Part shown: in pieces, positions 1 through 64,000 of the stretch
Layout of the letters: each line of letters starts with the position of its first letter
Position numbering within the stretch: position 1 is the stretch's first letter
Assembly: GCF_036417355.1 (NCBI RefSeq)
Contig: NZ_CP143889.1
Coordinates: 1,674,001-1,738,000, forward strand
Direction: 5' to 3'
Length of the DNA stretch: 64,000 nucleotides
From: Akkermansia sp. RCC_12PD
Lineage (GTDB): Bacteria > Verrucomicrobiota > Verrucomicrobiia > Verrucomicrobiales > Akkermansiaceae
The notes under the pieces: generated by a model
Databases searched by the model: none
What the model saw: only the letters and a program-made list of their open reading frames with translations
What the model was told of the DNA's origin: nothing
Translations under genes and position numbers: made by a program

Positions 1-236
1 GGGCAGCAGTACTGGCTGCTGTAGCACCTGGTGAACATGATGCCCTGTTCGGCAAGACGGTCGATGTTGGGCGTTTTGACTAGGCTCTCGCCGTAGCATC
101 CCAGCAACCCCATGCCCATGTCGTCCGCATAAATGAGGATGATGTTGGGTTTGGGCGGGGGTACGGCTGCCTGGGATAGGCCGGCGGTCATCAAAAGGGC
201 CGTCTGCAGGAAGAGTCGCAGGAAAGTGTGCATCAT
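1..236 (-). CDS. Secreted sulfatase, N-terminal fragment (cut by window edge)
   Basis: The minus strand opens at ATG 236 (a second ATG follows directly) and reads 78 codons to the window edge. Residues 1-24 form a signal peptide (MMHTFLRLFLQTALLMTAGL...QA). After it comes the alkaline-phosphatase-fold sulfatase start, PNIILIYADDMGMGLLGCYG, with the metal-binding Asp pair at 38-39, followed by TPNIDRLAEQGIMFT. The fragment ends YCC plus the first two bases of a Pro codon. That matches the start of the sulfatase C-x-P-x-R motif, so Cys77 is the likely residue converted to formylglycine. Export and a cysteine-type active site would require an anaerobic-type maturase, which is not in the window. 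A role in sulfated glycan (mucin) desulfation is inferred; the substrate cannot be read from this fragment. Confidence 0.88.
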   Translation of the reverse strand, partial: MMHTFLRLFLQTALLMTAGLSQAAVPPPKPNIILIYADDMGMGLLGCYGESLVKTPNIDRLAEQGIMFTRCYSSQYCC

Positions 237-268
237 AAGTAGTACGGCAGGGACAATTTCCTCTATCG

Positions 269-309
269 ATAAATAAAAAGCCGCCCGGAAACTACTTTTC
301 CGGACGGCT
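269..309 (-). terminator. Rho-independent terminator after argG
   Basis: On the minus strand a 12-bp stem with one mismatch (AGCCGTCCGGAA / TTCCGGGCGGCT, 279-309) is followed by TTTTTATTTA. It lies just after the argG stop and before the sulfatase start, so the sulfatase needs its own promoter. Confidence 0.85.
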
Positions 310-327
310 GGCAAAAAGTCGGTGCCT

Positions 328-1620
<1,293 letters not shown>

Positions 1621-2026
1621 GTACGTCAGTGATTAGTGTGCGCGGCCATGATGCCCCATTCCCTTTCCGGTGGAAAGGACAAAATCGTCTTGTACGGCGT
1701 CCTTTTTCAATATTCCCTTCCGGAAGGGGCAGGAGGGGATGGGCGGAGTTTTTGTCCTGGTCCGCCAGGGTGGGGACGGGGAGGGAGCAGGAAGAGAAAA
1801 GGGGAAGAAGGAAGGCTTCCCGGAAGGGCGGGGAAGCGGGAGTTCCAGAGATGGTTAGGAAGTGTTAAGCAATTCCGGGCGTCCTTTCCCGGAACGGGTT
1901 CCCCGGCGGCGTTCTCCGCGGTCCGTTTATGGAAGAGGCAGGTATTCAGAGTCATAGATGTATGGACGGGAAAAGGCCGGATGACATTGAAAACAGCTTG
2001 AATTTGATGAAATTGAAAAAAAGCGC
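1621..2026. other. Gene-free spacer between argG and rpsN
   Basis: This is the divergent spacer upstream of argG and rpsN. Several open frames cross it, but none has a recognisable protein, codon pattern or start site. The middle, about 1720-1860, is strongly purine-rich on the plus strand (runs of GGA, GAAG and GGGG). I see no RNA gene. Confidence 0.5.
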
Positions 2027-2055
2027 TTGATTTTTCACTGCGGGGCCTCTACTTA
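2027..2055 (+). promoter_or_regulatory. Candidate sigma70-type promoter of rpsN
   Basis: TTGATT (2027-2032), 17-base spacer, TACTTA (2050-2055). The -10 box ends 13 bases before the rpsN ATG at 2069. No Shine-Dalgarno sequence is visible in that short leader. Confidence 0.35.
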
Positions 2056-2068
2056 TTCCGCCGAACTT

Positions 2069-2338
2069 ATGGCTAAGAAGAGCTGGATAGCAAGAGACAA
2101 GAAAAAGGCTGACACCGTCAAGCGCTACGCAGAGCTGCGCGAGCAATTGAAGGCTGAGAAGGATTATATCGGTTTAACCATGTTGCCCCGCAATGCAAGC
2201 CCGACCCGTATGGTCAACCGCTGCCTTGTTTCGGGCCGCCGCCGTGCATTCATCCGCCGCTTCAAGCTTTCCCGTATTTCCTTCCGCGAACTGGCCAACG
2301 CCGGCATGATCCCCGGTGTGACCAAGTCCAGCTGGTAA
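2069..2338 (+). CDS. rpsN: 30S ribosomal protein S14
   Basis: The protein has 89 residues ([20 protein letters not shown]...). It has the S14 signature in its C-terminal half ([21 protein letters not shown], then [25 protein letters not shown]). This is the long, zinc-independent form: the two CxxC pairs of the short zinc form are absent. S14 binds 16S rRNA in the 30S head. The open frame extends upstream, but ATG 2069 gives the canonical MAKKS start. The gene stands alone rather than in an S10/spc-type ribosomal cluster, and a terminator follows. Confidence 0.96.
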
Positions 2339-2373
2339 GAGAGGAAAAGGTTGCAGCCTTACAAAGATTTTGA

Positions 2374-2406
2374 CGCTAGGCTGATTTTTATTTAGCCTAG
2401 CGTTTT
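2374..2406 (+). terminator. Rho-independent terminator after rpsN
   Basis: A perfect 9-bp stem CGCTAGGCT / AGCCTAGCG with an 11-base AT-rich loop is followed by TTTT (2403-2406). It ends only three bases before the ATG of the next gene at 2410. Confidence 0.75.
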
Positions 2407-2409
2407 GCT

Positions 2410-2670
2410 ATGCCCATATACGAGTATATTTCCGAACACCCCGACGATCCCGAACAGTCCTGTCCGGTGTGCCGCCGCGGTTTCGAATTGCGGAGGCCCG
2501 TGGACCGTGCGCCGCTTGAAAAGTGCCTGGTGTGCAAGCACCCGGTGCGCAAGGTGGTCAGCCGGGTGAATGTTCCGGAAATCACCAAGCCCCTGTCCGT
2601 TTCCGACGCCAAGGCCGCCGGCTTTACCGTGCTGGAAAAACGGGACAAGGGTGTTTATGAAAAATTGTGA
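2410..2670 (+). CDS. FmdB-family zinc-ribbon protein
   Basis: This is an 86-residue cytosolic protein that starts MPIYEYISEHPDD, the hallmark N-terminus of the FmdB/putative regulatory zinc-ribbon family. Two CxxC knuckles (CPVC at about 18-21 and CLVC at about 39-42) should bind one zinc ion. After them come KVVSRVNVPEI and a segment resembling the FmdB C-terminal helix. Family members are small proteins of unclear, probably regulatory or assembly-related, function, so no specific role is claimed. The ATG sits directly behind the rpsN terminator, leaving no room for a conventional leader. Confidence 0.82.
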   Translation: MPIYEYISEHPDDPEQSCPVCRRGFELRRPVDRAPLEKCLVCKHPVRKVVSRVNVPEITKPLSVSDAKAAGFTVLEKRDKGVYEKL

Positions 2671-2723
2671 CGTACAAAGCGTGTGCATGAGAACGGTTTT
2701 TCCCGTATTTTAAATCCAACGGA

Positions 2724-4136
2724 ATGAGTGATCCAGACCCTCTGAGTATTCTTGCGGCCTCCGGGGCCGCTGAAGTGCCGGTTATTGAACCGGCGCTGGG
2801 TGGGATAGCGCTGGCAATGGCCGGCCTTGTCCTTTTCTTATTATTGAATGCGTTTTTCGTGGCGAGCGAGTTCGCCCTGATGAAAGTACGCGAAAGCCAG
2901 CTGCACGCCGAAGAAGGCGCCACGGCGCGGACGAGAAGGAAGCTGGTCCTCGCTAAAAAGGCGGTCAGGCACCTGGACCTGTATTTGTCCGCCTGCCAGA
3001 TAGGCATCACGCTTTCCTCCCTGGCGCTGGGCTTTTTGGGCGCTCCGTTCGTGGCGGAGCTGACGGCACCCTTTCTATACTCCCTGGGCCTGGAAGCCTC
3101 CGCGCCCGTTTACTGGGCGGCCCTGGTTCTTACCTTCCTTTTCTTTGCCTGTTGCCATGTGGTTCTGGGGGAATTCCTTCCCAAGTGCATGGCGGTCCGG
3201 CATCCCGGCAAGTCCGTCATGGCGGTGGCCCCCCTGCTGTATTCCTTTTATGGGGTGTTCAAATATACGGGCATTCTCGGCCTGACCAACGGAATCGCCC
3301 GGTTTATCATGAAATACCTGCTGGGAATTGATCCCGGAGCGGCGGCGTGTACTGTGCACAGCACGGATGAACTGATGTACTTGGTGGAGGAGAGCGAGCG
3401 CTCCCGCGAACTGACCCGGCAAGAGGCGGAAATCTCCAAGAACGCGCTTGAATTAAACGATATGTGCGTGAAGGACGTCATGACGCCGCGTTCCGAAGTG
3501 GATGTGATGGACCTGACGGCTCCCTTTGAACAGAACTGGGCTCTGGCGCGGGAATCATGGCATACCCGTTTTCCGCTGGTGGAGGGAGACCATCTGGACG
3601 AGGTGAAGGGCTGGGTGCACGTGAAGGATCTGCTCAAGCTCGTGGGCCAGGATAATCCTGACCTGATGAGTGTGAAGCGGGAATTGCGCGTGGTGCCGGA
3701 TACGATGCCCCTGGACAGCCTGCTGACTTTCTTTTTGAAGGAGCACGCCCATTTTGCCCTGGTGGTGGATGAATTCGGCGATTCCATCGGCCTCGTGTTC
3801 CTGGACGACATTTTGGAACAGATCGTGGGCGATGACATTCAGGATGAATTTGACCGGGATGAAATGCGCGAATTTGTCAAGACGGGCAAGGATACTTATG
3901 CCGTGAATGGCGCCGTCACCCTGTTTGACCTGGCGGACTATCTGCCGGAGATGGACCTGGATTGTCCTGGTGTGACCACGCTGGGCGGCTACATGATCAG
4001 CCAGCTGGGGCATATTCCGGAGGAAGGGGAGGAATTGAAAATAGGCCGTTACCGGGCTGTGGTGACGGGATCGGACGGCAGAAGGATCACGCAGATTTTG
4101 TTGACCAGGCTGCCGGAGGAGCAGGAGGAGAAATAA
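2724..4136 (+). CDS. CorC/HlyC-type CNNM-CBS membrane protein
   Basis: The 470-residue inner-membrane protein has a DUF21/CNNM transmembrane domain (about residues 20-190, with four hydrophobic segments and the pattern LNAFFVASEFALMKVRESQL). Next come paired CBS domains (about 225-345; VKDVMTPRSEVDVMD, then the second repeat ending VVDEFGDSIGLVFLDDILEQIVGDD). The C-terminal CorC_HlyC domain (about 360-460) carries the typical VNGAVTLFDLADYLP segment and an LGGYMISQLGHIPEEGEELKIGRY pattern. Relatives include magnesium/cobalt efflux or membrane-integrity proteins once called haemolysins; the transported ion here is not determined. It runs four bases ahead of rnhB, suggesting co-transcription. 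Confidence 0.9.
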   Translation: MSDPDPLSILAASGAAEVPVIEPALGGIALAMAGLVLFLLLNAFFVASEFALMKVRESQLHAEEGATARTRRKLVLAKKAVRHLDLYLSACQIGITLSSLALGFLGAPFVAELTAPFLYSLGLEASAPVYWAALVLTFLFFACCHVVLGEFLPKCMAVRHPGKSVMAVAPLLYSFYGVFKYTGILGLTNGIARFIMKYLLGIDPGAAACTVHSTDELMYLVEESERSRELTRQEAEISKNALELNDMCVKDVMTPRSEVDVMDLTAPFEQNWALARESWHTRFPLVEGDHLDEVKGWVHVKDLLKLVGQDNPDLMSVKRELRVVPDTMPLDSLLTFFLKEHAHFALVVDEFGDSIGLVFLDDILEQIVGDDIQDEFDRDEMREFVKTGKDTYAVNGAVTLFDLADYLPEMDLDCPGVTTLGGYMISQLGHIPEEGEELKIGRYRAVVTGSDGRRITQILLTRLPEEQEEK

Positions 4137-4140
4137 TCCC

Positions 4141-4779
4141 ATGGCGGAAAGATCACACCCGGACATGAGTTTTGAAACGGAGGCGCGGGCTTCCGGCTTC
4201 CTGCACGTGGCTGGGGTGGATGAGGCCGGACGCGGCCCGCTGGCCGGTCCCGTGGTGGCCGGTGCCGTGATTCTGCCGCAGCATCTGGAAGGCCTTCCCG
4301 GCTTGAACGATTCCAAGCAGCTCACCGCCGCCAAACGGGAGGCCCTGTTTGCCGCCCTGCTGGAACGTGCGGACGTGTATTGTTCCGTGGGCATTGCCTC
4401 CACGGAGGAGATCGATCGGCTCAATATTCTGCGCGCCACCCATCTGGCGATGGCCCGCGCCGTGGAGGGGCTTTCCCTGCGGCCGGATTTCTGCCTGGTG
4501 GACGGACTCCCCGTGAAGGGACTGCCCGTGCCGCACCGCGCCATTGTGAAGGGGGACGGCAGAAGCCTGTCCATCGCCGCCGCCAGCGTGCTGGCCAAGG
4601 TAACGCGCGACCGGATGATGACGGAGGCGGACGCCGAGTTTCCGCAGTATGGTTTTGCAAAACACAAGGGGTATGGCACCAAGGTTCACATGGAGGCCCT
4701 GCGGAAGCATGGGCCTTGTCCGCTGCATCGCCGCTCGTTTGCGCCTGTTTCACAGATGGAATTGTCCCTGCCTGAATAG
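4141..4779 (+). CDS. rnhB: Ribonuclease HII
   Basis: The 212-residue enzyme cleaves the RNA strand of RNA-DNA hybrids and starts removal of misincorporated ribonucleotides. The active-site block VDEAGRGPLAGPVVAGAV carries the DE pair at about residues 27-28. NDSKQLTAAKRE is the conserved substrate-binding segment. CLVDG (Asp about 118) and AAASVLAKVTRDRMM complete the catalytic core. It begins 5 bases after the CorC-like gene stops and is followed at once by yraN, a common pairing in bacteria. Confidence 0.96.
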   Translation: MAERSHPDMSFETEARASGFLHVAGVDEAGRGPLAGPVVAGAVILPQHLEGLPGLNDSKQLTAAKREALFAALLERADVYCSVGIASTEEIDRLNILRATHLAMARAVEGLSLRPDFCLVDGLPVKGLPVPHRAIVKGDGRSLSIAAASVLAKVTRDRMMTEADAEFPQYGFAKHKGYGTKVHMEALRKHGPCPLHRRSFAPVSQMELSLPE

Positions 4780-4783
4780 GGAG

Positions 4784-5164
4784 GTGCGGAGTACGGACTG
4801 GCTGGGCGCTTACGGGGAGCTGGCTGCGGCCTCTTTCCTGCGCGCGGCTGGCTGTTCCGTTTTACGGAGGAATTGGCGTCCCGTCCGCGGAGGGGAGATT
4901 GATTTGGTGTGCCGTGACGGAGCCTGCCTTGTCTTTGTGGAGGTGAAAACGCGCACGCATGGCGGCTACGGGGGAGCGCGCCGGGCCGTGAATGCCCGCA
5001 AGCGCGCCCTGATCCGCCAGGGAGCGGCTGAATGGCTGCGCCAGCTTCCGGACACGGTCCCCTTCCGCTACGATATTGTGGAAGTCATGTACCGGGAAGG
5101 TGAAGTTCCGGAAATCACGCGCCTTTGCGGAGCGTTTGGAGAGCGGGACTTGGCGGCGTCATGA
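4784..5164 (+). CDS. yraN: YraN/UPF0102-family nuclease-like protein
   Basis: The protein of about 126 residues has the UPF0102 pattern: [25 protein letters not shown], then [22 protein letters not shown] (the D...ExK core of a PD-(D/E)XK fold), then a C-terminal FRYDIVEVM segment. The biochemical role of YraN is not firmly known; its fold suggests nucleic-acid cleavage. The frame is open far upstream inside rnhB, but similarity starts only near TDWLGAYGE. The first plausible start is therefore GTG 4784, four bases after the rnhB stop; it lacks a well-spaced ribosome site and is uncertain. Its 3' end overlaps the convergent copper ATPase by six bases. Confidence 0.85.
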
Positions 5165-7405
5165 AAAATGCCGCAGGCGCAGGGCGTTGAGGATGACGGA
5201 AACGGAACTCAGGCACATGGCCGCCGCCGCAATGACCGGGGAGAGCAGGATGCCCCAGAAGGGATAAAGGACGCCCGCGGCTATGGGGATGCCCAGTGCG
5301 TTGTATATGAAGGCAAAGCCCAGGTTGGACTTCATGTTATTCACGGTGGTGGTGGAAAGGGCGAAGGCCTTGGAGATGACCAGCAGGTTCCCCTTCACCA
5401 GCGTGACGCCGCAGCTCTGCATGGCTACGTCCGACCCCGTTCCCATGGCGATGCCCACGTCCGCCTCCGCCAGCGCGGGGGCGTCGTTCACGCCGTCGCC
5501 GGCCATGGCAACCACGCTTCCCTGCTTTTTGAGGCTGGAGACCAGAGATTGCTTGTCCGCCGGGGACATGCCTCCGTGGTATTCGGGAATTTCCAGTTCC
5601 TGCGCCACGGCTTCCACCGTTGCCGGCGCGTCTCCGGAGGCGATGATGATGCGGATGCCGCGCGCCTTCAGGTCCGCAAGAGCCCTGCGCGTATTGTCGC
5701 GGATTTTGTCCGCCAGGGAGAACGCCCCCGCCGCCTGTCCGTCCAGCGCGGCAAAAACGGTCACGCGGCCCTGCCGGCGCTGTTCATCCACCCACGGAGC
5801 CAGGGAGGAGATGTCCACGCCCTGTTTCTGCATCATGTCCCCGGTGCCCAGGGATACCTTGCTGCCCTGGATGGTTCCGGCCACGCCCCCGCCGGGGAAG
5901 GACTGGAAGTCCGCAACGGAGTCCAGGGGGAGTTTTTCATCCCGCGCCCTCTGGACGAAGGCGCGCGCAATGGGATGTTCGCTGCCTTGTTCCAGGGAGG
6001 CGCATTGGGCAAGCAGCTTGTCCATGTTCATGCCGCCTGCCGTGGTGACGTTGACGAGGGAGGGCCTGCCTTCCGTGAGGGTTCCGGTTTTGTCCATGAC
6101 CAGGGTGTTCACCTTGTGCATGGTTTCCAGGGAAGCCGCGTCCCGGAACAGGATGCCCAGGGAGGCCGCTTTTCCGGAAGCCACCATCATGGACATGGGG
6201 GTAGCCAGTCCCAGGGCGCACGGGCATGCCACAATCAGGACGGCCACGGCGTTCACCAGCCCGTGCGGCCAGCTCGGCTGCGGCCCCCAGAATCCCCAGA
6301 CGAAGAATGTGAGTATGGCGACCGCCGCCACGGCAAGGACAAAGTAGCGCGCCACCTTGTCCGCCGGCCGCTGCATGGGGGCCTTTGTCCTCTGGGCCTG
6401 GGCCACCAGGCTGACGATGCGTGCCAGCACGGTGCCGTCCCCCACTTCCCGGGCCGTCATGGTGAAGGTGCCCGTGGTGTTCAGCGTGGCGCCGATCAAC
6501 GTGTCTCCGGGAACGTGGGTGACGGGAATGGGTTCCCCCGTGAGCATGGATTCATCCACATCGCTCCCTCCGTCCTTCAGGATGCCGTCCACGGGAATCT
6601 TTTCTCCCGGTTTTACCCTCAGCACGTCGCCGGGCTGGACTTCCTTCAGGGGAATGTCGCTCTCCACGCCGTTGGGCAGCACGAGGTGCGCCGTGGAGGG
6701 GGCCAGGTTCATCAGCGACCTGATGGCTTCCGCCGTGCGGGACCTGGCCTTCAATTCCAGGACCTGCCCGAGCAGGCTCAGGGAGATGATGATGGCCGCC
6801 GCTTCATAATACACGGGTACGTGGCCGTCGCGGACGAAGACCGCAGGAAACCATCCGGGCATGATCGTAGCCGCCAGACTGTACAGGAAGGCGACGGAAG
6901 TTCCGGCTCCGATCAGCGTCCACATATTGGGATTGCGCGTTTTAACGGATTCCCAGCCACGGATCAGCAGCGGCTTGCCCGCCCACAGGACTACGGGGGC
7001 GGCCAGCAGCAGTTCCACCCAGTTCTGCACCCCTGGATTCAGCCATGCGGCGATGTGGCCGCCCATGGAAATGGCAAAGAGCACGATCACCAGCGGGAGG
7101 GAAATGTAGAAGCGCCTGCGGAAGTCGTCCAGTTCCCTGTTGTCCTGCGGGGCGGCGGAAGGAAGCACGGGTTCAAGCGTCATGCCGCATATAGGGCACG
7201 AACCGGGATGGTTCTGCCGGATTTGGGGATGCATGGGGCAGGTGTAAACGGCGCCGGAAGGGGAGGGGCCTGGGGAAGAAGGAAGCATGTCCATTCCCTT
7301 CATATTCATGCCCCCGAGGGGTGAGGAAGAATGGGAAAGAGCCTGTTCCGGGACCTCGTTTTTGCCGGAATCATGCCGGCAATGTGAGCAGTTCGTCATG
7401 TCCAT
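5159..7405 (-). CDS. copA: Copper-translocating P-type ATPase (P1B-1)
   Basis: This is an inner-membrane pump of about 748 residues that exports Cu(I) using ATP. The N-terminus is Cys/His/Met-rich ([18 protein letters not shown]). It is followed by a heavy-metal-binding domain ([22 protein letters not shown]) in place of the usual MXCXXC HMA domains. P-type motifs appear in order: TGEPIPV, the membrane [12 protein letters not shown] (CPC), the phosphorylation site DKTGTLTEG, the SEHPIA nucleotide motif and [12 protein letters not shown] (in FIYNALG) and MCLSS in the last helices are the P1B-1 copper residues. The frame opens at TTG 7444, but ATG 7405 (or 7399) starts the conserved MDMTNCSHC and is preferred. 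Confidence 0.93.
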
Positions 7406-7470
7406 ACGAAAAGTGAGACAGGACGCGGTCCCGTTCCGTTTCAAATGGGGCGTGATTGGGATAACGAAAA

Positions 7471-7510
7471 GGATTCATGCCCGCGGTTTTTCCGGAGCGG
7501 GCATGAATCC
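7471..7510 (-). terminator. Strong hairpin (terminator-like) between trpC-like gene and copA
   Basis: A perfect 14-bp inverted repeat, GGATTCATGCCCGC / GCGGGCATGAATCC with a 12-base loop, lies downstream of the trpC-like gene and upstream of copA, both on the minus strand. On that strand TTTT follows the stem, which suits a terminator, though the U-tract is short. Confidence 0.6.
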
Positions 7511-7514
7511 GCCA

Positions 7515-7533
7515 CACTATATTATATATAGTG
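7515..7533. repeat. AT-rich perfect palindrome
   Basis: The sequence CACTATAT-TAT-ATATAGTG is an 8-bp perfect stem with a 3-base loop in otherwise GC-rich DNA. It sits 19 bases after the trpC-like stop and about 110 bases before copA. It could be an operator or simply an AT-rich hairpin ahead of the terminator. Confidence 0.5.
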
Positions 7534-7552
7534 CAGGAAAGGGCCGGAAGGG

Positions 7553-8338
7553 TTATTCCGCCCTCAGGGCCAGGATGGCTTCCATGAATTCCTGGGGAAT
7601 GTCCAGGTGCGCCAGTTCGTCCCGGAGAATGACTCCGTTCGCGCCGGCATCCAGCATCCGGCGGGCGTCTTCCACGGTGCGGATTCCACCGGCGGAAAGA
7701 ACGGTGACGGAGGCGGGGAGTTCTTCAATCAGTCTTTCCGTGACTGCCGGATTGGCCTGAAGTGTGTGCGGGTCCGCGTTGTTGATGCAGACGAAGTCGG
7801 CTTCCAGATCCATGGCGGCTTCAAGCTCTTTCAGGGTATGGACTTCCATCATCACGTCCAGCCCCAGTCCGGTGGCCATGCGGTACAGGGGTTCCAGCTC
7901 CTTTTCCGGAACGGCCGCCACGAGGAGGTTGACGGCGTCCGCCCCGGTGACGATGGCCTGGCAGATTTGAACCGGGTGAATGAAGACGTCGCGCGCCATG
8001 ACGGGAATGGAACTTATCTTGGAAATAGCGGATACCATGTCCCAGGACCCGCCGTATACCTGCGGTTCCACCGCTATGGAGACGCCTTGCGCGCCGCCCT
8101 GCACGAACATGGAGTACTGGCGCCTGATGTCCATGTCCGCATGTGGGATCCCCTGCGCAGGATAGGCCCGGGAGATTTCCGGAATGACGGAGAGGCGGTC
8201 TTCGCTCAGGTCCACGGCGGTTCTGAATCCCGCATAGTCGTTCCTCAGGATGGCGGAGGCCCGCAATTTGCCTTCCAGGGGAAGGATTTTTTTCAAGTCG
8301 GCGCGTTTGCGCTCCAGAATGGCGTTTAAATAATCCAT
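7553..8338 (-). CDS. Indole-3-glycerol-phosphate synthase-like protein (divergent TrpC)
   Basis: The 261-residue protein has full-length TrpC similarity over a (beta/alpha)8 barrel: LNAILERKRADL at the start, IPEISRAYPAQG, GADAVNLLVAAV, VMMEVHTLKELE, VCINNAD and LSAGGIRTVEDARRMLDAGANGVI. Several residues needed for indole-glycerol-phosphate synthesis in known enzymes differ. The first catalytic Lys (EIKR-type motif) is Ser56. The second (LRKDF-type) aligns with Arg116. The Glu-Ser of the AESGI-type motif is Ala216-Gly217. Glu165 and Asn186 of the remaining set are kept. It may be a degenerate or re-purposed paralogue; whether it is the only TrpC in the genome cannot be seen here. It follows the UDG gene by three bases in one operon. 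Confidence 0.85.
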   Translation of the reverse strand: MDYLNAILERKRADLKKILPLEGKLRASAILRNDYAGFRTAVDLSEDRLSVIPEISRAYPAQGIPHADMDIRRQYSMFVQGGAQGVSIAVEPQVYGGSWDMVSAISKISSIPVMARDVFIHPVQICQAIVTGADAVNLLVAAVPEKELEPLYRMATGLGLDVMMEVHTLKELEAAMDLEADFVCINNADPHTLQANPAVTERLIEELPASVTVLSAGGIRTVEDARRMLDAGANGVILRDELAHLDIPQEFMEAILALRAE

Positions 8339-8341
8339 ATG

Positions 8342-9313
8342 TTACTTTCTGGGTAGGAAATAGGAACGCTGTTTGTCGGAGATGGGGAGCCCCGCCCGTT
8401 CCATGACGCACAGCATGTCTTCCCAGACCTTTCGCTTTTCCGAAATATCTTCCGTTCGCAGCAGGTAGCTGGGATTGTAGGTAACGCGCACGGGTGTGTC
8501 GAAAGCCGTGTGAAAGGTCCCCCGCAGCGCGGAAAGCGGCGTTTCCCCGGATTGGAGGATTCCCCTGGCGGCAATGGCGCCCAGGGCGACGACCACTTTC
8601 GGGCGCACCAGCATGATTTCCTCCCGGAGGATGGGGCGGGAAATTTCTATTTCCCGGTCGGTGGGGGGGCGGTTGTTGGTGAGTTGCCGGGGCAGAGAGG
8701 GACGGAACTTGACCAGATGGGTCAGGTAAATGTCCGAACGGGAAAGGCCCATGGCTTGGAGCATGGCGTCCAGCTTTTCTCCGGATGGTCCTGCCAGGGG
8801 CCTGCCCAGCTTTTCTTCATACAGTCCGGGAGCGTCCGTCACCATCATGATGTCCGCCCGTGGATTGCCGGAGGAAAAGACGGGGGTTTCCCGCAGGGAA
8901 TTCAGGTTTTTGAGGGGCGGCCAGTGCAGCACCAGTTCACGGAGGGAGGCAAGCTTTTCTTCTTCCGTTTCCCCTTCCAGATCAAAGGCCACGTGGCGCG
9001 GAACGGCTGGTTCCTCTTCTGTTCCCCCGGAATGTACGCCGTTGAGGATGGCCCTGAGTTCGTTGCCGAAGGAGATTTCATCCACGGAAGCGGGTTCGGA
9101 ACTTTCCGGAACTCCCTCGGGATGGGGATGTTCCATGCCGGAAACGGGCGCAGGGGGGGCGGAAATGTCTCCCCGGGCCAGCCGGCGCGCTTCAATTACC
9201 CACTGCCTCAGGACTTTCCGGGCCTCTTCCGTCACAGGCGCATGCTCCACGCCTCTGGATAACAAAGAGCGCAGATAGTCAAGGGTAAGGTGTTGGGGCA
9301 GGCCGGCGGACAT
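8342..9313 (-). CDS. Family 4-like uracil-DNA glycosylase with no Fe-S cysteines
   Basis: Residues 1-140 of the 323-residue protein are an unrecognised acidic/proline-rich extension. The UDG superfamily domain (about 150-310) has motif 1 as TDAPGLYEEKLGRPLAGPSGEKLD, a central LGAIAARGIL and LRGTF, and motif 2 as NPSYLLR where family 4 usually has HPAxLL. Family 4/5 enzymes normally hold a 4Fe-4S cluster with four Cys. Here the N-terminal pair is absent, Phe203 and Ser225 sit where the other two are expected, and Cys302 is the only cysteine in the protein. Uracil excision is therefore inferred from fold, not proven. It heads the operon with the TrpC-like gene. Confidence 0.85.
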   Translation of the reverse strand: MSAGLPQHLTLDYLRSLLSRGVEHAPVTEEARKVLRQWVIEARRLARGDISAPPAPVSGMEHPHPEGVPESSEPASVDEISFGNELRAILNGVHSGGTEEEPAVPRHVAFDLEGETEEEKLASLRELVLHWPPLKNLNSLRETPVFSSGNPRADIMMVTDAPGLYEEKLGRPLAGPSGEKLDAMLQAMGLSRSDIYLTHLVKFRPSLPRQLTNNRPPTDREIEISRPILREEIMLVRPKVVVALGAIAARGILQSGETPLSALRGTFHTAFDTPVRVTYNPSYLLRTEDISEKRKVWEDMLCVMERAGLPISDKQRSYFLPRK

Positions 9314-9324
9314 GTTTGGCCGGA

Positions 9325-9352
9325 ATTATAATCTATTTCCCTGTGGATGCAA
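9325..9352 (-). promoter_or_regulatory. Promoter of the UDG/TrpC-like operon
   Basis: On the minus strand TTGCAT (9352-9347), 16-base spacer, TATAAT (9330-9325), a near-consensus sigma70-type promoter. The -10 box ends 11 bases before the ATG at 9313, leaving a leader too short for a normal ribosome-binding site. Confidence 0.6.
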
Positions 9353-9831
9353 CAGCCCATTGGGTATGCGGCCGTCTCACCGGAAGGGGAATTTGCATGA
9401 AGGGAACACAGCATTTCGTTCACTGTTTTTAAGCAATGATTGAGTTCCCGCCTCTTTCCCCTTGAACTTTTTTATGAAAACTTTTGAAGGATTGAATGCT
9501 TTTTGTGTTAATAATGCATTCATTGTAAAAGAGTTTTCTTCAAAAGAAAAAAGTGTGTCGTACTATGATAGAAAAAGAGACTTCGTGAAGTATATTATTT
9601 GTCATGATATGACAAAAATGCGGCATGTTTTTTATATTGTTGATTTTTAATGTGTTGTGGTAAGGGTTTTTTTGTATTTACAAGAGGTGGTATAGAAAAA
9701 AAGTTTGCCAAGGCTGAAATTATTTCGTAACCAAGAGCCGCCGTTGCTGATTTTTGTCGGCACCGCACGCGGCCAGAAGGTTTTTTTTCAGGCATGATTG
9801 CCGCGTGTGTGGCGCTATAACCACGTACCAC
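9353..9831. other. AT-rich gene-free spacer
   Basis: From about 9430 to 9720 the DNA is markedly AT-rich compared with both flanks. A 58-codon frame begins at ATG 9474 (MKTFEGLNAFCVNN...) and ends at 9650. It has no ribosome-binding site, no recognisable domain and only AT-driven codons, so I do not call it a gene. No RNA gene is recognised. Confidence 0.45.
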
Positions 9832-10506
9832 ATGAATCTACGAATAATTGCCACCCTGTCTTGCGCCGTTATGGCCATGTTTGTCAGCAGCTGTGCGACA
9901 AATGGTGCCGTCACCGGCACGGGGAAATCCGATAGTGATACTCTTGTCCTGGCCCGCGTAAGTGAAAAATCACCGGGCTTTGTTCAGCCTCTGGCACCCA
10001 GCCGTTCAGCGATGCCCTCTTCCAGCCTTCCCAAACTGGGGCGCGACAAGCACAAGATGCCGTTTTACCATCCGTCCCAGCGTACCCGCGTAGTGCGTAC
10101 GACGGCTTACACACATTCCGAACGCGACCATTTGGCGTACGGCCCCCGCAATGCGGTGGGCACGTCTCTGAAGTACACGTCTTCCGTGCGCAGTGCGGCG
10201 GCGGACTGGTCCGTTTATCCGCTGGGGACCACATTCCGCATCAAGGGCCAGCCCTACCTCTATGTCGTTGACGATTACGGCAGCGCCCTGGTAGGCACGG
10301 GCACCATTGACATTTACCAGCCCAGCAAAAAGCTGATGAAGGATTGGGGGCGCCGCTATGTGGAACTGACCATTGTGCGCTGGGGAGATCCGGCCAACAG
10401 CCTGGAAGTTCTGAGCAGCCGCCGTGGCTACAGGCACTGCCGCGCCATGTACGCCGCCCTTCAGCACCGCGTGTCCAAGGGACTGTACGCCAAGGCCGAC
10501 AAGTAA
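9832..10506 (+). CDS. 3D-domain cell-wall lipoprotein
   Basis: The 224-residue exported protein starts MNLRIIATLSCAVMAMFVSSCATNG with a lipobox-type cysteine at about 22. The C-terminal half matches the 3D domain: RTTAYTHSERDH near residue 90, then WSVYPLGTTFRI and VVDDYGSALVGTGTIDIY with its conserved aspartates. The fold is that of double-psi-beta-barrel lytic transglycosylases (MltA/RPF-like), so a role in peptidoglycan turnover is likely. ATG 9832 is chosen because the signal sequence starts there; TATAAC lies 10 bases upstream as a possible -10 box. A strong terminator follows. Confidence 0.85.
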   Translation: MNLRIIATLSCAVMAMFVSSCATNGAVTGTGKSDSDTLVLARVSEKSPGFVQPLAPSRSAMPSSSLPKLGRDKHKMPFYHPSQRTRVVRTTAYTHSERDHLAYGPRNAVGTSLKYTSSVRSAAADWSVYPLGTTFRIKGQPYLYVVDDYGSALVGTGTIDIYQPSKKLMKDWGRRYVELTIVRWGDPANSLEVLSSRRGYRHCRAMYAALQHRVSKGLYAKADK

Positions 10507-10530
10507 CCCTGCGGGAAAACGCTTTTATAC

Positions 10531-10569
10531 CGCTCCGCCATCTATCGGGACGGCGGAGCGTTTTTTTTT
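10531..10569 (+). terminator. Rho-independent terminator after 3D lipoprotein
   Basis: A perfect 9-bp stem CGCTCCGCC / GGCGGAGCG (10531-10560) is followed by nine T. It isolates the lipoprotein gene from nth. Confidence 0.93.
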
Positions 10570-10571
10570 GT

Positions 10572-10600
10572 TTTCCGCCGCGCCTGCGGAATGGTATTCT
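10572..10600 (+). promoter_or_regulatory. Candidate leaderless promoter of nth
   Basis: TATTCT (10595-10600) ends six bases before the nth ATG (10607), with a weak TTTCCG 17 bases upstream. The position downstream of a strong terminator makes a promoter here necessary. Confidence 0.35.
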
Positions 10601-10606
10601 GGTGGC

Positions 10607-11245
10607 ATGGACAAGAAAGAACGGGCCTCCGTCGTGCAGGAGGAGCTGATGAGGCTGTATGAAAATCCGCCCATTCCCCTTACCCATCATGACCCTTATA
10701 CCCTGCTGGTTGCCGTTCTTTTGTCTGCCCAGTGTACGGACAAGCGTGTAAACCTGGTTACTCCTGCTCTGTTTGCCCTGGCTTCCACGCCGGAGGAAAT
10801 GGCCCGGCAGGACGTGGAGGCCGTGCGTGAAATCGTGCGTCCCTGCGGCCTTTCGGAGAGGAAGGCTTCCGCCATCGTGAATCTGAGCAGGATTCTGGCG
10901 GAGCAGTACGGAGGGCAGGTCCCCTGCGACTTCCAGGCGCTGGAATCTCTGCCCGGCGTGGGTCATAAGACGGCCTCCGTTGTCATGGCGCAGGCGTTCG
11001 GCGTACCGGCATTTCCGGTGGATACCCACATCTTCCGCCTGTCGCGGCTGTGGGGGCTGAGCAGTGGAAAAACGGTGGAGGCCGTGGAGCGTGATCTGAA
11101 AGAGCTTTACCCTGAAAACACATGGGGGGATCTCCATTTGCGTATCGTGCTGTACGGCCGTGAATACTGCCCCGCCAGGGGATGCGGAGGGAGCTGTGCC
11201 ATCTGCAGCCGGCTGAACCGGGCAGCGGGTTTTACGGACGCTTGA
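10607..11245 (+). CDS. nth: Endonuclease III
   Basis: This is a 212-residue bifunctional DNA glycosylase/AP lyase for oxidised pyrimidines. The HhH-GPD core is intact: LLVAVLLSAQCTDKRVN, LPGVGHKTASVV (catalytic Lys in the hairpin) and VDTHIFRLSRLWGL (catalytic Asp). The C-terminal Fe-S loop reads YCPARGCGGSCAICSRL. Its four cysteines have spacing C-x4-C-x3-C-x2-C instead of the usual C-x6-C-x2-C-x5-C, and no Cys follows. The frame is open upstream through the terminator, so ATG 10607 is the sensible start. Confidence 0.95.
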   Translation: MDKKERASVVQEELMRLYENPPIPLTHHDPYTLLVAVLLSAQCTDKRVNLVTPALFALASTPEEMARQDVEAVREIVRPCGLSERKASAIVNLSRILAEQYGGQVPCDFQALESLPGVGHKTASVVMAQAFGVPAFPVDTHIFRLSRLWGLSSGKTVEAVERDLKELYPENTWGDLHLRIVLYGREYCPARGCGGSCAICSRLNRAAGFTDA

Positions 11246-11271
11246 ATTTTGACAGAGTCCAAAATGAATGC

Positions 11272-11301
11272 TTGCAAGTCTGAATTTGCATGCTTTAATA
11301 C
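11272..11301 (+). promoter_or_regulatory. Candidate promoter of the exb/TPR locus
   Basis: TTGCAA (11272-11277), 18-base spacer, TAATAC (11296-11301), 36 bases before the ATG of the ExbB-like gene. Confidence 0.4.
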
Positions 11302-11337
11302 ACCAGTATCTTTTCGAACAACCATATAACTTACATT

Positions 11338-12126
11338 ATGAAGAACCTTTTTAGACTGGGTTTCCGTTTCGCTGCATTCGCTACTGTGCTGATGGCTGCA
11401 TTTTCCACGTCGGCCTTTGCCCAGGATGCGGCAGCTGCTGCCCCGCAGGAAAAGACCATGCTTGACAAGTGGATCATCGCCGGTGGTTGGACCATGATTC
11501 CGATCATGCTGGTGGAAGCCTTCATCGTTTTCCTGGTGATTTACAACATGGTCGCCCTGAAAAAGGACAAGTTCTGCCCGGAAGATCTGAAAGTCACCCT
11601 TCTTCAACTGATGGCCGAATGCCGGATCCGCTCCGCCATTGAAGTGGCCGCCGGCAGCCCCACCTACCTGGGCCGCCTGGTTGCCTACGCACTGCCGAAC
11701 GTGGATGCCACCCGTCCGGAAGACCTTGGCAAGGACGCCATCGAAGACGCCATTGCCGATTTTACGGCCAACGAAAGCCGTTCCGTATTCAAGTGGATCA
11801 ACATGCTTGCCCTTTGCGCGCAGATTTCTCCGATGCTCGGCCTCTTCGGGACGGTGCAGGGGATGGTAGGGGCGTTCGGTACGCTGTCTACTGCGGGCCA
11901 GGCGGATCCCACCCAGCTTGCTGGTGACATTTCCGTGGCTTTGCTGACGACGTTCTGGGGCCTGATCAACGCCATTATCGCCACTCCGTTCTTCTTCTTC
12001 CAGAAGGGTATTGCCAATGCCCATGTCGCCGAATGCGTGGGGACGCTGCAGGAAATGGTGAACACCTCCATCAACGTGGTGAACGCTGAAGCCCAGCTTG
12101 CCCGCATCCCCGAAGGCTTGGCTTGA
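11338..12126 (+). CDS. exbB: ExbB/TolQ/MotA-family proton channel protein
   Basis: The 262-residue inner-membrane protein has a cleavable-looking signal (1-28, ending SAFAQ), a first helix at about 47-67 (GGWTMIPIMLVEAFIVFLVIYNMV), a cytoplasmic loop, and the two conserved helices of the family. These read SPMLGLFGTVQGMVGAFGTL and DISVALLTTFWGLINAIIATPFFFF, the MotA/ExbB pattern. With ExbD it converts proton-motive force into work across the periplasm. The downstream genes suggest it powers a dedicated TPR-protein complex; the standard TonB partner is not adjacent. Confidence 0.92.
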   Translation: MKNLFRLGFRFAAFATVLMAAFSTSAFAQDAAAAAPQEKTMLDKWIIAGGWTMIPIMLVEAFIVFLVIYNMVALKKDKFCPEDLKVTLLQLMAECRIRSAIEVAAGSPTYLGRLVAYALPNVDATRPEDLGKDAIEDAIADFTANESRSVFKWINMLALCAQISPMLGLFGTVQGMVGAFGTLSTAGQADPTQLAGDISVALLTTFWGLINAIIATPFFFFQKGIANAHVAECVGTLQEMVNTSINVVNAEAQLARIPEGLA

Positions 12127-12144
12127 TCGCAGGCGAGCCTATGG

Positions 12145-12185
12145 TCCGGCCCGTAAACTTCCGCCCCAGGCGGAGACGGGCCGGA
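12145..12185 (+). promoter_or_regulatory. Intercistronic hairpin between exbB and exbD
   Basis: A perfect 10-bp outer stem TCCGGCCCGT / ACGGGCCGGA encloses a 5-bp inner stem CCGCC / GGCGG. No T-tract follows, so it is more likely an mRNA stability or processing element than a terminator. Confidence 0.65.
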
Positions 12186-12207
12186 GAATCTCAACCAAAT
12201 GTAGCTT

Positions 12208-12714
12208 ATGGGGAAGAAAAAAGCCAATATAGCTTCCGATGAAGAGAGCGGGGAAATGGATATGTCCCCCATGATCGACATGGTGTTCCTCCTGTTGATC
12301 TTCTTCGTGGTGAACGCTACGGCCATTACCGTTAAAAAGGATAAGAACATTCAGATGCCTACGGCCACCAGCTCCGGTGAAGTGAAGTCCGCCAACGGCT
12401 GTATCGTGGTGAATGTGTACGGGGAAGGCGAAGGCAAGCGGCCCGACGGCATGAGCAATGACGTGCGCTGGGCCTCCGATGTCAGCGCCCCGCTCAATTC
12501 TCCGGATGAATTGAAGGAATATATCAAGAACCTTGCGGAACGCTTCAAGGACAAGCAGGATTTTGAAACGCGCCTTTATCTGCGCGGCGACCAGAAGGCT
12601 CTGTTCAAAGGCTCCCGCGAAGTCATTCGCGTGGCGGCGGAATGCGGAGTGACCAAAGTGGTCTTTGCCGTGCTGCCCGCCAAGAACTCCGCCCCCGCAA
12701 GCAGGGAAGACTAA
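12208..12714 (+). CDS. exbD: ExbD/TolR biopolymer transport protein (first copy)
   Basis: The 168-residue protein has a short cytoplasmic N-terminus (MGKKKANIASDEESGEMDMSP) and one membrane helix whose start carries the family aspartate: MIDMVFLLLIFFVVNATAI (Asp about 28). A periplasmic domain of about 120 residues follows, with the typical TolR C-terminal pattern (YLRGDQKALFKGSREVIRVAAECGVTKVVFAVLP). It pairs with the ExbB-like protein 81 bases upstream and a second ExbD 12 bases downstream. The periplasmic domain has extra sequence (GEGEGKRPDGMSNDVRWASDV) compared with a minimal ExbD. Confidence 0.92.
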   Translation: MGKKKANIASDEESGEMDMSPMIDMVFLLLIFFVVNATAITVKKDKNIQMPTATSSGEVKSANGCIVVNVYGEGEGKRPDGMSNDVRWASDVSAPLNSPDELKEYIKNLAERFKDKQDFETRLYLRGDQKALFKGSREVIRVAAECGVTKVVFAVLPAKNSAPASRED

Positions 12715-12726
12715 TCATCACGCATC

Positions 12727-13185
12727 ATGGCCAGACACAAGAAATTGGAACCGATTGAGGATGAAGATCCCAAGCTGGATATCTCGTCCCTGATCGACGT
12801 ATGCTTCCTTCTGCTGATTTACTTCATCGTGGCGACCTCTCTGATTCAGGAACGCAAGCTGGACATGTCCATGCCCGGCAGCGCTCCGAGCGATACGGCC
12901 GCCCAGATCGAACCCGCTCTGATCCGCATCATCAAGGACGGCACCATTTACTGGGGCAAGGACAACAGCCTGATGATCGACAATGACATGAACAACCACA
13001 ACCTGTCGACGCTCGTGCAGCAGCTGGAAGCCAAGAAGCAGGAAGCCAGCGCCGTAGGCACCAAGCCCGTCGTTCAGTTGTGGGTGGAAGGCGAAGTCCC
13101 CCACCAGCGCGTCATTGACGTCATGAACGCCTTGACGGAGGCCGGGATTACAACGGTGGCCCTGACCGACCTCAAGGACGATTAA
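12727..13185 (+). CDS. exbD: ExbD/TolR biopolymer transport protein (second copy)
   Basis: The 152-residue second ExbD has the N-terminus MARHKKLEPIEDEDPKLDISSLIDVCFLLLIYFIVATSL. It holds the membrane helix and the proton-path Asp (SLIDVCF, about 24). The periplasmic domain ends VEGEVPHQRVIDVMNALTEAGITTVALTDL, as in TolR/ExbD. It is clearly diverged from the first copy, which fits a heteromeric stator. A terminator follows within 60 bases. Confidence 0.92.
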   Translation: MARHKKLEPIEDEDPKLDISSLIDVCFLLLIYFIVATSLIQERKLDMSMPGSAPSDTAAQIEPALIRIIKDGTIYWGKDNSLMIDNDMNNHNLSTLVQQLEAKKQEASAVGTKPVVQLWVEGEVPHQRVIDVMNALTEAGITTVALTDLKDD

Positions 13186-13209
13186 AGGCGGAAGCCTTGA
13201 CTGGATTTC

Positions 13210-13246
13210 AGCTCCCGGGCCTTTGTGGCTTTCCGGGAGCTTTTTT
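13210..13246 (+). terminator. Rho-independent terminator after second exbD
   Basis: A perfect 9-bp stem AGCTCCCGG / CCGGGAGCT (13210-13241) leads into a run of six T. It separates the Exb genes from the TPR gene, which must then have its own promoter or depend on readthrough. Confidence 0.85.
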
Positions 13247-13544
13247 ATCGAGCGGAAGGCTGGATGCCGGGACCGTTTATCCCTTTTCTTCTCATGTTCC
13301 GGAACTGGTGGAAGGTTTTCCAGAGGCTCTTTGAGGATGGGGAGGCAGCAGGGTGCGGGAATAAATAAACGAGGCGCGCGTGCGGCTTCTTGCATGGATG
13401 ACTAAAAAGGCGAACTTTCTGCTTTAGACTTTGCCGCATCTTGTTAAAATGACGCAATCCATTACAGGCAGGCATATTTCCTGCTTTTGCGGAGATGCCG
13501 TACCTGTTCGACTATCTCTTCTGTTTCAACGATTTTTTAAACAC
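13247..13544. other. Spacer upstream of the TPR gene
   Basis: The frame of the TPR gene stays open to 13431, but no signal peptide or domain lies upstream of ATG 13545. TTTAGA (13424-13429), a 16-base spacer and TAAAAT (13446-13451) could be its promoter. I see nothing else here. Confidence 0.35.
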
Positions 13545-16500
13545 ATGATCAACTCAAACTATACTACTGCACTGGCGGCCGGCCTGGTTTCCGTGCTGAG
13601 CATTGGCGCGGTGATGCCTTCTCATGCGCAGAATGGTCCGCGCGATTATCAGCGTACGGCCCTGGCTGCCATGAGGGAAGGCAAGTGGCAGGAAGCTCTG
13701 GATGCCGTCGACCGCTGCATCCGCGTTTATGAACCCCGTATCAAGATGCTGGGCCTGGATGACGGTTTCGGCTGGTTTTATTACCAGAAAGGTGTCTGTC
13801 TGTCCCAACTGAAGAAATACAGTGAAGCCGTGGAGGCTTTCAAGGCCTGCTATACCAAGTTCCCGAGCGCCAGAAACCAGCTCGTGAAGATGGCCCTGTT
13901 CCGCGAAGGGGAAAATTACTGCCGCATGGGCGAATTCGGCAAGGGAGCCGAGCTTCTGGAAAAGTTCCTGAAGGAATACCGCAACGATCCCGTTGCCAGA
14001 AACGTGAACGCCGGGGAAGTGCAGGGCCTGCTGGCCCAGTGCTATTTCAGGATGGATCCGCCTTCTTTCGACAAGGGGCTGGAAAACCTCACCGCCTGCG
14101 TGAATTCCCGCTACAAGGGACGCCGCATTTCAGACGCCGTCATCACCAATTCCTTCCTGGCGATGGTGGAGTCCGCCATCAAGACCGGCAAGTGCCAGGA
14201 AACGGTGAAATTTGTGGAAGCCCACCCTTCCGTGATGAACATCAGCCCCACCCGCGTGGCGCTGTACGCCCCCAAGCTGGTGAGCGATATTGCGGAAGCC
14301 CTGGAAAAATCCCGTTCTCTTCTTCAGAGCGGCAAGCAGAAGGAGTCTGAAGACTATGCCTCCCTGGCCCTGACGCTGATGGGGCTTTTGCCCGACCAGG
14401 CCGGAGTGCTGGCGGACGCCAACCATTCCCTGGACCGCCTGGGCCGCGCTAACGGCGCCGTTCCCGGCGTTACCGATCTTTCCCATACGCTGGACAAGTC
14501 AAAGGTGAACACCTTGATCGAGCAGTTCAACAAGATGAAGGAGGAAGGCAAGGTTCTGGATGCCTTCACGTTCAATTTCATGGGCAACCAGGCCATGGTG
14601 CATGGTTCGCAGCGCGTTGCCCGCGCCGCCTACCAGCTCATCAATGACTTCTATCCGGATGCCCCGGGCAGGGAAGACAATCTGTTCTACCTGGCCATGA
14701 CCACCTGGCAGCTTGGGGAAGCGGACAAGGGCGGGGAGCTGGTGGCCCAGCATATCAAGGAATTCCCGAATTCCAAGTACGCCCCCACCTTGAATACCCT
14801 GTCCCTGGAAGGCTTGCTGAAAGACAAGAAGTTCGATCTTTGCGTTCAGCAGGCGGACAAGGTCATGGAACTGCACAAGGGCGATCCCACCCACAAGTTC
14901 TATGAACTGGCCCTGTATTGCAAGGGCGCTTCCCTGTTCAACCTGGGAGCCGCTGATGCTGCTCGCTACAAAGATGCCGTTCCCGTGCTGGAACGCTTCG
15001 TCAAGGAATACAGGGACAGCACCTACCTGAAGACGGCCATGTATCTGCTGGGTGAAACGTACACGAACCTGGGCAGGGCGGATGATGCCATCCAGGCTTT
15101 CACCAACTATATTGCCCGCTTCCCGGAAAAGGATGACGCCAACCTGGCCGCCGTGCTTTATGACCGCGCCTTCAATTACCTGGGCCGCAAGAATCCCGGC
15201 GACGAGGAGCTTGCCATCAAGGATGCCAAGGAAATCGTGGACAATTTCAAGGACCACCGCCTGTTCCCGTATGCCAACAACCTGCTTGCCAGCCTTTACG
15301 CCGGCAGCAAGGAGCATGAGCAGGAATCGGAAGCCTATTCGCTGGCCGCCCTGGAATCCGCCAAGAAGCTGGGCGACAAGCGTCCCGCCGCGGAAGCCGT
15401 ATACAACCTGCTTGTGAACGCCACCAGGAAGCCTCTTCCCCTGGAGCCGAAGGAGGCCGTGGAGGCCGCCCGCAAGGCCCGCCGGGATGAAGTCAAGAAG
15501 TGGTATGACGAATACTGGAAGGTTGCCGATATGCCCGGCAGCCGCTACAGCCTCCAGCTTGCCGCGGCAGCCATGGACTTCTTCAAGGACGACAAGGAAA
15601 TGTTTGACCCCACGGCCGTCAAGATGCAGGAAGTCATTGTCCGGGAAGGCAAGAAGGACGACCCCAAGATGACTGTTCTGCTGGAGGAAGCCGTGAATTC
15701 CTATACCAAGAATTACATGGCCGGCTACAAGGCCCTGGGACGGGAATTGGACGCCAACGCCCTGCGCAATCACTTCTACAGGTTCCCCGGCGTGGACAAC
15801 AGCAAAGATAAGACCTTGAGCGCCATGCTCCGCATGGCCGTCATCGCCCAGACGCAGGAAGTCTTTGAAAAGGCACCTACGGAAACGGACGAGCAGCGTG
15901 CCGCCAAGGCCGCGCAGGAAGGTTTGGTCAAGCAGCTTTTCGTGGAACTGAAGCGCGACTTCAAGCCCTCCGACCTGCCGCCCTACACGCTTGTCAAGCT
16001 GGGCATGCACCTGGCCAATACCTCCCAGCCGGAGGAAAGCATTGCCTACTTTGATGAAATCCTGGATCCGTCGGAACCGAATCCGGTGCGCAAGCAGGCC
16101 CGCATCAACGGCATGTCCAAGTACCGCAAGAACGCGGTCTTCGGCAAGGCCGTGGCTCTGGGCCGCAGCAAGGATAATGCCAAGGTGGATACCGCCATCA
16201 AGATGATGAGGGATGAACTCAGCAAGGAGGAATCCAGCTCCAATCCGGACCGCAAGGCCATGGAAGACGCCCAGTATAATCTGGTCAAGTTTACCGCCGC
16301 CCGCCAGGACTGGCCCGCCGTGATTGCCGCCGCGGAGAAATACCGCGCCGACAAGTCCTACAAGAAGAATTTGCCGGAAGTCCTCTTCCTGCAGGGGCAG
16401 GCCTACCTGAAGCAGAATGAGCCGGACAAGGCCCTGGTCTGCTTCATGAACATTACGGGCGCCGATTACAAGGGCCTGGTGAAGTGGTCCGCTCCCGCCA

Positions 16501-16781
16501 TGCTGGCCCAGATGGATACGCTGTGGAATAGAAACAGGATGTCCCAGGGCACCGGCAAGCAGCCTTCCGACAGGTACGTCGCATGGAGGACGGGCAGCCA
16601 GTATGTCCAGTTGCTGGATACTCCGGCCAACCGCAAGAGGATGACCGCGGAGGACAGCGACCTGCTCAACCAGGTCAAGGACAAGGTGTCCAGATTCGGT
16701 TCCGATCCTGCCGTCAGCCAGGAACGTTCGGACATCGCCGCCTATGAAGCGGCCATCCGTTCCGCCAGGGGGCAGAAATAA
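13545..16781 (+). CDS. Giant periplasmic tetratricopeptide-repeat protein
   Basis: This protein has about 1078 residues. ATG 13545 begins a clear signal peptide (MINSNYTTALAAGLVSVLSIGAVMPSHAQ). The rest is almost wholly helical TPR-like repeats, for example ALAAMREGKWQEALDAVDRCI, YYQKGVCLSQLKKYSEAVEAFKACY, YLLGETYTNLGRADDAIQAFTNYIARFPEK and FLQGQAYLKQNEPDKALVCFMNI. There is no catalytic domain. TPR proteins of this kind downstream of ExbB-ExbD-ExbD are likely periplasmic scaffolds energised by the stator; the cargo is unknown. The frame upstream of 13545 has no signal sequence, so that start is preferred. Confidence 0.88.
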   Translation: MINSNYTTALAAGLVSVLSIGAVMPSHAQNGPRDYQRTALAAMREGKWQEALDAVDRCIRVYEPRIKMLGLDDGFGWFYYQKGVCLSQLKKYSEAVEAFKACYTKFPSARNQLVKMALFREGENYCRMGEFGKGAELLEKFLKEYRNDPVARNVNAGEVQGLLAQCYFRMDPPSFDKGLENLTACVNSRYKGRRISDAVITNSFLAMVESAIKTGKCQETVKFVEAHPSVMNISPTRVALYAPKLVSDIAEALEKSRSLLQSGKQKESEDYASLALTLMGLLPDQAGVLADANHSLDRLGRANGAVPGVTDLSHTLDKSKVNTLIEQFNKMKEEGKVLDAFTFNFMGNQAMVHGSQRVARAAYQLINDFYPDAPGREDNLFYLAMTTWQLGEADKGGELVAQHIKEFPNSKYAPTLNTLSLEGLLKDKKFDLCVQQADKVMELHKGDPTHKFYELALYCKGASLFNLGAADAARYKDAVPVLERFVKEYRDSTYLKTAMYLLGETYTNLGRADDAIQAFTNYIARFPEKDDANLAAVLYDRAFNYLGRKNPGDEELAIKDAKEIVDNFKDHRLFPYANNLLASLYAGSKEHEQESEAYSLAALESAKKLGDKRPAAEAVYNLLVNATRKPLPLEPKEAVEAARKARRDEVKKWYDEYWKVADMPGSRYSLQLAAAAMDFFKDDKEMFDPTAVKMQEVIVREGKKDDPKMTVLLEEAVNSYTKNYMAGYKALGRELDANALRNHFYRFPGVDNSKDKTLSAMLRMAVIAQTQEVFEKAPTETDEQRAAKAAQEGLVKQLFVELKRDFKPSDLPPYTLVKLGMHLANTSQPEESIAYFDEILDPSEPNPVRKQARINGMSKYRKNAVFGKAVALGRSKDNAKVDTAIKMMRDELSKEESSSNPDRKAMEDAQYNLVKFTAARQDWPAVIAAAEKYRADKSYKKNLPEVLFLQGQAYLKQNEPDKALVCFMNITGADYKGLVKWSAPAMLAQMDTLWNRNRMSQGTGKQPSDRYVAWRTGSQYVQLLDTPANRKRMTAEDSDLLNQVKDKVSRFGSDPAVSQERSDIAAYEAAIRSARGQK

Positions 16782-16807
16782 CGAAACACGGTTAGCATAT
16801 AAACGAT

Positions 16808-17839
16808 ATGAAAGCACTTTCAGTAATAATGGTATTGGCCGGTCTGTCCACTCTGGTTCCGGCCATGGCGCAGAACGCCGCGGACCCTCCCCGCCTGAGG
16901 GCCCGCGTAGCGAATCCCGCCATCAAGAATGGCCGCCCGACGGATATTTTCATTCTGTCGGCCAACGGTCCCATGGTCCAGTTTGTGGAAACACGGGAAT
17001 CCCAGGACATTCTTCAACAGGCTGCCAGCGCGTTCAGGACGTTGTACATCTTTGAAACGGATGACTTCGTCGACGCGAAGGTAGCCATGGAAAACCGCAA
17101 GTACCAGGACGCCCGCAACAAGTTCCATGCCCTGATCGGCAAGTATGCCGCCACGCTTCCCATCAAGGACAGCCTGTCCGCCCGGGCAGCCGTCAATGAA
17201 CTGGAATGCGCCATGCGCATGATGGACTGGGCCGGCGTGAAGGGACTGGTGTCCCGGTTCCCCGTCAGGGCTGCCAATCTGTCCCCTTCCGCACAGAATG
17301 ATTTGGAAGTAGCCAAAATCATGGCCCTGATTCCGGACAGGAACTGGAACGAGGTGAAGACCCAGGCCTCCTCCTTCCTCGCAACGAAGAAGAATGCCAC
17401 GCGCCTTCAGCAGGCGCGCATGAAGTACGCCCTGGGAGCAGCCTCCCTTGCATCAAGGGACCCCAACAAGGCTTTGGATTATTTTGCGGAAGCGCTGGTG
17501 CTCCTGCATGGTTCCGACGAGAACCTCGGTTCCGCCAGCATCACCCGCTCCCTGGATGCCTACCTGCGCATGCCGGATGTTGCCCAGTTTCTGGAAAACT
17601 CCGCGGTGTCCGCCGCGGTGGAGGCCAGAAAGCATAATCCGGAAACCGTGATTCCCGAGATGCAGATGAAGACGCGCCCCCTCAACGTGAAGGAAGCGGC
17701 GGCCCTGTACCGCCTGCATGAACTTATGTTCCCGGACAAGAAGTTGCCGGCCAAGTACGATGCCTTTGCCGTTTCCTACAAGAATCCCTCCGCCGGTACT
17801 GCCGCACAGGCTCCCGCGGAAGCGGAAAAGAAGCAGTAG
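16808..17839 (+). CDS. Secreted TPR-like helical protein of the exb locus
   Basis: The 343-residue protein has a signal peptide (MKALSVIMVLAGLSTLVPAMAQ). A short basic stretch follows (RLRARVANPAIKNGRPTDIF), then helical repeats such as YQDARNKFHALIGKYAATLP and ARMKYALGAASLASRDPNKALDYFAEALVLL that resemble TPRs. The C-terminus is Ala/Glu-rich and probably disordered. I do not recognise a named family. It starts 26 bases after the giant TPR gene and is followed by a terminator, so the two are co-transcribed and probably act together. Confidence 0.8.
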   Translation: MKALSVIMVLAGLSTLVPAMAQNAADPPRLRARVANPAIKNGRPTDIFILSANGPMVQFVETRESQDILQQAASAFRTLYIFETDDFVDAKVAMENRKYQDARNKFHALIGKYAATLPIKDSLSARAAVNELECAMRMMDWAGVKGLVSRFPVRAANLSPSAQNDLEVAKIMALIPDRNWNEVKTQASSFLATKKNATRLQQARMKYALGAASLASRDPNKALDYFAEALVLLHGSDENLGSASITRSLDAYLRMPDVAQFLENSAVSAAVEARKHNPETVIPEMQMKTRPLNVKEAAALYRLHELMFPDKKLPAKYDAFAVSYKNPSAGTAAQAPAEAEKKQ

Positions 17840-17878
17840 GAACCAGTCAGGGAAATACTTAGAACTTTTCCCCGGTTT

Positions 17879-17923
17879 AAACGGAGCCGTCCTGCCCAGG
17901 TTGCAGGGCGGTTCCGTTTTTTT
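17879..17923 (+). terminator. Rho-independent terminator ending the exb/TPR locus
   Basis: A long imperfect stem (AACGGAGCCGTCCTGC pairing with GCAGGGCGGTTCCGTT) ends in seven T before TTTC. Confidence 0.85.
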
Positions 17924-18364
17924 CATGGCGTGGATGGCGGCCTCATGTACCGGAAGGCGGCAAGCCGTTCCGTAACGGTACACTCGTGAAGCTGCATGAA
18001 ACGGACATTTTCTCCAATCCGGCATTAATATGGCATGACCCGTGACAGGACGGCTTTGTAAAGCCGTCACCATTTGGTGCCGCAACAGGAAAGATCGTCA
18101 AGCCCTTGTCCGGCCTGCCGATGGAATGGCCATACCGTGCTTTCCCCAAAGCCACAAGAGAAAGACGGTCCTTGCAGTCAAAGGCAGAAGAGAGCTCAAA
18201 TGCGGAAAAAATGCCCTAGAAGACTGGGAGCGGTGTTTAACGGCATAGCGAAACGCTGCTTTCCCCTACTGAAAAAGGCTCCTGTTCCCTGCGGCCAGGG
18301 AGGCGACATTCAACCGATCCGGTAAACAGGGAATTGCCTCCGTTGTCCCGGCCCGTTTTATCCG
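17924..18364. other. Gene-free stretch before the VOC gene
   Basis: No convincing coding region is present on either strand; the short open frames lack starts and domains. The only structure seen is a perfect 20-base palindrome-like hairpin at 18049-18068. Confidence 0.45.
18049..18068. repeat. Perfect 9-bp inverted repeat
   Basis: GACGGCTTT-GT-AAAGCCGTC. No T-tract follows on either strand, so it is not an obvious terminator. It may be an operator or a remnant of a mobile or RNA element. Confidence 0.5.
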
Positions 18365-18796
18365 TTATAAAACAAGCATATCGTTGTCGTCAAATTTGTC
18401 ACGCGGTCCCCACGCGACTTCCCAGTAGTAGCCATCCAAATCAGTAAAATAAGCATGAAAACCGCCCCAGAAGACATCCTGAGGTTCTTTTACAATCGTT
18501 GCTCCAGCCTTGCGGGCAAGTTCGACGATTTTCACCACTTCTTCCTTGCTTTTGGCATTATAGGCAAGCGTGATTCCATTAAATCCCGTACCTGTTTCCG
18601 GTGGAGTGTCCTTGTTGATATCCTTTGCCAAAAGATCCAGAGGATATAATTCCAGTTTCGTGCCGGAAGTGTTAAAGAAGATGACATCGGGGGTGTTGCT
18701 TTTTTCCCTTGTCTGAAAACCCAGTCCGTCCCGGTAAAAGCGGATGGCCTTTTCCATGTCTCTGACACCCAGGCATATGATATTCATTCTGTTCAT
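18365..18796 (-). CDS. VOC-fold (glyoxalase/bleomycin-resistance-like) protein
   Basis: The protein has 143 residues from ATG 18796 (MNRMNIICLGVRDMEKAIRFYRDGLGF...). That start is preferred to the upstream one at 18850 because an AAGGA lies ahead of it and the VOC fold begins at once. The paired beta-alpha-beta-beta-beta units are recognisable. The second ends WGGFHAYFTDLDGYYWEVAWGP, the usual metal-ligand strand with Glu. VOC proteins range from glyoxalase I and dioxygenases to drug-binding proteins, so no substrate is assigned. The gene is AT-richer than its neighbours and isolated between two gene-poor stretches, which suggests later acquisition. Confidence 0.85.
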   Translation of the reverse strand: MNRMNIICLGVRDMEKAIRFYRDGLGFQTREKSNTPDVIFFNTSGTKLELYPLDLLAKDINKDTPPETGTGFNGITLAYNAKSKEEVVKIVELARKAGATIVKEPQDVFWGGFHAYFTDLDGYYWEVAWGPRDKFDDNDMLVL

Positions 18797-19157
18797 GTCC
18801 GGTTTTTCCTTCACTTGATAAGATAAATTCTGCCAATTCCAATTTGACACGTTCGCCTTGTTGATTTCAGGCGAACAAACACCCGTTCCTTTTTTCTACT
18901 CTGGTATTCGCCTGAGCAAATGTCAAACGGCCCCGGTCTGGCTGCAAATTCAGATCATCGTTCATAAGGTGGTTTACGAAGTTGGGGTCCGGTTGGGCAC
19001 CATGTTATCTTGTACGGCTTGCGACGGAAAGGCCTCATGGACGGACTTTCCATCCACGAGCAAGAGGATGCTTTTACTGTGAATGTTTTCATGGCAGTTC
19101 TGAAACAGGCTTGGTACGGGCCGCTGCCGGAAGGAGGAAGATAAAGGACGGAATGCC
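18797..19157. other. Gene-free stretch after the broken siroheme-decarboxylase gene
   Basis: No gene can be supported. A 7-bp inverted repeat GTTCGCC / GGCGAAC (18851-18876) lies near the VOC start. Frames on the minus strand (for example around 18974-19306) have no plausible start and no domain. Confidence 0.4.
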
Positions 19158-20280
19158 CTACGGGAGGGTGGGAGCGCTTTTGACGTCTTCCAGCCATTTT
19201 TCGTACACTTCCGGGGAGATTTCGGAAGGCTTGATTTCCGAACGTTCCCCCCAGAAGACGGCCGTATGCAGCACGGGGATGCCTTTGGCGTCCAAATGGC
19301 GGTCAATGGCGGCCTTGTGCTCCATCACGGAATCCCGTTCCAGCCCGTGCACCACGCCCATGATTTGTGCGCCGCCGAAGACGTCCCCCCCCTGTTCTCC
19401 AGTAGCAGTGGGTCATGCAGATGTGGCGTCCGCATTCGGAACCGGCCCGGATTTCCATGCCGGCGGGTACCGTCCAGTGGAACAGTCCGTTGTATTTGGT
19501 GACGGGGCCGTCCTCTGTTCTGGCGCGCACATGCTCCAGGAAGGTGGCGAAGCGGCCAATCACCTGTTTTCTGTCCAGTTCTTCCGCCGTGCGGCAGTAT
19601 TCTTCCGTACCCAGTCCCATTTGCGCGGCGCGGAGGGACCAGGGGGCTTCCACCATTTCCTCCGGTTTGAGCTGTTCCTTGACGGAAAGCAGGACTTTCC
19701 ATTCCAGACCGGAGAGGGAGACGGTTTTCGTCTCCTGCATGGGGGCGGGTTCCGGCGTCTTGTCGCCGGGCTGGAGGTGCCTGCGGCGCATATGGCCCAC
19801 GCCCAGCGTAAAGACGCCGCGGGCCGGCAGCAGGACATAGCCGGCCGCACCGACGTGGCGCTTCAGGATGTCGCAATGTTCTTCCAGCGTGCCGCAGCCC
19901 ACGGGCACCTTGATCGTGGTCCAGAGCCGGTAGCCGGCCCCGGGATTGGCATGGTCCGTGTTGCGGAGCACCACATGGCCCGTGAAGGGGTCGTGTTCCT
20001 TCATCCAGTCAAAGGCGGCTTCCAGCTTTTCTTCCGGCACGTGCCAGGCTACCAGGGCTCCCTGGGCCAGCTTGGTGGCCAGAAGCGTCTGGCGCACGCG
20101 CCGCACCACTCCGGCGTTCATCATGGCCTTGAGCCGTTCAATGACCAGGGGCACGGGATGGCCGCACTGTTCGGCAATGGCGTGGAAGGGCAGACGGCGG
20201 AAGCCTTTGACGCGATCTTCCGCCACCATGAGGATGTCCGTGTTGACGGGATCGTTCGGCGAGGTGGGAATGCGGTTCAT
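19158..20280 (-). pseudogene. Siroheme-decarboxylase-like (AhbA/AhbB, Lrp/AsnC-type) gene, frameshifted
   Basis: Two AsnC/Lrp-like halves are joined, each with a winged helix and a ligand-binding ferredoxin-like part. Half one reads FHAIAEQCGHPVPLVIERLKAMMNAGVVRRVRQ ... RNTDHANPGAGYRLWTTIKVP. Half two contains TKYNGLFHWTVP ... MTHCYWRTGG. The frame then breaks at eight G on the minus strand (19385-19392). With seven G it would read on as DVFGGAQIMGVVHGLERDSVMEHK...WLEDVKSAPTLP to the stop at 19158, restoring a full AhbA/B C-terminus. The encoded enzyme family decarboxylates siroheme to didecarboxysiroheme in an alternative haem route. The break may be real, phase-variable or an assembly error. 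Confidence 0.75.
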
Positions 20281-20287
20281 GGAGAAT

Positions 20288-20319
20288 TAAAAAAGGCCGG
20301 GCGACCAAGTCGCCCGGCC
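20288..20319 (-). terminator. Rho-independent terminator after the RNase E/G gene
   Basis: A perfect 11-bp stem GGCCGGGCGAC / GTCGCCCGGCC with a 3-base loop is followed on the minus strand by TTTTTT. It ends only about eight bases before the ATG (20280) of the downstream siroheme-decarboxylase-like gene. Confidence 0.92.
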
Positions 20320-20346
20320 GGAAGGCTGGTGGTGCAATAGTACGGG

Positions 20347-21942
20347 TTACTGGCCGGATTGGTACAGGGGTTTGTTGTCGTACCGGGCGTCGTAGATGGC
20401 AAAGCTTTCGCGGTGCTGGTTGTGGTCGCCGCGGAAGATCAGCCTGCCGCTGTGCTGGCGTTCCAGTTCCATCAGAAGGCTGGAGTCTTCATTCTTGAAG
20501 CGGGAGAGCACTTCCGAGTTCACGACGATGACCATGTCACCGATGGTGTCGCGGTATTTCTGGATGCAGGCGTAGATCTGACGCTGAATTTCCACGCTCA
20601 TGGTCATCACGGATTTGATGCGTCCGCGGCCGGAGCAGTACGGGCAGGGATCGTGAACAGATTCCCGCAGGCTTTCGTTGAGGCGCTGGCGGGTCATTTC
20701 CATCAGGCCGATGGGAGTGATTTGGAGTACCTGGGTTTTAGCCTTGTCACGTTTCAGGCGTTCCTTCATGGCCTTGTAAACGGCCTGCTGGTCCTTCCTG
20801 TGGCGCATGTCGATGAAGTCCACTACCACCAGGCCGCCGATGTTGCGCAGGCGGAGCTGGCGGGCGATTTCATAGGCCGCTTCCAGGTTGGTGTCCAGAA
20901 TGGTTTTATCCAGGTCCTTGGTTCCCTTGTTGCGCCCGGTGTTGACGTCGATGGCGATCAGAGCCTCCGTTTCGTCAATGACCAGGTAGCCGCCGCAAGG
21001 CAGCAGCACCTGGCGCTGGAACGCCTCGTTGATCTGCTTTTCAATACCCAGTTCTTCAAAAATGGGCGTGCGCACGGGGAAGTGCTGGATGTGGCGCTTG
21101 GCGCGGCGGGAAATCTTGCCGGCAATGGAGCGCATGTGTTCCGTGGTTTCTGAATCGTCGCAGATGATGTTATCCACGGTGTCCGTCAGGAAGTCGCGGG
21201 CGGTGCGTTCAATGAGGTCCGGTTCCTTGTACACGCACACGGGAGCCGGGTTGGCCTCTTTCTTTTCTTCCACGGAGTACCATTGTTCCAGCAGCATGGC
21301 CAGGTCCCGGACGAAGTGGCGGTAGCGCTGCCCTTGGGCGACGGTGCGCATGATGATGCCCATGCCGTCCGGCACATTCAGCTTCTGCATGATCTGGCGC
21401 AGGCGCAGGCGTTCCTTCGGGTCTTCGATCTTGCGGGAGATACCGAATTGGTCTGTGAAGGGCATCAGGACGAGGTAGCGCCCGGCCAGGGAGACGTTGG
21501 TGGTGACGCGCGGGCCTTTCGTGCCGATGGGGCCCTTGGTGACCTGCACCATGATTTCAGACCCGATGGGGTAGATGTCCGGAATGTCCTTGGAGGTGAT
21601 TTTGCGCTGCTGCTTCTTGGGACGGCCTTCGCGTTCGATTTCTTCCAGGCTGGAGTCCAGAGCGGCGGGCAGGGCGTCCCAGAAGTGGAGGAACGCGTTT
21701 TTTTCCTGGCCGATGTCCACGAACATGGCCTTGAGGCCCGGTTCTATGTTTTTGACGCGGCCCTTGAAGATGCCGCCTACGATGTTGTCTTCGCCTTCGC
21801 GCTCGATGGTGTATTCTTCCAGCACGCCGTTTTCCAGAAGGGCTACGCGGCGTTCGAGTTTTTCGGCATTGATGATGATTGTTGAGCCTTCCATGGGATC
21901 ACATGATCCGAAGCCGAAGGCTCTTTTGATTTTTTTAAGCAT
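20347..21942 (-). CDS. rng: RNase E/G-family endoribonuclease
   Basis: The protein of about 531 residues is the size of RNase G. Features in order: an N-terminal RNase H-like/S1 part (EEYTIEREGEDNIVGGIFKGRVKNIEPGLKAMFVDIGQEKNAFLHFWD), a 5'-sensor region, the catalytic DNase-I-like core with metal-binding aspartates (IAIDVNTGRNKG and GGLVVVDFIDM), and the zinc-link DPCPYCSGRG. It initiates mRNA decay and rRNA processing in the cytosol. The frame opens at GTG 21954; ATG 21942 (MLKKIKRAFGFG) and an internal Met at 21894 are alternatives. The S1 insertion (SLEEIEREGRPKKQQRKITSKDI) is longer than usual. Confidence 0.92.
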   Translation of the reverse strand: MLKKIKRAFGFGSCDPMEGSTIIINAEKLERRVALLENGVLEEYTIEREGEDNIVGGIFKGRVKNIEPGLKAMFVDIGQEKNAFLHFWDALPAALDSSLEEIEREGRPKKQQRKITSKDIPDIYPIGSEIMVQVTKGPIGTKGPRVTTNVSLAGRYLVLMPFTDQFGISRKIEDPKERLRLRQIMQKLNVPDGMGIIMRTVAQGQRYRHFVRDLAMLLEQWYSVEEKKEANPAPVCVYKEPDLIERTARDFLTDTVDNIICDDSETTEHMRSIAGKISRRAKRHIQHFPVRTPIFEELGIEKQINEAFQRQVLLPCGGYLVIDETEALIAIDVNTGRNKGTKDLDKTILDTNLEAAYEIARQLRLRNIGGLVVVDFIDMRHRKDQQAVYKAMKERLKRDKAKTQVLQITPIGLMEMTRQRLNESLRESVHDPCPYCSGRGRIKSVMTMSVEIQRQIYACIQKYRDTIGDMVIVVNSEVLSRFKNEDSSLLMELERQHSGRLIFRGDHNQHRESFAIYDARYDNKPLYQSGQ

Positions 21943-22139
21943 TTTTGTAAACACGGGGTGTGAGTAAGCTAGGGTGTGCTATTGCCCGTAATGTTTCCGG
22001 AAGGCCATTTCCCGGCGGGAGTGGCTGGAATGAAAGTCTTGGCAGGGGCCGGAAAGGAATCATGGCGGGCAGGTGCGTTTGACCGGATGCGGCAGGATGG
22101 AAGCGGAGGGCCGGACGAATGGTGCCGGCTCTGCCGGAT

Positions 22140-23171
22140 TCAGTCTTCCGCATCCGTAACATTAGTGAAGAAGTCCAGTTCCTGAAGGGCTTTTCCCGTC
22201 CCTTCCGCAACTGCGCTGAGCGGATCTTCCGCGATGTGGATAGGCAGGCCGGTCTGCTCGTGAAGGAGCTGATCCAGTCCGCGCAGCAAGGCGCCTCCGC
22301 CGGCCAGAACAATCCCCCGGTCCACGAGGTCGGCGGCTAGTTCGGGGGGGCAGCGCTCCAGAGTCGTGCGCACGGCGTCAACGATGGTGTTGAGTTGTTC
22401 CGTGAGTGCTTCCCGCACTTCTTCAGAGCGGATGGTCACTGTCTTGGGAAGGCCCGCGACCAGGTCGCGGCCCTTGACCTCGATAGAGAGTTCCTGTGGC
22501 AGAGGATAGGCGGAGCCGATGCGGATTTTGATATCCTCGGCGGTGCGTTCCCCGACCATGAGATTGTAGGTCCTCCTCATGTAGGAGATGATGGCGTCGT
22601 CCAGTTCATCCCCTGCGCAGCGCACGGAACGGCTGTAAACGATGCCGGAAAGAGAGATGAGGGCCACTTCCGTGGTGCCCCCGCCGATGTCCACGATCAT
22701 GTTGCCGGCGGCTTCCTGAACGGGAAGGCCTACGCCGATGGCAGCCGCCATCGGTTCCTCAATCAGGTGCACGCGCCGCGCGCCCGCCGCTTCCGCGGAT
22801 TCCTTGACGGCCCTGCGCTCCACTTCCGTGATGCCGGAGGGGATGGCGATGAGCACGCGCGGCTTGATCAGGTAGTACCTGGCCGTAGCCTTTTTGATAA
22901 AGTAGCGGAGCATTTCCTCCGTGATGTAGAAGTCGGCAATGACGCCGTCCTTCAGTGGCCGGATGGCCGTGACGGAACCGGGGGTACGGCCCAGCATGCG
23001 CTTGGCTTCGTCCCCCACGGCCAGTACCTTGTCCCCCTTGACGGCTACGACGGAGGGCTCGCGCAGGACGATGCCCTGGTCCTTGACGTTGACCAGCGTA
23101 TTGGCTGTGCCCAGGTCAATGCCAATGTCATAGGAGAACAGTTTGACAATTTTCTGAAAGAAAGATGACAT
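22140..23171 (-). CDS. mreB: Rod-shape actin homologue MreB
   Basis: The 343-residue protein starts at ATG 23171 ([27 protein letters not shown]). The longer frame adds only a basic, non-conserved lead. Actin-fold motifs are complete: phosphate-1 [10 protein letters not shown], connect-1 [17 protein letters not shown], phosphate-2 [21 protein letters not shown], and the adenosine motif [15 protein letters not shown]. The amphipathic N-terminus (FFQKIVKLF) fits membrane binding. It polymerises at the inner membrane to guide wall synthesis. mreC/mreD are not adjacent, unlike the usual mreBCD order. Confidence 0.95.
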
Positions 23172-23357
23172 AAAAAAACTAGTGGATAAAGGCGGGCGTC
23201 CCGGTCTAACCCAGGGGGAGCCATGCTTTTTCCTTTTCACGGGACTGAAAGTCTGACCCCCGGAGCCGGGGCTGCGGAACGGTTCCGCACAGGACGAATT
23301 GACTATGAAAAAACATGCCAGTCAGGTCAAGCGGAAGATGCCTGATGACGTATGTAT

Positions 23358-23386
23358 TTGCATTATCAGCAAGGATGTATTATAGG
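23358..23386 (+). promoter_or_regulatory. Candidate promoter of the GH2 gene
   Basis: TTGCAT (23358-23363), 17-base spacer, TATAGG (23381-23386). The predicted leader is about 60 bases, longer than for most genes in the window. Confidence 0.4.
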
Positions 23387-23452
23387 GGTGAAAGACCCGC
23401 ACGGATTTTTCCGTAAAAAGTCTTTGCAATAGAAACATCCCATTTATTATTT

Positions 23453-26200
23453 ATGAATATCTCTCCTGTTTTTTTGGCGGCCGCAGTTTTGTCCGGAGCC
23501 ATGTCCGCGCATGCGGACCAGAAAAACGCCGCCGAGGAGGCAGCTTCCTCCACAGGCCAGTATTCCGTAGCCGGGGCGCTCCGGCTGCCGGAACAGACGA
23601 CCAAAAGGCATGTGTACGGCATGAACGTAGGCTGGAAGTTTTTCAAGGGGAAGAATGTTCCGCAAGGGGTGACCGGAGCGGATTTTGACGATTCCTCCTG
23701 GCAGTCCGTGAATCTTCCCGACGGCATCGAATTGCTGCCGGAAGAGGCCAGCGGCTGTTCCAATTACCAGGGACCGGTCTGGTACCGGAAGACGTTTACG
23801 GCGCCTGCCGATCTGAAGGGCAGGAGAAATACCCTGTATTTTGAAGGCATCATGGGGAAGAGCGAGGTATGGGTGAACGGCGAGAAGGCCGCAGAACATT
23901 TAGGCGGGTATCTTCCCGTCATCGTGAATTTGGACAAGTGGCTGAAGCCGGGCCAGAAGAACGTCATCGTCGTGAAGGCGGACAATTCCAACGACGGTTC
24001 CTATCCTCCCGGCAAGCCCCAGGAGAGTCTGGATTTTGCCTATTTCGGCGGCATTTACCGTGATGCGTACCTGATTTCTACGGGACCCGTTTACATCACG
24101 GACCCGAATGAAGCGGGGACCGTGGCTGGCGGCGGTATCTTTTTCCGAACGCAATCCCTTGATCCCCGCACCCGGAAAGGAAAGACAGCGGTGAAGGTGC
24201 AGGTAGCCAACAATACGGACAAGGAACAGAAGGTGCGCGTGCAGGCACTGATGACGGACCCCAAGGGCGTGGATCCCGTGGGGGAGACGGCTCCCCTTGT
24301 GATTCCGCCGCATTCCACGGGTGAAGTGGATATTCCCCTGGTGATTTCCAATGTGAGGCCGTGGTCTCCGGATAATCCCAATTTGTACACGCTGAGCGTG
24401 GAGGTCTGGAAGGCCGACGGAGGAACGGATGCCAAGAATCCGGCCCATTTGCTGGACAACCGTTCCATGAGGGTGGGTATACGGACTGTGGAAATTACGG
24501 AGAAAGGTCTGGTGCTGAACGGTTCCCTGTTCCCGGAAAAATTGATCGGGGGCAACAGGCACCAGGATTTCGCCCGGCTGGGCAATGCCGTACCCAACAA
24601 CCTGCAATGGCAGGATGCCGTGAAACTGAGAAAGGCGGGCATGCGCGTTATCCGCAGTGCCCATTATCCCCAGGATCCGGCTTTCATGGATGCCTGCGAC
24701 CGTCTGGGACTGTTTGTCATCGTCGCTACGCCGGGATGGCAGTTCTGGGGCAAGGGGCCTTTTGCGGACCGGGTATATGATGATGTGCGCCAGATGGTGC
24801 GCCGCGACCGGAACCACCCCTCCGTAATGATGTGGGAGCCCATTCTCAATGAGACCCATTATCCGAAAGATTTTGCCAAGAAAGTCCGTGACCTGGTGCA
24901 TGAGGAATACCCGTATCCGGGGTGCTATACCGCTTGCGATGCGGTGGCCCAGGGCAGCGAACATTATGAAGTGCTTTATGCCCATCCCTCCACGGGAGAC
25001 AAGCACTGGTCCATCAAGGAGCGGAAAAACAACAAGCCTTATTTCACCCGGGAATTCGGGGACAACGTGGATACCTGGTCCGCCCATAATTCCACCTCCC
25101 GCGTGGCGCGCCATTGGGGGGAGGTTCCGATGATGGTTCAGGCCCTGCACTACCTCAAGACGTCCTTCCCCTATACTAACTATGATACCTTGAACGCCGC
25201 TCCGGCCTACCACTTCGGCGGCTGCCTGTGGCATCCGTTCGATCATCAGCGCGGCTACCATCCGGATCCCTTTTACGGCGGCATTCTGGATGCCTTCCGC
25301 CAGCCGAAGACGTCCTATTACGCCTTCATGTCCCAGCGGCCCCAGAAATCCCAGAACGAACTTGGTTCCGGTCCCGTGGTTTACATCGCCAATGAATGTA
25401 CCCCGTTTTCTCCGGAAGACGTCACGGTATTTTCCAATTGTGATTCTGTGCGTCTGAGCGTCAACGGAGGAGCTCCGGTAGAAAAGAAGGTGGGTTCCTA
25501 TTCCAGCGGCCTCAAGCGCGTGCCCGTCGTCTTCCCGAAGGCGTGGGATTTCATGGAAAACAAGAAGCTTGCCCGCGCCGGGAAGGAAGGTGCGGTGAAG
25601 CTGGTAGCGGAAGGCCTGATTGGCGGGAAGGTAGTGACCAGGCATGAGGTGCGTCCGTCCCGGCGTGCGGAGAAAATCCGCCTGCGCCTGGACCGGGAGG
25701 AAGGGGTGGAAGGGGTGGAATTGTCCGCGAACGGTTCCGACGTGTTTGCCGTGGTGGCGGAAGTCACGGACAGCCGCGGAACGGTGAAGCGCCTGAATGA
25801 TGAAGAGATCGTTTTTTCCATCGAGGGGCCGGCCGAGCTGCTGACGGATTCTCCGGACGGCACGCTGGTTCAGCCTGTCAAGTGGGGGTCCGCCCCGGCG
25901 CTGGTGCGCCTGGGAACGCAGCCCGGCACCGTGACGGTGAAGGCTTCCGTGAAGCATCCCGGTTCCCAGAAGCCCGTTTCCGGCGTGTTGAAGTTTGACA
26001 CGAAGGCCTCCGGGCTGAAGATGCTTTTCCAGGAAGATGCCGTAGGCAAGTCCCGAAAAGGCGGAAAGGCCCAGCCTTCCTCCGCGGGAACTGCCTCCGA
26101 ACGGGAAGAGGCCCTTCAGCTGGAGTTGGAAAAGGTCCGTCACGAACTTAATAATTTGCGCAATGACAAGGTAAGCCGCCAGCAAAGCCACTTTGAATAA
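23453..26200 (+). CDS. Secreted GH2 glycoside hydrolase (beta-galactosidase-like)
   Basis: The 915-residue protein has a signal peptide (about 1-22, MNISPVFLAAAVLSGAMSAHA). It then has a GH2 sugar-binding jelly-roll (WKFFKGKNVPQG ... NYQGPVWYRKTF ... MGKSEVWVNGEKAAEHLGGY) and an immunoglobulin-like domain. The TIM barrel follows, with the acid/base in WEPILNE (Glu about 467) and the nucleophile in YFTREFGDN (Glu about 534). Downstream are an Ig-like stretch (ELSANGSDVFAVVAEVTDSRG) and a C-terminal charged coiled coil (EALQLELEKVRHELNNLRN), which is unusual for GH2. It probably removes beta-linked sugars from host glycans in the periplasm or outside; the exact sugar is unknown. DoxX follows 15 bases later. 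Confidence 0.9.
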   Translation: MNISPVFLAAAVLSGAMSAHADQKNAAEEAASSTGQYSVAGALRLPEQTTKRHVYGMNVGWKFFKGKNVPQGVTGADFDDSSWQSVNLPDGIELLPEEASGCSNYQGPVWYRKTFTAPADLKGRRNTLYFEGIMGKSEVWVNGEKAAEHLGGYLPVIVNLDKWLKPGQKNVIVVKADNSNDGSYPPGKPQESLDFAYFGGIYRDAYLISTGPVYITDPNEAGTVAGGGIFFRTQSLDPRTRKGKTAVKVQVANNTDKEQKVRVQALMTDPKGVDPVGETAPLVIPPHSTGEVDIPLVISNVRPWSPDNPNLYTLSVEVWKADGGTDAKNPAHLLDNRSMRVGIRTVEITEKGLVLNGSLFPEKLIGGNRHQDFARLGNAVPNNLQWQDAVKLRKAGMRVIRSAHYPQDPAFMDACDRLGLFVIVATPGWQFWGKGPFADRVYDDVRQMVRRDRNHPSVMMWEPILNETHYPKDFAKKVRDLVHEEYPYPGCYTACDAVAQGSEHYEVLYAHPSTGDKHWSIKERKNNKPYFTREFGDNVDTWSAHNSTSRVARHWGEVPMMVQALHYLKTSFPYTNYDTLNAAPAYHFGGCLWHPFDHQRGYHPDPFYGGILDAFRQPKTSYYAFMSQRPQKSQNELGSGPVVYIANECTPFSPEDVTVFSNCDSVRLSVNGGAPVEKKVGSYSSGLKRVPVVFPKAWDFMENKKLARAGKEGAVKLVAEGLIGGKVVTRHEVRPSRRAEKIRLRLDREEGVEGVELSANGSDVFAVVAEVTDSRGTVKRLNDEEIVFSIEGPAELLTDSPDGTLVQPVKWGSAPALVRLGTQPGTVTVKASVKHPGSQKPVSGVLKFDTKASGLKMLFQEDAVGKSRKGGKAQPSSAGTASEREEALQLELEKVRHELNNLRNDKVSRQQSHFE

Positions 26201-26215
26201 CAGAAAGCGTTCGTT

Positions 26216-26686
26216 ATGCTGAGAGAGAAAATAGTCCGTAACTGCATGTTCCTGCTCCGGGTGGGGATGGGAGGCTTTTTTCTTTTTGTGGCAGGGCGCA
26301 AGCTCCTTCATCTGGACCAGCTCCAGACAACCATAGACCGTTTCTCCATTTTCCCGGAGGCCTGGGGGCATCCCCTGGCTTCCCTGGGGGTGGCGTGTGA
26401 AATCGTGGTGGGCCTGGGGCTTCTGTTCCGCAGGACCTGCTCCGGAGCCGCTCTGCTGGGCAGTGCGCTGACGTTTACGTTTGTGGCCCTTTTTGTCCAG
26501 GGATGGATCAGGGGGCTTTCCCTTTCCTGCAACTGCATCGGGGTGGAGCGGGAAGTGACCAGCTATCCTTTTGAAGTGGCATGGCGGCTGGGTCTGTTTG
26601 CCCTGATGCTGGTTATCCTGTGGAGCTCCAGCCGGAAGGGGAAAACCTACTTCAACGTTACCCGGCTGGATTTCAGCGAAATGTAA
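26216..26686 (+). CDS. DoxX/MauE-family membrane protein
   Basis: The 156-residue protein has four predicted helices. It starts with FLLRVGMGGFFLFVAGRKLLHLDQL (the usual first DoxX/MauE helix with the Arg-Lys after it), then FPEAWGHPLASLGVACEIVVGLGLLF, a third helix, and CNCIG before the last helix. The Cys-x-Cys is typical of MauE-type members involved in periplasmic thiol/quinone redox chemistry. It follows the GH2 gene in what looks like one transcript. Why these two are paired is not evident. Confidence 0.85.
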   Translation: MLREKIVRNCMFLLRVGMGGFFLFVAGRKLLHLDQLQTTIDRFSIFPEAWGHPLASLGVACEIVVGLGLLFRRTCSGAALLGSALTFTFVALFVQGWIRGLSLSCNCIGVEREVTSYPFEVAWRLGLFALMLVILWSSSRKGKTYFNVTRLDFSEM

Positions 26687-26863
26687 GGCAGGCCATCCGG
26701 GAGAAAGGGCACGGGTTTCCGGTGGCATCCGTTTCCGGCGGAGTGTATCTGTACCGCCCAGGTGCGCCGGCTCACGCCTTGTGTGGTTGAAAAGCGTTCC
26801 GGAACATGGTGGAGGGGAATCCTCCTTCTCCGGAAACATGTCCTTTTTGAAATACAAGGCAAT

Positions 26864-26895
26864 AAAAAACCGCCTGCCGGAAAAACGGCAGGCGG
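26864..26895 (-). terminator. Rho-independent terminator after the DUF6941-like gene
   Basis: A perfect 10-bp stem CCGCCTGCCG / CGGCAGGCGG is followed on the minus strand by TTTTTTATT. It serves the minus-strand gene ending at 26920. Confidence 0.9.
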
Positions 26896-26919
26896 CTTGA
26901 TAGAAAAAACGTGTGTTGA

Positions 26920-27345
26920 TCAGGCTTCCTGGGAAGCTTCTTCCTGCACCTGTACCACGCGGAAAGGCACGCGGGAGGCCAGTTCTCCGTCCACCGTCAG
27001 GTCGATGGAGTAGTTGCCCGGCTTTTCAAAGCGCAGGCCCTGGAAGTTCATGATCAGGTTGCGGGTGAAGAAGGAGGCGCCTTCCGGGAAGGCGGGCACC
27101 GGGAAGTTGATCTTGATGGGCATGCGTTCCTTGTCCAGCGGCGTGCCGTCGGCGTCAACGATGCTCAGACCCAGTTCATGGTTGCCTTCGTCTTCAGGGG
27201 TGAGGCAGATGCGCAGGGCAACGGCGCAAACGGGATGCACTACCGGGAACTGGCGCGCGACCAGGGAATCGAACCCGCCCTGAATGCAAAGTTTGCCCTG
27301 GTAATCGGCGGCGAAGTCACAAAGAGTAGAAACTAAAATATCCAT
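26920..27345 (-). CDS. DUF6941-like conserved protein
   Basis: The 141-residue soluble protein starts MDILVSTLCDFAADYQGKLCIQGGFDSLVARQFP, followed by beta-rich sequence (AVALRICLTPEDEGNHELGLSIVDADG) and an Ile/Phe-rich end. This layout matches a family of small bacterial proteins annotated only as DUF6941, with no assigned biochemical role. It has no signal peptide and probably a beta-sandwich fold. It is transcribed away from the large ABC transporter. Confidence 0.7.
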   Translation of the reverse strand: MDILVSTLCDFAADYQGKLCIQGGFDSLVARQFPVVHPVCAVALRICLTPEDEGNHELGLSIVDADGTPLDKERMPIKINFPVPAFPEGASFFTRNLIMNFQGLRFEKPGNYSIDLTVDGELASRVPFRVVQVQEEASQEA

Positions 27346-27539
27346 GTTGTGATAATGTTGGTGTATTTTGACCCGCTTTCATTTGAAAGGCGAGGAATAT
27401 TGGACAGAACTATACTTACGCCGGACCTATTGCAAGATAAAGGTGCAGAAAATATTGTCATTTCTCCGGGAAAGTCCGGTTCCGCTTGAGGTGGTGCGGG
27501 AATCCCTGTACTACTGGTGCAGGCAACGCGTTCGCTGGC

Positions 27540-30500
27540 ATGATCCGATGGTTTTTTGACATACCCTCCAAGCTGATCCACTGGAGGTTGAATCTGGTCA
27601 GAACACTGGGCGCCTATGTTCCGTGGCTGCGCCGGGATGACGGGTCCATGAAGATCCACGCCGGAACGCTGGTGGACCTGTTCGCTACCATTTTGAGCGG
27701 CCGCCGCCACTTGAGCGCGCGGGATGCGGACGCCGCCCTGGATATTCTGCGCTACACTTTCCCGGAAGTGGAGCACCGCTGGCTTTCCAACCGGTTTGAA
27801 CGGTCCATGCGCGCCAGCCTGACGGTGGAGGACGTGCTGGCGTCCGCCGCCTCCGGCCGGGATGAAACGGAGCGCATGGCGATTGCCCTGGAAGTGCTTT
27901 CCCTGCTCATCAATACTGGAGACCCCAGGATGACCGGGGAGCTGTTTGATCAAGTGACGTACGGGCTTGAACTGCCGGGAGCGGCCAACCATTTAAGGCA
28001 GCTTCTGATGACTCCGGATGTGGAGGCCCAGGAACCGGCCTACAGCGTGAGTTTTTCATCCGGAATCGGCGGAGAGGTGTCTCTCCCGGAGTCCGACCAG
28101 GGGATCTCCTTCCGGCTGATCCGGTGTTCCCGCCTGGTGCTGGTGGTTAACGACGGCTCCAAGTCCATCGTGGTGCGCGGGCGGCATTTGGCCACCGGCG
28201 GAGTGATGCCGCTGACCAACGGACAGGTGGTGCTGCTGCCTTCCGGGCCGCTGAGTTTTGAGGATTTCGCTTTTTTCCTGGATTGCAAGCGTTCCGGCAA
28301 GCAGGAAGTCTGCTATCTTGTCCTGGACAACGGTTCGCTCCAGATCAGCCGCATGAGGTCCAGAGCCAGCGCGGTGCGCGTGAGCATGGGGCTGGCCTGC
28401 GAGGTGGAGGTGCTGAGGCCGGAGGTGGAGTTTGTGGTGGACGGCCACCGGCTGTATCCCGGAGAAAGTGTCAGGATGGAATATTATTCCTCCTTCACGC
28501 TGGATGGGGAAGGCCCTTTTTCGATGGGGGAGATGCAGAACGCCCTGTCCGACATCGGACGCCGCTTCCGCCTGGACCCCGGCACCCGCAAGCTGCGCGT
28601 GACCAACATGCCGGAAAAGGCGCGCAAGGGGGATATGCTGCTGACTCCGGGGCTGGCAGCCGGAGTAGTGCTGGAGGTGTCTTTTTCCAGCGCTACCAAT
28701 TCCGGCTGGCTGGAGGTGATGGAGGCGTCCATGCCTCTGTGGATCAACGGCAGGATTGTCAAGGGCCGGATGTCTTTAAAGGACGGGGACGTGGTGCACC
28801 TGAATTCCTACCATGCCCTGCGCTGCCGGTTTTCCGCCGGGGTGCTGGATGAAGAGTACCACGCCATCAGGACGCTCAGCGTGGAGGGCGTGACCAAGGA
28901 ATTCCGGCGCTCCGGACGCGTTCTGGATAATATCGACCTGAGCGTGAAGCGCGGAGAAATGGTGTGCATTTTGGGGCCCAGCGGGTCCGGGAAAAGCACC
29001 CTGCTGGCCATGATGGCGGGGCATCTGCCGCCCACGCGCGGATGCATCCGCTACAACAACCAGCTCCTGTACAGCGCACCGGAACTGGTGCGCCCCTATA
29101 TTGCCTTCATTCCCCGGGAAGACATTTTGGACGCCGCCATGAGCGTCTCGGAACACATCGCCCAGGCTACCATCATACGGAGGCCGCGCCTGACGCGCTC
29201 CGGCCGTGCCAGGAGGGTGAACGCCATCCTGAAATTCCTGGGGCTGACGCACATCGCTTCCCGCCGCGTGGGGGAAATGAATGCGCGCACCATTTCCGAC
29301 GGGGAGAGAACGCGCCTGAACCTGGGGCTTGACCTGGCAGGCATTGCGGACGTGTTCCTGCTGGACGAGCCCATTAGCGGCCTTTCCACCTCGGATGCCA
29401 AGCTGGTCATGCAGACCCTGCAGAACATGAGCCGCGACAAGATGGTGATCGCCACGATGCACCGCCCCAGCACGGCCATTCTGAACCAGTTCAACAAGGT
29501 GCTGGTGCTGGACCACGGCGGCCAGATGGCCTACTGGGGTGATGTGCCGGGCATGATGCGCTATTTCCGGAAGGCGGCCGTGGACATGTCCATAGACGTC
29601 TCGGAAGAGTCCCGGACCGCCGGAGGTGCGGATTACGTATTTGAGGTGCTGGAAGCCCCCCTTTCCTGGCACGACCGCCGCCGCAGGCAGCATCCGCGGC
29701 TGTGGCAGGAACGCTTTGAGGGCTACCGTTTCCGCAACGTGATGGGGCACCATCATGAAGGAGGCGCCCCCAGGACGCTGTATGAAGGCACGCTGGAGTT
29801 TCCTCCCGCTCCCCGCCGCAGCGTGATGCAGCTGTGGCGGCTTTTCCGCATCTGGGCCGTACGCACGTTTCTGGGGCGCGTCCGGAGCCGGATGGGGCTG
29901 TACACCATGCTTCTGGAAGGTCCCGTGCTGGCCCTGCTGATTTCCCTGACGCTGCGCGCTTCCTCCAGTCCGGAATACACGTTTGCCACGGCTCTTCACA
30001 TTCCGTCCTATCTGTTTCTGGCGACGATCGTAGCCATGTTCTTTGGCCTGACCGGGGCGGCCAGCGAGGTGCTCAAGGACCGTGCCCTGCTCAAGAGAGA
30101 AAGCAATTCCAAAGTGTTCGTGACCGGTTACGTTCTTGCCAAGGCGCTGGTGCTGACAGGGCTGTCCGCCGTGCAGTCCGCCCTGTTCCTGTGGGTGGGG
30201 AACGCCATTCTGGAAATCCATGAAATGTTTCTGGTTTACCTGGGGACGATGACTCTGACGGCCTTTATCGGTGTAAGCCTGTCCCTGCTTGTCTCCGTCT
30301 TTGCCAAAACGGAGCGCGCGGCGCTCAACATGGTGCCGCTGCTGCTGATTCCCCAGATTCTGATGGCCGGGGCCATCGTGCATTTTGATGAAATGAACCA
30401 GTTCATTCCCTGGTCCGCCCACCGCACGGACGAGCATGGCCGCCTCAAGCCGGGCCGCGTTCCCCTGGTGGCGGAGTTTTGTCCCCTGCGCTATTCCTTT

Positions 30501-31076
30501 GAAATGATGGTGGTGGACCAGGCCTCCAAAAACGTCTGGGAAAAGGAACGGGAAACCATTCAGGAAAAAGTGGATGAACTGAAGGCCAAGCCCCAGTTGA
30601 GCAACCGTGAATTTGAGGAGTTCAAGCTGCTCAAGCTGGCGCTGCTGCACATTTCCGCCATTGGCGCGGAGGATCCGGAACAGGCGAAAGATGCCGTGCG
30701 AACCGTCCGGCGCGCCGCCATCGACGGTTCGGAAAAAAGCTACAAGCGGACGATCTCCGAGCTGGAGCAGAAGGGAAAAGGCAAGCCTTCCGTCAAGTCG
30801 TTCTATGTCAACGACCGCATTGTGATGCTGGATGAGTCCGCGGAAATTCAGCGGGTCAGCCGGGATACGCTGGACCGCCCGGAGATTTTCCTGGCGCGCC
30901 GCCAGCCTCTGCCGTGGGGCAATTCCGGGAAGGCTCCGGATGATCCTGGCTATAGCGCGGACGAAGGGACGGTGCCCACGCCGTGGAAGGACTCCGTGTT
31001 CCTGTTTCTGATGGGAGCCGCACCTCTCTTCGTGACGGGACGCGTAATCAAAAGGCGGCTGGAGAAAGCGGGCTAG
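27540..31076 (+). CDS. Fused ABCG-type transporter with TerB-like and FHA-like N-terminal regions
   Basis: This protein has 1178 residues. An N-terminal helical segment (about 20-165) is TerB-like (TLVDLFATILSGRRHLSARDADAALDILRYTFPEV). Beta-rich modules (about 170-440) include an FHA-like WINGRIVKGRMSLKDGDVVHL. The ABC ATPase has Walker A GPSGSGKST (about 478), the altered signature ISDGERTRLNLGLDL, and Walker B VFLLDEPISGLS. An ABC2 membrane domain of about six helices (770-960) is interrupted by a 150-residue helical soluble insert before a final helix. The organisation resembles FHA-modulated ABC efflux pumps. The substrate is unknown. ATG 27540 is chosen over the upstream TTG 27486. The next gene has its own promoter. 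Confidence 0.85.
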   Translation: MIRWFFDIPSKLIHWRLNLVRTLGAYVPWLRRDDGSMKIHAGTLVDLFATILSGRRHLSARDADAALDILRYTFPEVEHRWLSNRFERSMRASLTVEDVLASAASGRDETERMAIALEVLSLLINTGDPRMTGELFDQVTYGLELPGAANHLRQLLMTPDVEAQEPAYSVSFSSGIGGEVSLPESDQGISFRLIRCSRLVLVVNDGSKSIVVRGRHLATGGVMPLTNGQVVLLPSGPLSFEDFAFFLDCKRSGKQEVCYLVLDNGSLQISRMRSRASAVRVSMGLACEVEVLRPEVEFVVDGHRLYPGESVRMEYYSSFTLDGEGPFSMGEMQNALSDIGRRFRLDPGTRKLRVTNMPEKARKGDMLLTPGLAAGVVLEVSFSSATNSGWLEVMEASMPLWINGRIVKGRMSLKDGDVVHLNSYHALRCRFSAGVLDEEYHAIRTLSVEGVTKEFRRSGRVLDNIDLSVKRGEMVCILGPSGSGKSTLLAMMAGHLPPTRGCIRYNNQLLYSAPELVRPYIAFIPREDILDAAMSVSEHIAQATIIRRPRLTRSGRARRVNAILKFLGLTHIASRRVGEMNARTISDGERTRLNLGLDLAGIADVFLLDEPISGLSTSDAKLVMQTLQNMSRDKMVIATMHRPSTAILNQFNKVLVLDHGGQMAYWGDVPGMMRYFRKAAVDMSIDVSEESRTAGGADYVFEVLEAPLSWHDRRRRQHPRLWQERFEGYRFRNVMGHHHEGGAPRTLYEGTLEFPPAPRRSVMQLWRLFRIWAVRTFLGRVRSRMGLYTMLLEGPVLALLISLTLRASSSPEYTFATALHIPSYLFLATIVAMFFGLTGAASEVLKDRALLKRESNSKVFVTGYVLAKALVLTGLSAVQSALFLWVGNAILEIHEMFLVYLGTMTLTAFIGVSLSLLVSVFAKTERAALNMVPLLLIPQILMAGAIVHFDEMNQFIPWSAHRTDEHGRLKPGRVPLVAEFCPLRYSFEMMVVDQASKNVWEKERETIQEKVDELKAKPQLSNREFEEFKLLKLALLHISAIGAEDPEQAKDAVRTVRRAAIDGSEKSYKRTISELEQKGKGKPSVKSFYVNDRIVMLDESAEIQRVSRDTLDRPEIFLARRQPLPWGNSGKAPDDPGYSADEGTVPTPWKDSVFLFLMGAAPLFVTGRVIKRRLEKAG

Positions 31077-31272
31077 CTTTTCTCCGGAGACGGGCCATGA
31101 TGGCGGCAGTGTTTGTTTGCGGATGTTGTTTCAGACAGGAAAAACAGGTTTTGCATTCTTTCCCGTGTTCCTGGATGACGGGCCGCCGGCGGTTTTCCCT
31201 TTCCCCTTCTTTTGTCCGTGGCGTTTCGGGGCGGCAGACGCTGCGAAGATATGAATCCCCGCAGTTATTTTA

Positions 31273-31300
31273 TTGACGTTTACGGAAGAAACACTATTTT
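31273..31300 (+). promoter_or_regulatory. Candidate promoter of the first small lipoprotein
   Basis: TTGACG (31273-31278), 16-base spacer, TATTTT (31295-31300); the ATG at 31320 follows within 20 bases. Confidence 0.45.
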
Positions 31301-31319
31301 AGAAAAAACTTATTTTTCC

Positions 31320-31886
31320 ATGATGTCTGCCCGTTTATTCAATAAGTATTCTCTCTCTTCTCTGTCTCTGGCAGCATTGTCTGTCGGATTTCTGTCCTGC
31401 GGAGGCAGCGGCGATACTGGGGAAGGGGATTGTCTGCCGACCGGGAGCAGACTGGACATGGTAGTGCCGATTACGGATGAAGTAAACCCGGAAAATCGCG
31501 GTGATCTGACTATTCAGTTGACGGGCAATGGCTCCGATCTCCCGTTGGCGAAGATCCAGGGAGCGGCGGCCAGTCCTGCGATTCCTGCGGAGACCCACAT
31601 GATCTACAGGAGACCGAGTGCCGAGAAAGCTTCCCTGAAAGGAAACTTCGTAATAGCCCAGGGACAGATTACCCTGCCCGGTCCGATTGTGGTGATTTTT
31701 TATGGCTCCGTCCAGGTGGATATGGATATTACGTACCAGGCTTCCACAAAGCATGAAGATACGAGCGGCACATGCACGGGGTTCGTTCGCTTCATAGGCG
31801 CCGTGCAGGAGGGCGGCGGGGCCGTTGCCGGAACCCCGTGGTCCGGAACGACCGGCAACGTGTACTACCACCCCACCGGCAATTGA
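31320..31886 (+). CDS. Small CGG-type lipoprotein A
   Basis: The 188-residue lipoprotein has the signal MMSARLFNKYSLSSLSLAALSVGFLSC and a lipidation Cys followed by GGSGD. The mature part is beta-rich (DLTIQLTGNG, GPIVVIFYGSVQVDMDITYQAS), has Thr-Cys late in the chain (TSGTCTGFVRF), and ends in Asn (YYHPTGN). I recognise no named family. It resembles the lipoproteins at 35093, 35621 and 52532 in size, lipobox context and C-terminus. It precedes an exporter operon and is separated from it by an attenuator-like hairpin. Confidence 0.82.
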   Translation: MMSARLFNKYSLSSLSLAALSVGFLSCGGSGDTGEGDCLPTGSRLDMVVPITDEVNPENRGDLTIQLTGNGSDLPLAKIQGAAASPAIPAETHMIYRRPSAEKASLKGNFVIAQGQITLPGPIVVIFYGSVQVDMDITYQASTKHEDTSGTCTGFVRFIGAVQEGGGAVAGTPWSGTTGNVYYHPTGN

Positions 31887-31931
31887 TTGGTCATCTCCTC
31901 AAGTGGCCCATGAGTCACAGATTTTATATTC

Positions 31932-31975
31932 AAAGTGCGGTGGTTCGCAAAGGACTTCCGCGCTTTTTCTTTTAC
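31932..31975 (+). terminator. Terminator or attenuator between lipoprotein A and the exporter adaptor
   Basis: A 9-bp stem with one G-U pair, AAAGTGCGG / CCGCGCTTT (31932-31966), is followed by TTCTTTTAC. It lies nine bases before the adaptor ATG, so partial readthrough would lower exporter expression relative to the lipoprotein. Confidence 0.6.
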
Positions 31976-31983
31976 AGGGAAAT

Positions 31984-33048
31984 ATGTTGAGAACGTGGAA
32001 GAAATCCTGCCTGACGGCATTGCCATGCGTCTTCGCATTCAGCCAGCTGCATGGAGCCGTGATGGATTCCGTCCCGGATGCGGGCAGGGAAGCCCCTGTT
32101 GCCGCACAGGACTGCTATATCAATGCATTCAAGGCCAAGATCGTGCCCGAGAGGATACGCTCGTTCGCCATGCCGGCGGACGGGATTGTCAGCAACTGGA
32201 TTCCGGCGGAAGGGAGGGTCCGGAAGGATGCCATCATTGCTACGGTCAATGAGGACGAGATCGAGATGGAGCGCAGAGATCTGGAAGTCAAGATTATGAA
32301 GGATCGCATCGCCAAGAAGGAAGAACTGTCCGAACTGGAAAAGCAGCTGGAGGAGATGAAGTTCTATTCCTCCCTGTCCCGGGAAGAAAGGGAGTATGCC
32401 AGCAAACAGCCGGAGGGGGGGCAGAAAGCGGAGCAATCCCTGAAGGAAAAAATAGAGCTGGTCAAGAAGGAGTTGACCATGGTGGAAGACAAGCCCAGGC
32501 TGGAGTTCCGCAAGAAGGAGGAAAAGTACATCCTCAGAATGCCCTTTGACGGCAAGCTGCAGTACCAATTCTCCTTTCCGCGGGACGACAGCACGTCCCT
32601 GTATCTGGATGCGGCATCTTCCATTGCGACCGTTTGTGATGATTCCGCCTATTATATTACCATTTCCATTACCGATCCCGATCTGACCAGGCTCCCTCCG
32701 GAATCCCTGTATCTGGCAGTGCCCATGAGCGACGGGTCCTCTCTGAAGGGAACGTTTGCTTTCAAGCGTGTGGAAAAGAACACCTCCAGCGGGGGGGATT
32801 TGCTGGCCTACTTTTTCCGCCTGCCTCCGGAAGAGCATGAGCGGGCACATGCCATGCTGGGCTCCAATTGTACGGCCAGGCTTTATTATTCCCCCCCCGG
32901 AGAGGTAATCCGCCTTAATAAAATCCGGCTGGCTTCCAGTCCGGAAGGGAGAAAATGCTCCTCCTGGCAGGAACTTCTGGAAAAGATGCATCCCGATCTG
33001 GAGCTGGTCGTGAGCGGTGAAACGGAATTGATTGTTCGGAAAAAATGA
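31984..33048 (+). CDS. HlyD/MacA-like periplasmic adaptor
   Basis: The 354-residue protein starts at ATG 31984 behind AGGGA, with a signal peptide (MLRTWKKSCLTALPCVFAFSQLHGA). Two lipoyl-like halves (IRSFAMPADGIVSNWIPAEGRVRKDAIIATVNE at about 60-90 and ILRMPFDGKLQYQF at about 185) flank a helical hairpin of about 90 residues (EIEMERRDLEVKIMKDR ... KIELVKKELTMVE). The C-terminal beta-barrel ends ELVVSGETELIVRKK. This is the membrane-fusion-protein plan. The gene overlaps the ATPase gene (ATGA), so they are translationally coupled. It contains homopolymers G7, G7 and C8, in frame as given. Confidence 0.78.
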   Translation: MLRTWKKSCLTALPCVFAFSQLHGAVMDSVPDAGREAPVAAQDCYINAFKAKIVPERIRSFAMPADGIVSNWIPAEGRVRKDAIIATVNEDEIEMERRDLEVKIMKDRIAKKEELSELEKQLEEMKFYSSLSREEREYASKQPEGGQKAEQSLKEKIELVKKELTMVEDKPRLEFRKKEEKYILRMPFDGKLQYQFSFPRDDSTSLYLDAASSIATVCDDSAYYITISITDPDLTRLPPESLYLAVPMSDGSSLKGTFAFKRVEKNTSSGGDLLAYFFRLPPEEHERAHAMLGSNCTARLYYSPPGEVIRLNKIRLASSPEGRKCSSWQELLEKMHPDLELVVSGETELIVRKK

Positions 33049-33677
33049 AATTGGAATGTGAATCCGTCTGGTTCAGCTATTCGAACAAGCAATGGATTTT
33101 TGAGAATTACAACAGGGTTTTTTCTTCCGGAATCACTATTTTAAAGGGATATTCCGGATGCGGGAAGACTACGCTGCTGAAAATTCTGGCCGGTTATCTG
33201 CGGCCCCAGCGGGGGAGGGTGCTTACCCCCCGCCGCGCGTCCCTGACGGATGCGCTTTACCGCCGCAAGGAGGTGAGCTACATGTTCCAGGGCATCAACC
33301 TGCTGCCTCTGGCAACGGTGGAAAGAAATCTTCAGCTATGCGCGGAAATGGCCATGCTGCCGAGAAAGCAGTGGAAGCGCAGGGCAGATGACCTGGTGGA
33401 AAGGCTGGGTTTGGAGTCCCTGCGCCACAAGAAGGCCGGAAGCCTGTCCGGCGGGCAGGCCCAGCGCGCCGCCCTGGCCCGGACATTGATGAAGGATTCC
33501 GATATTCTGCTGCTGGATGAACCTACTTCCGGACTGGATGACGGCAACACGGAGATCATCAAAAAACTGATCAGGGAGTATCCTGCCGACAAGATTTGCA
33601 TTCTGAGTACGCATGATTCACGCCTTTTTGATCTGACTCATGAAATCATTGATTTTAATCAGCCTGTATCTCTTTAA
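33045..33677 (+). CDS. ABC transporter ATPase of the tripartite exporter
   Basis: The 210-residue ATPase has Walker A GYSGCGKTT (about 36-44), a Q-loop in YMFQGINLLP, signature SLSGGQAQRAALARTL, Walker B DILLLDEPTSGLD, and a switch His in LSTHD. It most resembles LolD/MacB-type ATPases that work with FtsX-like permeases. Its 3' end overlaps the permease start by 38 bases. It probably drives substrate from the outer leaflet or periplasm through the adaptor and an outer-membrane factor. Confidence 0.92.
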   Translation: MKLECESVWFSYSNKQWIFENYNRVFSSGITILKGYSGCGKTTLLKILAGYLRPQRGRVLTPRRASLTDALYRRKEVSYMFQGINLLPLATVERNLQLCAEMAMLPRKQWKRRADDLVERLGLESLRHKKAGSLSGGQAQRAALARTLMKDSDILLLDEPTSGLDDGNTEIIKKLIREYPADKICILSTHDSRLFDLTHEIIDFNQPVSL

Positions 33678-34785
33678 GGATACGCTTCACCGTTGGAAGG
33701 AAAGGCCGGCCAGCCCTCTTTCCCGGGTACTCGTTGCGTTTTTTCTTTCCTTGTGCGCTCTTTCCTTTCTTGCGAATTACGTTCTTTCCTCCAAAATGCT
33801 GCATGATGAGATCAGGAAGAACGGAGCGGACCTGATCATGGTTTTTGATACCGTGCGTGAGGGAGAGGCCTCCAAAAGAAATCTGCTCCAGCACGAACTG
33901 CCTCTCCTGCACGGCTGCGACGTTCTGGCCCTGAAGGACTCCCCGGCCGGGTTTGCCAGGGTGGGGAAGCCCGCTTTCCCTATTTTGGAATACAACATGG
34001 AGTCCTGCGCTTTTCTTGCCGATCTGGAGTTGGAGGCGCATCCTGTCGTCCTCCTGTTTAATCCCGGCAGGAGTCCGCTGCATCCGGGGCCGTGCGTGGT
34101 ATCCATCGGAGATTTTGATTTTTCCCTGAATGCCTCCCCGCTTCCGGAAAACCATTTGCTGGGGAAGCTGTATCCTTCCGGAGTGATTTTGACCCCGGAG
34201 GGTGCTTTCAATTCCGGATTGGATTCCCCCATGAGCAATTACCGTTATGTCATCCGGGTGCATGAGATGACCGCAGCCAATATCCAGAGCATTGAGGAGA
34301 CGCTGAACAACATTGTACGCTATGACGGGAGCATGACGATAGTCCAGACGCACGTGGGACTCCTGAAGAGGCTGGAAGTTCTGATGAGCAACCAGATGGA
34401 ATGCCGGATGGGTTTTTCCATCGGCATTGCGGTTATCGTGGGGATTCTTCTGACTGCCCTGGCTTCCATGGAATTCCGCCAGAACGAATATGTTTATACC
34501 CTGATGAAAAGTTTCGGGGTGCGGCCTGTCCTTCTGATCCTCACATTCATTGTTGAGAATATTTTCCTGATAGGCATTTCCTTTGCCGGAGCCGTATGGG
34601 CTTTCATGAAGACGCAGAAGATCGTCCTCGGAGAGTTTTTCAAATTGGGCGATACCGTTCTGACGTATGCCGATATACGGCAGGATTTGTGGCTTCTGGG
34701 CGTTTCCCTTTTAGGATGCGTGCTGTTTTCTTCCATTCCGGTCGCATTCTCCGCCTATCGCCCCATCGGAAAGGTTTTGAAATAG
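33640..34785 (+). CDS. FtsX/MacB-like permease of the tripartite exporter
   Basis: The 381-residue protein has one helix near the N-terminus (VLVAFFLSLCALSFLANYVL, about 30-50), a periplasmic domain of about 200 residues, and three C-terminal helices (SIGIAVIVGILLTALASMEF; LILTFIVENIFLIGISFAGAVWAF; LLGVSLLGCVLFSSIPVAFSAYRP). That is the FtsX/MacB/LolE topology, and the end SAYRPIGKVLK matches the family. Such permeases do not transport across the inner membrane but push periplasmic or lipid-anchored substrates outwards. The start ATG 33640 lies inside the ATPase gene. Confidence 0.85.
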   Translation: MKSLILISLYLFKDTLHRWKERPASPLSRVLVAFFLSLCALSFLANYVLSSKMLHDEIRKNGADLIMVFDTVREGEASKRNLLQHELPLLHGCDVLALKDSPAGFARVGKPAFPILEYNMESCAFLADLELEAHPVVLLFNPGRSPLHPGPCVVSIGDFDFSLNASPLPENHLLGKLYPSGVILTPEGAFNSGLDSPMSNYRYVIRVHEMTAANIQSIEETLNNIVRYDGSMTIVQTHVGLLKRLEVLMSNQMECRMGFSIGIAVIVGILLTALASMEFRQNEYVYTLMKSFGVRPVLLILTFIVENIFLIGISFAGAVWAFMKTQKIVLGEFFKLGDTVLTYADIRQDLWLLGVSLLGCVLFSSIPVAFSAYRPIGKVLK

Positions 34786-35036
34786 GCCGCATACAGGTAA
34801 ATTCCGTTGTTTGGGAAAGGAGACACAGGTTCTGTTCCCTGCAGGAGGATGGAAAGGAATCGGGATAAGGAGTTTTGGGGCTTTGCCCTTCTCCGGCGAT
34901 AGGTTGGACGTTGGAATGTCCGTTTTTCCATGATCCGGTCCGGATTATCCGGCCAGACTGCACCGTACAGGATTAAAGACGGGTATTGCCAGGGAGAGTG
35001 CCCTTCCCTGTTTTTAGGGAGGACTTTTCCGCCATG
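34786..35036. other. Gene-free spacer between permease and lipoprotein B
   Basis: No supported gene. The spacer lies between convergent transcription units and ends in a bidirectional terminator. Confidence 0.5.
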
Positions 35037-35068
35037 AAAAAACCCGCAGAGATATCCGCGGGTTTTTT
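35037..35068. terminator. Bidirectional terminator
   Basis: An 11-bp perfect stem AAAAAACCCGC / GCGGGTTTTTT has a 10-base loop. The A and T runs give U-tracts in both directions, serving the exporter operon (+) and the lipoprotein B/C operon (-). Confidence 0.9.
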
Positions 35069-35092
35069 GGAAAGAACAGGAAGGATGAGCTG

Positions 35093-35578
35093 TTAATTCG
35101 GTAAATAGAATTTCGTAATCGTTCCGGGGCGGTCCGTGACGGCAGGGTCGGCAAAGTAAATATCGGATACGGCGCATGTGGCGCTTCCGGTTCCCTTGGT
35201 GACGTTTTGGACATTGGTCATGACCATGTAGCAGGGGAAAGCTTCTTCCCCATCCCTGTTGGTGTACCAGTAAAAGGATACTTCACTTGCAGTGTCGTCC
35301 GCGGGAACGTAGCCTCTGACGTGCATGGATGCGTTGCTTGGGCTTCCGCTTTCGCCGGAATAAATGGTGGCGTTCTGTGCGGAAATCACATTAAAGCTAA
35401 AGACGTATGAGACTTCTCTGCCTTCCGGGTCTTCCAGGGAAACGGTTACAGTGCGGGCGGTGCCCACAGGAAGATAGATTTCTTCCGTTTTGCTGGAACC
35501 GCCGCAGCCCGTAAGCGCCGAGATGCATAATACAGAAGGGAGCAACAAGGAAGTCAGGATGCAAAAACGGGTATTCAT
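35093..35578 (-). CDS. Small CGG-type lipoprotein B
   Basis: The 161-residue lipoprotein has the signal MNTRFCILTSLLLPSVLCISALTGC with lipidation Cys about 25, then GGSSKTEEIYLPVG. The mature part is beta-rich (VTVSLEDPEGREVSYVFSFNVISAQ), carries a late Cys after Ala-Thr (TGSATCAVSDIYF), and ends FYLPN. It shares this plan with the other small lipoproteins in the window. No known domain is recognised. It follows lipoprotein C by 42 bases in the same operon. Confidence 0.82.
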   Translation of the reverse strand: MNTRFCILTSLLLPSVLCISALTGCGGSSKTEEIYLPVGTARTVTVSLEDPEGREVSYVFSFNVISAQNATIYSGESGSPSNASMHVRGYVPADDTASEVSFYWYTNRDGEEAFPCYMVMTNVQNVTKGTGSATCAVSDIYFADPAVTDRPGTITKFYLPN

Positions 35579-35620
35579 ATGGATGAGAAATGTCGTGAAT
35601 TATATCGAGGAAGGGGAGGA

Positions 35621-36103
35621 TTAGTTGTTATAGAAAACGGTGATGTCCGCCGTGACATTGTTGAGAGTTTCCATCTCCGCTCCTGCGGGTTGGGATGAAA
35701 GGGTGGCTCCTTCCCCTCCTGCCACTGCATGCGTGGACTGGTCAAATTCGAGAGAAGGTATGTCCAGGGAATAGGCGGTAGTATTGTTGGTGCCCTGGGT
35801 CCAGCGCAGATTCAGGTGAGCGGTATTATCGCCTGTTTTGTAGTACACCACGGTGGGGGCGCCGTTCCATAAGGCAATTTGACTTCCTCTGGTGGTGAGC
35901 ACGGATTGCCCGGTGGTGTCAGTGATTAACTCAAAGATGTTCGGGAACGATGAAGCCGTTATGCCCAGCGAAATGGATACCGTGGTACCGTTAAGCGTCG
36001 TGGGGGCACTGCCGCTGCCGCTGCTGCTTCCGCCGCATTGGGTGAGAAAGAGGAGTCCTAGGGAGCAGCAAGCCATGGAGATGGTTTGAAAAAGAGGGCA
36101 CAT
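35621..36103 (-). CDS. Small CGG-type lipoprotein C
   Basis: The 160-residue lipoprotein has the signal MCPLFQTISMACCSLGLLFLTQC, then GGSSSGSGSAPT, a flexible Gly/Ser linker. The mature part is beta-rich (TTVSISLGITASSFPNIFELITD; AHLNLRWTQGTNNTTAYSLDIPSLEF) and ends ITVFYNN. It is unrecognised beyond the shared layout of the small lipoproteins. It is transcribed away from the TolC-like gene, so the two may share a regulatory region. Confidence 0.8.
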   Translation of the reverse strand: MCPLFQTISMACCSLGLLFLTQCGGSSSGSGSAPTTLNGTTVSISLGITASSFPNIFELITDTTGQSVLTTRGSQIALWNGAPTVVYYKTGDNTAHLNLRWTQGTNNTTAYSLDIPSLEFDQSTHAVAGGEGATLSSQPAGAEMETLNNVTADITVFYNN

Positions 36104-36287
36104 AACAACTAACTGGATAATATTTATTGCGCAGACTGTGGTATTTCCTATGGTTTGTCAAGGAAGGAAATCTGGAAAATGAAAGACACAGGAAAAGGCC
36201 TTGATGGAAAAGACGGAGCCGGAGCCGCCTCCAGCCCTTTTTTCCTTTCCAGCCCTAGTTCCTTTCCCGGATCTGTCGTGTTGGTGC

Positions 36288-36315
36288 TTGACTTTTCAGG
36301 GGCAGAAGTTATGAA
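36288..36315 (+). promoter_or_regulatory. Candidate promoter of the TolC-like gene
   Basis: TTGACT (36288-36293), 16-base spacer, TATGAA (36310-36315), 12 bases before ATG 36328. It supports 36328 as the start because the competing ATG at 36311 would lie inside the -10 box. Confidence 0.45.
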
Positions 36316-36327
36316 ACGAACACCCTC

Positions 36328-37614
36328 ATGCTTTTTTTCTCCCCGGTTTCCCGCCTTTTCCGGAGGCCATTCAGAGCGGCCTGGTTGAAGGGCGCATTGT
36401 GTTCCTGCATTTGCGCCTCCGTCTGGACTTCCTGTTCCGTGGACAAGCACATGGAAAGAAAGGCGGGAGAGTTGATGGACCGTATGGCCGCTATTCCCGA
36501 TTGGAATCGGCTTCCCAGAAAGGAGATTTCATGGGACCAGGCCATGGCCTGCATGATGGAGGGGAATTTGGATTTGAAGCGTTCCGAACAATCCCTCAGG
36601 ACGACGGAGCGTGCGGTCGTCAATGTATTTACCCAAATTATCCCGGGTGTAAACCTGGACTGGATGCTGACGAAGGAGCTGAGCGAACTGAGCCGGGTGA
36701 CGGCACAGGATGTGGAGTACAATACCAACATTCTGTTCAATATGCCGTCTCTGACCCAGATTCCCTTTGACTATTATTCCGCCAAATCCGCCGTTTATAC
36801 GGCCCAGAAGACGCTGGAAATGAAAAAAAGGGAGCTTGTGTCCCGCCTGTACCGGCAGGTGCTTTCCTATCAAAATGCGCGTATCAGTTACAGGAACCGG
36901 CTAAATTCGCTGCCTTATAACGATGACGGGATTCAGAAGAAGATAGCGGAACAGGAACTGGAGAAAAGCCTGGATGATATTTCCGAGGGATTCGCCACGC
37001 TTATGGGGAATATGGAGGCCCGGTGGCTTGTGAGGCCCGAAACGATGCCCAGGCTGGACTGGGGAAAATACAAGTCCGCCGCACGCCATTTGGACCTGCT
37101 GGTGGTAACTATGGTCGCCATGGAGCTGGAAGCGTCCAGATTGCAGGTGCTGAATGCCAAAATGAAGTTTTTCCCGTCCGTGGATATCAATTTTTACAGC
37201 CCCACCCTGTTTTCCAGTACGGGCGGCACGTATCAGGGCTTTTTTGCCGGAGGAGGGGACATGCAGGTGAATATGAGCCTGCGGGAAGAGCTGGATACTC
37301 GCCTGATCTCGTGGTTCCAGTATAAGACGGCCAAGGAGAATCATGATTTGATGCAGAAAAAGGTTCTGATGGATTTGCAGCAAAGGCGCATCAAGGTGGC
37401 CGCGCTGATGGAGAGCCGGAGAAGGTTTGAGATCTGGAAGCAGGTGATTCTGAAAGAAATTGAGTTCAAGAAATCCCGCATGGCTTTTTCCGGCAAGGAG
37501 TATCTGGAACAGCGGAAGGATATTAAAACGATGTATGAGAACCTGGATTCCGAAACTGCGAAAAATGCGGAAGTGGAAGCGGCCCTGATCATGGAGTACG
37601 GGTGGTTGAAGTAG
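36328..37614 (+). CDS. TolC-like outer-membrane factor, probable lipoprotein
   Basis: The 428-residue protein has N-terminal hydrophobic sequence with a possible lipidation Cys (ASVWTSCSVD, about 36). The outer-membrane efflux repeat is recognisable twice: WDQAMACMMEGNLDLKRSEQSLRTTERAVVN, with long coiled-coil helices, and in the second half YKSAARHLDLLVVTMVAMELEASRLQVLNAKMKFFPSVDINFYSP. These form the trimeric barrel plus periplasmic tunnel. Placed next to an adaptor/ATPase/permease operon, it is the likely outer-membrane exit of that exporter. A second ATG (36311) with a good AGGGG lies in another frame. Confidence 0.82.
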   Translation: MLFFSPVSRLFRRPFRAAWLKGALCSCICASVWTSCSVDKHMERKAGELMDRMAAIPDWNRLPRKEISWDQAMACMMEGNLDLKRSEQSLRTTERAVVNVFTQIIPGVNLDWMLTKELSELSRVTAQDVEYNTNILFNMPSLTQIPFDYYSAKSAVYTAQKTLEMKKRELVSRLYRQVLSYQNARISYRNRLNSLPYNDDGIQKKIAEQELEKSLDDISEGFATLMGNMEARWLVRPETMPRLDWGKYKSAARHLDLLVVTMVAMELEASRLQVLNAKMKFFPSVDINFYSPTLFSSTGGTYQGFFAGGGDMQVNMSLREELDTRLISWFQYKTAKENHDLMQKKVLMDLQQRRIKVAALMESRRRFEIWKQVILKEIEFKKSRMAFSGKEYLEQRKDIKTMYENLDSETAKNAEVEAALIMEYGWLK

Positions 37615-37663
37615 GCGGTGCGCCGGAGGGATGGGTGCTGTGTGACTGCGGCGTCTTACTCTC

Positions 37664-37692
37664 TTGAAGCCCTCCCATGCTTGTGCTACGGT
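37664..37692 (+). promoter_or_regulatory. Candidate leaderless promoter
   Basis: TTGAAG (37664-37669), 17-base spacer, TACGGT (37687-37692). The -10 box ends exactly six bases before ATG 37699. Confidence 0.45.
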
Positions 37693-37698
37693 ACAGAC

Positions 37699-38652
37699 AT
37701 GCAAAAAGTTCGGCAGCCTGTGGGCATGGCGTTGATGATTCTGGCTTTCCCGGAGGCCATTTATGGCGTGTTTCCCTGGGGACTGGCCGTGGGCGGCGTG
37801 TTGTTCCTGTTAGGGCTGATTGTGGCCGTGGGGCGCTTTTCCGCGATTGTGTGGTCCTGGTGCCTGTTTTCCCTGGGCGTTTATCTGGCAGCCCCTTTTA
37901 TCTGGATGTGGAATCCGGATTATTTTTTCAGCAGCAGCTTTGACTACCTGGCCCTGGCGTGCCTGGTGGGAAGCCTGGTGCTTCTCGCCATTCGTTTTGC
38001 CGTCGTGCCCGTGTTGTGGCCGAAGGTGGTCCGCCACTTTGTGGAAGGGGGCCCCACCTTGGAAGACCTGGCCCCGGAGAAGGGGAAGACGGTTGCCGAA
38101 TTGAGGAAGGGCGTCATGAGCAGGAAGGTGAACTTCCTGTTCGGCCATGCGGACAAGGAACTGGTGGAAAAGTGGGGCAGGATCGCCCAGAGCATCGCCG
38201 CGCTGTCCAAAAGCCGGAAACGGCTGACCATTTATGTGACGGCAGCCCTGCTGGTCTGGCCGCTGGCCGTGTTTCTTCTTTCCGGCGGCATGGGTGGGGC
38301 GCTGGACCGCGACATTGACCGCATGTGGGAAACCAAGCCGTTCCGGGATGGGATGGTGGCGGCCACCCCCGCTGCCATGAATGCGGCGCGGCGCGTGTTC
38401 AGGAGCGAACGTTCCCTGCGCGGTCTGACGATGGAACAGGCGCGAGCCTGGCTGAAGACGGATCGCAGGAATCCTGCGTTCAAGCTGGGCAAGCCGCGCT
38501 ATGATTTTGAAAGTGACGAGACCGTCATGGTCCTTTCCGACGGCCGGGATTCCATCCGCCTGGTGGCGGTGTTCAATGACGCAGGCCAGATCATCCGTTC
38601 ATGGCCGGAGGAATATATGACTCTCATGGTCCGGGATTTGGAGAAAGACTGA
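37699..38652 (+). CDS. Membrane protein of unknown function
   Basis: The protein has about 317 residues. Three or four helices at the N-terminus (MALMILAFPEAIYGVFPWGLAVGGVLFLLGLIVAVG, then IVWSWCLFSLGVYLAAPFIWMW, then YLALACLVGSLVLLAIRFAVVPV) precede a cytoplasmic stretch. A further helix (LTIYVTAALLVWPLAVFLLSGG) follows, then a soluble C-terminal domain ending VRDLEKD. No family is recognised. ATG 37699 is chosen since the open frame upstream encodes no membrane segment and a promoter sits just ahead. Confidence 0.75.
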   Translation: MQKVRQPVGMALMILAFPEAIYGVFPWGLAVGGVLFLLGLIVAVGRFSAIVWSWCLFSLGVYLAAPFIWMWNPDYFFSSSFDYLALACLVGSLVLLAIRFAVVPVLWPKVVRHFVEGGPTLEDLAPEKGKTVAELRKGVMSRKVNFLFGHADKELVEKWGRIAQSIAALSKSRKRLTIYVTAALLVWPLAVFLLSGGMGGALDRDIDRMWETKPFRDGMVAATPAAMNAARRVFRSERSLRGLTMEQARAWLKTDRRNPAFKLGKPRYDFESDETVMVLSDGRDSIRLVAVFNDAGQIIRSWPEEYMTLMVRDLEKD

Positions 38653-38716
38653 ATATTAAAGACAATTTTTTTGATTTTTAGTATTCAGTAACTGCAGGAA
38701 ATCCTGCGGGGTTCCT

Positions 38717-39547
38717 TTACAGCGTACGCTTTTGCGGAGGAGTCAGGCTTAGTCTGCCGTCGCTGATGTGGAGGCCCATGCCGCTTTCTTCCACCATGTG
38801 GATGAGGGGCAGGCATGCCTGCAGCAGGTTTTCAAAGGCGGGCAGCAGGAAGATCATATAGCCCTGGGGCACGGACAGGCCGCCGATGGTGCCCCCCACG
38901 TGGATGCCGCCCGGAAGGGTTTTGTCATTGTAGAATTCAAAGCGGGTCTGAACGGCCATGTAGTTGTGCGGATCCATGGACTGGAAGGGAGTCAGGAACA
39001 GGGAAATGGTCTGGCGGGAGTCCACACCCGTATAGCGTTCAATGATGATTTCCATGTAGCCTTCCCCGATGGAGCCGTCAGGCTTTTCCTTGCCGCCATG
39101 CAGGCGCACGCCTACGGCGGGATTGGTGGCGAAGATGGCCAGGGCTCCGTGTTGCTTGGGCTGGAGGGAGGAGGCCAGATAGCGGTTGATGTCTTCCTCC
39201 GAGAAGGAGACGGAGGCGTCCCTCGCTACGGCCTGCTTTACTATTTTGGGAATGTCCGGGGCGTTGTCCTTTTGGCGGAAGCCCGGCAGGGAGCTCGTTT
39301 CCTGAGGTTGCCAGGAGTTGTAAACCAGCCAGGAGATGCCGGCCAGAATGGCGATGGTGAGCAGGAAGATGATGTTGCCGACCAGGGAGAAGGGCGTTTT
39401 TTCCCGCACGGGTTTTTCCGGCACGGCCTGGTCGTCCGGATCGTAGAAGTGTTCCACGATGTTTTCGTGTTCCGGCAGGTCGCGCAGGTTTCTGGTGTCG
39501 GCGGAGTTGTTCCGTTCCGGATCTTCGTTGTCGGATGAGGCGGACAT
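38717..39547 (-). CDS. Single-pass membrane protein of unknown function
   Basis: The 276-residue protein has an acidic N-terminus (MSASSDNEDPERNNSADTRNLRDLPEHENIVEHFYDPDDQ), one helix at about 57-76 (LVGNIIFLLTIAILAGISWLVYNSW) and a periplasmic beta-rich domain (ASVSFSEEDINRYLASSLQPKQ; RLHGGKEKPDGSIGEGYMEIIIERYTG). I recognise no domain. It begins 15 bases after menB, so it is likely co-transcribed with it. Confidence 0.78.
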   Translation of the reverse strand: MSASSDNEDPERNNSADTRNLRDLPEHENIVEHFYDPDDQAVPEKPVREKTPFSLVGNIIFLLTIAILAGISWLVYNSWQPQETSSLPGFRQKDNAPDIPKIVKQAVARDASVSFSEEDINRYLASSLQPKQHGALAIFATNPAVGVRLHGGKEKPDGSIGEGYMEIIIERYTGVDSRQTISLFLTPFQSMDPHNYMAVQTRFEFYNDKTLPGGIHVGGTIGGLSVPQGYMIFLLPAFENLLQACLPLIHMVEESGMGLHISDGRLSLTPPQKRTL

Positions 39548-39562
39548 GGGGCGGCGGCGGGG

Positions 39563-40387
39563 TTACGGAAGCCTGGGGAATTTGGAAAAGTCCGGTTCGC
39601 GCTTTTCCACGAAGGCGTTTTTGCCTTCCTTGGCTTCCTCACTCATGTAGTAGAGCAGGGTGGCGTTTCCGGCCAGGTCCAGCAGGCCCATCTGGCCGTC
39701 GCAATCCGCGTTGAGGGACGCTTTCAGGCAGCGCAGGGCCAGCGGGCTGTGGCGGAGCATTTCCCGGCACCAGGAGAGCGTTTCCTCTTCCAGCCTGTCC
39801 AGGGGCACGACCGTATTTACGAGGCCCATGTCCAGAGCCTGCTGCGCGTCGTACTGGCGGCACAGGTACCAGATTTCACGGGCTTTTTTCTGGCCCACGA
39901 TGCGGGCCAGGTAGGAGGAGCCCAGCCCCCCGTCGAAGGAGCCCACTTTGGGGCCGGTTTGTCCGAATTTGGCGTTGTCCGCCGCAATGGTCAGGTCGCA
40001 GACGACGTGGAGGACATGCCCTCCGCCGATGGCATAACCGGCCACCATGGCGACGACAGGCTTGGGCATGGTGCGGATGGTGCGCTGCACGTCCAGAATG
40101 TTCAGGCGTGGAACGCCGTCTTCGCCGATGTAGCCCGCATTTCCGCGCACTTTCTGGTCGCCGCCGGAACAGAAGGCGTCCGGGCCTTCACCGGTGAGGA
40201 TGACCACGCCCACCTTGGGGTCTTCATGCGCTGCGTTGAGGGCGTTGAGCATTTCATGAACGGTCTGGGGACGGAAGGCGTTCCGGACCTGGGGGCGGTT
40301 GATTGTTATTTTTGCGATGCTGCCGTCGTCCGTGGTTTCATACTTGATGTCCGTATATTCCCTGGCGGTGGTCCACTGTGCGCTCAT
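39563..40387 (-). CDS. menB: 1,4-dihydroxy-2-naphthoyl-CoA synthase
   Basis: The 274-residue crotonase-fold enzyme cyclises o-succinylbenzoyl-CoA in menaquinone synthesis. Diagnostic features are [17 protein letters not shown], the oxyanion-hole segment [53 protein letters not shown] (typical of MenB rather than a general enoyl-CoA hydratase) and the long C-terminus ending [13 protein letters not shown]. It leads a two-gene operon. Other men genes are not in the window. Confidence 0.96.
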
Positions 40388-40393
40388 AGCGCT

Positions 40394-40421
40394 ACTTTAA
40401 TGACGGGCCGGACAATGGAAA
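40394..40421 (-). promoter_or_regulatory. Candidate leaderless promoter of menB
   Basis: On the minus strand TTTCCA, 16-base spacer, TAAAGT (40399-40394). The -10 box ends exactly six bases before the ATG at 40387. Confidence 0.4.
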
Positions 40422-40704
40422 GCCAAAAGTGCGCCGCGGCGCCTTCCGGACGCACGGCGCAGGATGAAGGGGAAAACCGCGGACGGGAACGGATGGCGGC
40501 AGGAGAGTTCCGCTTTATGCGGTTTCTTGTACTTCCCTGTTTTCAGAACTTCTGCAGTGCGAAAACATGGTCCGGATGGAAGGCGGGAAGGTTTCATGAC
40601 GGAGTTTACGGCGTGCGGGAGAGATGGTTCCGGAACGCCTTTTTTCATGTCCGGAGGGCTGCCGGGAATGCTCCTTCCTTAACGGAAGCTGGCGGCATTT
40701 GTGA
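40422..40704. other. Divergent spacer between menB and the ATPase-nuclease pair
   Basis: No gene is supported in this spacer. The open frames on both strands lack starts, signals and domains. Confidence 0.45.
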
Positions 40705-40732
40705 TTTACGGCATGCTCTTCTGTGCTAAATT
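40705..40732 (+). promoter_or_regulatory. Candidate promoter of the ATPase-nuclease pair
   Basis: TTTACG (40705-40710), 16-base spacer, TAAATT (40727-40732), nine bases before ATG 40742. Confidence 0.4.
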
Positions 40733-40741
40733 GAAAACGGT

Positions 40742-41818
40742 ATGATACATGACCTACTGGTGCGCGGCGTGACGGTGTTTCCCGGCAGCGAACATTTTGA
40801 GTTCGTGCCGGGAATCAATGTAGTGGTAGGCGGCAATGATTCCGGCAAGAGCCATTTGCTGAAGCTGTGCTATACCGTGGCCAGATGGAGTGCGGATGGC
40901 GGCAAGAAGTCCCTGCCGGAAAAATGGGCGGAAGAACAGAGGCTCAGGAAGGACCTGATGCGGGTGTTTGCCGCCCGCGGGCTGGCCGGGCTGACCGCCC
41001 AGAACCGCGGGAATGCGCACGCCCATGTGGAAGCCGGAATGGAAGGGGAGGGTGTGCCGGAGGGGATGGGAAATCTTGTTTTCGATTTCCGGGCGGGGCA
41101 GGAGGAGGAAGGGCTGCATATTCAGGAAATGCCCAAGCGGTTTCTGAATGTTCCCGTCGTGTTTCTGGCGGCGCGGGAGGTGCTGACTATTTATCCTAGC
41201 TTTGTCCAGGTGGGGAGCAGGTTTCCCGAGTTTCTGGACGGGGGAAGCTGGGATCTTTGCCGATATCTGGATGTGGATGCAGGTTCCGTTCCCATCAGCA
41301 CGGATGCAGGCCGCGTGGTGGCCCGGCTGGAGAAGATTATTGGAGGCGGGGTGGTGAAGAGGGACGGCCGGTTTTTTCTGCAAAGGCCGGGGCTTCATCC
41401 CATTGAGATGAGCCTGGTGGCGGAGGGCTTCAAAAGGCTGGGAACGCTGAGCTACCTGATCAGAAACGGTTCCGTGAGGAAAGGGTCCGTCCTGTTCTGG
41501 GATGAACCGGAGATGAATTTAAACGCCTCTCATCTGCCTGTGCTGGTGAAGACCCTGACCGGGCTTGCCAAGACGGGGGTGCAGGTAATTCTTTCCTCCC
41601 ACAGCCTGTTCCTGCTCCGGGAGCTGATGATCCAGCTTTCCGAGTCACGGAATGCCATGGTGCACAGGAAGTTTTTCGGCATGATCGTGCCAAGGGGAGA
41701 CCGTTCCGGCGTACGGGTGACGTGCGGGGATTCCCTGGAGGATGTGGGGCCTATTGAGTCGCTTGAAGCGGAAATCGAACAGGCGGACAGGTATTTGAAG
41801 CTGAGCTATGAGTCATAA
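40742..41818 (+). CDS. AAA ATPase (OLD/RecF-like) of a two-gene cassette
   Basis: The 358-residue protein has Walker A GGNDSGKS at 30-37 and a central variable region (80-240). Next come RLGTLSYLIRNGSV, which looks like the conserved helix before the signature, Walker B SVLFWDEPEMNLN at about 250-260 and VILSSHSLFLL with the switch His. This pattern (DEPEMNL/SSHS) is that of AAA_15/AAA_21 ATPases found in OLD, Gabija-type and other anti-phage or repair systems. Its last 11 bases overlap the downstream nuclease-like gene, so the two proteins are probably made in fixed ratio. Confidence 0.85.
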   Translation: MIHDLLVRGVTVFPGSEHFEFVPGINVVVGGNDSGKSHLLKLCYTVARWSADGGKKSLPEKWAEEQRLRKDLMRVFAARGLAGLTAQNRGNAHAHVEAGMEGEGVPEGMGNLVFDFRAGQEEEGLHIQEMPKRFLNVPVVFLAAREVLTIYPSFVQVGSRFPEFLDGGSWDLCRYLDVDAGSVPISTDAGRVVARLEKIIGGGVVKRDGRFFLQRPGLHPIEMSLVAEGFKRLGTLSYLIRNGSVRKGSVLFWDEPEMNLNASHLPVLVKTLTGLAKTGVQVILSSHSLFLLRELMIQLSESRNAMVHRKFFGMIVPRGDRSGVRVTCGDSLEDVGPIESLEAEIEQADRYLKLSYES

Positions 41819-42587
41819 GCCGTCAGAAGCCCATTACGTGGAGGGAGTCCACCGTTTCTGGATCGATGAGGGCTACGTCGTGTGCCGCATTGAATGTTCC
41901 GGCTATTATGCGCGCCAGGCGCAGAATTTCTGCGGCGGGTGCAAGGAAATGGATTTTCTGCTCTACCATCCGGAGCGCCGGGATTTGTGGCTGATCGAGG
42001 TGAAGGATTACCGCTTTGATGCCCGCCCCAAGGTGGGCGAGCTGGTCTGCGCCCTGAGCCGCAAGGTTAGGGATACCATGTTTCTGCTCAGGGCCGCGTC
42101 CGTGGCCGCACCGGAGGAAGATCCGGCGGAGGGAATTTCCCTGAAGGAATTCGCCGTCCTGGCATCTGGGGCGAAGACGCTCCACCTGGCTTTTCTGCTG
42201 GAAATGGGGATGGGAGGCGTTTGGTCGGACGGGGGTGTGCTGGCCAACGTCAAGAATATGCTGGTTACTTCCATGCGGTTTCTGGACGCCGACCTGATTT
42301 GTGCGCCGATTACGTACCCTTACCGCATCGGCCCATGGCGCGTGACATCCGCCCAGGGAGAGGTGAGCAAGCGCGTGGAAATTCGGAGAGCCCGGAAATT
42401 GGAGGAGATTCAGGCCCAGAGGCGAAGGGCAAGGCAGAAGGCCCTGGAGGAACAGTCTCATTGGGGGGAGGCCCGGGATGTCCGGACGGAGGAAAAAATC
42501 CCGCAATGGAAACAGAGGCTGCGCCAGCGCCTGAATGGAGAGACGGCAAATCACGAAGGACGACGCAGAAAAGGGAAACGGGATTGA
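41808..42587 (+). CDS. Predicted PD-(D/E)XK nuclease of the two-gene cassette
   Basis: The 259-residue protein's N-terminal third holds the elements of a PD-(D/E)XK fold: an acidic helix (SEAHYVEGVHRFWIDEGY), then MDFLLY (Asp49), then LWLIEVKDYR (Glu64-x-Lys66) and a following helix with ARPKVGELVCALSRKVRD. Three cysteines (about 30, 42, 45) sit just before. The C-terminus (about 195-259) is strongly basic (RRARKLEEIQAQRRRARQ; GRRRKGKRD), fitting nucleic-acid binding. I assign a nuclease-like role by motif only. It has no named family to my recognition and is translationally coupled to the ATPase. Confidence 0.72.
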   Translation: MSHKPSEAHYVEGVHRFWIDEGYVVCRIECSGYYARQAQNFCGGCKEMDFLLYHPERRDLWLIEVKDYRFDARPKVGELVCALSRKVRDTMFLLRAASVAAPEEDPAEGISLKEFAVLASGAKTLHLAFLLEMGMGGVWSDGGVLANVKNMLVTSMRFLDADLICAPITYPYRIGPWRVTSAQGEVSKRVEIRRARKLEEIQAQRRRARQKALEEQSHWGEARDVRTEEKIPQWKQRLRQRLNGETANHEGRRRKGKRD

Positions 42588-42732
42588 CGCCGGGGTTGTC
42601 TATTTCCCCATTGCCGTGGGGGTGATCGCTTCTTGCACCTGCTGAATGGCATGTCTCGGAAAAAAGTTTTATTTTACAATGTCTGGCGTATCATGCCGCC
42701 CGATTCATTAACTTCTGTGTGTTGATCGTCTC

Positions 42733-45165
42733 ATGTCTGACCGAATGCCTCCCAATCCTCCTCGTCCTCCCAAATTTCCAGGCTCCGGAAAGCCCGAATC
42801 CCCCAACTGGGGCGTGTGGGTGATGGTTCTCCTCATTGTAGGCGTGCTTGCCTTTGGTTTTTTCACCCCTGAATCCTTTGGACTGGGGCCCAGGAAGGAA
42901 AGTCTGGAATCTTTTGAAGCCCAATACAAGGCCGGCCGGGTGGTCCTGAACGATCCGAAGGCTCCGGTGGAAGTGGTACTGAGTGAAAACGGCTCGGAAG
43001 GGGTGATCCACGCCCTGGTGTACAAGAAGGACCTTCAACCGAAGGTGGAAATGAAGCCTTTCGTGCTGTCCTATTCCGCATCCTTGCCGGACCGCGACAA
43101 GCCTTTGCTGAATGAACTTTCCGGCTACCGGATTGTGGAAGGCAGCTGGGTGGACAATATTCCCAAGGAAGCGCAGAAGCTTTCCGTGAACGAATTCAAC
43201 CGCATGGCTCTGGAAGGCCGTATTGCGGGAGGCAATGAAGCCCCCATACTTGCGGATACCGGGAATGAGAATGTACTGTCCGGTCAGCTTGTGACCCGCA
43301 TCTGGCCCGCAGCCACGGGGGACGCCGCCGTGGACAAGCAGAGGTTTGAACGTGTGGAGGTGCCCTTTACGCTGGAATTCCAGGGCGACCGGGTGAAGGA
43401 ACTGCTGGGTCCCGATACGAAGTTCAAGCGGGAGTCCGGCTCCTGGGGCGGCATTCTGCTGAATCTGCTGCCCATTGTGTTGATTCTGGTGATTTTGTTT
43501 TTCATGTTCCGCGCCCAGAGCGGGGGAGCGAGAGGCGCCATGAGCTTCGGCAAGAGCCGGGCGCGCCTCATTTCTCCGGAAAAGAACAAGGTGACGTTCA
43601 AGGATGTGGCCGGCATCAGCGAGGCCAAGGAGGAAGTGTGGGAGCTTGTGGAGTTCCTGCGCAATCCGGAGAAGTTTCGTGAACTGGGTGCGACCATTCC
43701 CCGCGGCGTGCTGATGGTGGGCTCCCCCGGTACGGGGAAGACTCTTCTGGCCCGCGCCATTGCCGGTGAGTCCAACGCCTCTTTTTATTCCATCAGCGGT
43801 TCCGACTTTGTGGAAATGTTCGTAGGCGTGGGAGCCAGCCGTGTCAGGGACATGTTCGAACAGGCCAAGAGAACGGCCCCCAGCCTGATTTTTATTGATG
43901 AAATCGACGCCGTGGGCCGCCAGAGAGGCTACGGCATGGGCGGTGGCAACGACGAAAGGGAACAGACTCTGAATGCCCTGCTGGTGGAAATGGACGGCTT
44001 TGAGAATAATGCCAACGTGATTGTGATTGCGGCCACCAACCGTGCGGATATTCTGGACCCGGCCCTGCTGCGTCCGGGACGTTTTGACCGCCAGGTGGTG
44101 GTGAACCTGCCGGATGTCCGCGGCCGCGAACAGATTCTGCAGGTGCACGCCAAGAAAGTGAAGATGGCGCCCGGCGTCAGCTTCAAGCGCATTGCACGTG
44201 GTACGGCCGGTTTTTCCGGAGCCCAGCTTGCCAACCTGATCAATGAGGCCGCGCTGCTGGCCGCCCGCAAGGGAGTAAAGGAAATCACGGAAGCGGAACT
44301 TGAAGAAGCCCGCGACAAGGTCAACTGGGGCCGTGAACGCCGCAGCCTGGCAATCAACGAACGCGGCCGCCGCATTACTGCCGTGCATGAGGCGGGACAT
44401 GCCATCTGCCTGCTGAAAACGCCGCACAGCGAGCCTTTGCACCGCGTGACCATCGTTCCCCGTGGGGGCGCCCTGGGCATGACCATGTGGCTGCCTGCGG
44501 ACGACAAGATGCATCAGCTCCGTTCCGAAATGCTCGACCAGCTTGTCGTAGCCATGGGCGGCCGCTGTGCGGAACAAATCGTGTTCGGAGACGTGACCAG
44601 CGGCGCCACCGGCGATATCAAGAGCGCCACCAATCTGGCGCGCCGCATGGTGTGCGAATTCGGCATGAGTGAAAAACTGGGGCTGATCGAATACGGCGAA
44701 CACCAGGGAGAAGTTTACATTGCGCGCGACCTGAGCACGCGTTCCCGCAATTATTCCGAGTCCACGGCCGAGCTGATTGACGCGGAAGTCCGCCTTCTGG
44801 TGGACACCGCCTATGAGCGCGCCATGACCATCCTGACGGAAAACCGCGACAAGCTGGATATTCTGACGGAGGCCCTTCTTGAGTTTGAAACGCTGGAAGG
44901 CTCCCAGGTTGTGGATATTCTGGAGTACGGGGTGATGAAGAATCCCCCGGAAAAGGTGACGCCGCCGCCCATGCCTTCCGATGTGGAAGAGGAAGGGAAG
45001 AAGGAGGAATCCGGCGCGGAGGATAAGAAGAATTCCGAAGAAGGCCGGAAGGATGAAGCTGCAGCAAACAAGGACGGGGAAGACAAGGCCCCGGACAAGG
45101 AACAGGACCCCTTCTCCTATAATCCCGTGGAGGATTACGGCAGGGACCGCGAAGATAAAAATTAA
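42733..45165 (+). CDS. ftsH: ATP-dependent zinc metalloprotease FtsH
   Basis: The 810-residue protein has one helix at about 27-47, a periplasmic domain near 50-240 and a second helix at about 240-260 ([21 protein letters not shown]). The AAA module has Walker A GSPGTGKT (about 331), Walker [12 protein letters not shown] and [14 protein letters not shown]. The M41 protease has the zinc site HEAGH (about 552) and the third ligand region [15 protein letters not shown]. Membrane quality control is its role. The periplasmic part is about twice the common length, and the C-terminus carries an acidic/Lys-rich tail of about 70 residues. It is followed by rsfS in the same direction. Confidence 0.95.
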
Positions 45166-45185
45166 CCGAATAGAAACAAGCGAAT

Positions 45186-45536
45186 ATGGTATCCATTGAT
45201 GCTATGGAGTTGGCCAAGATGTGCGCCCGCGCCGCAAATGACGCCAAGGCGGAAAATGTGCGGGTGTACGATCTGCGCGGCATGTCCTCCCTGACGGATT
45301 TCATGGTTGTGTGCACAGGATTGTCCGTTCCCCATCTGCGCGCCGTCATCCGGGACCTGGAGGAAGCCGTGAGAGAAAAGACGGGAACCGTCCCCACCTA
45401 CGTGGAAGATACGCCCGTGACCCTGTGGTCCGTCGTGGATTACATTGATGTGATGGTTCACATCATGGGGCAGGAAACGCGCGAATTCTACGGGATGGAC
45501 ACCTTGTGGAAAGACGCTCCCGTGGTAGAGTTCTGA
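45186..45536 (+). CDS. rsfS: Ribosomal silencing factor RsfS
   Basis: The 116-residue DUF143/Iojap family protein has AENVRVYDLRGMSSLTDFMVVCTGLSVPHLRAV, the core of RsfS, and VEDTPVTLWSVVDYIDVMVHIMGQETREFYGMDTLWKDAPVVEF at the C-terminus. It binds ribosomal protein uL14 and blocks subunit joining under starvation. The family's first helix is present. It is placed 20 bases after ftsH and ends in a terminator. Confidence 0.95.
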   Translation: MVSIDAMELAKMCARAANDAKAENVRVYDLRGMSSLTDFMVVCTGLSVPHLRAVIRDLEEAVREKTGTVPTYVEDTPVTLWSVVDYIDVMVHIMGQETREFYGMDTLWKDAPVVEF

Positions 45537-45560
45537 ACATTCCGCAAGCCGGTTTTTCCG

Positions 45561-45596
45561 CCGTACCGCCGGTTTTCCGGGGTACGGCTTTTTTTG
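45561..45596 (+). terminator. Rho-independent terminator after rsfS
   Basis: A stem CCGTACC-GCCGG / CCGG-GGTACGG with a short T loop is followed by CTTTTTTTG. Confidence 0.85.
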
Positions 45597-45638
45597 TTCC
45601 CCGAGGATGGGCGGAATATTTCTAACAAGATTCCAACC

Positions 45639-45667
45639 TTGCGTTGGTGGTGGAATCGGATTAGTCT
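45639..45667 (+). promoter_or_regulatory. Candidate promoter of mutS
   Basis: TTGCGT (45639-45644), 17-base spacer, TAGTCT (45662-45667), 13 bases before ATG 45681. Confidence 0.4.
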
Positions 45668-45680
45668 TCCAGCGTTATTT

Positions 45681-48182
45681 ATGAGTAAGGCCGGACCCAG
45701 CACAACCCCGATGATGGAGCAGTATCTTCGCATGAAGAACGGGCTGCCTGAAGACGTCTTGCTGTTCTTCCGCATGGGGGATTTTTACGAGATGTTTTTT
45801 GAAGATGCCAAGGATGCGTCCTCCCTTCTGGGGCTGACATTGACCAAGCGCCACGGCATTCCGATGTGCGGCGTGCCCCATCACAGCGCGGAAGGCTACA
45901 TCGGGCGGCTGGTGAAGGAAGGGCGCCGCGTCGCCATTGCGGAGCAGACCACGCTGCCACAGCCCGGAAAGCTGGTGGAACGGGAGCTGACCCGCGTCAT
46001 TTCCGCAGGGACTCTGGCAGACATGAATTTGCTGGATTCCTCCCGCCACAATTACATTGTGGCTTTGTATAAAGACAAAAAGCGGCTCGGCCTGGCATGT
46101 GTGGACCATACCACGGGGGAGTTTTCCGTGGCCCAGTTCGAGCACATGGACCTGTTGCTGGACGAGTTGTCCCGCATCAATCCTTCCGAGCTCCTGATCA
46201 GCGACGAGCAGAAAGACAGTTTCCCCGGCACCCATCCCACCCTGTATTACGACGGATACACTTTTCTTCCCTCCACGGCCATTCCCAGCCTCTTGAACCA
46301 TTTCCGGGTGCATTCCCTGGACGGCTTCGGCTGCGCGGAAATGACTGCGGCGCTCGGAGCGTCCGGCGCGGTTCTGCATTATTTGAGCTACCAGCTCCGG
46401 AGACCGACGGAACATTTGCGCCGCATTTCCGTACGCGCTACGGAGAATGCCGTCCTGATCGACCAGGCCAGCCAGAGAAATCTGGACCTGGTGGATTCCC
46501 GCGGGGGCGTGAAGCTGTCCCTGCTGGGGACGCTGGACCGGACCAGCACGCCGATGGGCGCGCGCAAGCTCCGGGACTGGCTGCTGCACCCCCTCTGCGA
46601 TCTGGGGAGGCTGCAGGCGCGCCAGGACATGATTGCGGCGCTTTTGCAGGAGCCTTTTTTGATGAGCAAGCTCCGGGACAGCCTGAAGAATGTCCGCGAC
46701 ATGGAGCGTTTGACGGGGCGCATTTCCCAGGGAGCCGGGAATGCCCGCGATTTGCAGGCCCTGGCCAGTTCCCTGGGCCGGATTCCCGCGCTGAGGGATG
46801 ATTTGGAGTCCCTGCCCGGCGGCGGAGAGATGCTGGAGAGCATCCGTTCCCGCATGGGATGCTTTGACGAGCTGGTGGACCTTCTCCAGCGCGCGCTGGT
46901 GGACGAACCGCCCGTGACGATCAAGGAGGGCGGCATTATCCGGGAGGGCTATCACGCCGGGCTGGATGAGCTGCGCCTGGCCTCCCGCGACGGCAAGGCA
47001 TGGCTGGCCCAGCTTCAGGAGAAGGAGCGCAAGCGCACGGGCATTGATTCCCTGAAGATCCGCTTCAACAATGTTTTCGGCTATTACATCGAGGTGACGA
47101 AGTCCCATTACGACAAGGTGCCTCCCGATTACCAGCGCAAGCAGACACTGGTGAATGCGGAGCGCTTTGTCACCCCGGAGCTCAAGCAGATGGAGAATAC
47201 CATTCTGGGGGCGGACGAACGTTCCCGGCAGGTGGAGTATGAACAGTTCCTCCTTCTCCGGGAGGAGGTGGGCCATCACATTGACGGCATCCAGATTACC
47301 GCGGACGCCATGGCGGACCTGGACGTTTTGCTGGGGCTGGCGGAGATTGCGCAGCAGTACCAGTATTGCCGCCCCGTGCTGGACGATTCCATGACGCTGC
47401 ACATTGTGAACGGCCGCCATCCCGTGATTGAACAGAGCCTGTCCGGCGATGTGTTCGTTCCGAACGATTCCTTCCTGGAACCGGAGGAGAATCGGCTGAT
47501 TCTGCTGACCGGCCCGAACATGGCGGGCAAGAGCACCTATATCCGGCAGGTGGCCCTGATTACGCTGATGGCCCAGATAGGTTCCTACGTTCCGGCGGAA
47601 GCCGCCCATGTGGGGCTGGTGGACCGCATTTTCTGCCGTGTGGGCGCCAGCGATGATCTGGCGCGCGGCCAGTCCACCTTCATGGTGGAGATGAGCGAGA
47701 CTTCCCTGATTTTGAATAACGCTACGGAACGTTCCCTGATTATTCTGGATGAGATCGGGCGCGGCACGGCCACCTTTGACGGTCTTTCCATCGCGTGGGC
47801 CGTGGCGGAGTACCTGCATGACGAACTGAAGTCCCGCACGCTGTTCGCCACGCATTACCATGAGCTGACGGATCTGGCGCGTTCCCGGACGGGTGTGCAG
47901 AATTACAACGTGGCCGTCCGCGAATGGAAGGAGGAGATCGTCTTCCTGCGCAAGATCGTGCAGGGTGCGGCGGACAAGTCCTACGGCATCCAGGTGGCAC
48001 GTCTGGCGGGGATGCCCGCCGTGATTGTGGACCGGGCCAAGGCCATTTTGTCCCATTTGGAGATGAATTCCACGCGGCCCCGGAAGAAGGAGCGTTCGCG
48101 CCTGGCGGAACCCAGGGCCAAGAATACCGACATGGACGACGATATGCCTGCCGGGGAATACGCACAGCTGGAGTTGTTCTGA
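45681..48182 (+). CDS. mutS: DNA mismatch repair ATPase MutS
   Basis: The 833-residue protein has the mismatch-binding Phe-x-Glu (FFRMGDFYEMF), the connector, lever, clamp and ATPase domains, Walker A TGPNMAGKST, Walker B SLIILDEIGRGTATFDG, and ATHYHELTDL. It recognises mismatches and signals to MutL. The start at ATG 45681 is used because the longer frame precedes it with a non-conserved lead. It is coupled to the exonuclease gene by one base. Confidence 0.97.
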   Translation: MSKAGPSTTPMMEQYLRMKNGLPEDVLLFFRMGDFYEMFFEDAKDASSLLGLTLTKRHGIPMCGVPHHSAEGYIGRLVKEGRRVAIAEQTTLPQPGKLVERELTRVISAGTLADMNLLDSSRHNYIVALYKDKKRLGLACVDHTTGEFSVAQFEHMDLLLDELSRINPSELLISDEQKDSFPGTHPTLYYDGYTFLPSTAIPSLLNHFRVHSLDGFGCAEMTAALGASGAVLHYLSYQLRRPTEHLRRISVRATENAVLIDQASQRNLDLVDSRGGVKLSLLGTLDRTSTPMGARKLRDWLLHPLCDLGRLQARQDMIAALLQEPFLMSKLRDSLKNVRDMERLTGRISQGAGNARDLQALASSLGRIPALRDDLESLPGGGEMLESIRSRMGCFDELVDLLQRALVDEPPVTIKEGGIIREGYHAGLDELRLASRDGKAWLAQLQEKERKRTGIDSLKIRFNNVFGYYIEVTKSHYDKVPPDYQRKQTLVNAERFVTPELKQMENTILGADERSRQVEYEQFLLLREEVGHHIDGIQITADAMADLDVLLGLAEIAQQYQYCRPVLDDSMTLHIVNGRHPVIEQSLSGDVFVPNDSFLEPEENRLILLTGPNMAGKSTYIRQVALITLMAQIGSYVPAEAAHVGLVDRIFCRVGASDDLARGQSTFMVEMSETSLILNNATERSLIILDEIGRGTATFDGLSIAWAVAEYLHDELKSRTLFATHYHELTDLARSRTGVQNYNVAVREWKEEIVFLRKIVQGAADKSYGIQVARLAGMPAVIVDRAKAILSHLEMNSTRPRKKERSRLAEPRAKNTDMDDDMPAGEYAQLELF

Positions 48183-48183
48183 T

Positions 48184-48777
48184 ATGCCGCGTGCCGGGGA
48201 CATCATCGGCAGCCTGCGTTTTGCCGCCATTGATTTTGAGTCCGCCGGGGCTGCCCGCGGGGATACGGACCAGCCTGTGCAGATCGGCATTGCCGCATGT
48301 TCCTCCCTGGAGGCGGAGCCGGAGTTGTGGACTTCCTATATTGCTACGGACAGGCCGGTCCTGTGGTCGGCTTCACAGGTACACGGCATCACCACGGAGA
48401 TGCTGGCGGACGCTCCGCCTTTTCATGCGCTGTGGCCTGATATCCGCTCCCGGCTGGGCGGCGCCGTGGTGGCGGGCCACAATCCGGCCACGGAGAGGAA
48501 GTTCCTGCGGCGGTTTCCGGGACACGGATTTGGTCCCTGGCTGGATACTCTGGTTCTGGGGAAGATGTGCGTTCCCGGGCTGCCGGATTATTCCCTGTCC
48601 ACCTTGTGTGATGCCCTCGGAGTGAGTCCTTCCGTGGATGCCCTGCTGCCCGGACGCCGGTGGCATGATGCGTTGTACGATGCTCTGGCGAGTCTTTTAG
48701 TCGTCCGTTTTCTGGTGCGGGAGTTGAAGTTGTCCGGCCAGCCTCTGGAGGTTTTCGGCAAGGCGCTGGGAAGGTGA
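48184..48777 (+). CDS. DEDDh 3'-5' exonuclease-like protein (DNA polymerase III epsilon type)
   Basis: The 197-residue protein has exonuclease motif I AAIDFESAG (Asp/Glu), then SQVHGITTEML, motif II VVAGHNPATERKFL (with Glu where Asp is usual), and motif III RWHDALYDA with the DEDDh His and Asp. The family ranges from the proofreading epsilon subunit to stand-alone exonucleases. It starts one base after the mutS stop, consistent with a mismatch-repair or proofreading role. Confidence 0.87.
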   Translation: MPRAGDIIGSLRFAAIDFESAGAARGDTDQPVQIGIAACSSLEAEPELWTSYIATDRPVLWSASQVHGITTEMLADAPPFHALWPDIRSRLGGAVVAGHNPATERKFLRRFPGHGFGPWLDTLVLGKMCVPGLPDYSLSTLCDALGVSPSVDALLPGRRWHDALYDALASLLVVRFLVRELKLSGQPLEVFGKALGR

Positions 48778-48837
48778 TTTTTCTTCCCTGGAAGTAAGAT
48801 GGTTCTGTGGTAGAGCGTATTTCCATGAAGGATGAAT

Positions 48838-49563
48838 ATGCGCGTTTTTTTTACCGTGTGCCTGTTTTGGGCCGTGTTTTCCGTTGGTGCGAACGCTTCA
48901 CAGGAGAATGCCATTCCCGATCCTCCCGACGTCGCCAAGCTGAATACGCAGCCTTGGATTCCGGCACGCTACAAGGTTGTCCGGGAACAGTTGATGGGCA
49001 AGGAATGCGGCGTGTTGTTCGTGGGGGATTCCATCACGCAGGGATGGGAGCAGGAGGGGGCGGAGCCCTGGAAGAGATTGTTTTTGCCGATGAAGGCCGT
49101 CAATTTCGGCGTAAGCGGGGACAGGACGGAAAGCATGCTATGGAGGATGGAGGATACGGGCCTGGCTGTGAAGACGCCGCCCCGTTATTGTGTTTTGCTG
49201 GCCGGGACGAATAATATAGGCTGGTGGAAAGGGAAACAGGCTCCGGAAGATACGGTAAAGGGTATCCGGGAGGTGGCTTCACGCCTGCTGAAGAAATTTC
49301 CCGGCACTCATTTGATTCTGATGGAGGTTACTCCTTACGGTCCCGACCCCCGCGGTCCGCTGCGGAAGCGCCAGGAGGAGATTAATGAACTCCTGCGCAA
49401 GCCCGGGCTTCCAAGAACTACCGTTCTGTCCATTAACAGGGATTTGCTGAATCCGGATGGAACGTTCCGGGAAGGCATGTTCAGGGACAAGGTCCATCTG
49501 ACGGCAAAAGGCTATCAAGTATGGGCGGATGCCCTTTTGTCCTTTTTGAAGAAGGGCGGATAG
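48838..49563 (+). CDS. Secreted SGNH/GDSL esterase
   Basis: This is a protein of about 241 residues. ATG 48838 (MRVFFTVCLFWAVFSVGANA) is preferred since an AAGGA is well spaced from it; ATG 48832 is also possible. A signal peptide is present. SGNH blocks: GVLFVGDSITQGW (block I Ser), NFGVSGDRTESMLWRM (Gly block II), AGTNNIGWW (Asn block III) and RDKVHLTAKGY (Asp-His block V). The N-terminal features resemble PAF-acetylhydrolase-type or sialate/acetyl esterases; substrates are probably acetylated glycans. Confidence 0.88.
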   Translation: MRVFFTVCLFWAVFSVGANASQENAIPDPPDVAKLNTQPWIPARYKVVREQLMGKECGVLFVGDSITQGWEQEGAEPWKRLFLPMKAVNFGVSGDRTESMLWRMEDTGLAVKTPPRYCVLLAGTNNIGWWKGKQAPEDTVKGIREVASRLLKKFPGTHLILMEVTPYGPDPRGPLRKRQEEINELLRKPGLPRTTVLSINRDLLNPDGTFREGMFRDKVHLTAKGYQVWADALLSFLKKGG

Positions 49564-49625
49564 CCGTCGTCCGTTGAGAATTCCTTGTTCATGTGTTCCG
49601 CGTAAAGACCTCCGAAGCGGGCGCC

Positions 49626-51926
49626 TCAGCGCTTCATTTCCGTTTCCAGGAATTCAAGCAGGTAGGAGGGAGACAGGAGTTCTCTGGTGACGACCGGTTT
49701 TTTCCCCGGCAGGTACAGCGCGTTTACGGGAACAGCCGTGCGGCCCAGGTTTTTGAGTTCCCGGTCAATGACGGGATTCGTCCGTGTTTTGTCCGCCTTC
49801 ATCATGACGATGCCGTATTTTTTGAACGCGGCCAGCACTTCATCCGTGTAGGAGGCCTTGTTTACCTGGCAGGTGGAGCACCAGCGGGCCGTAAAGTCCA
49901 CGTAAACGGCTTTTCCCTGACCCAGGGCAGCCTGCATGGCTTCCGGGCTCCAGGGGGCCCACACGCCTTCTTCCGCATGGCTGGCGTTTTTGTTGTCTGC
50001 TGGAGCCGCCGCTCCCGCCTCCAATTCACGGTCGAACCAGGCGGAGCTTTCCGGCGGCAGCATGTAGAAGAGGCCGGCAAGAAGGAACAGGATGGCGAAG
50101 ATGCCCCCCGTGATGCGTGATTTCCGGCTGCGGTAGATGGGGCACCATCTGCCATAGATCCAGAAGGCCATGGAGAAGAGCACGAGGCCGAAGAAGAGGA
50201 AGAGGATGTCCTGCGGGTGGTTGTCCGCATCAAAGAAGGCCATGTAAATCCAGAGGAAGTATGCGGCGGTGCCGAAGATGAGGAAGGACATGGCCTGTTT
50301 GAAGGATTCCATCCATGCTCCGGGTTTGGGCAGGTATTTGGTCAGGACGGGGAAGGCTCCAAGCACGATGTAGGGGAGGGACATGCCGAGGCCCATCATG
50401 GTCAGGCAGAGCACAATGCCCAGCGGGGGCTGGAGCATGGCCGCACCGATGGCCTGCCCCAGGAACGGGGCACTGCAGGGGGTGGAAATGACGGTGGCCA
50501 AAGCGCCGGACCAGAAAGAGCCGGCATAGCCTTTTTTATGCTGGAGTTCGCCGCCCATTGTCGTGGCTTTGACACCTATTTCAAAGACGCCGAACATGCT
50601 CAGTCCCAGGGCCAGCATCAGCCCCAGCAGGCAGAAGTTCACCCACGGGTTTTCAAACCAGAATGCCCAGTTGACGATTCCTTCCGCGCCGCGGCCCAGC
50701 CAGAAGTCGCCGCTGAATATTCCGGGGCCGGCGGGGGAGGACCAGTCGAACATGTTCGCTTTCAGGGCGATCAGGATGGCGGTGATGATCCAGAAGGAGA
50801 TCATGATGCCGAGTACGAAGGTGAGGGAATGGGCCAGCACTTTTTTTCTTTCCCCGCCGCCCAGTTGGACAAAGCTCATGATTTTGAGCCCGATGACCGG
50901 GAAGACGCACGGCATGACGTTCAGGATGATGCCGCCGAGGAACATGAAGAACATGATTTCCGCCAGACCCATTACGGGGGGGGCGGGAACGGAAGATTCG
51001 GGGGAGGCCGCTGCGGCGGATTCCTGTCCCGCGGCGGAGAAGGGGGCATTGGACGCCGTGATGCTGACCCCCTCATCGCCTATGCGGAGGATGCCGGAAA
51101 GGCTTGAGAGAGGCTTGTCCTTGTCCGCTTGAGGCAGGTTGTTGGGGTAAAGGCCGTCCGTAGTATCATTGAATTGCATGGACAGCTCATAAGTGGAGTC
51201 ATCCAGTTTTTTGAGAGTCTGGGGAACGGTCGGGTTGATTTCCCCCTGGTCGCAGAAGAAGTAGGCGGGAGCGTCCGGAAGGGGAGTCCCGGAAGTTTTC
51301 AGATGAAGGACGACGGTTTTTCCGTCCTGGGAGATGCGGGACTGCATGCCTTGTGCCCAGGCCGGAGTGGAAAGTCCTACAAGGCCCCGGACCAGGGAGG
51401 CGGCCTCCGGGGAGGGCCGGCCTTCTCCGCGTTTCAGGGTGACGGTGAAATCCCTGGTTTCTGGAGCGGCGCATTGTTCCGCGCACATTTGCCAGGTCAT
51501 GGTGGTGGTGAATGATGCCTGTTCCGGGGCATTGTTTTCCGGGGTAATGCGGAAGGCCATTTTCGCCTTGCCGCTGTAGCCGTAGAAGTCCACGATTCCC
51601 TTGCCCAGTTCCGGAATCTGCCAGAAGGGACCTTCAATGCGGAATCCGGGCGTTTCCTTCATGGAAGCTTCCAACGGCATGCCTACGGAGCCCGGATTTT
51701 TGTAATACACGTGCCAGTGGTCCGGGAGGGCCAGTTCCGTGACTACCACAAAGGGTTTCGCAGCGTAGGATTCCACCGTGGCTCTGGCCGTGCCTGACGC
51801 CTGGGGCGTGCCGAAGTCTCCGGCACCCCCGAAGCTCATGGCGTCGAAGTTCTGTGCCGTTCCCGTGGAAATAATGCCCGACAGCAGCCCCAGTGAGAGG
51901 ATGGCCGCATTGAAGAAGCTTTTCAT
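49626..51926 (-). CDS. dsbD: DsbD-like thiol:disulfide interchange protein
   Basis: The protein has about 766 residues and a signal peptide (MKSFFNAAILSLGLLSGIISTGTAQ). A periplasmic alpha-like domain carries MCAEQCAAP (two Cys at about 146-150). The membrane domain has eight helices or more with the redox Cys pair in NVMPCVFPV and STPCSAPFLG. A C-terminal thioredoxin-like domain holds ARWCSTCQ (Cys about 683 and 686). It passes electrons from cytosolic thioredoxin to periplasmic thiols. The start ATG 51926 begins the signal peptide. Confidence 0.93.
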   Translation of the reverse strand: MKSFFNAAILSLGLLSGIISTGTAQNFDAMSFGGAGDFGTPQASGTARATVESYAAKPFVVVTELALPDHWHVYYKNPGSVGMPLEASMKETPGFRIEGPFWQIPELGKGIVDFYGYSGKAKMAFRITPENNAPEQASFTTTMTWQMCAEQCAAPETRDFTVTLKRGEGRPSPEAASLVRGLVGLSTPAWAQGMQSRISQDGKTVVLHLKTSGTPLPDAPAYFFCDQGEINPTVPQTLKKLDDSTYELSMQFNDTTDGLYPNNLPQADKDKPLSSLSGILRIGDEGVSITASNAPFSAAGQESAAAASPESSVPAPPVMGLAEIMFFMFLGGIILNVMPCVFPVIGLKIMSFVQLGGGERKKVLAHSLTFVLGIMISFWIITAILIALKANMFDWSSPAGPGIFSGDFWLGRGAEGIVNWAFWFENPWVNFCLLGLMLALGLSMFGVFEIGVKATTMGGELQHKKGYAGSFWSGALATVISTPCSAPFLGQAIGAAMLQPPLGIVLCLTMMGLGMSLPYIVLGAFPVLTKYLPKPGAWMESFKQAMSFLIFGTAAYFLWIYMAFFDADNHPQDILFLFFGLVLFSMAFWIYGRWCPIYRSRKSRITGGIFAILFLLAGLFYMLPPESSAWFDRELEAGAAAPADNKNASHAEEGVWAPWSPEAMQAALGQGKAVYVDFTARWCSTCQVNKASYTDEVLAAFKKYGIVMMKADKTRTNPVIDRELKNLGRTAVPVNALYLPGKKPVVTRELLSPSYLLEFLETEMKR

Positions 51927-51973
51927 GGGAAATTCGGGTAACATAAAGAAATGCCGGATTCAATGTTTGTGTG

Positions 51974-52001
51974 TTGCATGGCCGAGAACCTTGTATAAAA
52001 T
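51974..52001 (+). promoter_or_regulatory. Candidate leaderless promoter of osmC-like gene
   Basis: TTGCAT (51974-51979), 16-base spacer, TAAAAT (51996-52001), six bases before ATG 52008. It is one of the clearest examples of the short-leader layout. Confidence 0.55.
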
Positions 52002-52007
52002 ACGGTC

Positions 52008-52415
52008 ATGGTAAAAACTATTACAACGTACGAAGGCGGCCTCCGCTGCTCCATGATGCATGAACCGTCCGGTGCGCGGTTTTCCACGGATGCTCCTGTT
52101 GACAACAATGGGAAAGGAGAGTCCTTTTCTCCCACGGACCTGGTGGGTGCGGCCCTTGCCGGCTGCATGAGCACCATCATGGGCATTGTCGCTGCGCGGA
52201 AGGGCATCAAGCTGGAGGGGATGACGGTGGAAGTGAGCAAGCACATGAATGCGGACCCCCGCCGCATTGGAAAACTGGAAGTGACCATCAACGTTCCGCT
52301 GCCCGCTGATCACCCGGACAGGAAGATGCTGGAACAGGCCGCGTTGAGCTGTCCCGTCAAGCACAGCCTGCACCCGGATATTGAGATTCCCATTACCTGG
52401 AACTGGATCGGATGA
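52008..52415 (+). CDS. OsmC/Ohr-family protein
   Basis: The 135-residue OsmC-fold protein has two conserved Cys: the first in ALAGCMSTIMGIVAARKG (about 48) and the second in ALSCPVKHSLHPDI (about 112). The family detoxifies organic peroxides, with the two Cys cycling between thiol and disulfide. It is transcribed away from dsbD, sharing the short divergent region. Confidence 0.9.
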   Translation: MVKTITTYEGGLRCSMMHEPSGARFSTDAPVDNNGKGESFSPTDLVGAALAGCMSTIMGIVAARKGIKLEGMTVEVSKHMNADPRRIGKLEVTINVPLPADHPDRKMLEQAALSCPVKHSLHPDIEIPITWNWIG

Positions 52416-52434
52416 TTCCGGTGTCTGTTTTGGG

Positions 52435-52466
52435 AGGCCGCCTGTTTCGACAGGCGGCCTTTTTTA
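52435..52466 (+). terminator. Rho-independent terminator after the OsmC gene
   Basis: A perfect 11-bp stem AGGCCGCCTGT / ACAGGCGGCCT with a TTCG tetraloop is followed by five T. Confidence 0.93.
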
Positions 52467-52531
52467 TGATAAAAATGTTGGAAAAATGAGGAAATGGCTT
52501 ACTTTGCTTGACTTAATATTTGTAATTGTTC

Positions 52532-53005
52532 ATGTTTCCGCCGATGAAAGTTTTTCCTCTGTTTTCCTTTTTGTTTTCCATAGCACTGATAGGAACCCTG
52601 GGCGGGTGCGGCGGCGGATCAGGCCGCTCAGGAGATGACGGGGGGTCTTCCCTGAGCGGGCGTACGGCTGTTCTGGTGGAGGAAGGAACGGCTTTATTCA
52701 GCCTTCGATTCACAGGACGGGATGTGAATATTACCCGGATGGGGAACATGTTTGAGTACAAGGGAGTTTATGCGTATGCTGTCCGTCCTGACCGCCATTC
52801 CGCGATTCTCGATATCAAGTCCGGTGCGGATGGCGATACGTACTGCACCATGAGAGACGTTCTGATTGTTTTTGACGATGCCGAATGCAACAGCGGCAGC
52901 ATCGTTTCCGGAACGTGTACGGAGTTCGGCCCTCATCTTGATCCGAAGGTCCAGGGTGAACCCCAGCCCATGGGAGGGTGGATTTTGGATCTCTCTCAGA
53001 ATTAG
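52532..53005 (+). CDS. Small CGG-type lipoprotein D
   Basis: The 157-residue lipoprotein (a shorter start at 52544 is equally possible) has the signal MKVFPLFSFLFSIALIGTLGGC, then GGGSGRSGDDGGSSLSG, a long Gly/Ser linker. The mature part is beta-rich (LFSLRFTGRDVNITRMG; HSAILDIKSG), has a late Thr-Cys (SGTCTEFGPH) and ends LSQN. It lies 15 kb from lipoproteins A-C yet shares their layout. There is no known domain. Confidence 0.8.
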   Translation: MFPPMKVFPLFSFLFSIALIGTLGGCGGGSGRSGDDGGSSLSGRTAVLVEEGTALFSLRFTGRDVNITRMGNMFEYKGVYAYAVRPDRHSAILDIKSGADGDTYCTMRDVLIVFDDAECNSGSIVSGTCTEFGPHLDPKVQGEPQPMGGWILDLSQN

Positions 53006-53020
53006 CGGTTTATGTATGTT

Positions 53021-53488
53021 TTAGCAGTCCAGAACCAGGGGGAAGTGCGCGCTGAGAGGATAGTCCGTGACCTGGATTAGTTCCACACCGTACAGGGAGG
53101 CGATGGCGGGAGCCTCCGATTTGTCGTAGGGCTCGCAGTAGTAGATGGTTTTTACGCCGTGGGCGCACAGGGCCTGCATGCAGGAGGTGCAGGGCATTGT
53201 GGTGCATGCCACAACCCTGGCCTCTCCGCGGCGGAACAGGCTGCACAGGTTGATTTCCGCATGGAGCATGTATTTCTGGCGTTCGTCCCGGCTGGCCCAG
53301 AAGGAGTCTTCCGCCTTGAATCCGGGGTAGAGCCCGTTGTAGGCGGTGCCGATGACGCGGTTATCCGCATCCAGGGCGGCGGCTCCCACCTTGCGGTACG
53401 GATCTTCCGACCGCAGAGCCGCGGCATGCGCCAGGGTCATTACGTACTGCGGGAAGGGGAGGCGGGGATGGGATGAGTTGCTATTCAT
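53021..53488 (-). CDS. Deoxycytidylate deaminase-like protein
   Basis: The protein has 155 residues from ATG 53488. Zinc-deaminase motifs: MLHAEINLC (His-x-Glu) and PCTSCMQAL (PCxxC). LRSEDPYRKVGAAALDADNRVIGTAYNGLYPG is the usual CMP/dCMP deaminase entry. It deaminates dCMP to dUMP for thymidylate supply, by family. It starts inside the last codons of the MFS-acyltransferase gene (overlap 53481-53488), so the pair is translationally coupled. Confidence 0.88.
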   Translation of the reverse strand: MNSNSSHPRLPFPQYVMTLAHAAALRSEDPYRKVGAAALDADNRVIGTAYNGLYPGFKAEDSFWASRDERQKYMLHAEINLCSLFRRGEARVVACTTMPCTSCMQALCAHGVKTIYYCEPYDKSEAPAIASLYGVELIQVTDYPLSAHFPLVLDC

Positions 53489-56120
53489 GGTTGGAAGACT
53501 GGAGTTCCGCAAGGAAGCCTGATTCGTCCAGGTACAGGTTGGGAGGCAGGGAGTAGGGCGTGGACAAGGTGGCTCCTGCAATGATGGTGGAAGAAGGCGG
53601 GTTCAGATAGAAGCCCGGCAGAAGGCGTCCCCGCGTCCGGGCGCGCATGCCAAGCTGGACGGTGCCGTCATCCAGCTTGAAGACGCTTCTTTTCATGGAC
53701 ATGGCCAGAATGATGCCGCGGTCTGTAGCAAAGCAGGGGCGCCAGCCGATGTTGGGCAGGACGAGGTCACCGGAGCCACTGAAGTCGTACAGGGGCGTGC
53801 GCGTTTCCGGAACCAGGCTGTAGAGCCTGCGGCGCAGGAAGTCGGCACCCGCTATCTGCCTGATCCCTTCCGGCATGCTGTGGTCCCCGTCCCCGATCAG
53901 GTAAACGGGGGTGCCGGTGAGGATGGGCCACAGGACGGCGGCCACCGTTTCATGGACTTCTTCATGTCCCACGCTGGTGAGCAGGAGTTCCCTGGGCTGG
54001 AGCGCGTTCACTCGTTCAAGCTGCTGGGCGTTCATCCAGAAGTCGCACAGGCGGCTCTGGGAGCGGGAACAGTCCAGAAGGGTCGCCAGCCATTTCCGGA
54101 GTTCCGGGTTTTCAGCTTCCACAGTGTCGTTCATCAGGCATTCGGCTATCTCGTAGCCGGTAAGCCGCGTGTTTTTGACCGTGACAAGGGGCTTGTGGCC
54201 GATATGCTCCAGGTGGTTCAGAATGGCGTCCCTCCCGATGCTGGCGGCGATTTCCAGACAGGTGGATGAGAGTTCCCGCAGCGTATTGATTACCATCGGC
54301 GGATTAACCGCATCCGGCGCGATAGGCTCGCCGACGGCCGCCGTGAAGCGGTAGGGAACGTGGAGGGGGGCCTTGGAGAAGAAGCGGTTGCCGGAGTAGG
54401 AGAAGATGCTGCCCCACAGCTCGTCCATATAAATGGGAATGATCGGGCAGCTGGATTTTTTAGCGAGCATTTCCAGTCCCCTCCGTGCGGCGCACAGGGT
54501 GCCCGTGCGCGTGAGCTGCCCTTCCGGGAAGATGCAGATGACTTCCCCGGCCTTGAGGGCCTGGATGGCCTTGGAGAGGGATTCACGGGGGTTCCGGGAG
54601 GAGATGGGAAGGCAGTTGAACAGTTCCAGTATCCAGCCGAGCCAGCGGATAGCCACGAATTCCTCCGCCACAATGAAACGGATGGGGCGCGGACAGATGA
54701 GGGAGAGGAAGAGGGCGTCCCCGTAGGTAACGTGGTTGGCGACGATGATGGCCCCTCCGTCTTCCGGAATGCGGTCCTGGTGGATGATGCGTGAACGGTA
54801 CACGATCCGCATGATCCAGAGGCCCATCATGCGGATGAATTCGCGAGGGATAAGCCGGAACGCCACGATCGTGATGACCACGCCCAGCACGGCCAGCACC
54901 CAGAATTGGTTCTGGACGGAGAAGATGTTCCTCAGCATGAGCTGGAATCCCACGGCCACCAGCCCCATGATGCAGTCCATCAGGTTGCCGGCGGCGATGA
55001 CTGTGCTCCGGTTGGACGGATCACAGTTGTCCTGGAGATGGGCGTTCAGGGGCACCAGATAGGCCGCCGCAAAGGCGCCCGTGATGCCGAAGCCGATGTT
55101 GCTGGCGAGGGAACCTGGCGCGAAGAAGGACATGGCGATGCAGCCAACGGTAAAACCGATGGCGCCCAGAGGGATCAGCCCCAGCTCGATTTTTTTGCGG
55201 CAGATGACGGAGGCGATGACACCCCCGACCACGGTGCCGCCGCTGAGCCATGCCATCAGGATGGCGGCAGACATGCTGAATCCGGCGTCGCCGATGGGAT
55301 GTTCCTGGGCGATCTGCAGGGAGATGAGCATCAGCGCCCCGGCCAGGAACCAGAAGTAGGAGATGCCGATTTCACTGAGCCTCAAGTCCCGCTGGCTCCA
55401 AAGGTATTTGAGCTGGACGAAGTGTTCGTAGAAGAGCTTCCATTCAAATTTCCGCGTCTGCTTGGAAGGATACCGGGGCAGGAACAGGGCGGCCACCGCC
55501 ACGGGAATGGCAATGAAGGTGAGAATCATGGTGGGGAAGGCCGCCGCTTCCCAGCCGTCGTTGGAAGATACCTGAAGAATGTCGAACCAGACGAAGATGC
55601 CGATCTGTGCGGCAAGCATGGACAGGATGAGGCTCATTTCCATCAGCCCGGAGGCGTACCCGAGCTGCCGGGATCCCACCATGTCCTTGACCACTCCTTT
55701 TTTCGCGGGACTCAGAATGGTTGCCTGGACGGAAAAGATGCAGAACCAGAAGACGGCCATTTCTATGTTTTCATACCTGAAGCACAGGAACATGGCCCCC
55801 AGCACCAGGATTTGCAGGAAGGACATGAATTGGATGATGCGCGCCTTGCAGAAGCAGTCCGCCAGCCATCCGACAAATGGAGAGAACAGGATGTACGGCA
55901 GTACAAAGATGCAGCCCAGGATATACTGGAGGGAGTTGACCCAGGAGTCCGGTCCGTATGCGATGTTGTTCGCGGCCAGCCAGACGCCCAGCGGGATCAG
56001 CAGGAATTGGGCCGCCTTTTCATTGAAGGCGTTCTGGGCTTGTATGAGAATCAGGGAATAAAAACCTCTCCATTCCTTTTTTGAGGGGTTTTTTTTCTTA
56101 GATGTCTGTACGTCATCCAT
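53481..56120 (-). CDS. MFS transporter-acyltransferase fusion (LplT-Aas-like)
   Basis: The protein has about 879 residues. An N-terminal MFS/LplT-type transporter (about 20-430, some twelve helices) begins FYSLILIQAQNAFNEKAAQFLLIPLG. Then comes a PlsC-type acyltransferase with NHVTYGD (about 460) and FPEGQLTR (about 530). The C-terminal 250 residues look like a shortened remnant of an AMP-forming acyl-ACP synthetase (ELLLTSVGHEEVHET; RGRLLPGFYLNP) but lack the P-loop-type YTSGTTG. In Aas/LplT the pair re-acylates imported lysophospholipid; here acyl activation would have to come from elsewhere. ATG 56120 is preferred over 56144. Confidence 0.82.
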   Translation of the reverse strand: MDDVQTSKKKNPSKKEWRGFYSLILIQAQNAFNEKAAQFLLIPLGVWLAANNIAYGPDSWVNSLQYILGCIFVLPYILFSPFVGWLADCFCKARIIQFMSFLQILVLGAMFLCFRYENIEMAVFWFCIFSVQATILSPAKKGVVKDMVGSRQLGYASGLMEMSLILSMLAAQIGIFVWFDILQVSSNDGWEAAAFPTMILTFIAIPVAVAALFLPRYPSKQTRKFEWKLFYEHFVQLKYLWSQRDLRLSEIGISYFWFLAGALMLISLQIAQEHPIGDAGFSMSAAILMAWLSGGTVVGGVIASVICRKKIELGLIPLGAIGFTVGCIAMSFFAPGSLASNIGFGITGAFAAAYLVPLNAHLQDNCDPSNRSTVIAAGNLMDCIMGLVAVGFQLMLRNIFSVQNQFWVLAVLGVVITIVAFRLIPREFIRMMGLWIMRIVYRSRIIHQDRIPEDGGAIIVANHVTYGDALFLSLICPRPIRFIVAEEFVAIRWLGWILELFNCLPISSRNPRESLSKAIQALKAGEVICIFPEGQLTRTGTLCAARRGLEMLAKKSSCPIIPIYMDELWGSIFSYSGNRFFSKAPLHVPYRFTAAVGEPIAPDAVNPPMVINTLRELSSTCLEIAASIGRDAILNHLEHIGHKPLVTVKNTRLTGYEIAECLMNDTVEAENPELRKWLATLLDCSRSQSRLCDFWMNAQQLERVNALQPRELLLTSVGHEEVHETVAAVLWPILTGTPVYLIGDGDHSMPEGIRQIAGADFLRRRLYSLVPETRTPLYDFSGSGDLVLPNIGWRPCFATDRGIILAMSMKRSVFKLDDGTVQLGMRARTRGRLLPGFYLNPPSSTIIAGATLSTPYSLPPNLYLDESGFLAELQSSNHE

Positions 56121-56967
56121 GTGGGGCGGATTGTAGCAGATCACGGGGGGTAGGGAAGGATAATCTGTCTATTGCATCCTTGGCGCCGGGCAGGCGTTTC
56201 CCTGAAATTATCAGGCATCCAGGAATAGTTTTTTATGACTTGCTGGAGGCTCCCGTCTGTCAGCGTGCAGCCGTAATGCTGTTCGGAAGTGTCCCGAAGG
56301 CAGGGAATTCCGAACGGGGACGGGATTGTTCCGTGAACTCCGGGCATGGAGTGTTTCATTTTTGAAAAGATGAAACACCCCAGTGGAATTGCAGTGATTG
56401 CGTGGAAGTTGCCGTTATCGGAGCGCGGATGTTGTTTTTTGAGAGGATATCCGTCCGGGTGCTGCCGTCTATTTCGGATACTTTTATGCCGGGTGGCTGT
56501 TCCGTTCCGGCGAAGATGAAAGAAGGACAACGGCCTGTTCCGGCGATTTTCTGTGAAACGCAGGACAATCCGATTATGACGGAAGCGTGGGGCGCCGGTT
56601 GGCTTGATATGTTCCGCAGGAATGCTATCTGGACGGTATTCCGGTGTTTCCTGCTTCGGAGAAGAACGCTACGGCTTTTTTCTGGCAGAAGAGCTGGTTC
56701 GCGCGTTTCGCAAGATATATTTTAAACGGGAATTAAAGGGCCTTGGAGGGGTTGAATAGGGGAGGGGGAGGCTTGGAAGACTTTCTTCCCGAAAAGACGG
56801 TTTTTCCGGGAAGTCAGCGGAATAAAGCGGGGCGGCGAGAAAAGGGCTGTTTCCTAAACTCAAGAATTCCCTTGTCATGAAGTGTTTCGGCAAACGGGCT
56901 TTATGGTTGACAAGAAGGTGGGGGGTCGTAGGATGGCTTTGAAATATATAACCTGAAGAGAGATTAT
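56121..56967. other. Gene-free stretch of about 850 bases
   Basis: Short open frames occur on both strands, but none has a domain, signal peptide or plausible start. I looked for RNase P, tmRNA, SRP RNA and tRNA signatures and saw none. It may hold decayed coding sequence or an unrecognised RNA. Confidence 0.45.
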
Positions 56968-57534
56968 ATGAACACTTCCCAGACGATTGGCATGCTTTTT
57001 GCCGCAGGCGCAGTCCTTTTGCCTTCCTGCGAGACGGAGCGCATTAATGAACGGCCCATCGGCATTTATCCTACGGGGAATGTCTATCCGTCCGGACCGA
57101 GTGTCCTCGGAGACCAGAGCGACAGTCTGCTGAACGAAGTCCAGGGAGGAAATTCTCTGGATCCGTCGTCCGCGCAGAATTCCGGATTCAATCCCGATCC
57201 GGCCCAGACCCAGGGAGGAACCATCAACCGCATTCTGGGCGGCGGCAATAATAACGCTTCTTCCCAGCCTGCCGTTCCCAGTCCCACGGTTCCGAATCCA
57301 GTGGGCAATCCTCCCGTCACCGGAATTGCCCCGCCCAAACCTGTGGAGCCCGCCGCCAATTCTTCCATTCCCGTCGCATGGCCTACGGGCGATCCTACCG
57401 TGGTGGTCAGCCCGTATGACCGCACCAAGAAGATCAAGATTCTGAACAGGAGCACGAACAAGCCCTATCCTTCCGGAACCGTCCTGCGGGATACCAATTT
57501 CCCGAATGAGGTCAAGAAGTTCCGCGTGCCCTGA
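56968..57534 (+). CDS. Pro/Asn-rich lipoprotein
   Basis: The 188-residue protein has the signal MNTSQTIGMLFAAGAVLLPSC with a lipobox Cys about 21, then a low-complexity region rich in Pro, Asn, Gly and Ser (GGGNNNASSQPAVPSPTVPNPVGNPPVTG). A conserved-looking C-terminus follows (TVVVSPYDRTKKIKILNRSTNKPYPSGTVLRDTNFPNEVKKFRVP). The layout suits a surface-reaching or wall-spanning lipoprotein whose C-terminal domain is the functional part. No domain is recognised. A purine-rich GAAGAGAG precedes ATG. Confidence 0.8.
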   Translation: MNTSQTIGMLFAAGAVLLPSCETERINERPIGIYPTGNVYPSGPSVLGDQSDSLLNEVQGGNSLDPSSAQNSGFNPDPAQTQGGTINRILGGGNNNASSQPAVPSPTVPNPVGNPPVTGIAPPKPVEPAANSSIPVAWPTGDPTVVVSPYDRTKKIKILNRSTNKPYPSGTVLRDTNFPNEVKKFRVP

Positions 57535-57612
57535 TGCAACGGCGGAGTGATGCCGGTCGCGCCCTGGACATGTTCCGTGTTCCGAGGCGTTGATGTATCC
57601 GCCCGCAAGTCC

Positions 57613-58500
57613 ATGAAAGACGCTTCCAAGAAACAGCCCTCTTTTTCTTCCGTAGCCATTATGGGGCCCGGCCTTCTGGGGGGGGCCCTGGCGCTGGCGG
57701 TGAAGGTGCGGATGCCCCATGTCCATGTGCGCCTGTGGGGCAGGAGGCCGGAACCGCTGGAATACGCCCTCTCCATTGGTGCGGCTCATGCCGTTTCCAC
57801 CCGTGTGGCGGAAGCGGTGCAGGGGGCGGACCTTGTTGTGCTGGCTACTCCCGTGGGGGTGATGCCGGATATCGCGGCCGCCATGCTGCCGGCCTTGAAG
57901 CCGGGCGCCGTCGTGACTGACGTGGGTTCCGTGAAGGGATGCGTGCACCAGTCCGTGGGGAGGGCGCTGACGCGGGCCGGAGTGGCGTTTATCGGTTCCC
58001 ATCCCATGGCCGGTTCCGAGAAGCAGGGCATGGAGCATGCTTCCGCGGAGTTGTTCCAGGGGGCTACCTGCATTTTGACGAATGACGAGCACGTGCATGA
58101 GGATGTTCTTCTTTTGCTCCAGCGGTTTTGGGAGCGTGCAGGCTGCCACTGCATCAGGATGCAGGCGGCGGTCCATGATTCCACCGTGGCCCGCATTTCC
58201 CATATTCCGCACGCTCTTTCCGCACTATGCGTTCACAGTGCGCTGGACGGAGGTGATGTGGAGCTGCTGGGGCTGGTGTCCGCCGGCGGCTTCCGCGACA
58301 CCACCCGCGTTTCCATGGGGGAACCGTCCATGTGGGCGGAGATTCTGACGGAGAATTCCCCGGCCGTTCTGGAACGGCTGGATGCGGCGCTGGCCCAGTT
58401 GGGCGACGTGCGGAAGTTTCTGGCGGACGGGGATAAGAAGTCTCTGGCGGAATGGCTGAAGAAAGCCGGAGAGAGCAGGGCGCAGGCTCTGGGACTGTAG
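57613..58500 (+). CDS. tyrA: Prephenate dehydrogenase
   Basis: The protein has 295 residues from ATG 57613 (the frame opens earlier at GTG 57547). Rossmann start VAIMGPGLLGGALALAVK binds NAD(P). GADLVVLATPVGVM, VTDVGSVKG, FIGSHPMAGSEKQG (with the catalytic His) and HSALDGGDVELLGLVSAGGFRDTTRVSMG are the TyrA_PDH hallmarks. It oxidatively decarboxylates prephenate to hydroxyphenylpyruvate on the tyrosine route. No chorismate mutase or ACT domain is fused. An in-frame run of eight G (57668-57675) lies at the NAD-binding turn. Confidence 0.92.
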   Translation: MKDASKKQPSFSSVAIMGPGLLGGALALAVKVRMPHVHVRLWGRRPEPLEYALSIGAAHAVSTRVAEAVQGADLVVLATPVGVMPDIAAAMLPALKPGAVVTDVGSVKGCVHQSVGRALTRAGVAFIGSHPMAGSEKQGMEHASAELFQGATCILTNDEHVHEDVLLLLQRFWERAGCHCIRMQAAVHDSTVARISHIPHALSALCVHSALDGGDVELLGLVSAGGFRDTTRVSMGEPSMWAEILTENSPAVLERLDAALAQLGDVRKFLADGDKKSLAEWLKKAGESRAQALGL

Positions 58501-58587
58501 GTTTTTCCGGAGATTTTTCCGTGCATGATACGCCACGGGTTTGCCGGGATGAAAGACGGCTGTTATTAAATTGTTAACAAACGGGCA

Positions 58588-58615
58588 TGGACGGAACGGC
58601 TTTCCGTTTTATACT
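58588..58615 (+). promoter_or_regulatory. Candidate leaderless promoter of the TonB-dependent receptor
   Basis: TGGACG (58588-58593), 16-base spacer, TATACT (58610-58615), six bases before ATG 58622. Confidence 0.45.
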
Positions 58616-58621
58616 TGCCGC

Positions 58622-60835
58622 ATGCGTTTACCTGCCATGAATAACCGCCGTTATCGCCGCCACGGGCGCGGTTTGCACCGCGCCGCCGCCATCGGGAGCC
58701 TTCTTGTCCTGGGGCCGTCAGCCTATGCCGCCGTGGACAAACCGGCAGCGGAAGAGGACGTTCAGGAAATGCCGGAACGGGTCATGACCATCCGTTCCAA
58801 GTCCCTGCGGGCGGAGACGGTGAGCACGGCCACGCTTACGAACATGAAAACGGAAGAGGTCCCGCAGACGGTAAACGTGATTACGCGGGATCTGATGGAG
58901 TCCAAGGGGACCGATTCCCTGGTGGAGGCCCTGCGCATGGATTCCTCCGTCAATACGGGCGGGGACATGCTGATGTCCCGAACAGCGGACCAGTACACCA
59001 TCCGCGGTTTTGCGGGGAGTGACGTACAGATAGGCAACATGCCTCTTCCGCGCGGCATGGGGTACGGCATGGATACGTCCCTGGTCGAGAATATTGAAAT
59101 CGTCAAGGGCCCCATCGGTTCCATAGCCGGCGGCCAGTCCAGCACGCTGGGACCCTACGGGGCGGGCGGCTCCATCAATCTGGTTTTGAAGACGCCGGAG
59201 TTTGTGGACAGGACGGAACTGACGGCTTATGCCCGTTTTTCCCACCACGGCCAGAAGTACCGCATGACCATTGACGATACCCGCTACCGGGGCGACGAAA
59301 CGGACGGTTTCGCCCTGCGCACGGTGGCCGCCGCCGAATACGACCGCCCGTTCTGGCTGAACGGCGATGCCAACGGCGGCCAGAAGTATACGGTTTCCCC
59401 CATTTTCCGCTGGCAGCACGATTCCCGCACCAAGACAGTGCTGACGACCAGCTTCCAGTATCAGAATTCGCCCACCTATATGGGCATTCCCGTTCTGGCC
59501 GGTCATTTTGTGGGTCCTTACGACGCTTGGTACGGTTCACCGAGCGGCCGCCTCAATTCCAAGTCCCTGCTGGCAATGCTGGATTTTGAACGCAAGCTGG
59601 AAAAGGTTTGGACGGTCCGCATCGGCGGCGGCCTGGGCTACAGCGACGTTGATTATAATATCTGGGGCGTTTCCTCCTCTCCCGGCCGCGGGGGCGGCAT
59701 GACCACGCAGGAGTATTACAACCAGATGATTGCGGACGGCAAGGCCAAGTATGAGGCTTCCTGGAGCGACACGCAGAATATCAACTGGAATTTTTATTCC
59801 AACGCCCTGGCGGAGTTCAAGACCGGCCAGGTGGCGCATGAGGCGCTCATGGGCGTGTCCTATACGGGACGCAGCGTGTACGGGGACGGCTCGTCCATGA
59901 ATAATACGAACGATTATTTTTCCCTGTATGATCCGGCTCCCGTGGTTCCCTCCCCCCGGGATTATTCCGGCCTCAATTCGGACGATTCCGTCATCCAGCG
60001 CGCGGGATTTCTGTTGCAGGACGTGTTGTCCTACGGAGAATGGCGCTTCCTGGCCGGGGTGCGCGGCGACGCTCATTTCAGCATGGACAATAATTACGCG
60101 TTTGCCTGGAGTCCCCGCTTCGGCATCACCCGCATGATCGGGGAGCGCGTGGCGCTGTTCGCCAACGCCGCCCGGACTTCCGCGCCCAACTTTGGCTACA
60201 AGGATGAGAACAACAAGGAACTGACCAATTCCTGGAGGACGGACCAGATGGAGTTCGGCTTCCGTGTCAGTCCGGTGGACAAGGTATGGTTTTCCGCTTC
60301 CTGGTTTGACATTATCCAGAACAATACTCCCGTGATTTTGCCCGGCTCCCTTGACAGGTATTATGCGGACGGCTCCAAAAGGGCGGAAGGCGTGGAACTT
60401 TCCCTGACCGGGGAAATTACCAAGAATTGGAGTTCCTATCTTTCCTATACCTACACGCGCACCAAGAACCGGACCACCGGGGAGGTGTATCCCACCATCG
60501 CGCCCAATGCGCTGGCCATCTGGCAGAAGTACCGCATTGACGGCGGCCTGCTGAACGGCACTGTTCTGGGGCTGGGCTACCGTTGCAAGGATTCCTATTA
60601 CGCCACGTTCCGAGGCGAGAAGATCGCGGATAATTACACGATTCCTTCCTACAGCGTGTTTGATTTCACCGTGGAGATTCCCCTGCCGGAGACCAAATGG
60701 CTGAAGGATGCTACGCTGAGGCTGGCCGTGTACAATATTTTCGACAAGAAGTACGTGCAGTCCACCCGCCACGCCGTTCAGTGCACCGTGGGCGATCCCC
60801 GCACGTTTGAAGTAGGCCTGAAGACCACATTTTAA
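58622..60835 (+). CDS. TonB-dependent siderophore receptor
   Basis: The protein has about 737 residues from ATG 58622 (a second Met at 58637 is possible). A signal peptide ends near PSAYA. The plug domain (about 65-200) has VPQTVNVITRDLMESKGTDSLVEALRMDSSVNT and VENIEIVKGPIGSIAGGQSS. The 22-strand barrel follows, with AFAWSPRFGITRM, YADGSKRAEGVELSLTGEITKNWSSYLSYTY and the C-terminal DKKYVQSTRHAVQCTVGDPRTFEVGLKTTF ending in Phe. It is a FecA/FhuA/FcuA-type receptor driven by TonB. Next to it are an ABC ATPase and an FtsX-like permease, an uncommon pairing. Confidence 0.93.
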   Translation: MRLPAMNNRRYRRHGRGLHRAAAIGSLLVLGPSAYAAVDKPAAEEDVQEMPERVMTIRSKSLRAETVSTATLTNMKTEEVPQTVNVITRDLMESKGTDSLVEALRMDSSVNTGGDMLMSRTADQYTIRGFAGSDVQIGNMPLPRGMGYGMDTSLVENIEIVKGPIGSIAGGQSSTLGPYGAGGSINLVLKTPEFVDRTELTAYARFSHHGQKYRMTIDDTRYRGDETDGFALRTVAAAEYDRPFWLNGDANGGQKYTVSPIFRWQHDSRTKTVLTTSFQYQNSPTYMGIPVLAGHFVGPYDAWYGSPSGRLNSKSLLAMLDFERKLEKVWTVRIGGGLGYSDVDYNIWGVSSSPGRGGGMTTQEYYNQMIADGKAKYEASWSDTQNINWNFYSNALAEFKTGQVAHEALMGVSYTGRSVYGDGSSMNNTNDYFSLYDPAPVVPSPRDYSGLNSDDSVIQRAGFLLQDVLSYGEWRFLAGVRGDAHFSMDNNYAFAWSPRFGITRMIGERVALFANAARTSAPNFGYKDENNKELTNSWRTDQMEFGFRVSPVDKVWFSASWFDIIQNNTPVILPGSLDRYYADGSKRAEGVELSLTGEITKNWSSYLSYTYTRTKNRTTGEVYPTIAPNALAIWQKYRIDGGLLNGTVLGLGYRCKDSYYATFRGEKIADNYTIPSYSVFDFTVEIPLPETKWLKDATLRLAVYNIFDKKYVQSTRHAVQCTVGDPRTFEVGLKTTF

Positions 60836-60850
60836 CCCTCTATTCCCGCC

Positions 60851-61597
60851 ATGAGTTCCCCCGTTATTTCCGTCAGCCGCCTCAAGCGAAGTTTCAAATC
60901 CGGCACCGGGGAGGTAACGGTACTGAAAGATATCAGCCTGACTGTTCCCCAGGGAGAGTTCGTAGCCGTCATGGGCGCGAGCGGTTCCGGCAAGAGTACC
61001 CTGTTGAATGTCTTGGGAGGGTTGCTTTCTCCGGATGAAGGTTCCGTGGTGGTAGATGGCCGGGATATCGGCTCCATGTCCGATGCCGCCCTGACGGTGT
61101 ACCGGAGGGACCGCGTAGGGTTCATTTTCCAGATGTTCAACCTGGTGGGCACCCTGAGCGTGGAAGAGAATATCCTGCTGCCTTCCCTGGCGGGAGGACG
61201 CAGGATTTCCGCCGCCGCACTGGACGCCATGATTGAGAAGGTGGGGCTATCCCACCGCCGCCATGCCATGCCGGATACCCTCAGCGGCGGAGAGCAGCAG
61301 CGCGTGGCGATTGCCCGCGCCCTGATTTCCGAACCTGCTCTGGTGCTGGCGGATGAGCCTACGGGTAATCTGGATTCCGAAAACACCCGCCTCATGGGCG
61401 ATTTATTCCGGGATTTGCACCGCACGCAGGGTTGCGCCTTCGTGCTGGTGACGCACGCGCCGGATGTGGCGATGTGGGCGGACCGCGTGATCATACTCAA
61501 GGACGGCCGCATTGTGGACGACAGGTCTACAGCGGAGTTTTCCGGACCCGTGGAACTTTCCTCCTTTTATGAACGCACGCTGAACGACGCCTTATGA
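60851..61597 (+). CDS. ABC transporter ATPase (LolD/MacB-type)
   Basis: The 248-residue ATPase has Walker A GASGSGKST (about 44-52), Q-loop FIFQMFNLVGTLSVEENILLP, signature TLSGGEQQRVAIARAL, Walker B LVLADEPTGNLDSENT and switch His LVTHAPD. These are the features of ATPases that pair with FtsX-fold permeases. The final codons overlap the permease start (ATGA at 61594-61597). It is 15 bases after the TonB-dependent receptor. Confidence 0.93.
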   Translation: MSSPVISVSRLKRSFKSGTGEVTVLKDISLTVPQGEFVAVMGASGSGKSTLLNVLGGLLSPDEGSVVVDGRDIGSMSDAALTVYRRDRVGFIFQMFNLVGTLSVEENILLPSLAGGRRISAAALDAMIEKVGLSHRRHAMPDTLSGGEQQRVAIARALISEPALVLADEPTGNLDSENTRLMGDLFRDLHRTQGCAFVLVTHAPDVAMWADRVIILKDGRIVDDRSTAEFSGPVELSSFYERTLNDAL

Positions 61598-64000
61598 CGC
61601 CGCTGCCCAAACTGATCTGGCGGGATTTGCTGACCAACCGGGGGCGCGTGGCCGTCAGCGTGTTTGCCATTCTCGTCTCCGTCAGCCTCATCGTCTGGAT
61701 GATGGGAAGCTATGATACGCTGGTCAAGGAGTTCGACAACGATGCCGAGGCCTACATGGGCAATTACGACCTTTGCCTGGTGCCGGAAGCGCCCAGGGGA
61801 CCGTTGCCTCCCGGGGGGCAGCCCCGGTTTGCCGATCCGGAACTGGCCGCGCGCCTGGCGGCCTCTCCGCTGGTGGAGTCCGTCAACGCCGCCTGCCAGG
61901 TTCCGCGCCTGCAGATCGGCTGTGCGAATGAACGCGGCAGTTTTGACGAGCAGACGCGCGACCGCATGGGCATTCCGCCCCAAAGTCCCATCCTGGTGGG
62001 GAACCTGGCCGCAGAATGTCCTTACGACCTAGAGGAAGGCGTCTGGCCCGACATGGCGGCTTCCACCGCCATGGAGGGGGTGCTGGGAAGCGGAAGCGCC
62101 AGGTATTTCCGCGCAGGCATAGGTACTGTCATGAGTGTGCGCGTGGGTGCGCATGTGTACGATGTGAAGGTCGTCGGCATCGTGAAGCAGGCAAAGGCAA
62201 CGCCCGGCGTCATCATGGGGCCGGGCGGCATGGGGGGCGGTCCCGCTTTTTCCTCCCTGTTCGTTCCGGCAAGCGTGTGTGAGAAGATCACGGGGCGGCC
62301 TTTTGTTCCCAATCTGATTTATGTGCGCCTGAAGGAGGGGGTGGACAAGAAGGAGTTTGTGGAGAGTTTCCGGGAGAAGCTGTCCAGGGCTTCCGCTGCC
62401 GTGGCGGATACGGATTCCATCATCCAGCGGCTTTCCAGTGACCGTTCCGTGCGTCAGCAGAAGGATAGTGCGGAAATGTCCGTCTGGCTTGTCCTTTTTT
62501 CCTGCGTTTTTATTATTTTCACCACCTTGAGTATCGGCGTCAGCGAACGCACGCGCAGGCTGGCCCTGTTGCGCGCCCTCGGCATGAGCCGCATGCAGAT
62601 TGCCCTGCTGATTGTGGGGGAAGGCCTGTTCCTGTGCATTCCGGCCCTGCTGGGCGGCTTGGCCGCCGGGTTCTGCCTGGTGTACCTGCTGGAGGAAGGT
62701 TCCTCCACGCTGCCTTCCCTGACCTGGACGACGGCACTGGCCGCGGCCGCGTGCGCCGTAGGCGGGGCTTTGCTGGCCTCCGTGATTCCCGCCTGGCGCG
62801 CTTCCCGCCAGTCTCCGCTGGAGGCGGCCGTTCCTTCCGCCGGATTCATGGGGAAGGTGAGCCGTGTTCCCGCGTGGTCCGTCCTAGCGGGCCTTGCGTG
62901 CGTGGCGCTCCAGCCCGCCGCCCTGCTTCTTCCGGGACTGGAGGTGGAGACACGTAAATGGATGTTCGTCTGGCTGGGGTATCCCGGCCTGGTTGTCGGC
63001 GCCCTGTTTCTTGCCCCCGCTTTCGTCCGCGCGACGGAATGGGCCGGGGCGTGGCTGACGGGGCTTCTTCTGCGCGTGCCCCATGCGTTCCTGCGGGTCC
63101 AGCTCAGCCGCAATCTCAGCCGTTCCGTGGGAACGGCGGTGTCCATGTCCGTGGGGCTTTCCCTGTTTGTGGCCGTGCAGACCTGGGGATATTCCATGCT
63201 GGTTCCTTTTTCTCCGGATTCTTCCACGCCCGGAACGCTGGTTTCCTTCCTGCACACGGAGTTCCGGCCGGGAGACGTACCTGAGTTGATGGCGCGGCCC
63301 AGCCTGAAGAATGCCCGGATGTATCCCATTTACGTGGATGAACCGGATATTTCCCCGGAACAGATGAAGAGCCCCGGCTTTTCCGGCATGCGCAACCGTT
63401 CCGTGGTGCTGGCGGGAATTCCCGTGGAGAAGATGGCGGAGGGGAAAGATCCCCTGTTCCAGCCCGTGTTTGTCTCCGGCAATCCGGAAGAGGCCTATGC
63501 CATGCTGAAGTCCACCCGTTCCCTGCTGATTCCGGATACGTTCGCACGGACGGTAGGCTTGAAGGCGGGGGATGATTTGATGCTGGTGAATCCTTCATCC
63601 CGGGGGAACCACCCGGGGAATGCGTCTGAGGGCGGTTTGCGCGGGGCGCGGGTTGGCGCTTTTTCCGCCCCTATGAAGGGGGAACCCTGGAAGGTGGCCG
63701 GCATTGTCTCCTTCCCCGGCTGGCACTGGCTGACCAAGACCAGCGGCATGCGCGTGCGCCGCGGCGGTTTTGTGGCCGCCCTGGCTATTGCGGATGAACG
63801 CTGGCTCAAGGAGGATTACGGCCACCAGGGGTTCCAGTTTATCTGGGGGGATACGGCTCCCGGCGTGACTAATGTGGCGCTTCAGGATGATTTGGGCGAG
63901 TTCGCCCTGATGAAGGCCCGCGAGCGGGCGGGAGGGGAGGAAGGCGTGAAGCCGCTGGTGAAGGCTCTGACCCGGGAGAGCCTGGGCGGCAGCGTCACCA
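61594..64000 (+). CDS. FtsX/MacB-like ABC permease, C-terminus cut by window edge
   Basis: At least 802 codons remain open to the window edge. The first helix (RGRVAVSVFAILVSVSLIVWMMG, about 15-37) is followed by a periplasmic domain of about 230 residues. Three helices (WLVLFSCVFIIFTTLSIGVSERTRR; LIVGEGLFLCIPALLGGLAAGFCLVYLL; ALAAAACAVGGALLASVIPAWRAS) make the FtsX domain. A second FtsX-like unit then begins (about 430: WSVLAGLACVALQPAALLL), so this is the duplicated eight-or-more-helix form of the family. The frame is ATGA-coupled to the ATPase. The partner receptor upstream suggests metal or siderophore handling, which is inference. Confidence 0.85.
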   Translation, partial: MTPLPKLIWRDLLTNRGRVAVSVFAILVSVSLIVWMMGSYDTLVKEFDNDAEAYMGNYDLCLVPEAPRGPLPPGGQPRFADPELAARLAASPLVESVNAACQVPRLQIGCANERGSFDEQTRDRMGIPPQSPILVGNLAAECPYDLEEGVWPDMAASTAMEGVLGSGSARYFRAGIGTVMSVRVGAHVYDVKVVGIVKQAKATPGVIMGPGGMGGGPAFSSLFVPASVCEKITGRPFVPNLIYVRLKEGVDKKEFVESFREKLSRASAAVADTDSIIQRLSSDRSVRQQKDSAEMSVWLVLFSCVFIIFTTLSIGVSERTRRLALLRALGMSRMQIALLIVGEGLFLCIPALLGGLAAGFCLVYLLEEGSSTLPSLTWTTALAAAACAVGGALLASVIPAWRASRQSPLEAAVPSAGFMGKVSRVPAWSVLAGLACVALQPAALLLPGLEVETRKWMFVWLGYPGLVVGALFLAPAFVRATEWAGAWLTGLLLRVPHAFLRVQLSRNLSRSVGTAVSMSVGLSLFVAVQTWGYSMLVPFSPDSSTPGTLVSFLHTEFRPGDVPELMARPSLKNARMYPIYVDEPDISPEQMKSPGFSGMRNRSVVLAGIPVEKMAEGKDPLFQPVFVSGNPEEAYAMLKSTRSLLIPDTFARTVGLKAGDDLMLVNPSSRGNHPGNASEGGLRGARVGAFSAPMKGEPWKVAGIVSFPGWHWLTKTSGMRVRRGGFVAALAIADERWLKEDYGHQGFQFIWGDTAPGVTNVALQDDLGEFALMKARERAGGEEGVKPLVKALTRESLGGSVT

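Follow-up and report, generated by a model that had tools for sequence, protein, structure and literature searches.

A candidate lipoprotein exporter of the MacAB/TolC type in Akkermansia and other Verrucomicrobiota

Within a 64,000-nucleotide stretch of the Akkermansia sp. RCC_12PD genome (the window; contig NZ_CP143889.1) we identified genes for a tripartite MacAB/TolC-type exporter surrounded by small predicted lipoproteins. Comparisons of gene content across genomes support the view that exporter and lipoproteins form a conserved unit. The neighboring lipoproteins are probably the cargo of this exporter, which would display them at the cell surface. The transport of lipoproteins to the surface of two-membrane bacteria is understood in only a few models (SLAM, the Bacteroidota LES pathway and Aat), and our literature search turned up no account of a system of this kind in Verrucomicrobiota. 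The locus offers a compact five-gene unit together with its presumed cargo, which makes the proposal directly testable. The gut genus Akkermansia is investigated for how it affects its human host, whose immune receptors would meet surface lipoproteins among the first bacterial molecules. If correct, the proposal would provide a second, cysteine-based example beside Aat, as well as a candidate sorting signal.

Organization of the locus

The gene order in the window is lipoprotein, adaptor, ATPase, MacB-type permease, two inverted lipoproteins and TolC-like factor. The first gene (31323-31886, + strand) encodes LIPO1, a 187-aa predicted lipoprotein with one beta-domain and the lipobox FLSC followed by GGSGD. 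It lies upstream of the gene for a MacA/HlyD-like periplasmic adaptor (31984-33048, + strand), which has a signal peptide and two lipoyl-type halves flanking a predicted coiled-coil hairpin. The ABC ATPase gene (33045-33677, + strand) overlaps the adaptor gene by 4 nt, and the FtsX/MacB-type permease gene (33640-34785, + strand) overlaps the ATPase gene by 38 nt; the latter overlap is common to most Akkermansia homologues. These overlaps agree with the translational coupling of adaptor, ATPase and permease that had been proposed for the locus. On the minus strand follow LIPO2 (161 aa; 35093-35578; lipobox LTGC followed by GGSSK) and LIPO3 (160 aa; 35621-36103; lipobox LTQC followed by GGSSSGSGS), both predicted lipoproteins, the second with an AP-x-x-L-x-G beta-domain. 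The TolC-like outer-membrane factor (36328-37614, + strand) begins about 1.5 kb 3′ of the permease, as had been stated, and carries a predicted lipid anchor, TSC followed by SVDK.

All of the exporter parts and lipoproteins that the original prediction placed here were found in the sequence. The three lipoproteins that it counted around the exporter are LIPO1, LIPO2 and LIPO3, but it missed a fourth family member. A profile of the lipoprotein domain has four matches in the 3.17-Mb genome, three at the locus (including LIPO2, E = 2.3e-12, and LIPO3, E = 3.0e-15) and LIPO4 (E = 2.2e-15), which is unlinked, about 15 kb downstream (52532-53005, + strand), with the lipobox LGGC and then GGGSGRSG. 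A fourth match was also found in genome G004.

Components of the exporter

The adaptor, present in 35 of 37 Akkermansia genomes, has no obvious membrane anchor. Its family matches are to HlyD (Pfam, E = 0.14, below the cut-off) and RND_mfp (E = 0.011). In a profile comparison it matched the canonical MacA of its own genome (E = 9.6e-7 over 290 columns), and on this basis it is an adaptor of the MacA/HlyD kind found in type VII ABC exporters. The ATPase retains all catalytic motifs intact, namely Walker A (GYSGCGKTT), the signature (LSGGQ), Walker B (LLLDEPTS) and the H-loop. It had been called LolD-type; the protein is indeed an intact ABC ATPase, but the label is loose, as the LolD model is outscored by the best NCBIfam models (bacteriocin exporter, DevA and FtsE), which are themselves all below cut-off.

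The permease matches FtsX with E = 0.03, below the Pfam cut-off, and contains the coupling-helix motif MEFRQNEYVYTLMKSFG (alignment A2). Profile comparison with the MacB and LolC/E-like permeases of the same genome was uninformative. In Foldseek searches, the AlphaFold2 model (mean pLDDT 83.9) matched MacB (5lil; E = 1.2e-8, TMq 0.65) and LolE (7arh; TMq 0.58), so the modeled fold is nearest to MacB and then to LolE. The model and these matches also reveal the architecture of a type VII permease, with four membrane helices, a large periplasmic domain after the first and the coupling helix.

The TolC-like factor matches OEP over a single stretch (E = 0.004, below the Pfam cut-off), and only its N-terminal part aligns with the TolC of its own genome in a profile comparison. 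Residues C36 and S37 are invariant in 16 homologues. The TolC-like gene lies directly 3′ of the permease in locus L075, and the adaptor tree and the TolC-like tree resolve the same three groups.

Pfam and NCBIfam returned no above-cut-off family for the adaptor, permease or TolC-like factor, and PDB profile searches with the three yielded nothing convincing; the permease needed a fold search. Because the exporter identities are weak by sequence alone, they rest on the match of the permease model to MacB, the adaptor-MacA profile comparison and the gene order. The genome carries a canonical MacAB-TolC operon elsewhere and a separate LolC/E-like permease, and thus the exporter locus is neither of these.

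The lipoprotein family

No family in Pfam or NCBIfam was found for any of the lipoproteins. Wherever divergence sufficed for a comparison, their dN/dS was below 0.5 (0.17-0.39 for LIPO1 and, against three relatives, 0.15-0.49 for LIPO2), indicating that these are real genes. A predicted lipobox cysteine is present in all the linked lipoproteins that we read. Some of them start with C-P-D, C-P-S, C-P-G, C-N-D, C-S-N or C-H-K instead of C-G-G, and the TolC-like lipoproteins encoded at these loci have no C-G-G start either. In a DNA-level pattern search for C-G-G-G-G, chance matches drowned out any signal, as judged from a reversed control.

The AlphaFold2 model of LIPO3 is all-beta with 10 strands (pLDDT 78.5 in the best of five models, the other four being poor). 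Compared with the PDB it had no match past E = 0.001, with weak resemblance to small barrels, lipocalin, fHbp and Tp0751; given this and the four poor models, we drew no function from the fold. Unlinked secreted proteins, some of them with ankyrin-like repeats, contain the same beta-domain.

Each locus encodes 1-5 linked lipoproteins of 136-640 aa, with one to several domains. In most comparisons their dN is about 2-6 fold above that of the machine, and their identity is 39-44% where the machine keeps 73-90%. Faster divergence than that of the machine, together with variable copy and domain numbers, is what would be expected of cargo.

Linkage of lipoproteins to the exporter

In 15 of 15 Akkermansia genomes with this cassette type (nine loci by a lipobox test and six by inspection or profile), the exporter has a Cys-Gly-Gly-type lipoprotein as its neighbor, directly upstream of the adaptor in the loci examined. 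The lipobox test, which is independent of the lipoprotein domain profile, detected a lipoprotein within 2.5 kb at 9/9 loci of this type versus 0/57 core cassettes. Background lipoboxes numbered four in about 751 kb of more distant Akkermansia flank and zero in 70 kb of other flanks. Type B, a paralogous cassette that has no ATPase, has a lipoprotein beside all 11 observable copies (6/11 by the strict lipobox test, 11/11 after variant lipoboxes were read by eye). In other Verrucomicrobiota, a lipoprotein is beside the TolC gene in 12/12 observable loci, which were retrieved with a permease or adaptor query and not with the lipoprotein; most of these operons have one lipoprotein gene, adjoining the TolC gene. 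The 57 core Akkermansia cassettes all have neither a linked lipoprotein nor a linked TolC gene; for the core TolC genes, which are unlinked, the neighborhood was viewed in a few loci.

Co-occurrence, one of the points on which the original prediction had said it could fail, was borne out in all three sets of linked cassettes. The lipoproteins and the exporter are almost certainly functionally coupled. Our first searches had suggested that the lipoproteins are absent from most Akkermansia, which seemed to speak against the prediction before the paralogous cassettes and those outside Akkermansia had been inspected.

Proposed export route and alternatives

Given the linkage in three cassette sets and its absence from the core cassettes, a dedicated route for the lipoproteins, as first suggested, is the best reading of the locus. 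The machine would be a type VII ABC exporter of cysteine-lipidated, glycine-tethered, beta-domain lipoproteins. Judging from the lipobox, each lipoprotein would be exported by Sec and processed by Lgt, Lsp and Lnt (a Lnt-like gene is present in the genome), arriving in the outer leaflet of the inner membrane. The fold family of the permease suggests that, driven by the ATPase, it would lift the lipoprotein from the membrane. The adaptor and TolC-like factor, recognized by sequence or structure, may assemble into a conduit through the outer membrane. The lipid anchor would then sit in the outer leaflet, with the flexible Gly/Ser run keeping the beta-domain off the surface, and the C-G-G start is a candidate sorting signal. 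A more specific model has in our judgment about even chances: a Verrucomicrobiota exporter would recognize cysteine-lipidated proteins by a run of glycines following the cysteine and deliver them to the outside of the outer membrane, and some cassettes would use an ATPase supplied by another cassette.

Several observations weigh against the lipoproteins being cargo. Most Akkermansia species retain core cassettes that have no lipoprotein linked to them, so that the exporter there must act on another substrate or on an unlinked one. Some linked lipoproteins have no C-G-G start, and the beta-domain is not confined to linked proteins. The permease fold is slightly nearer to MacB than to LolE, and the known cargo of MacB is not an acylated protein.

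The single lipoprotein gene beside the TolC gene, usual in operons outside Akkermansia, would also suit an accessory machine part, such as an outer-membrane lipoprotein binding to the TolC-like factor and steadying or opening it, in which case the true cargo would be a small molecule, lipid or peptide. The TolC of E. coli has such a lipoprotein partner (PMC13082787). However, the range in copy number and length and the repeated domains are ill-suited to a structural part, the lipoproteins diverge fast relative to the machine, the fourth copy is unlinked, and the TolC-like protein already has its own predicted lipid anchor. We consider this account unlikely.

Ordinary MacAB-like efflux of a toxic compound or peptide, with the lipoproteins co-made as exposed or periplasmic sensors, receptors or decoys that are not transported, would fit the MacB-like fold and the ATPase scoring best with the bacteriocin-exporter model. 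It appears improbable, as the genome has its separate canonical MacAB-TolC operon, no resistance, regulator or biosynthesis gene was seen conserved with the unit, and the lipoprotein is a constant companion in three families. That the locus serves Lol sorting, with the TolC-like factor serving something else, is very improbable: LolCDE is among the best fold matches and Aat has been described as partly Lol-like, but a LolC/E-like permease is already in the genome, the TolC-like factor and adaptor are part of the unit in operons outside Akkermansia, whereas Lol sorting uses neither, and the adaptor and TolC trees agree in their groups even for unlinked genes.

Comparison with known systems

The original prediction knew of no described system for a dedicated lipoprotein exporter of this kind, but a comparable one, Aat of E. 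coli, is already published. Aat combines LolCDE-like, MacA-like and TolC-like elements and brings an acylated protein to the cell surface; AatPABCD exports dispersin/CexE and has been proposed to be a “lipoprotein secretion system” (Icke et al., 2021, PMC7943197). Compared by its published description, Aat shares with the locus a LolC/E-related permease, a separate ATPase, a MacA-like adaptor and a TolC-like factor. The protein that it exports is small, acylated and demonstrated to be surface-exposed, and the corresponding gene is sometimes linked; the N-terminal glycine of this protein is acylated, after signal peptidase I cleavage, by the dedicated Lnt-like AatD. In contrast, the presumed cargo here has a predicted lipobox cysteine rather than a cysteine-free, acylated glycine start, and the phylum is another. 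The locus also has no linked extra CN-hydrolase that would be a dedicated AatD-like acyltransferase; the genome encodes three CN-hydrolase proteins, none in the window, of which by reading one is Lnt-like and one NAD-synthetase-like.

The permease fold, adaptor homology and TolC-like factor are shared with MacAB-TolC, but the constant lipoprotein partner is not, all parts except the ATPase fall below curated family cut-offs, and ATPase and permease are separate genes, unlike the fused chain of E. coli MacB. As in LolCDE, there is a lipoprotein partner, a permease of this fold and a separate ATPase; unlike LolCDE, the locus has one permease gene instead of a LolC/LolE pair, plus an adaptor and a TolC-like factor. 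DevBCA-TolC, the heterocyst glycolipid exporter, also combines an adaptor, FtsX permease, separate ATPase and TolC, but its cargo class and neighbors differ, and the DevA model scores the ATPase at 127.4 bits (E = 5.7e-37) versus a cut-off of 295.8. As in the LES of Bacteroidota, a short motif after the lipidated cysteine could mark surface lipoproteins; the LES motif is acidic, K-(D/E)2 or Q-A-(D/E)2 (PMC5080379), whereas here it would be a glycine run.

We considered the ABCG-like gene at 27486-31076 as a component of the unit and rejected it. Although many relatives with the same cassette type have it next to the locus, we did not find it adjacent to type B cassettes or to those outside Akkermansia.

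The exporter locus and its lipoproteins

The window derives from a complete genome of 3.17 Mb. The genes at ~31.3-37.6 kb are, in order, LIPO1 (31323-31886, +), an adaptor (31984-33048, +), an ATPase (33045-33677, +), a permease (33640-34785, +), LIPO2 (35093-35578, -), LIPO3 (35621-36103, -) and a TolC-like gene (36328-37614, +). The exporter and lipoprotein gene set of the original prediction is thus present in both parts and order. The adaptor and ATPase genes overlap by 4 nt and the ATPase and permease genes by 38 nt, and the latter overlap recurs in most Akkermansia homologues that have the ATPase gene. The motif set of the ATPase is complete, the adaptor combines a signal peptide with two lipoyl-type halves, and the TolC-like protein has a lipobox of its own. 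Each of LIPO1, LIPO2 and LIPO3 begins with a lipobox, C-G-G and a Gly/Ser-rich stretch, followed by a single beta-rich domain.

An ABCG-like ABC-2 transporter is encoded at 27486-31076 (+), with the ATPase at approximately residues 480-630 and the membrane domain at 787-977. Its long N-terminal region appeared FHA-like by eye, and Pfam gave no confirmation of this. The gene is beside the locus in many relatives, only in those with the cassette type of the window.

Identity of the exporter

Judged by sequence, the exporter family is divergent, as the Pfam matches (OEP E=0.004, FtsX E=0.03, HlyD E=0.14) were all below cut-offs and searches of the PDB with profiles of the permease, adaptor and TolC-like protein gave no convincing match. 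The permease was modelled with AlphaFold2 (45 sequences, mean pLDDT 83.9), and the best structural match was MacB (5lil, E=1.2e-8, TM 0.65); a pneumococcal non-canonical ABC transporter ranked next, and LolE (7arh, TM 0.58) slightly lower. The adaptor profile matched the canonical MacA of the same genome with E=1e-6 over 290 columns. By sequence, the TolC-like assignment is the weakest among the parts; it leans on a repeated hairpin/helix pattern recognized by eye, on the lipobox and on a gene order that is constant. Elsewhere, the genome encodes a separate operon of MacA, ATPase, MacB-type permease and TolC, as well as a LolC/E-like permease. Therefore, the window exporter is neither the ordinary MacAB nor the ordinary Lol system of the cell.

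Cassette types and linkage in Akkermansia

The adaptor and the TolC-like gene were each detected in 35/37 Akkermansia genomes of a first sample, and the adaptor in 21/21 of a second. Trees of both proteins resolved the same three groups: type A (core; adaptor-ATPase-permease, TolC at another place), type W (that of the window; with ATPase, TolC usually nearby) and type B (adaptor-permease-TolC, no adjacent ATPase). Using a strict lipobox test (C-G-G lipoprotein ≤2.5 kb from the locus, independent of the domain profile), we identified lipoproteins at 9/9 type W versus 0/57 type A loci. Six more type W genomes also have them (G004 and G017, with loci L073 and L074, and G084, G093, G109 and G152), for a total of 15/15. 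Six of the 11 type B loci were positive in the strict test, and reading of the sequences revealed overlooked lipoproteins at L077, L209, L214 and L218. As L219 ends at the adaptor (not observable) and L215 comprises two cassettes, a lipoprotein is beside 11/11 observable type B cassettes, usually directly upstream of the adaptor. The background was four such lipoboxes in ~751 kb of more distant Akkermansia flank. As the Akkermansia genomes are related, these counts do not represent independent events; the linkage draws its strength from recurring at different genomic places and in other families.

The coupling-helix motif is retained in type B permeases, although no ATPase gene is adjacent (L076-L082, L209, L213-L219, L225). 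The sampled genomes with type B also possess an ATPase-bearing cassette, so type B cassettes may borrow its ATPase. A divergently oriented tyrosine-recombinase-like gene is just upstream of several type B cassettes (L077, L080, L081, L082, L213), which are perhaps mobile or switched. In the Akkermansia glycaniphila Pyt assembly, two scaffolds each have a type A cassette with the same score (L162, L163), reflecting either duplication or assembly redundancy.

Loci outside Akkermansia

Searches with adaptor or permease profiles, never with the lipoprotein as query, identified relatives both in further genera of the family and in two additional families of the class. The distribution is patchy, with the unit in 3/61 genomes of one of these families and 6/8 of another. 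A lipoprotein gene adjoins the TolC gene in 12/12 loci with visible TolC surroundings (L250, L251, L252, L254, L297-L304), ~80 nt or less away where the TolC start is clear. The two genes share a few bases at L303, and at L250 and L254 the TolC reading frame is over-long and overlaps that of the lipoprotein. Eight of the 12 were positive in the strict C-G-G test, versus no match in 70 kb of distant flanks of these loci, and seven reached E<0.001 with the profile of the domain or of the lipoprotein. The remainder were recognized by eye from a motif (e.g., AP-S-S-L-N-G, RP-x-S-x-x-G) or a Gly/Ser-rich start. The original prediction had proposed looking for the gene set in other Verrucomicrobiota, and its co-occurrence (15/15 type W genomes, 11/11 observable type B cassettes and 12/12 observable non-Akkermansia loci) is a stronger pattern than the single locus suggested.

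The commonest operon is lipoprotein-TolC-adaptor-ATPase-permease. In several loci the adaptor is also a predicted lipoprotein, with C-S or C-K at its lipobox; thus, the presumed cargo is alone in its operon in having the glycine run.

Cargo or machine part

The main rival explanation is that the lipoproteins are part of the machine, like the TolC-binding lipoprotein partner described for E. coli (PMC13082787). However, a locus has between one and five of them, of 136-640 aa and with one or several domains each, and they share only 39-44% identity with those of a mouse isolate (L154), versus 73-90% for the machine. Lipoprotein dN exceeds machine dN, by ~2-6 fold in most comparisons, and dN/dS is well below 1, so the lipoproteins are conserved as genes yet fast-changing. 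This variability in number, size, domain count and sequence is easier to reconcile with exposed cargo than with a fixed component of the machine.

A dedicated lipoprotein export or surface route, as predicted, is the best available but provisional interpretation. The parts, their order, their conservation and the predicted permease fold are established here. In the inferred route, the lipoprotein would be lipidated, drawn by the permease out of the inner membrane, passed through the adaptor and TolC, and placed on the cell surface, and the glycine run may act as the signal. The accompanying statement that no such system had been described did not hold, as Aat of E. coli, a composite of Lol-like, MacA-like and TolC-like parts, displays an acylated protein (PMC7943197) in the way proposed for the window exporter. 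Set against the published description of Aat, the window system differs in the defining features that were compared: its proteins have a cysteine lipobox, and no linked gene encodes an AatD-like enzyme.

Distribution of the lipoprotein domain

A profile of the lipoprotein beta-domain (A1), built partly from the window lipoproteins and thus liable to miss more distant members elsewhere, matched four places in the 3.17-Mb genome: LIPO1, LIPO2, LIPO3 and a fourth family member, also a C-G-G lipoprotein, at 52532-53005 (+). No exporter is linked to the latter, and it is possibly unlinked cargo. The same pattern of four domain matches was found in G004, whose sequences are outside A1. The beta-domain is more widespread than the exporter system: type A genomes have it in secreted proteins that are unlinked, some of which carry ankyrin-like repeats, and it was weakly detected in other members of the order. 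At L105, L106 and L110, in type A Akkermansia genomes, the secreted proteins with ankyrin-like repeats are ~580 aa long and have the beta-domain at the end.

Follow-up and report, generated by a model that had tools for sequence, protein, structure and literature searches.

A HEC-02-type ATPase–nuclease pair, near-core in Akkermansia and passed on vertically, as a probable intrinsic system against mobile elements

Bacteria of the genus Akkermansia carry two adjacent genes, for an ABC-type ATPase and a predicted PD-(D/E)XK nuclease, of a type that PADLOC already lists as HEC-02, a candidate defence system. The window in which the pair was analysed is a stretch of 64,000 nucleotides from the genome of Akkermansia sp. 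RCC_12PD. What is new here is the near-core, vertically inherited fixation of a HEC-02 pair in one genus, together with a tail of the nuclease that is specific to this clade. On balance, we favour the reading that the pair is a sensor-gated nuclease of the HEC-02 type which became fixed in Akkermansia and most likely still acts as an intrinsic system against mobile elements. The locus comprises the following features (positions in the window):

40742..41818, + strand: ABC-type (OLD/Rad50-like head) ATPase, HEC-02 ATPase, 358 aa (from Pfam AAA_21/AAA_15, PADLOC PDLC04146 and the AlphaFold2 model)
41808..41818, + strand: 11-nt overlap of the ATPase and nuclease reading frames (from the sequence; the nuclease ATG is at 41808)
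41808..42347, + strand: nuclease residues 1–180, predicted PD-(D/E)XK core with D49, E64 and K66 (from PADLOC PDLC04145, alignment and the AlphaFold2 model)
42348..42587, + strand: basic C-terminal extension of the nuclease, residues 181–259 and stop codon (from alignment, pI and predicted secondary structure)

The two overlapping genes that an earlier note had placed at 40742–42587 are both present there, as an ORF of 358 aa for the ATPase (40742–41818, + strand) and an ORF of 259 aa for the nuclease (41808–42587, + strand). Translational coupling across the 11-nt overlap is likely; the overlap is identical in two further genomes (G004 and G017), and other Akkermansia have a short overlap or a short gap at this point. 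Both proteins have been kept throughout the genus at about 45–99% identity and with low dN/dS, which excludes chance ORFs. Neither Rfam elements nor a consensus promoter were found at the locus.

The ATPase matches the Pfam families AAA_21 (6.2e-17) and AAA_15 (2.1e-9). Its motifs are a Walker A (GGNDSGKS, residues 30–37), an AEG signature (227–229), a Walker B (WDEPEMN, 253–259) and SHS (286–288), and the residues of the Walker A, the AEG signature and the DEP motif are invariant among 27 aligned homologues. AlphaFold2 models of both proteins were calculated from alignments of the window proteins with their GTDB homologues. The ATPase model (pLDDT 87.6, pTM 0.88) aligns best with the heads of SMC, Rad50 and PtuA (Z ~18–21), and matches found with Foldseek have E-values as low as 1.7e-14. 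There is no Pfam match to a TOPRIM domain in the ATPase, in which the ABC domain is followed by the end of the protein at residue 358. The earlier description of an OLD/AAA_15-type ATPase is therefore apt for the ABC-ATPase part, with its AAA_15 and AAA_21 matches, and does not extend to the TOPRIM domain of a true OLD protein, which is absent.

The nuclease contains the motif D49-x14-E64-x-K66, exactly as had been claimed from the sequence, within a predicted core of the PD-(D/E)XK type that spans approximately residues 10–178. None of these three residues varies among 29 Akkermansia homologues and 5 homologues from other phyla, and a wider set (K46, D49, E64, K66, D67, R69, R73, K75 and K86) is invariant across Akkermansia, Bacillota, Methylococcaceae, Holophagae and Mitsuaria. 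In the AlphaFold2 model (pLDDT 86.6, pTM 0.75), D49 lies just before a strand (50–54), E64 and K66 lie within the strand 59–67, and downstream of K66 there follow a long helix (76–100) and a further strand (124–132). Such an order of strands and helices is that expected of PD-(D/E)XK enzymes, and the protein has the (P)D...(D/E)xK motif of this superfamily on its predicted core strands.

Sequence searches with the window nuclease found no match in Pfam and no relative in the PDB. Foldseek alone gave no match to the nuclease model at E<=0.001, and a fold search of BFVD gave nothing significant. Alignment of residues 10–178 with VIA-align returned mostly nucleases of the PD-(D/E)XK fold, with Z-scores of 4–7.1 that are below the level which the tool regards as safe; these partners include CdiA-CT toxins, Can2/Cdn1, FokI, BstEII, BspD6I, McrBC, BsmI and Shedu. 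Homologues from outside Akkermansia have weak Pfam matches to NERD (0.013), Hjc (0.08) and HSDR_N_2 (0.07), all of which belong to the PD-(D/E)XK fold group. The PD-(D/E)XK-like nuclease proposed earlier is supported by the model and by these alignments, at modest Z, and we regard this predicted fold as likely.

The basic tail attributed to the second protein was confirmed: its last 77 residues (183–259) have a pI of 11.4, with 24 K/R and 13 D/E. It is predicted to consist of a long helix (188–226, from the model), followed by a conserved P-x-W-K-x-R block (232–237). Over 60 Akkermansia homologues the pI of the tail is 10.6–12.0, and the tail is found only in the Akkermansia clade, being missing from all of the outside homologues that were aligned. 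In the A. muciniphila group, the core of the nuclease is tighter (dN/dS 0.01–0.10) than the tail (0.08–0.20). A further property of the Akkermansia nucleases is a set of four cysteines, C26, C30, C42 and C45 (window 41883–41942), which are invariant in these proteins and not in the outside homologues; judging by its C-x3-C-x11-C-x2-C spacing, this set could be a zinc site.

The family to which the pair belongs was given by PADLOC. The ATPase matches PDLC04146 (HEC-02B) at 1.7e-66 over positions 1–342 of the 344 in the model, and residues 11–105 of the nuclease match PDLC04145 (HEC-02 nuclease) at 3.1e-16 over positions 6–98 of 170, a coverage that extends over positions 5–154 in other Akkermansia nucleases. 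As in HEC-02, the genes form an adjacent two-gene operon with the ATPase first, and the gene order is identical in the outside relatives. The pair is not embedded in a helicase–methylase–ATPase (Hma) locus, its flanks in the window being menB and ftsH; this context is the source of the name HEC and not a property of the proteins. HEC stands for Hma-embedded candidate, from a guilt-by-embedding survey that is cited in PMC12988326 and PMC11411939; these two papers mention activity of other HECs (HEC-05, which is BrxU, and HEC-06). Pairs of an OLD-ABC ATPase with a PD-(D/E)XK REase, an HNH or a PIN nuclease in place of TOPRIM have also been described, as backup effectors of BREX and of systems based on DUF499 (PMC12839542). 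Our literature search found no published test of HEC-02 and no paper that names HEC-02 in this sense. The earlier view that the nuclease belongs to no named system thus requires correction in part, as both proteins match a named candidate. The suggestion of a defence system is upheld at the level of the family, by the HEC-02 matches and by relatives on plasmids, on viral contigs and in loci of the Hma type, and defence activity itself is plausible.

The Akkermansia pair has in common with HEC-02 both protein families, the order of ATPase and nuclease, and the conserved motifs, but it lies outside Hma loci, is near-core and is inherited vertically. Its nuclease is also about 85 residues longer, with a basic helical tail, and has the four additional invariant cysteines. 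The dyads of OLD-ABC ATPase and PD-(D/E)XK REase in BREX/DUF499 loci, proposed to be a backup suicidal effector (PMC12839542), are the same type of pairing; however, they are cargo of BREX/BR loci, whereas the Akkermansia pair stands alone among housekeeping genes.

In PARIS (AriA/AriB), an ABC ATPase sensor also stands beside a small nuclease, and the window ATPase weakly matches the AriA profile; AriB, however, is a tRNA-cutting nuclease of the TOPRIM type, in contrast to the PD-(D/E)XK-like nuclease of the window, and neither Pfam (DUF4435) nor the PADLOC profile for AriB matched the window pair. In Septu (PtuA/PtuB), the ABC head of PtuA is a close structural neighbour of the ATPase (Z 18–19) and gates a nuclease, but PtuB is an HNH nuclease, for which Pfam and PADLOC gave no match in the window pair. 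Mre11–Rad50/SbcCD likewise joins an ABC head, that of Rad50 aligning to the window ATPase with Z ~18–20, to a nuclease; yet an ATPase of 358 aa has no room for the long coiled coil, and the window nuclease is not a calcineurin-like phosphoesterase. The C-terminal TOPRIM fusion of the GajA type, as in OLD/Gabija, is absent from the window ATPase. Thus, PARIS, Septu, Gabija/OLD and SbcCD were ruled out as the identity of the pair, by the type of nuclease or by the architecture. In Hachiman (HamA/HamB), a sensor NTPase is described as restraining a nuclease and freeing it upon DNA damage (PMC12278908), but HamB is a helicase whereas the window ATPase is an ABC ATPase.

Outside the core clade, the arrangement of ATPase followed by nuclease is scattered, and the nuclease has about 166–187 aa and no tail. 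Single loci of the pair were found in Bacillota, Methylococcaceae, Holophagae, Mitsuaria and several Verrucomicrobiota; in two other families of the latter, 3 of 29 genomes and 1 of 78, respectively, have the nuclease. Plasmids of Paracoccus and Pseudanabaena carry the pair as well, and on a Sulfuricystis plasmid a HEC-02-type ATPase adjoins an N-6 DNA methylase. Two viral contigs (L214 and L216) have the full pair, and in a third (L215) the pair is cut by the end of the contig. Relatives are also found on two faecal phage scaffolds, one of which has a weak nuclease match; the viral contigs searched for a relative of the Akkermansia-type nuclease contained none. Two loci have a context of the Hma type, one (L188) adjoining a DUF1156 methylase and the other (L193) a DUF499 ATPase. 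The ORF for the DUF1156 methylase (L188:592-4818, + strand) includes in-frame stretches that resemble Y1_Tnp, i.e., an IS200/REP transposase. Two HEC-02 ATPases (L193:2026-3432, - strand; L194:147-1505, + strand) have N-terminal extensions of about 110–130 aa with no Pfam match, and these are possibly sensor domains.

Within Akkermansia, a search with the nuclease profile was positive in 69 of 76 genomes. Of the 55 good genomes (completeness of 90% or more, contamination of 5% or less), 53 have the nuclease, the two without it being G028 and G031. The ATPase is directly upstream of the nuclease in all of the Akkermansia loci from GTDB (61/61). No match was found in 15 other genomes of the family. 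The circumstance that the earlier note had set against a defence reading, namely that the pair belongs to the housekeeping core of all relatives, is therefore found in part: the pair is near-core and vertical in Akkermansia, but it is absent from those 15 genomes and patchy elsewhere.

The divergence of the pair follows that of ftsH. Pairwise distances of the nuclease correlate with those of ftsH with r = 0.966 (mean 0.322 for the nuclease and 0.315 for ftsH), and those of the ATPase do so somewhat less strongly (r = 0.838). In trees of 23 genomes, the nuclease shares 17 of 20 splits with ftsH, as does the ATPase, whereas 0.25 would be expected if the labels were shuffled. For the A. muciniphila group, dN/dS is 0.03–0.07 for the ATPase, 0.05–0.13 for the nuclease and 0.05–0.11 for ftsH, and dS of the pair is comparable with that of its flanking genes or somewhat higher. 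Distances, trees and dN/dS like those of ftsH imply a long residence of the pair in the genus, with purifying selection acting on it. The flank-like dS and the trees congruent with ftsH ruled out that the species of the window acquired the pair horizontally in recent times.

Members of the A. muciniphila group have the pair between menB and ftsH; in other species of the genus it is elsewhere, with mostly different neighbours. A change of neighbours to this extent is ordinary for the genus, where rsfS stays with ftsH everywhere but mutS and menB do not. That the ATPase and the nuclease have stayed adjacent despite such rearrangements speaks for a functional unit. The neighbours in the genus are mostly metabolic and housekeeping genes. 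PADLOC matches among 86 neighbours were few, those inspected being generic helicases (SNF2/ZorD-like, RecQ/DpdF-like) and one mads_3-like protein, and there was one match to AbiEii. A location in a defence island was ruled out by this scarcity of matches, those inspected being mostly to generic helicases. Near the pair, downstream of menB, an ORF at window 38717–39547 (- strand) has no Pfam match, evolves at about twice the rate of ftsH and has a dN/dS of about 0.2.

Two Akkermansia species (G035 and G440) carry an additional pair, HEC-02-like and of the outside type, which is identical in both (a recent transfer):

L068:555-2244, + strand: additional outside-type pair, adjoining an ankyrin-repeat-like ORF
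L212:1499-3188, - strand: additional outside-type pair, adjoining an ankyrin-repeat-like ORF

One of these genomes (G440) has the core pair as well. With both a core pair and an outside-type pair, the genus shows a fixed and a mobile version.

In the model proposed here, the ATPase gates the nuclease, by analogy with PARIS, Septu and Hachiman, in which a sensor NTPase keeps a nuclease in check until it detects infection or damage to DNA. The ABC ATPase would dimerise on ATP, via its Walker A and B motifs and the AEG signature, and would hold or position the nuclease in an inactive complex. On sensing its trigger, which may be a phage protein or another sign of an invading element, such as abnormal ends of DNA or a disturbance of DNA metabolism, the ATPase would free the nuclease to cut nucleic acid, most likely DNA. 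The history of the pair may have begun with the acquisition of an ancestral mobile cassette at the base of the genus; this cassette would then have gained the basic C-terminal tail, probably raising the binding of nucleic acid, and would since have been passed on vertically as an intrinsic system against mobile elements.

Because of the HEC-02 family, the purpose with the better support is defence against mobile elements. The gain and loss of defence genes are usually rapid, and near-universal presence, congruence with ftsH, ftsH-like dN/dS and housekeeping neighbours are unusual for defence and fit a domesticated function equally. Given this mode of inheritance, the main rival, domestication for genome maintenance, has to be taken seriously, and we consider it possible but less likely. 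The pair would have been co-opted in the ancestor of Akkermansia as an end-processing or repair nuclease similar to Rad50–Mre11, and defence would no longer be its main role. The HEC-02 pair would then, on the same tentative footing, have become a core genome-surveillance or repair nuclease with a DNA-binding tail, inherited in the manner of a housekeeping gene. The near-core distribution of the nuclease (69/76), ftsH-like divergence with a dN/dS of about 0.03–0.13 and a vertical tree, the housekeeping neighbours and the clade-specific tail accord with such a history. Only 21 of 73 Akkermansia genomes have SbcD (TIGR00619) above the cut-off; it is missing from the A. muciniphila group, including the complete genome of the window (G000), and its absence from these and many others would fit as well. 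However, the nuclease is found alongside SbcD in 20 of those 21 genomes and also in genomes without SbcD, and this coexistence rules out a simple replacement of SbcCD. RecN is above the cut-off in 67 of 73 genomes, the two good genomes without the pair indicate that it is not strictly essential, and the relatives beyond the genus are mobile and associated with defence, all of which argue against domestication.

An addiction-like or toxin–antitoxin pair, with a toxic nuclease and an ATPase that neutralises it, would be retained due to addiction and not benefit. The invariable coupling, with frames that overlap or adjoin, is compatible with this, and the PDB names AriA "AriA antitoxin", i.e., in a related system an ABC ATPase can restrain its partner. 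Nevertheless, the strong purifying selection on both genes over the age of the genus exceeds what addiction requires, and the ATPase retains all of its ATPase motifs, which renders this explanation improbable. Least probable is that the second protein is catalytically dead or has a non-nuclease fold, the pair being structural or regulatory: despite the lack of a significant PDB match by sequence or Foldseek, D49, E64, K66 and K46 are invariant across phyla, the outside homologues weakly match NERD, Hjc and HSDR_N_2, VIA-align over residues 10–178 returned mostly restriction-type nucleases, and the dN/dS of the core is only about 0.01–0.10.

A pair from a candidate defence family has thus persisted for as long as the genus has existed, evolving at approximately the pace of ftsH, while its relatives remain patchy and mobile. 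If defence is still the role of the pair, Akkermansia, a major gut commensal, has in it an intrinsic immune gene that may affect both infection by phages and genetic manipulation of these bacteria. If the pair no longer defends, it shows the domestication of a defence module, and domestication at the origin of Akkermansia would make it a defence system whose change into a core function can be dated. Either way, the conserved minimal pair with its tail is a clear place for testing how HEC-02 works.
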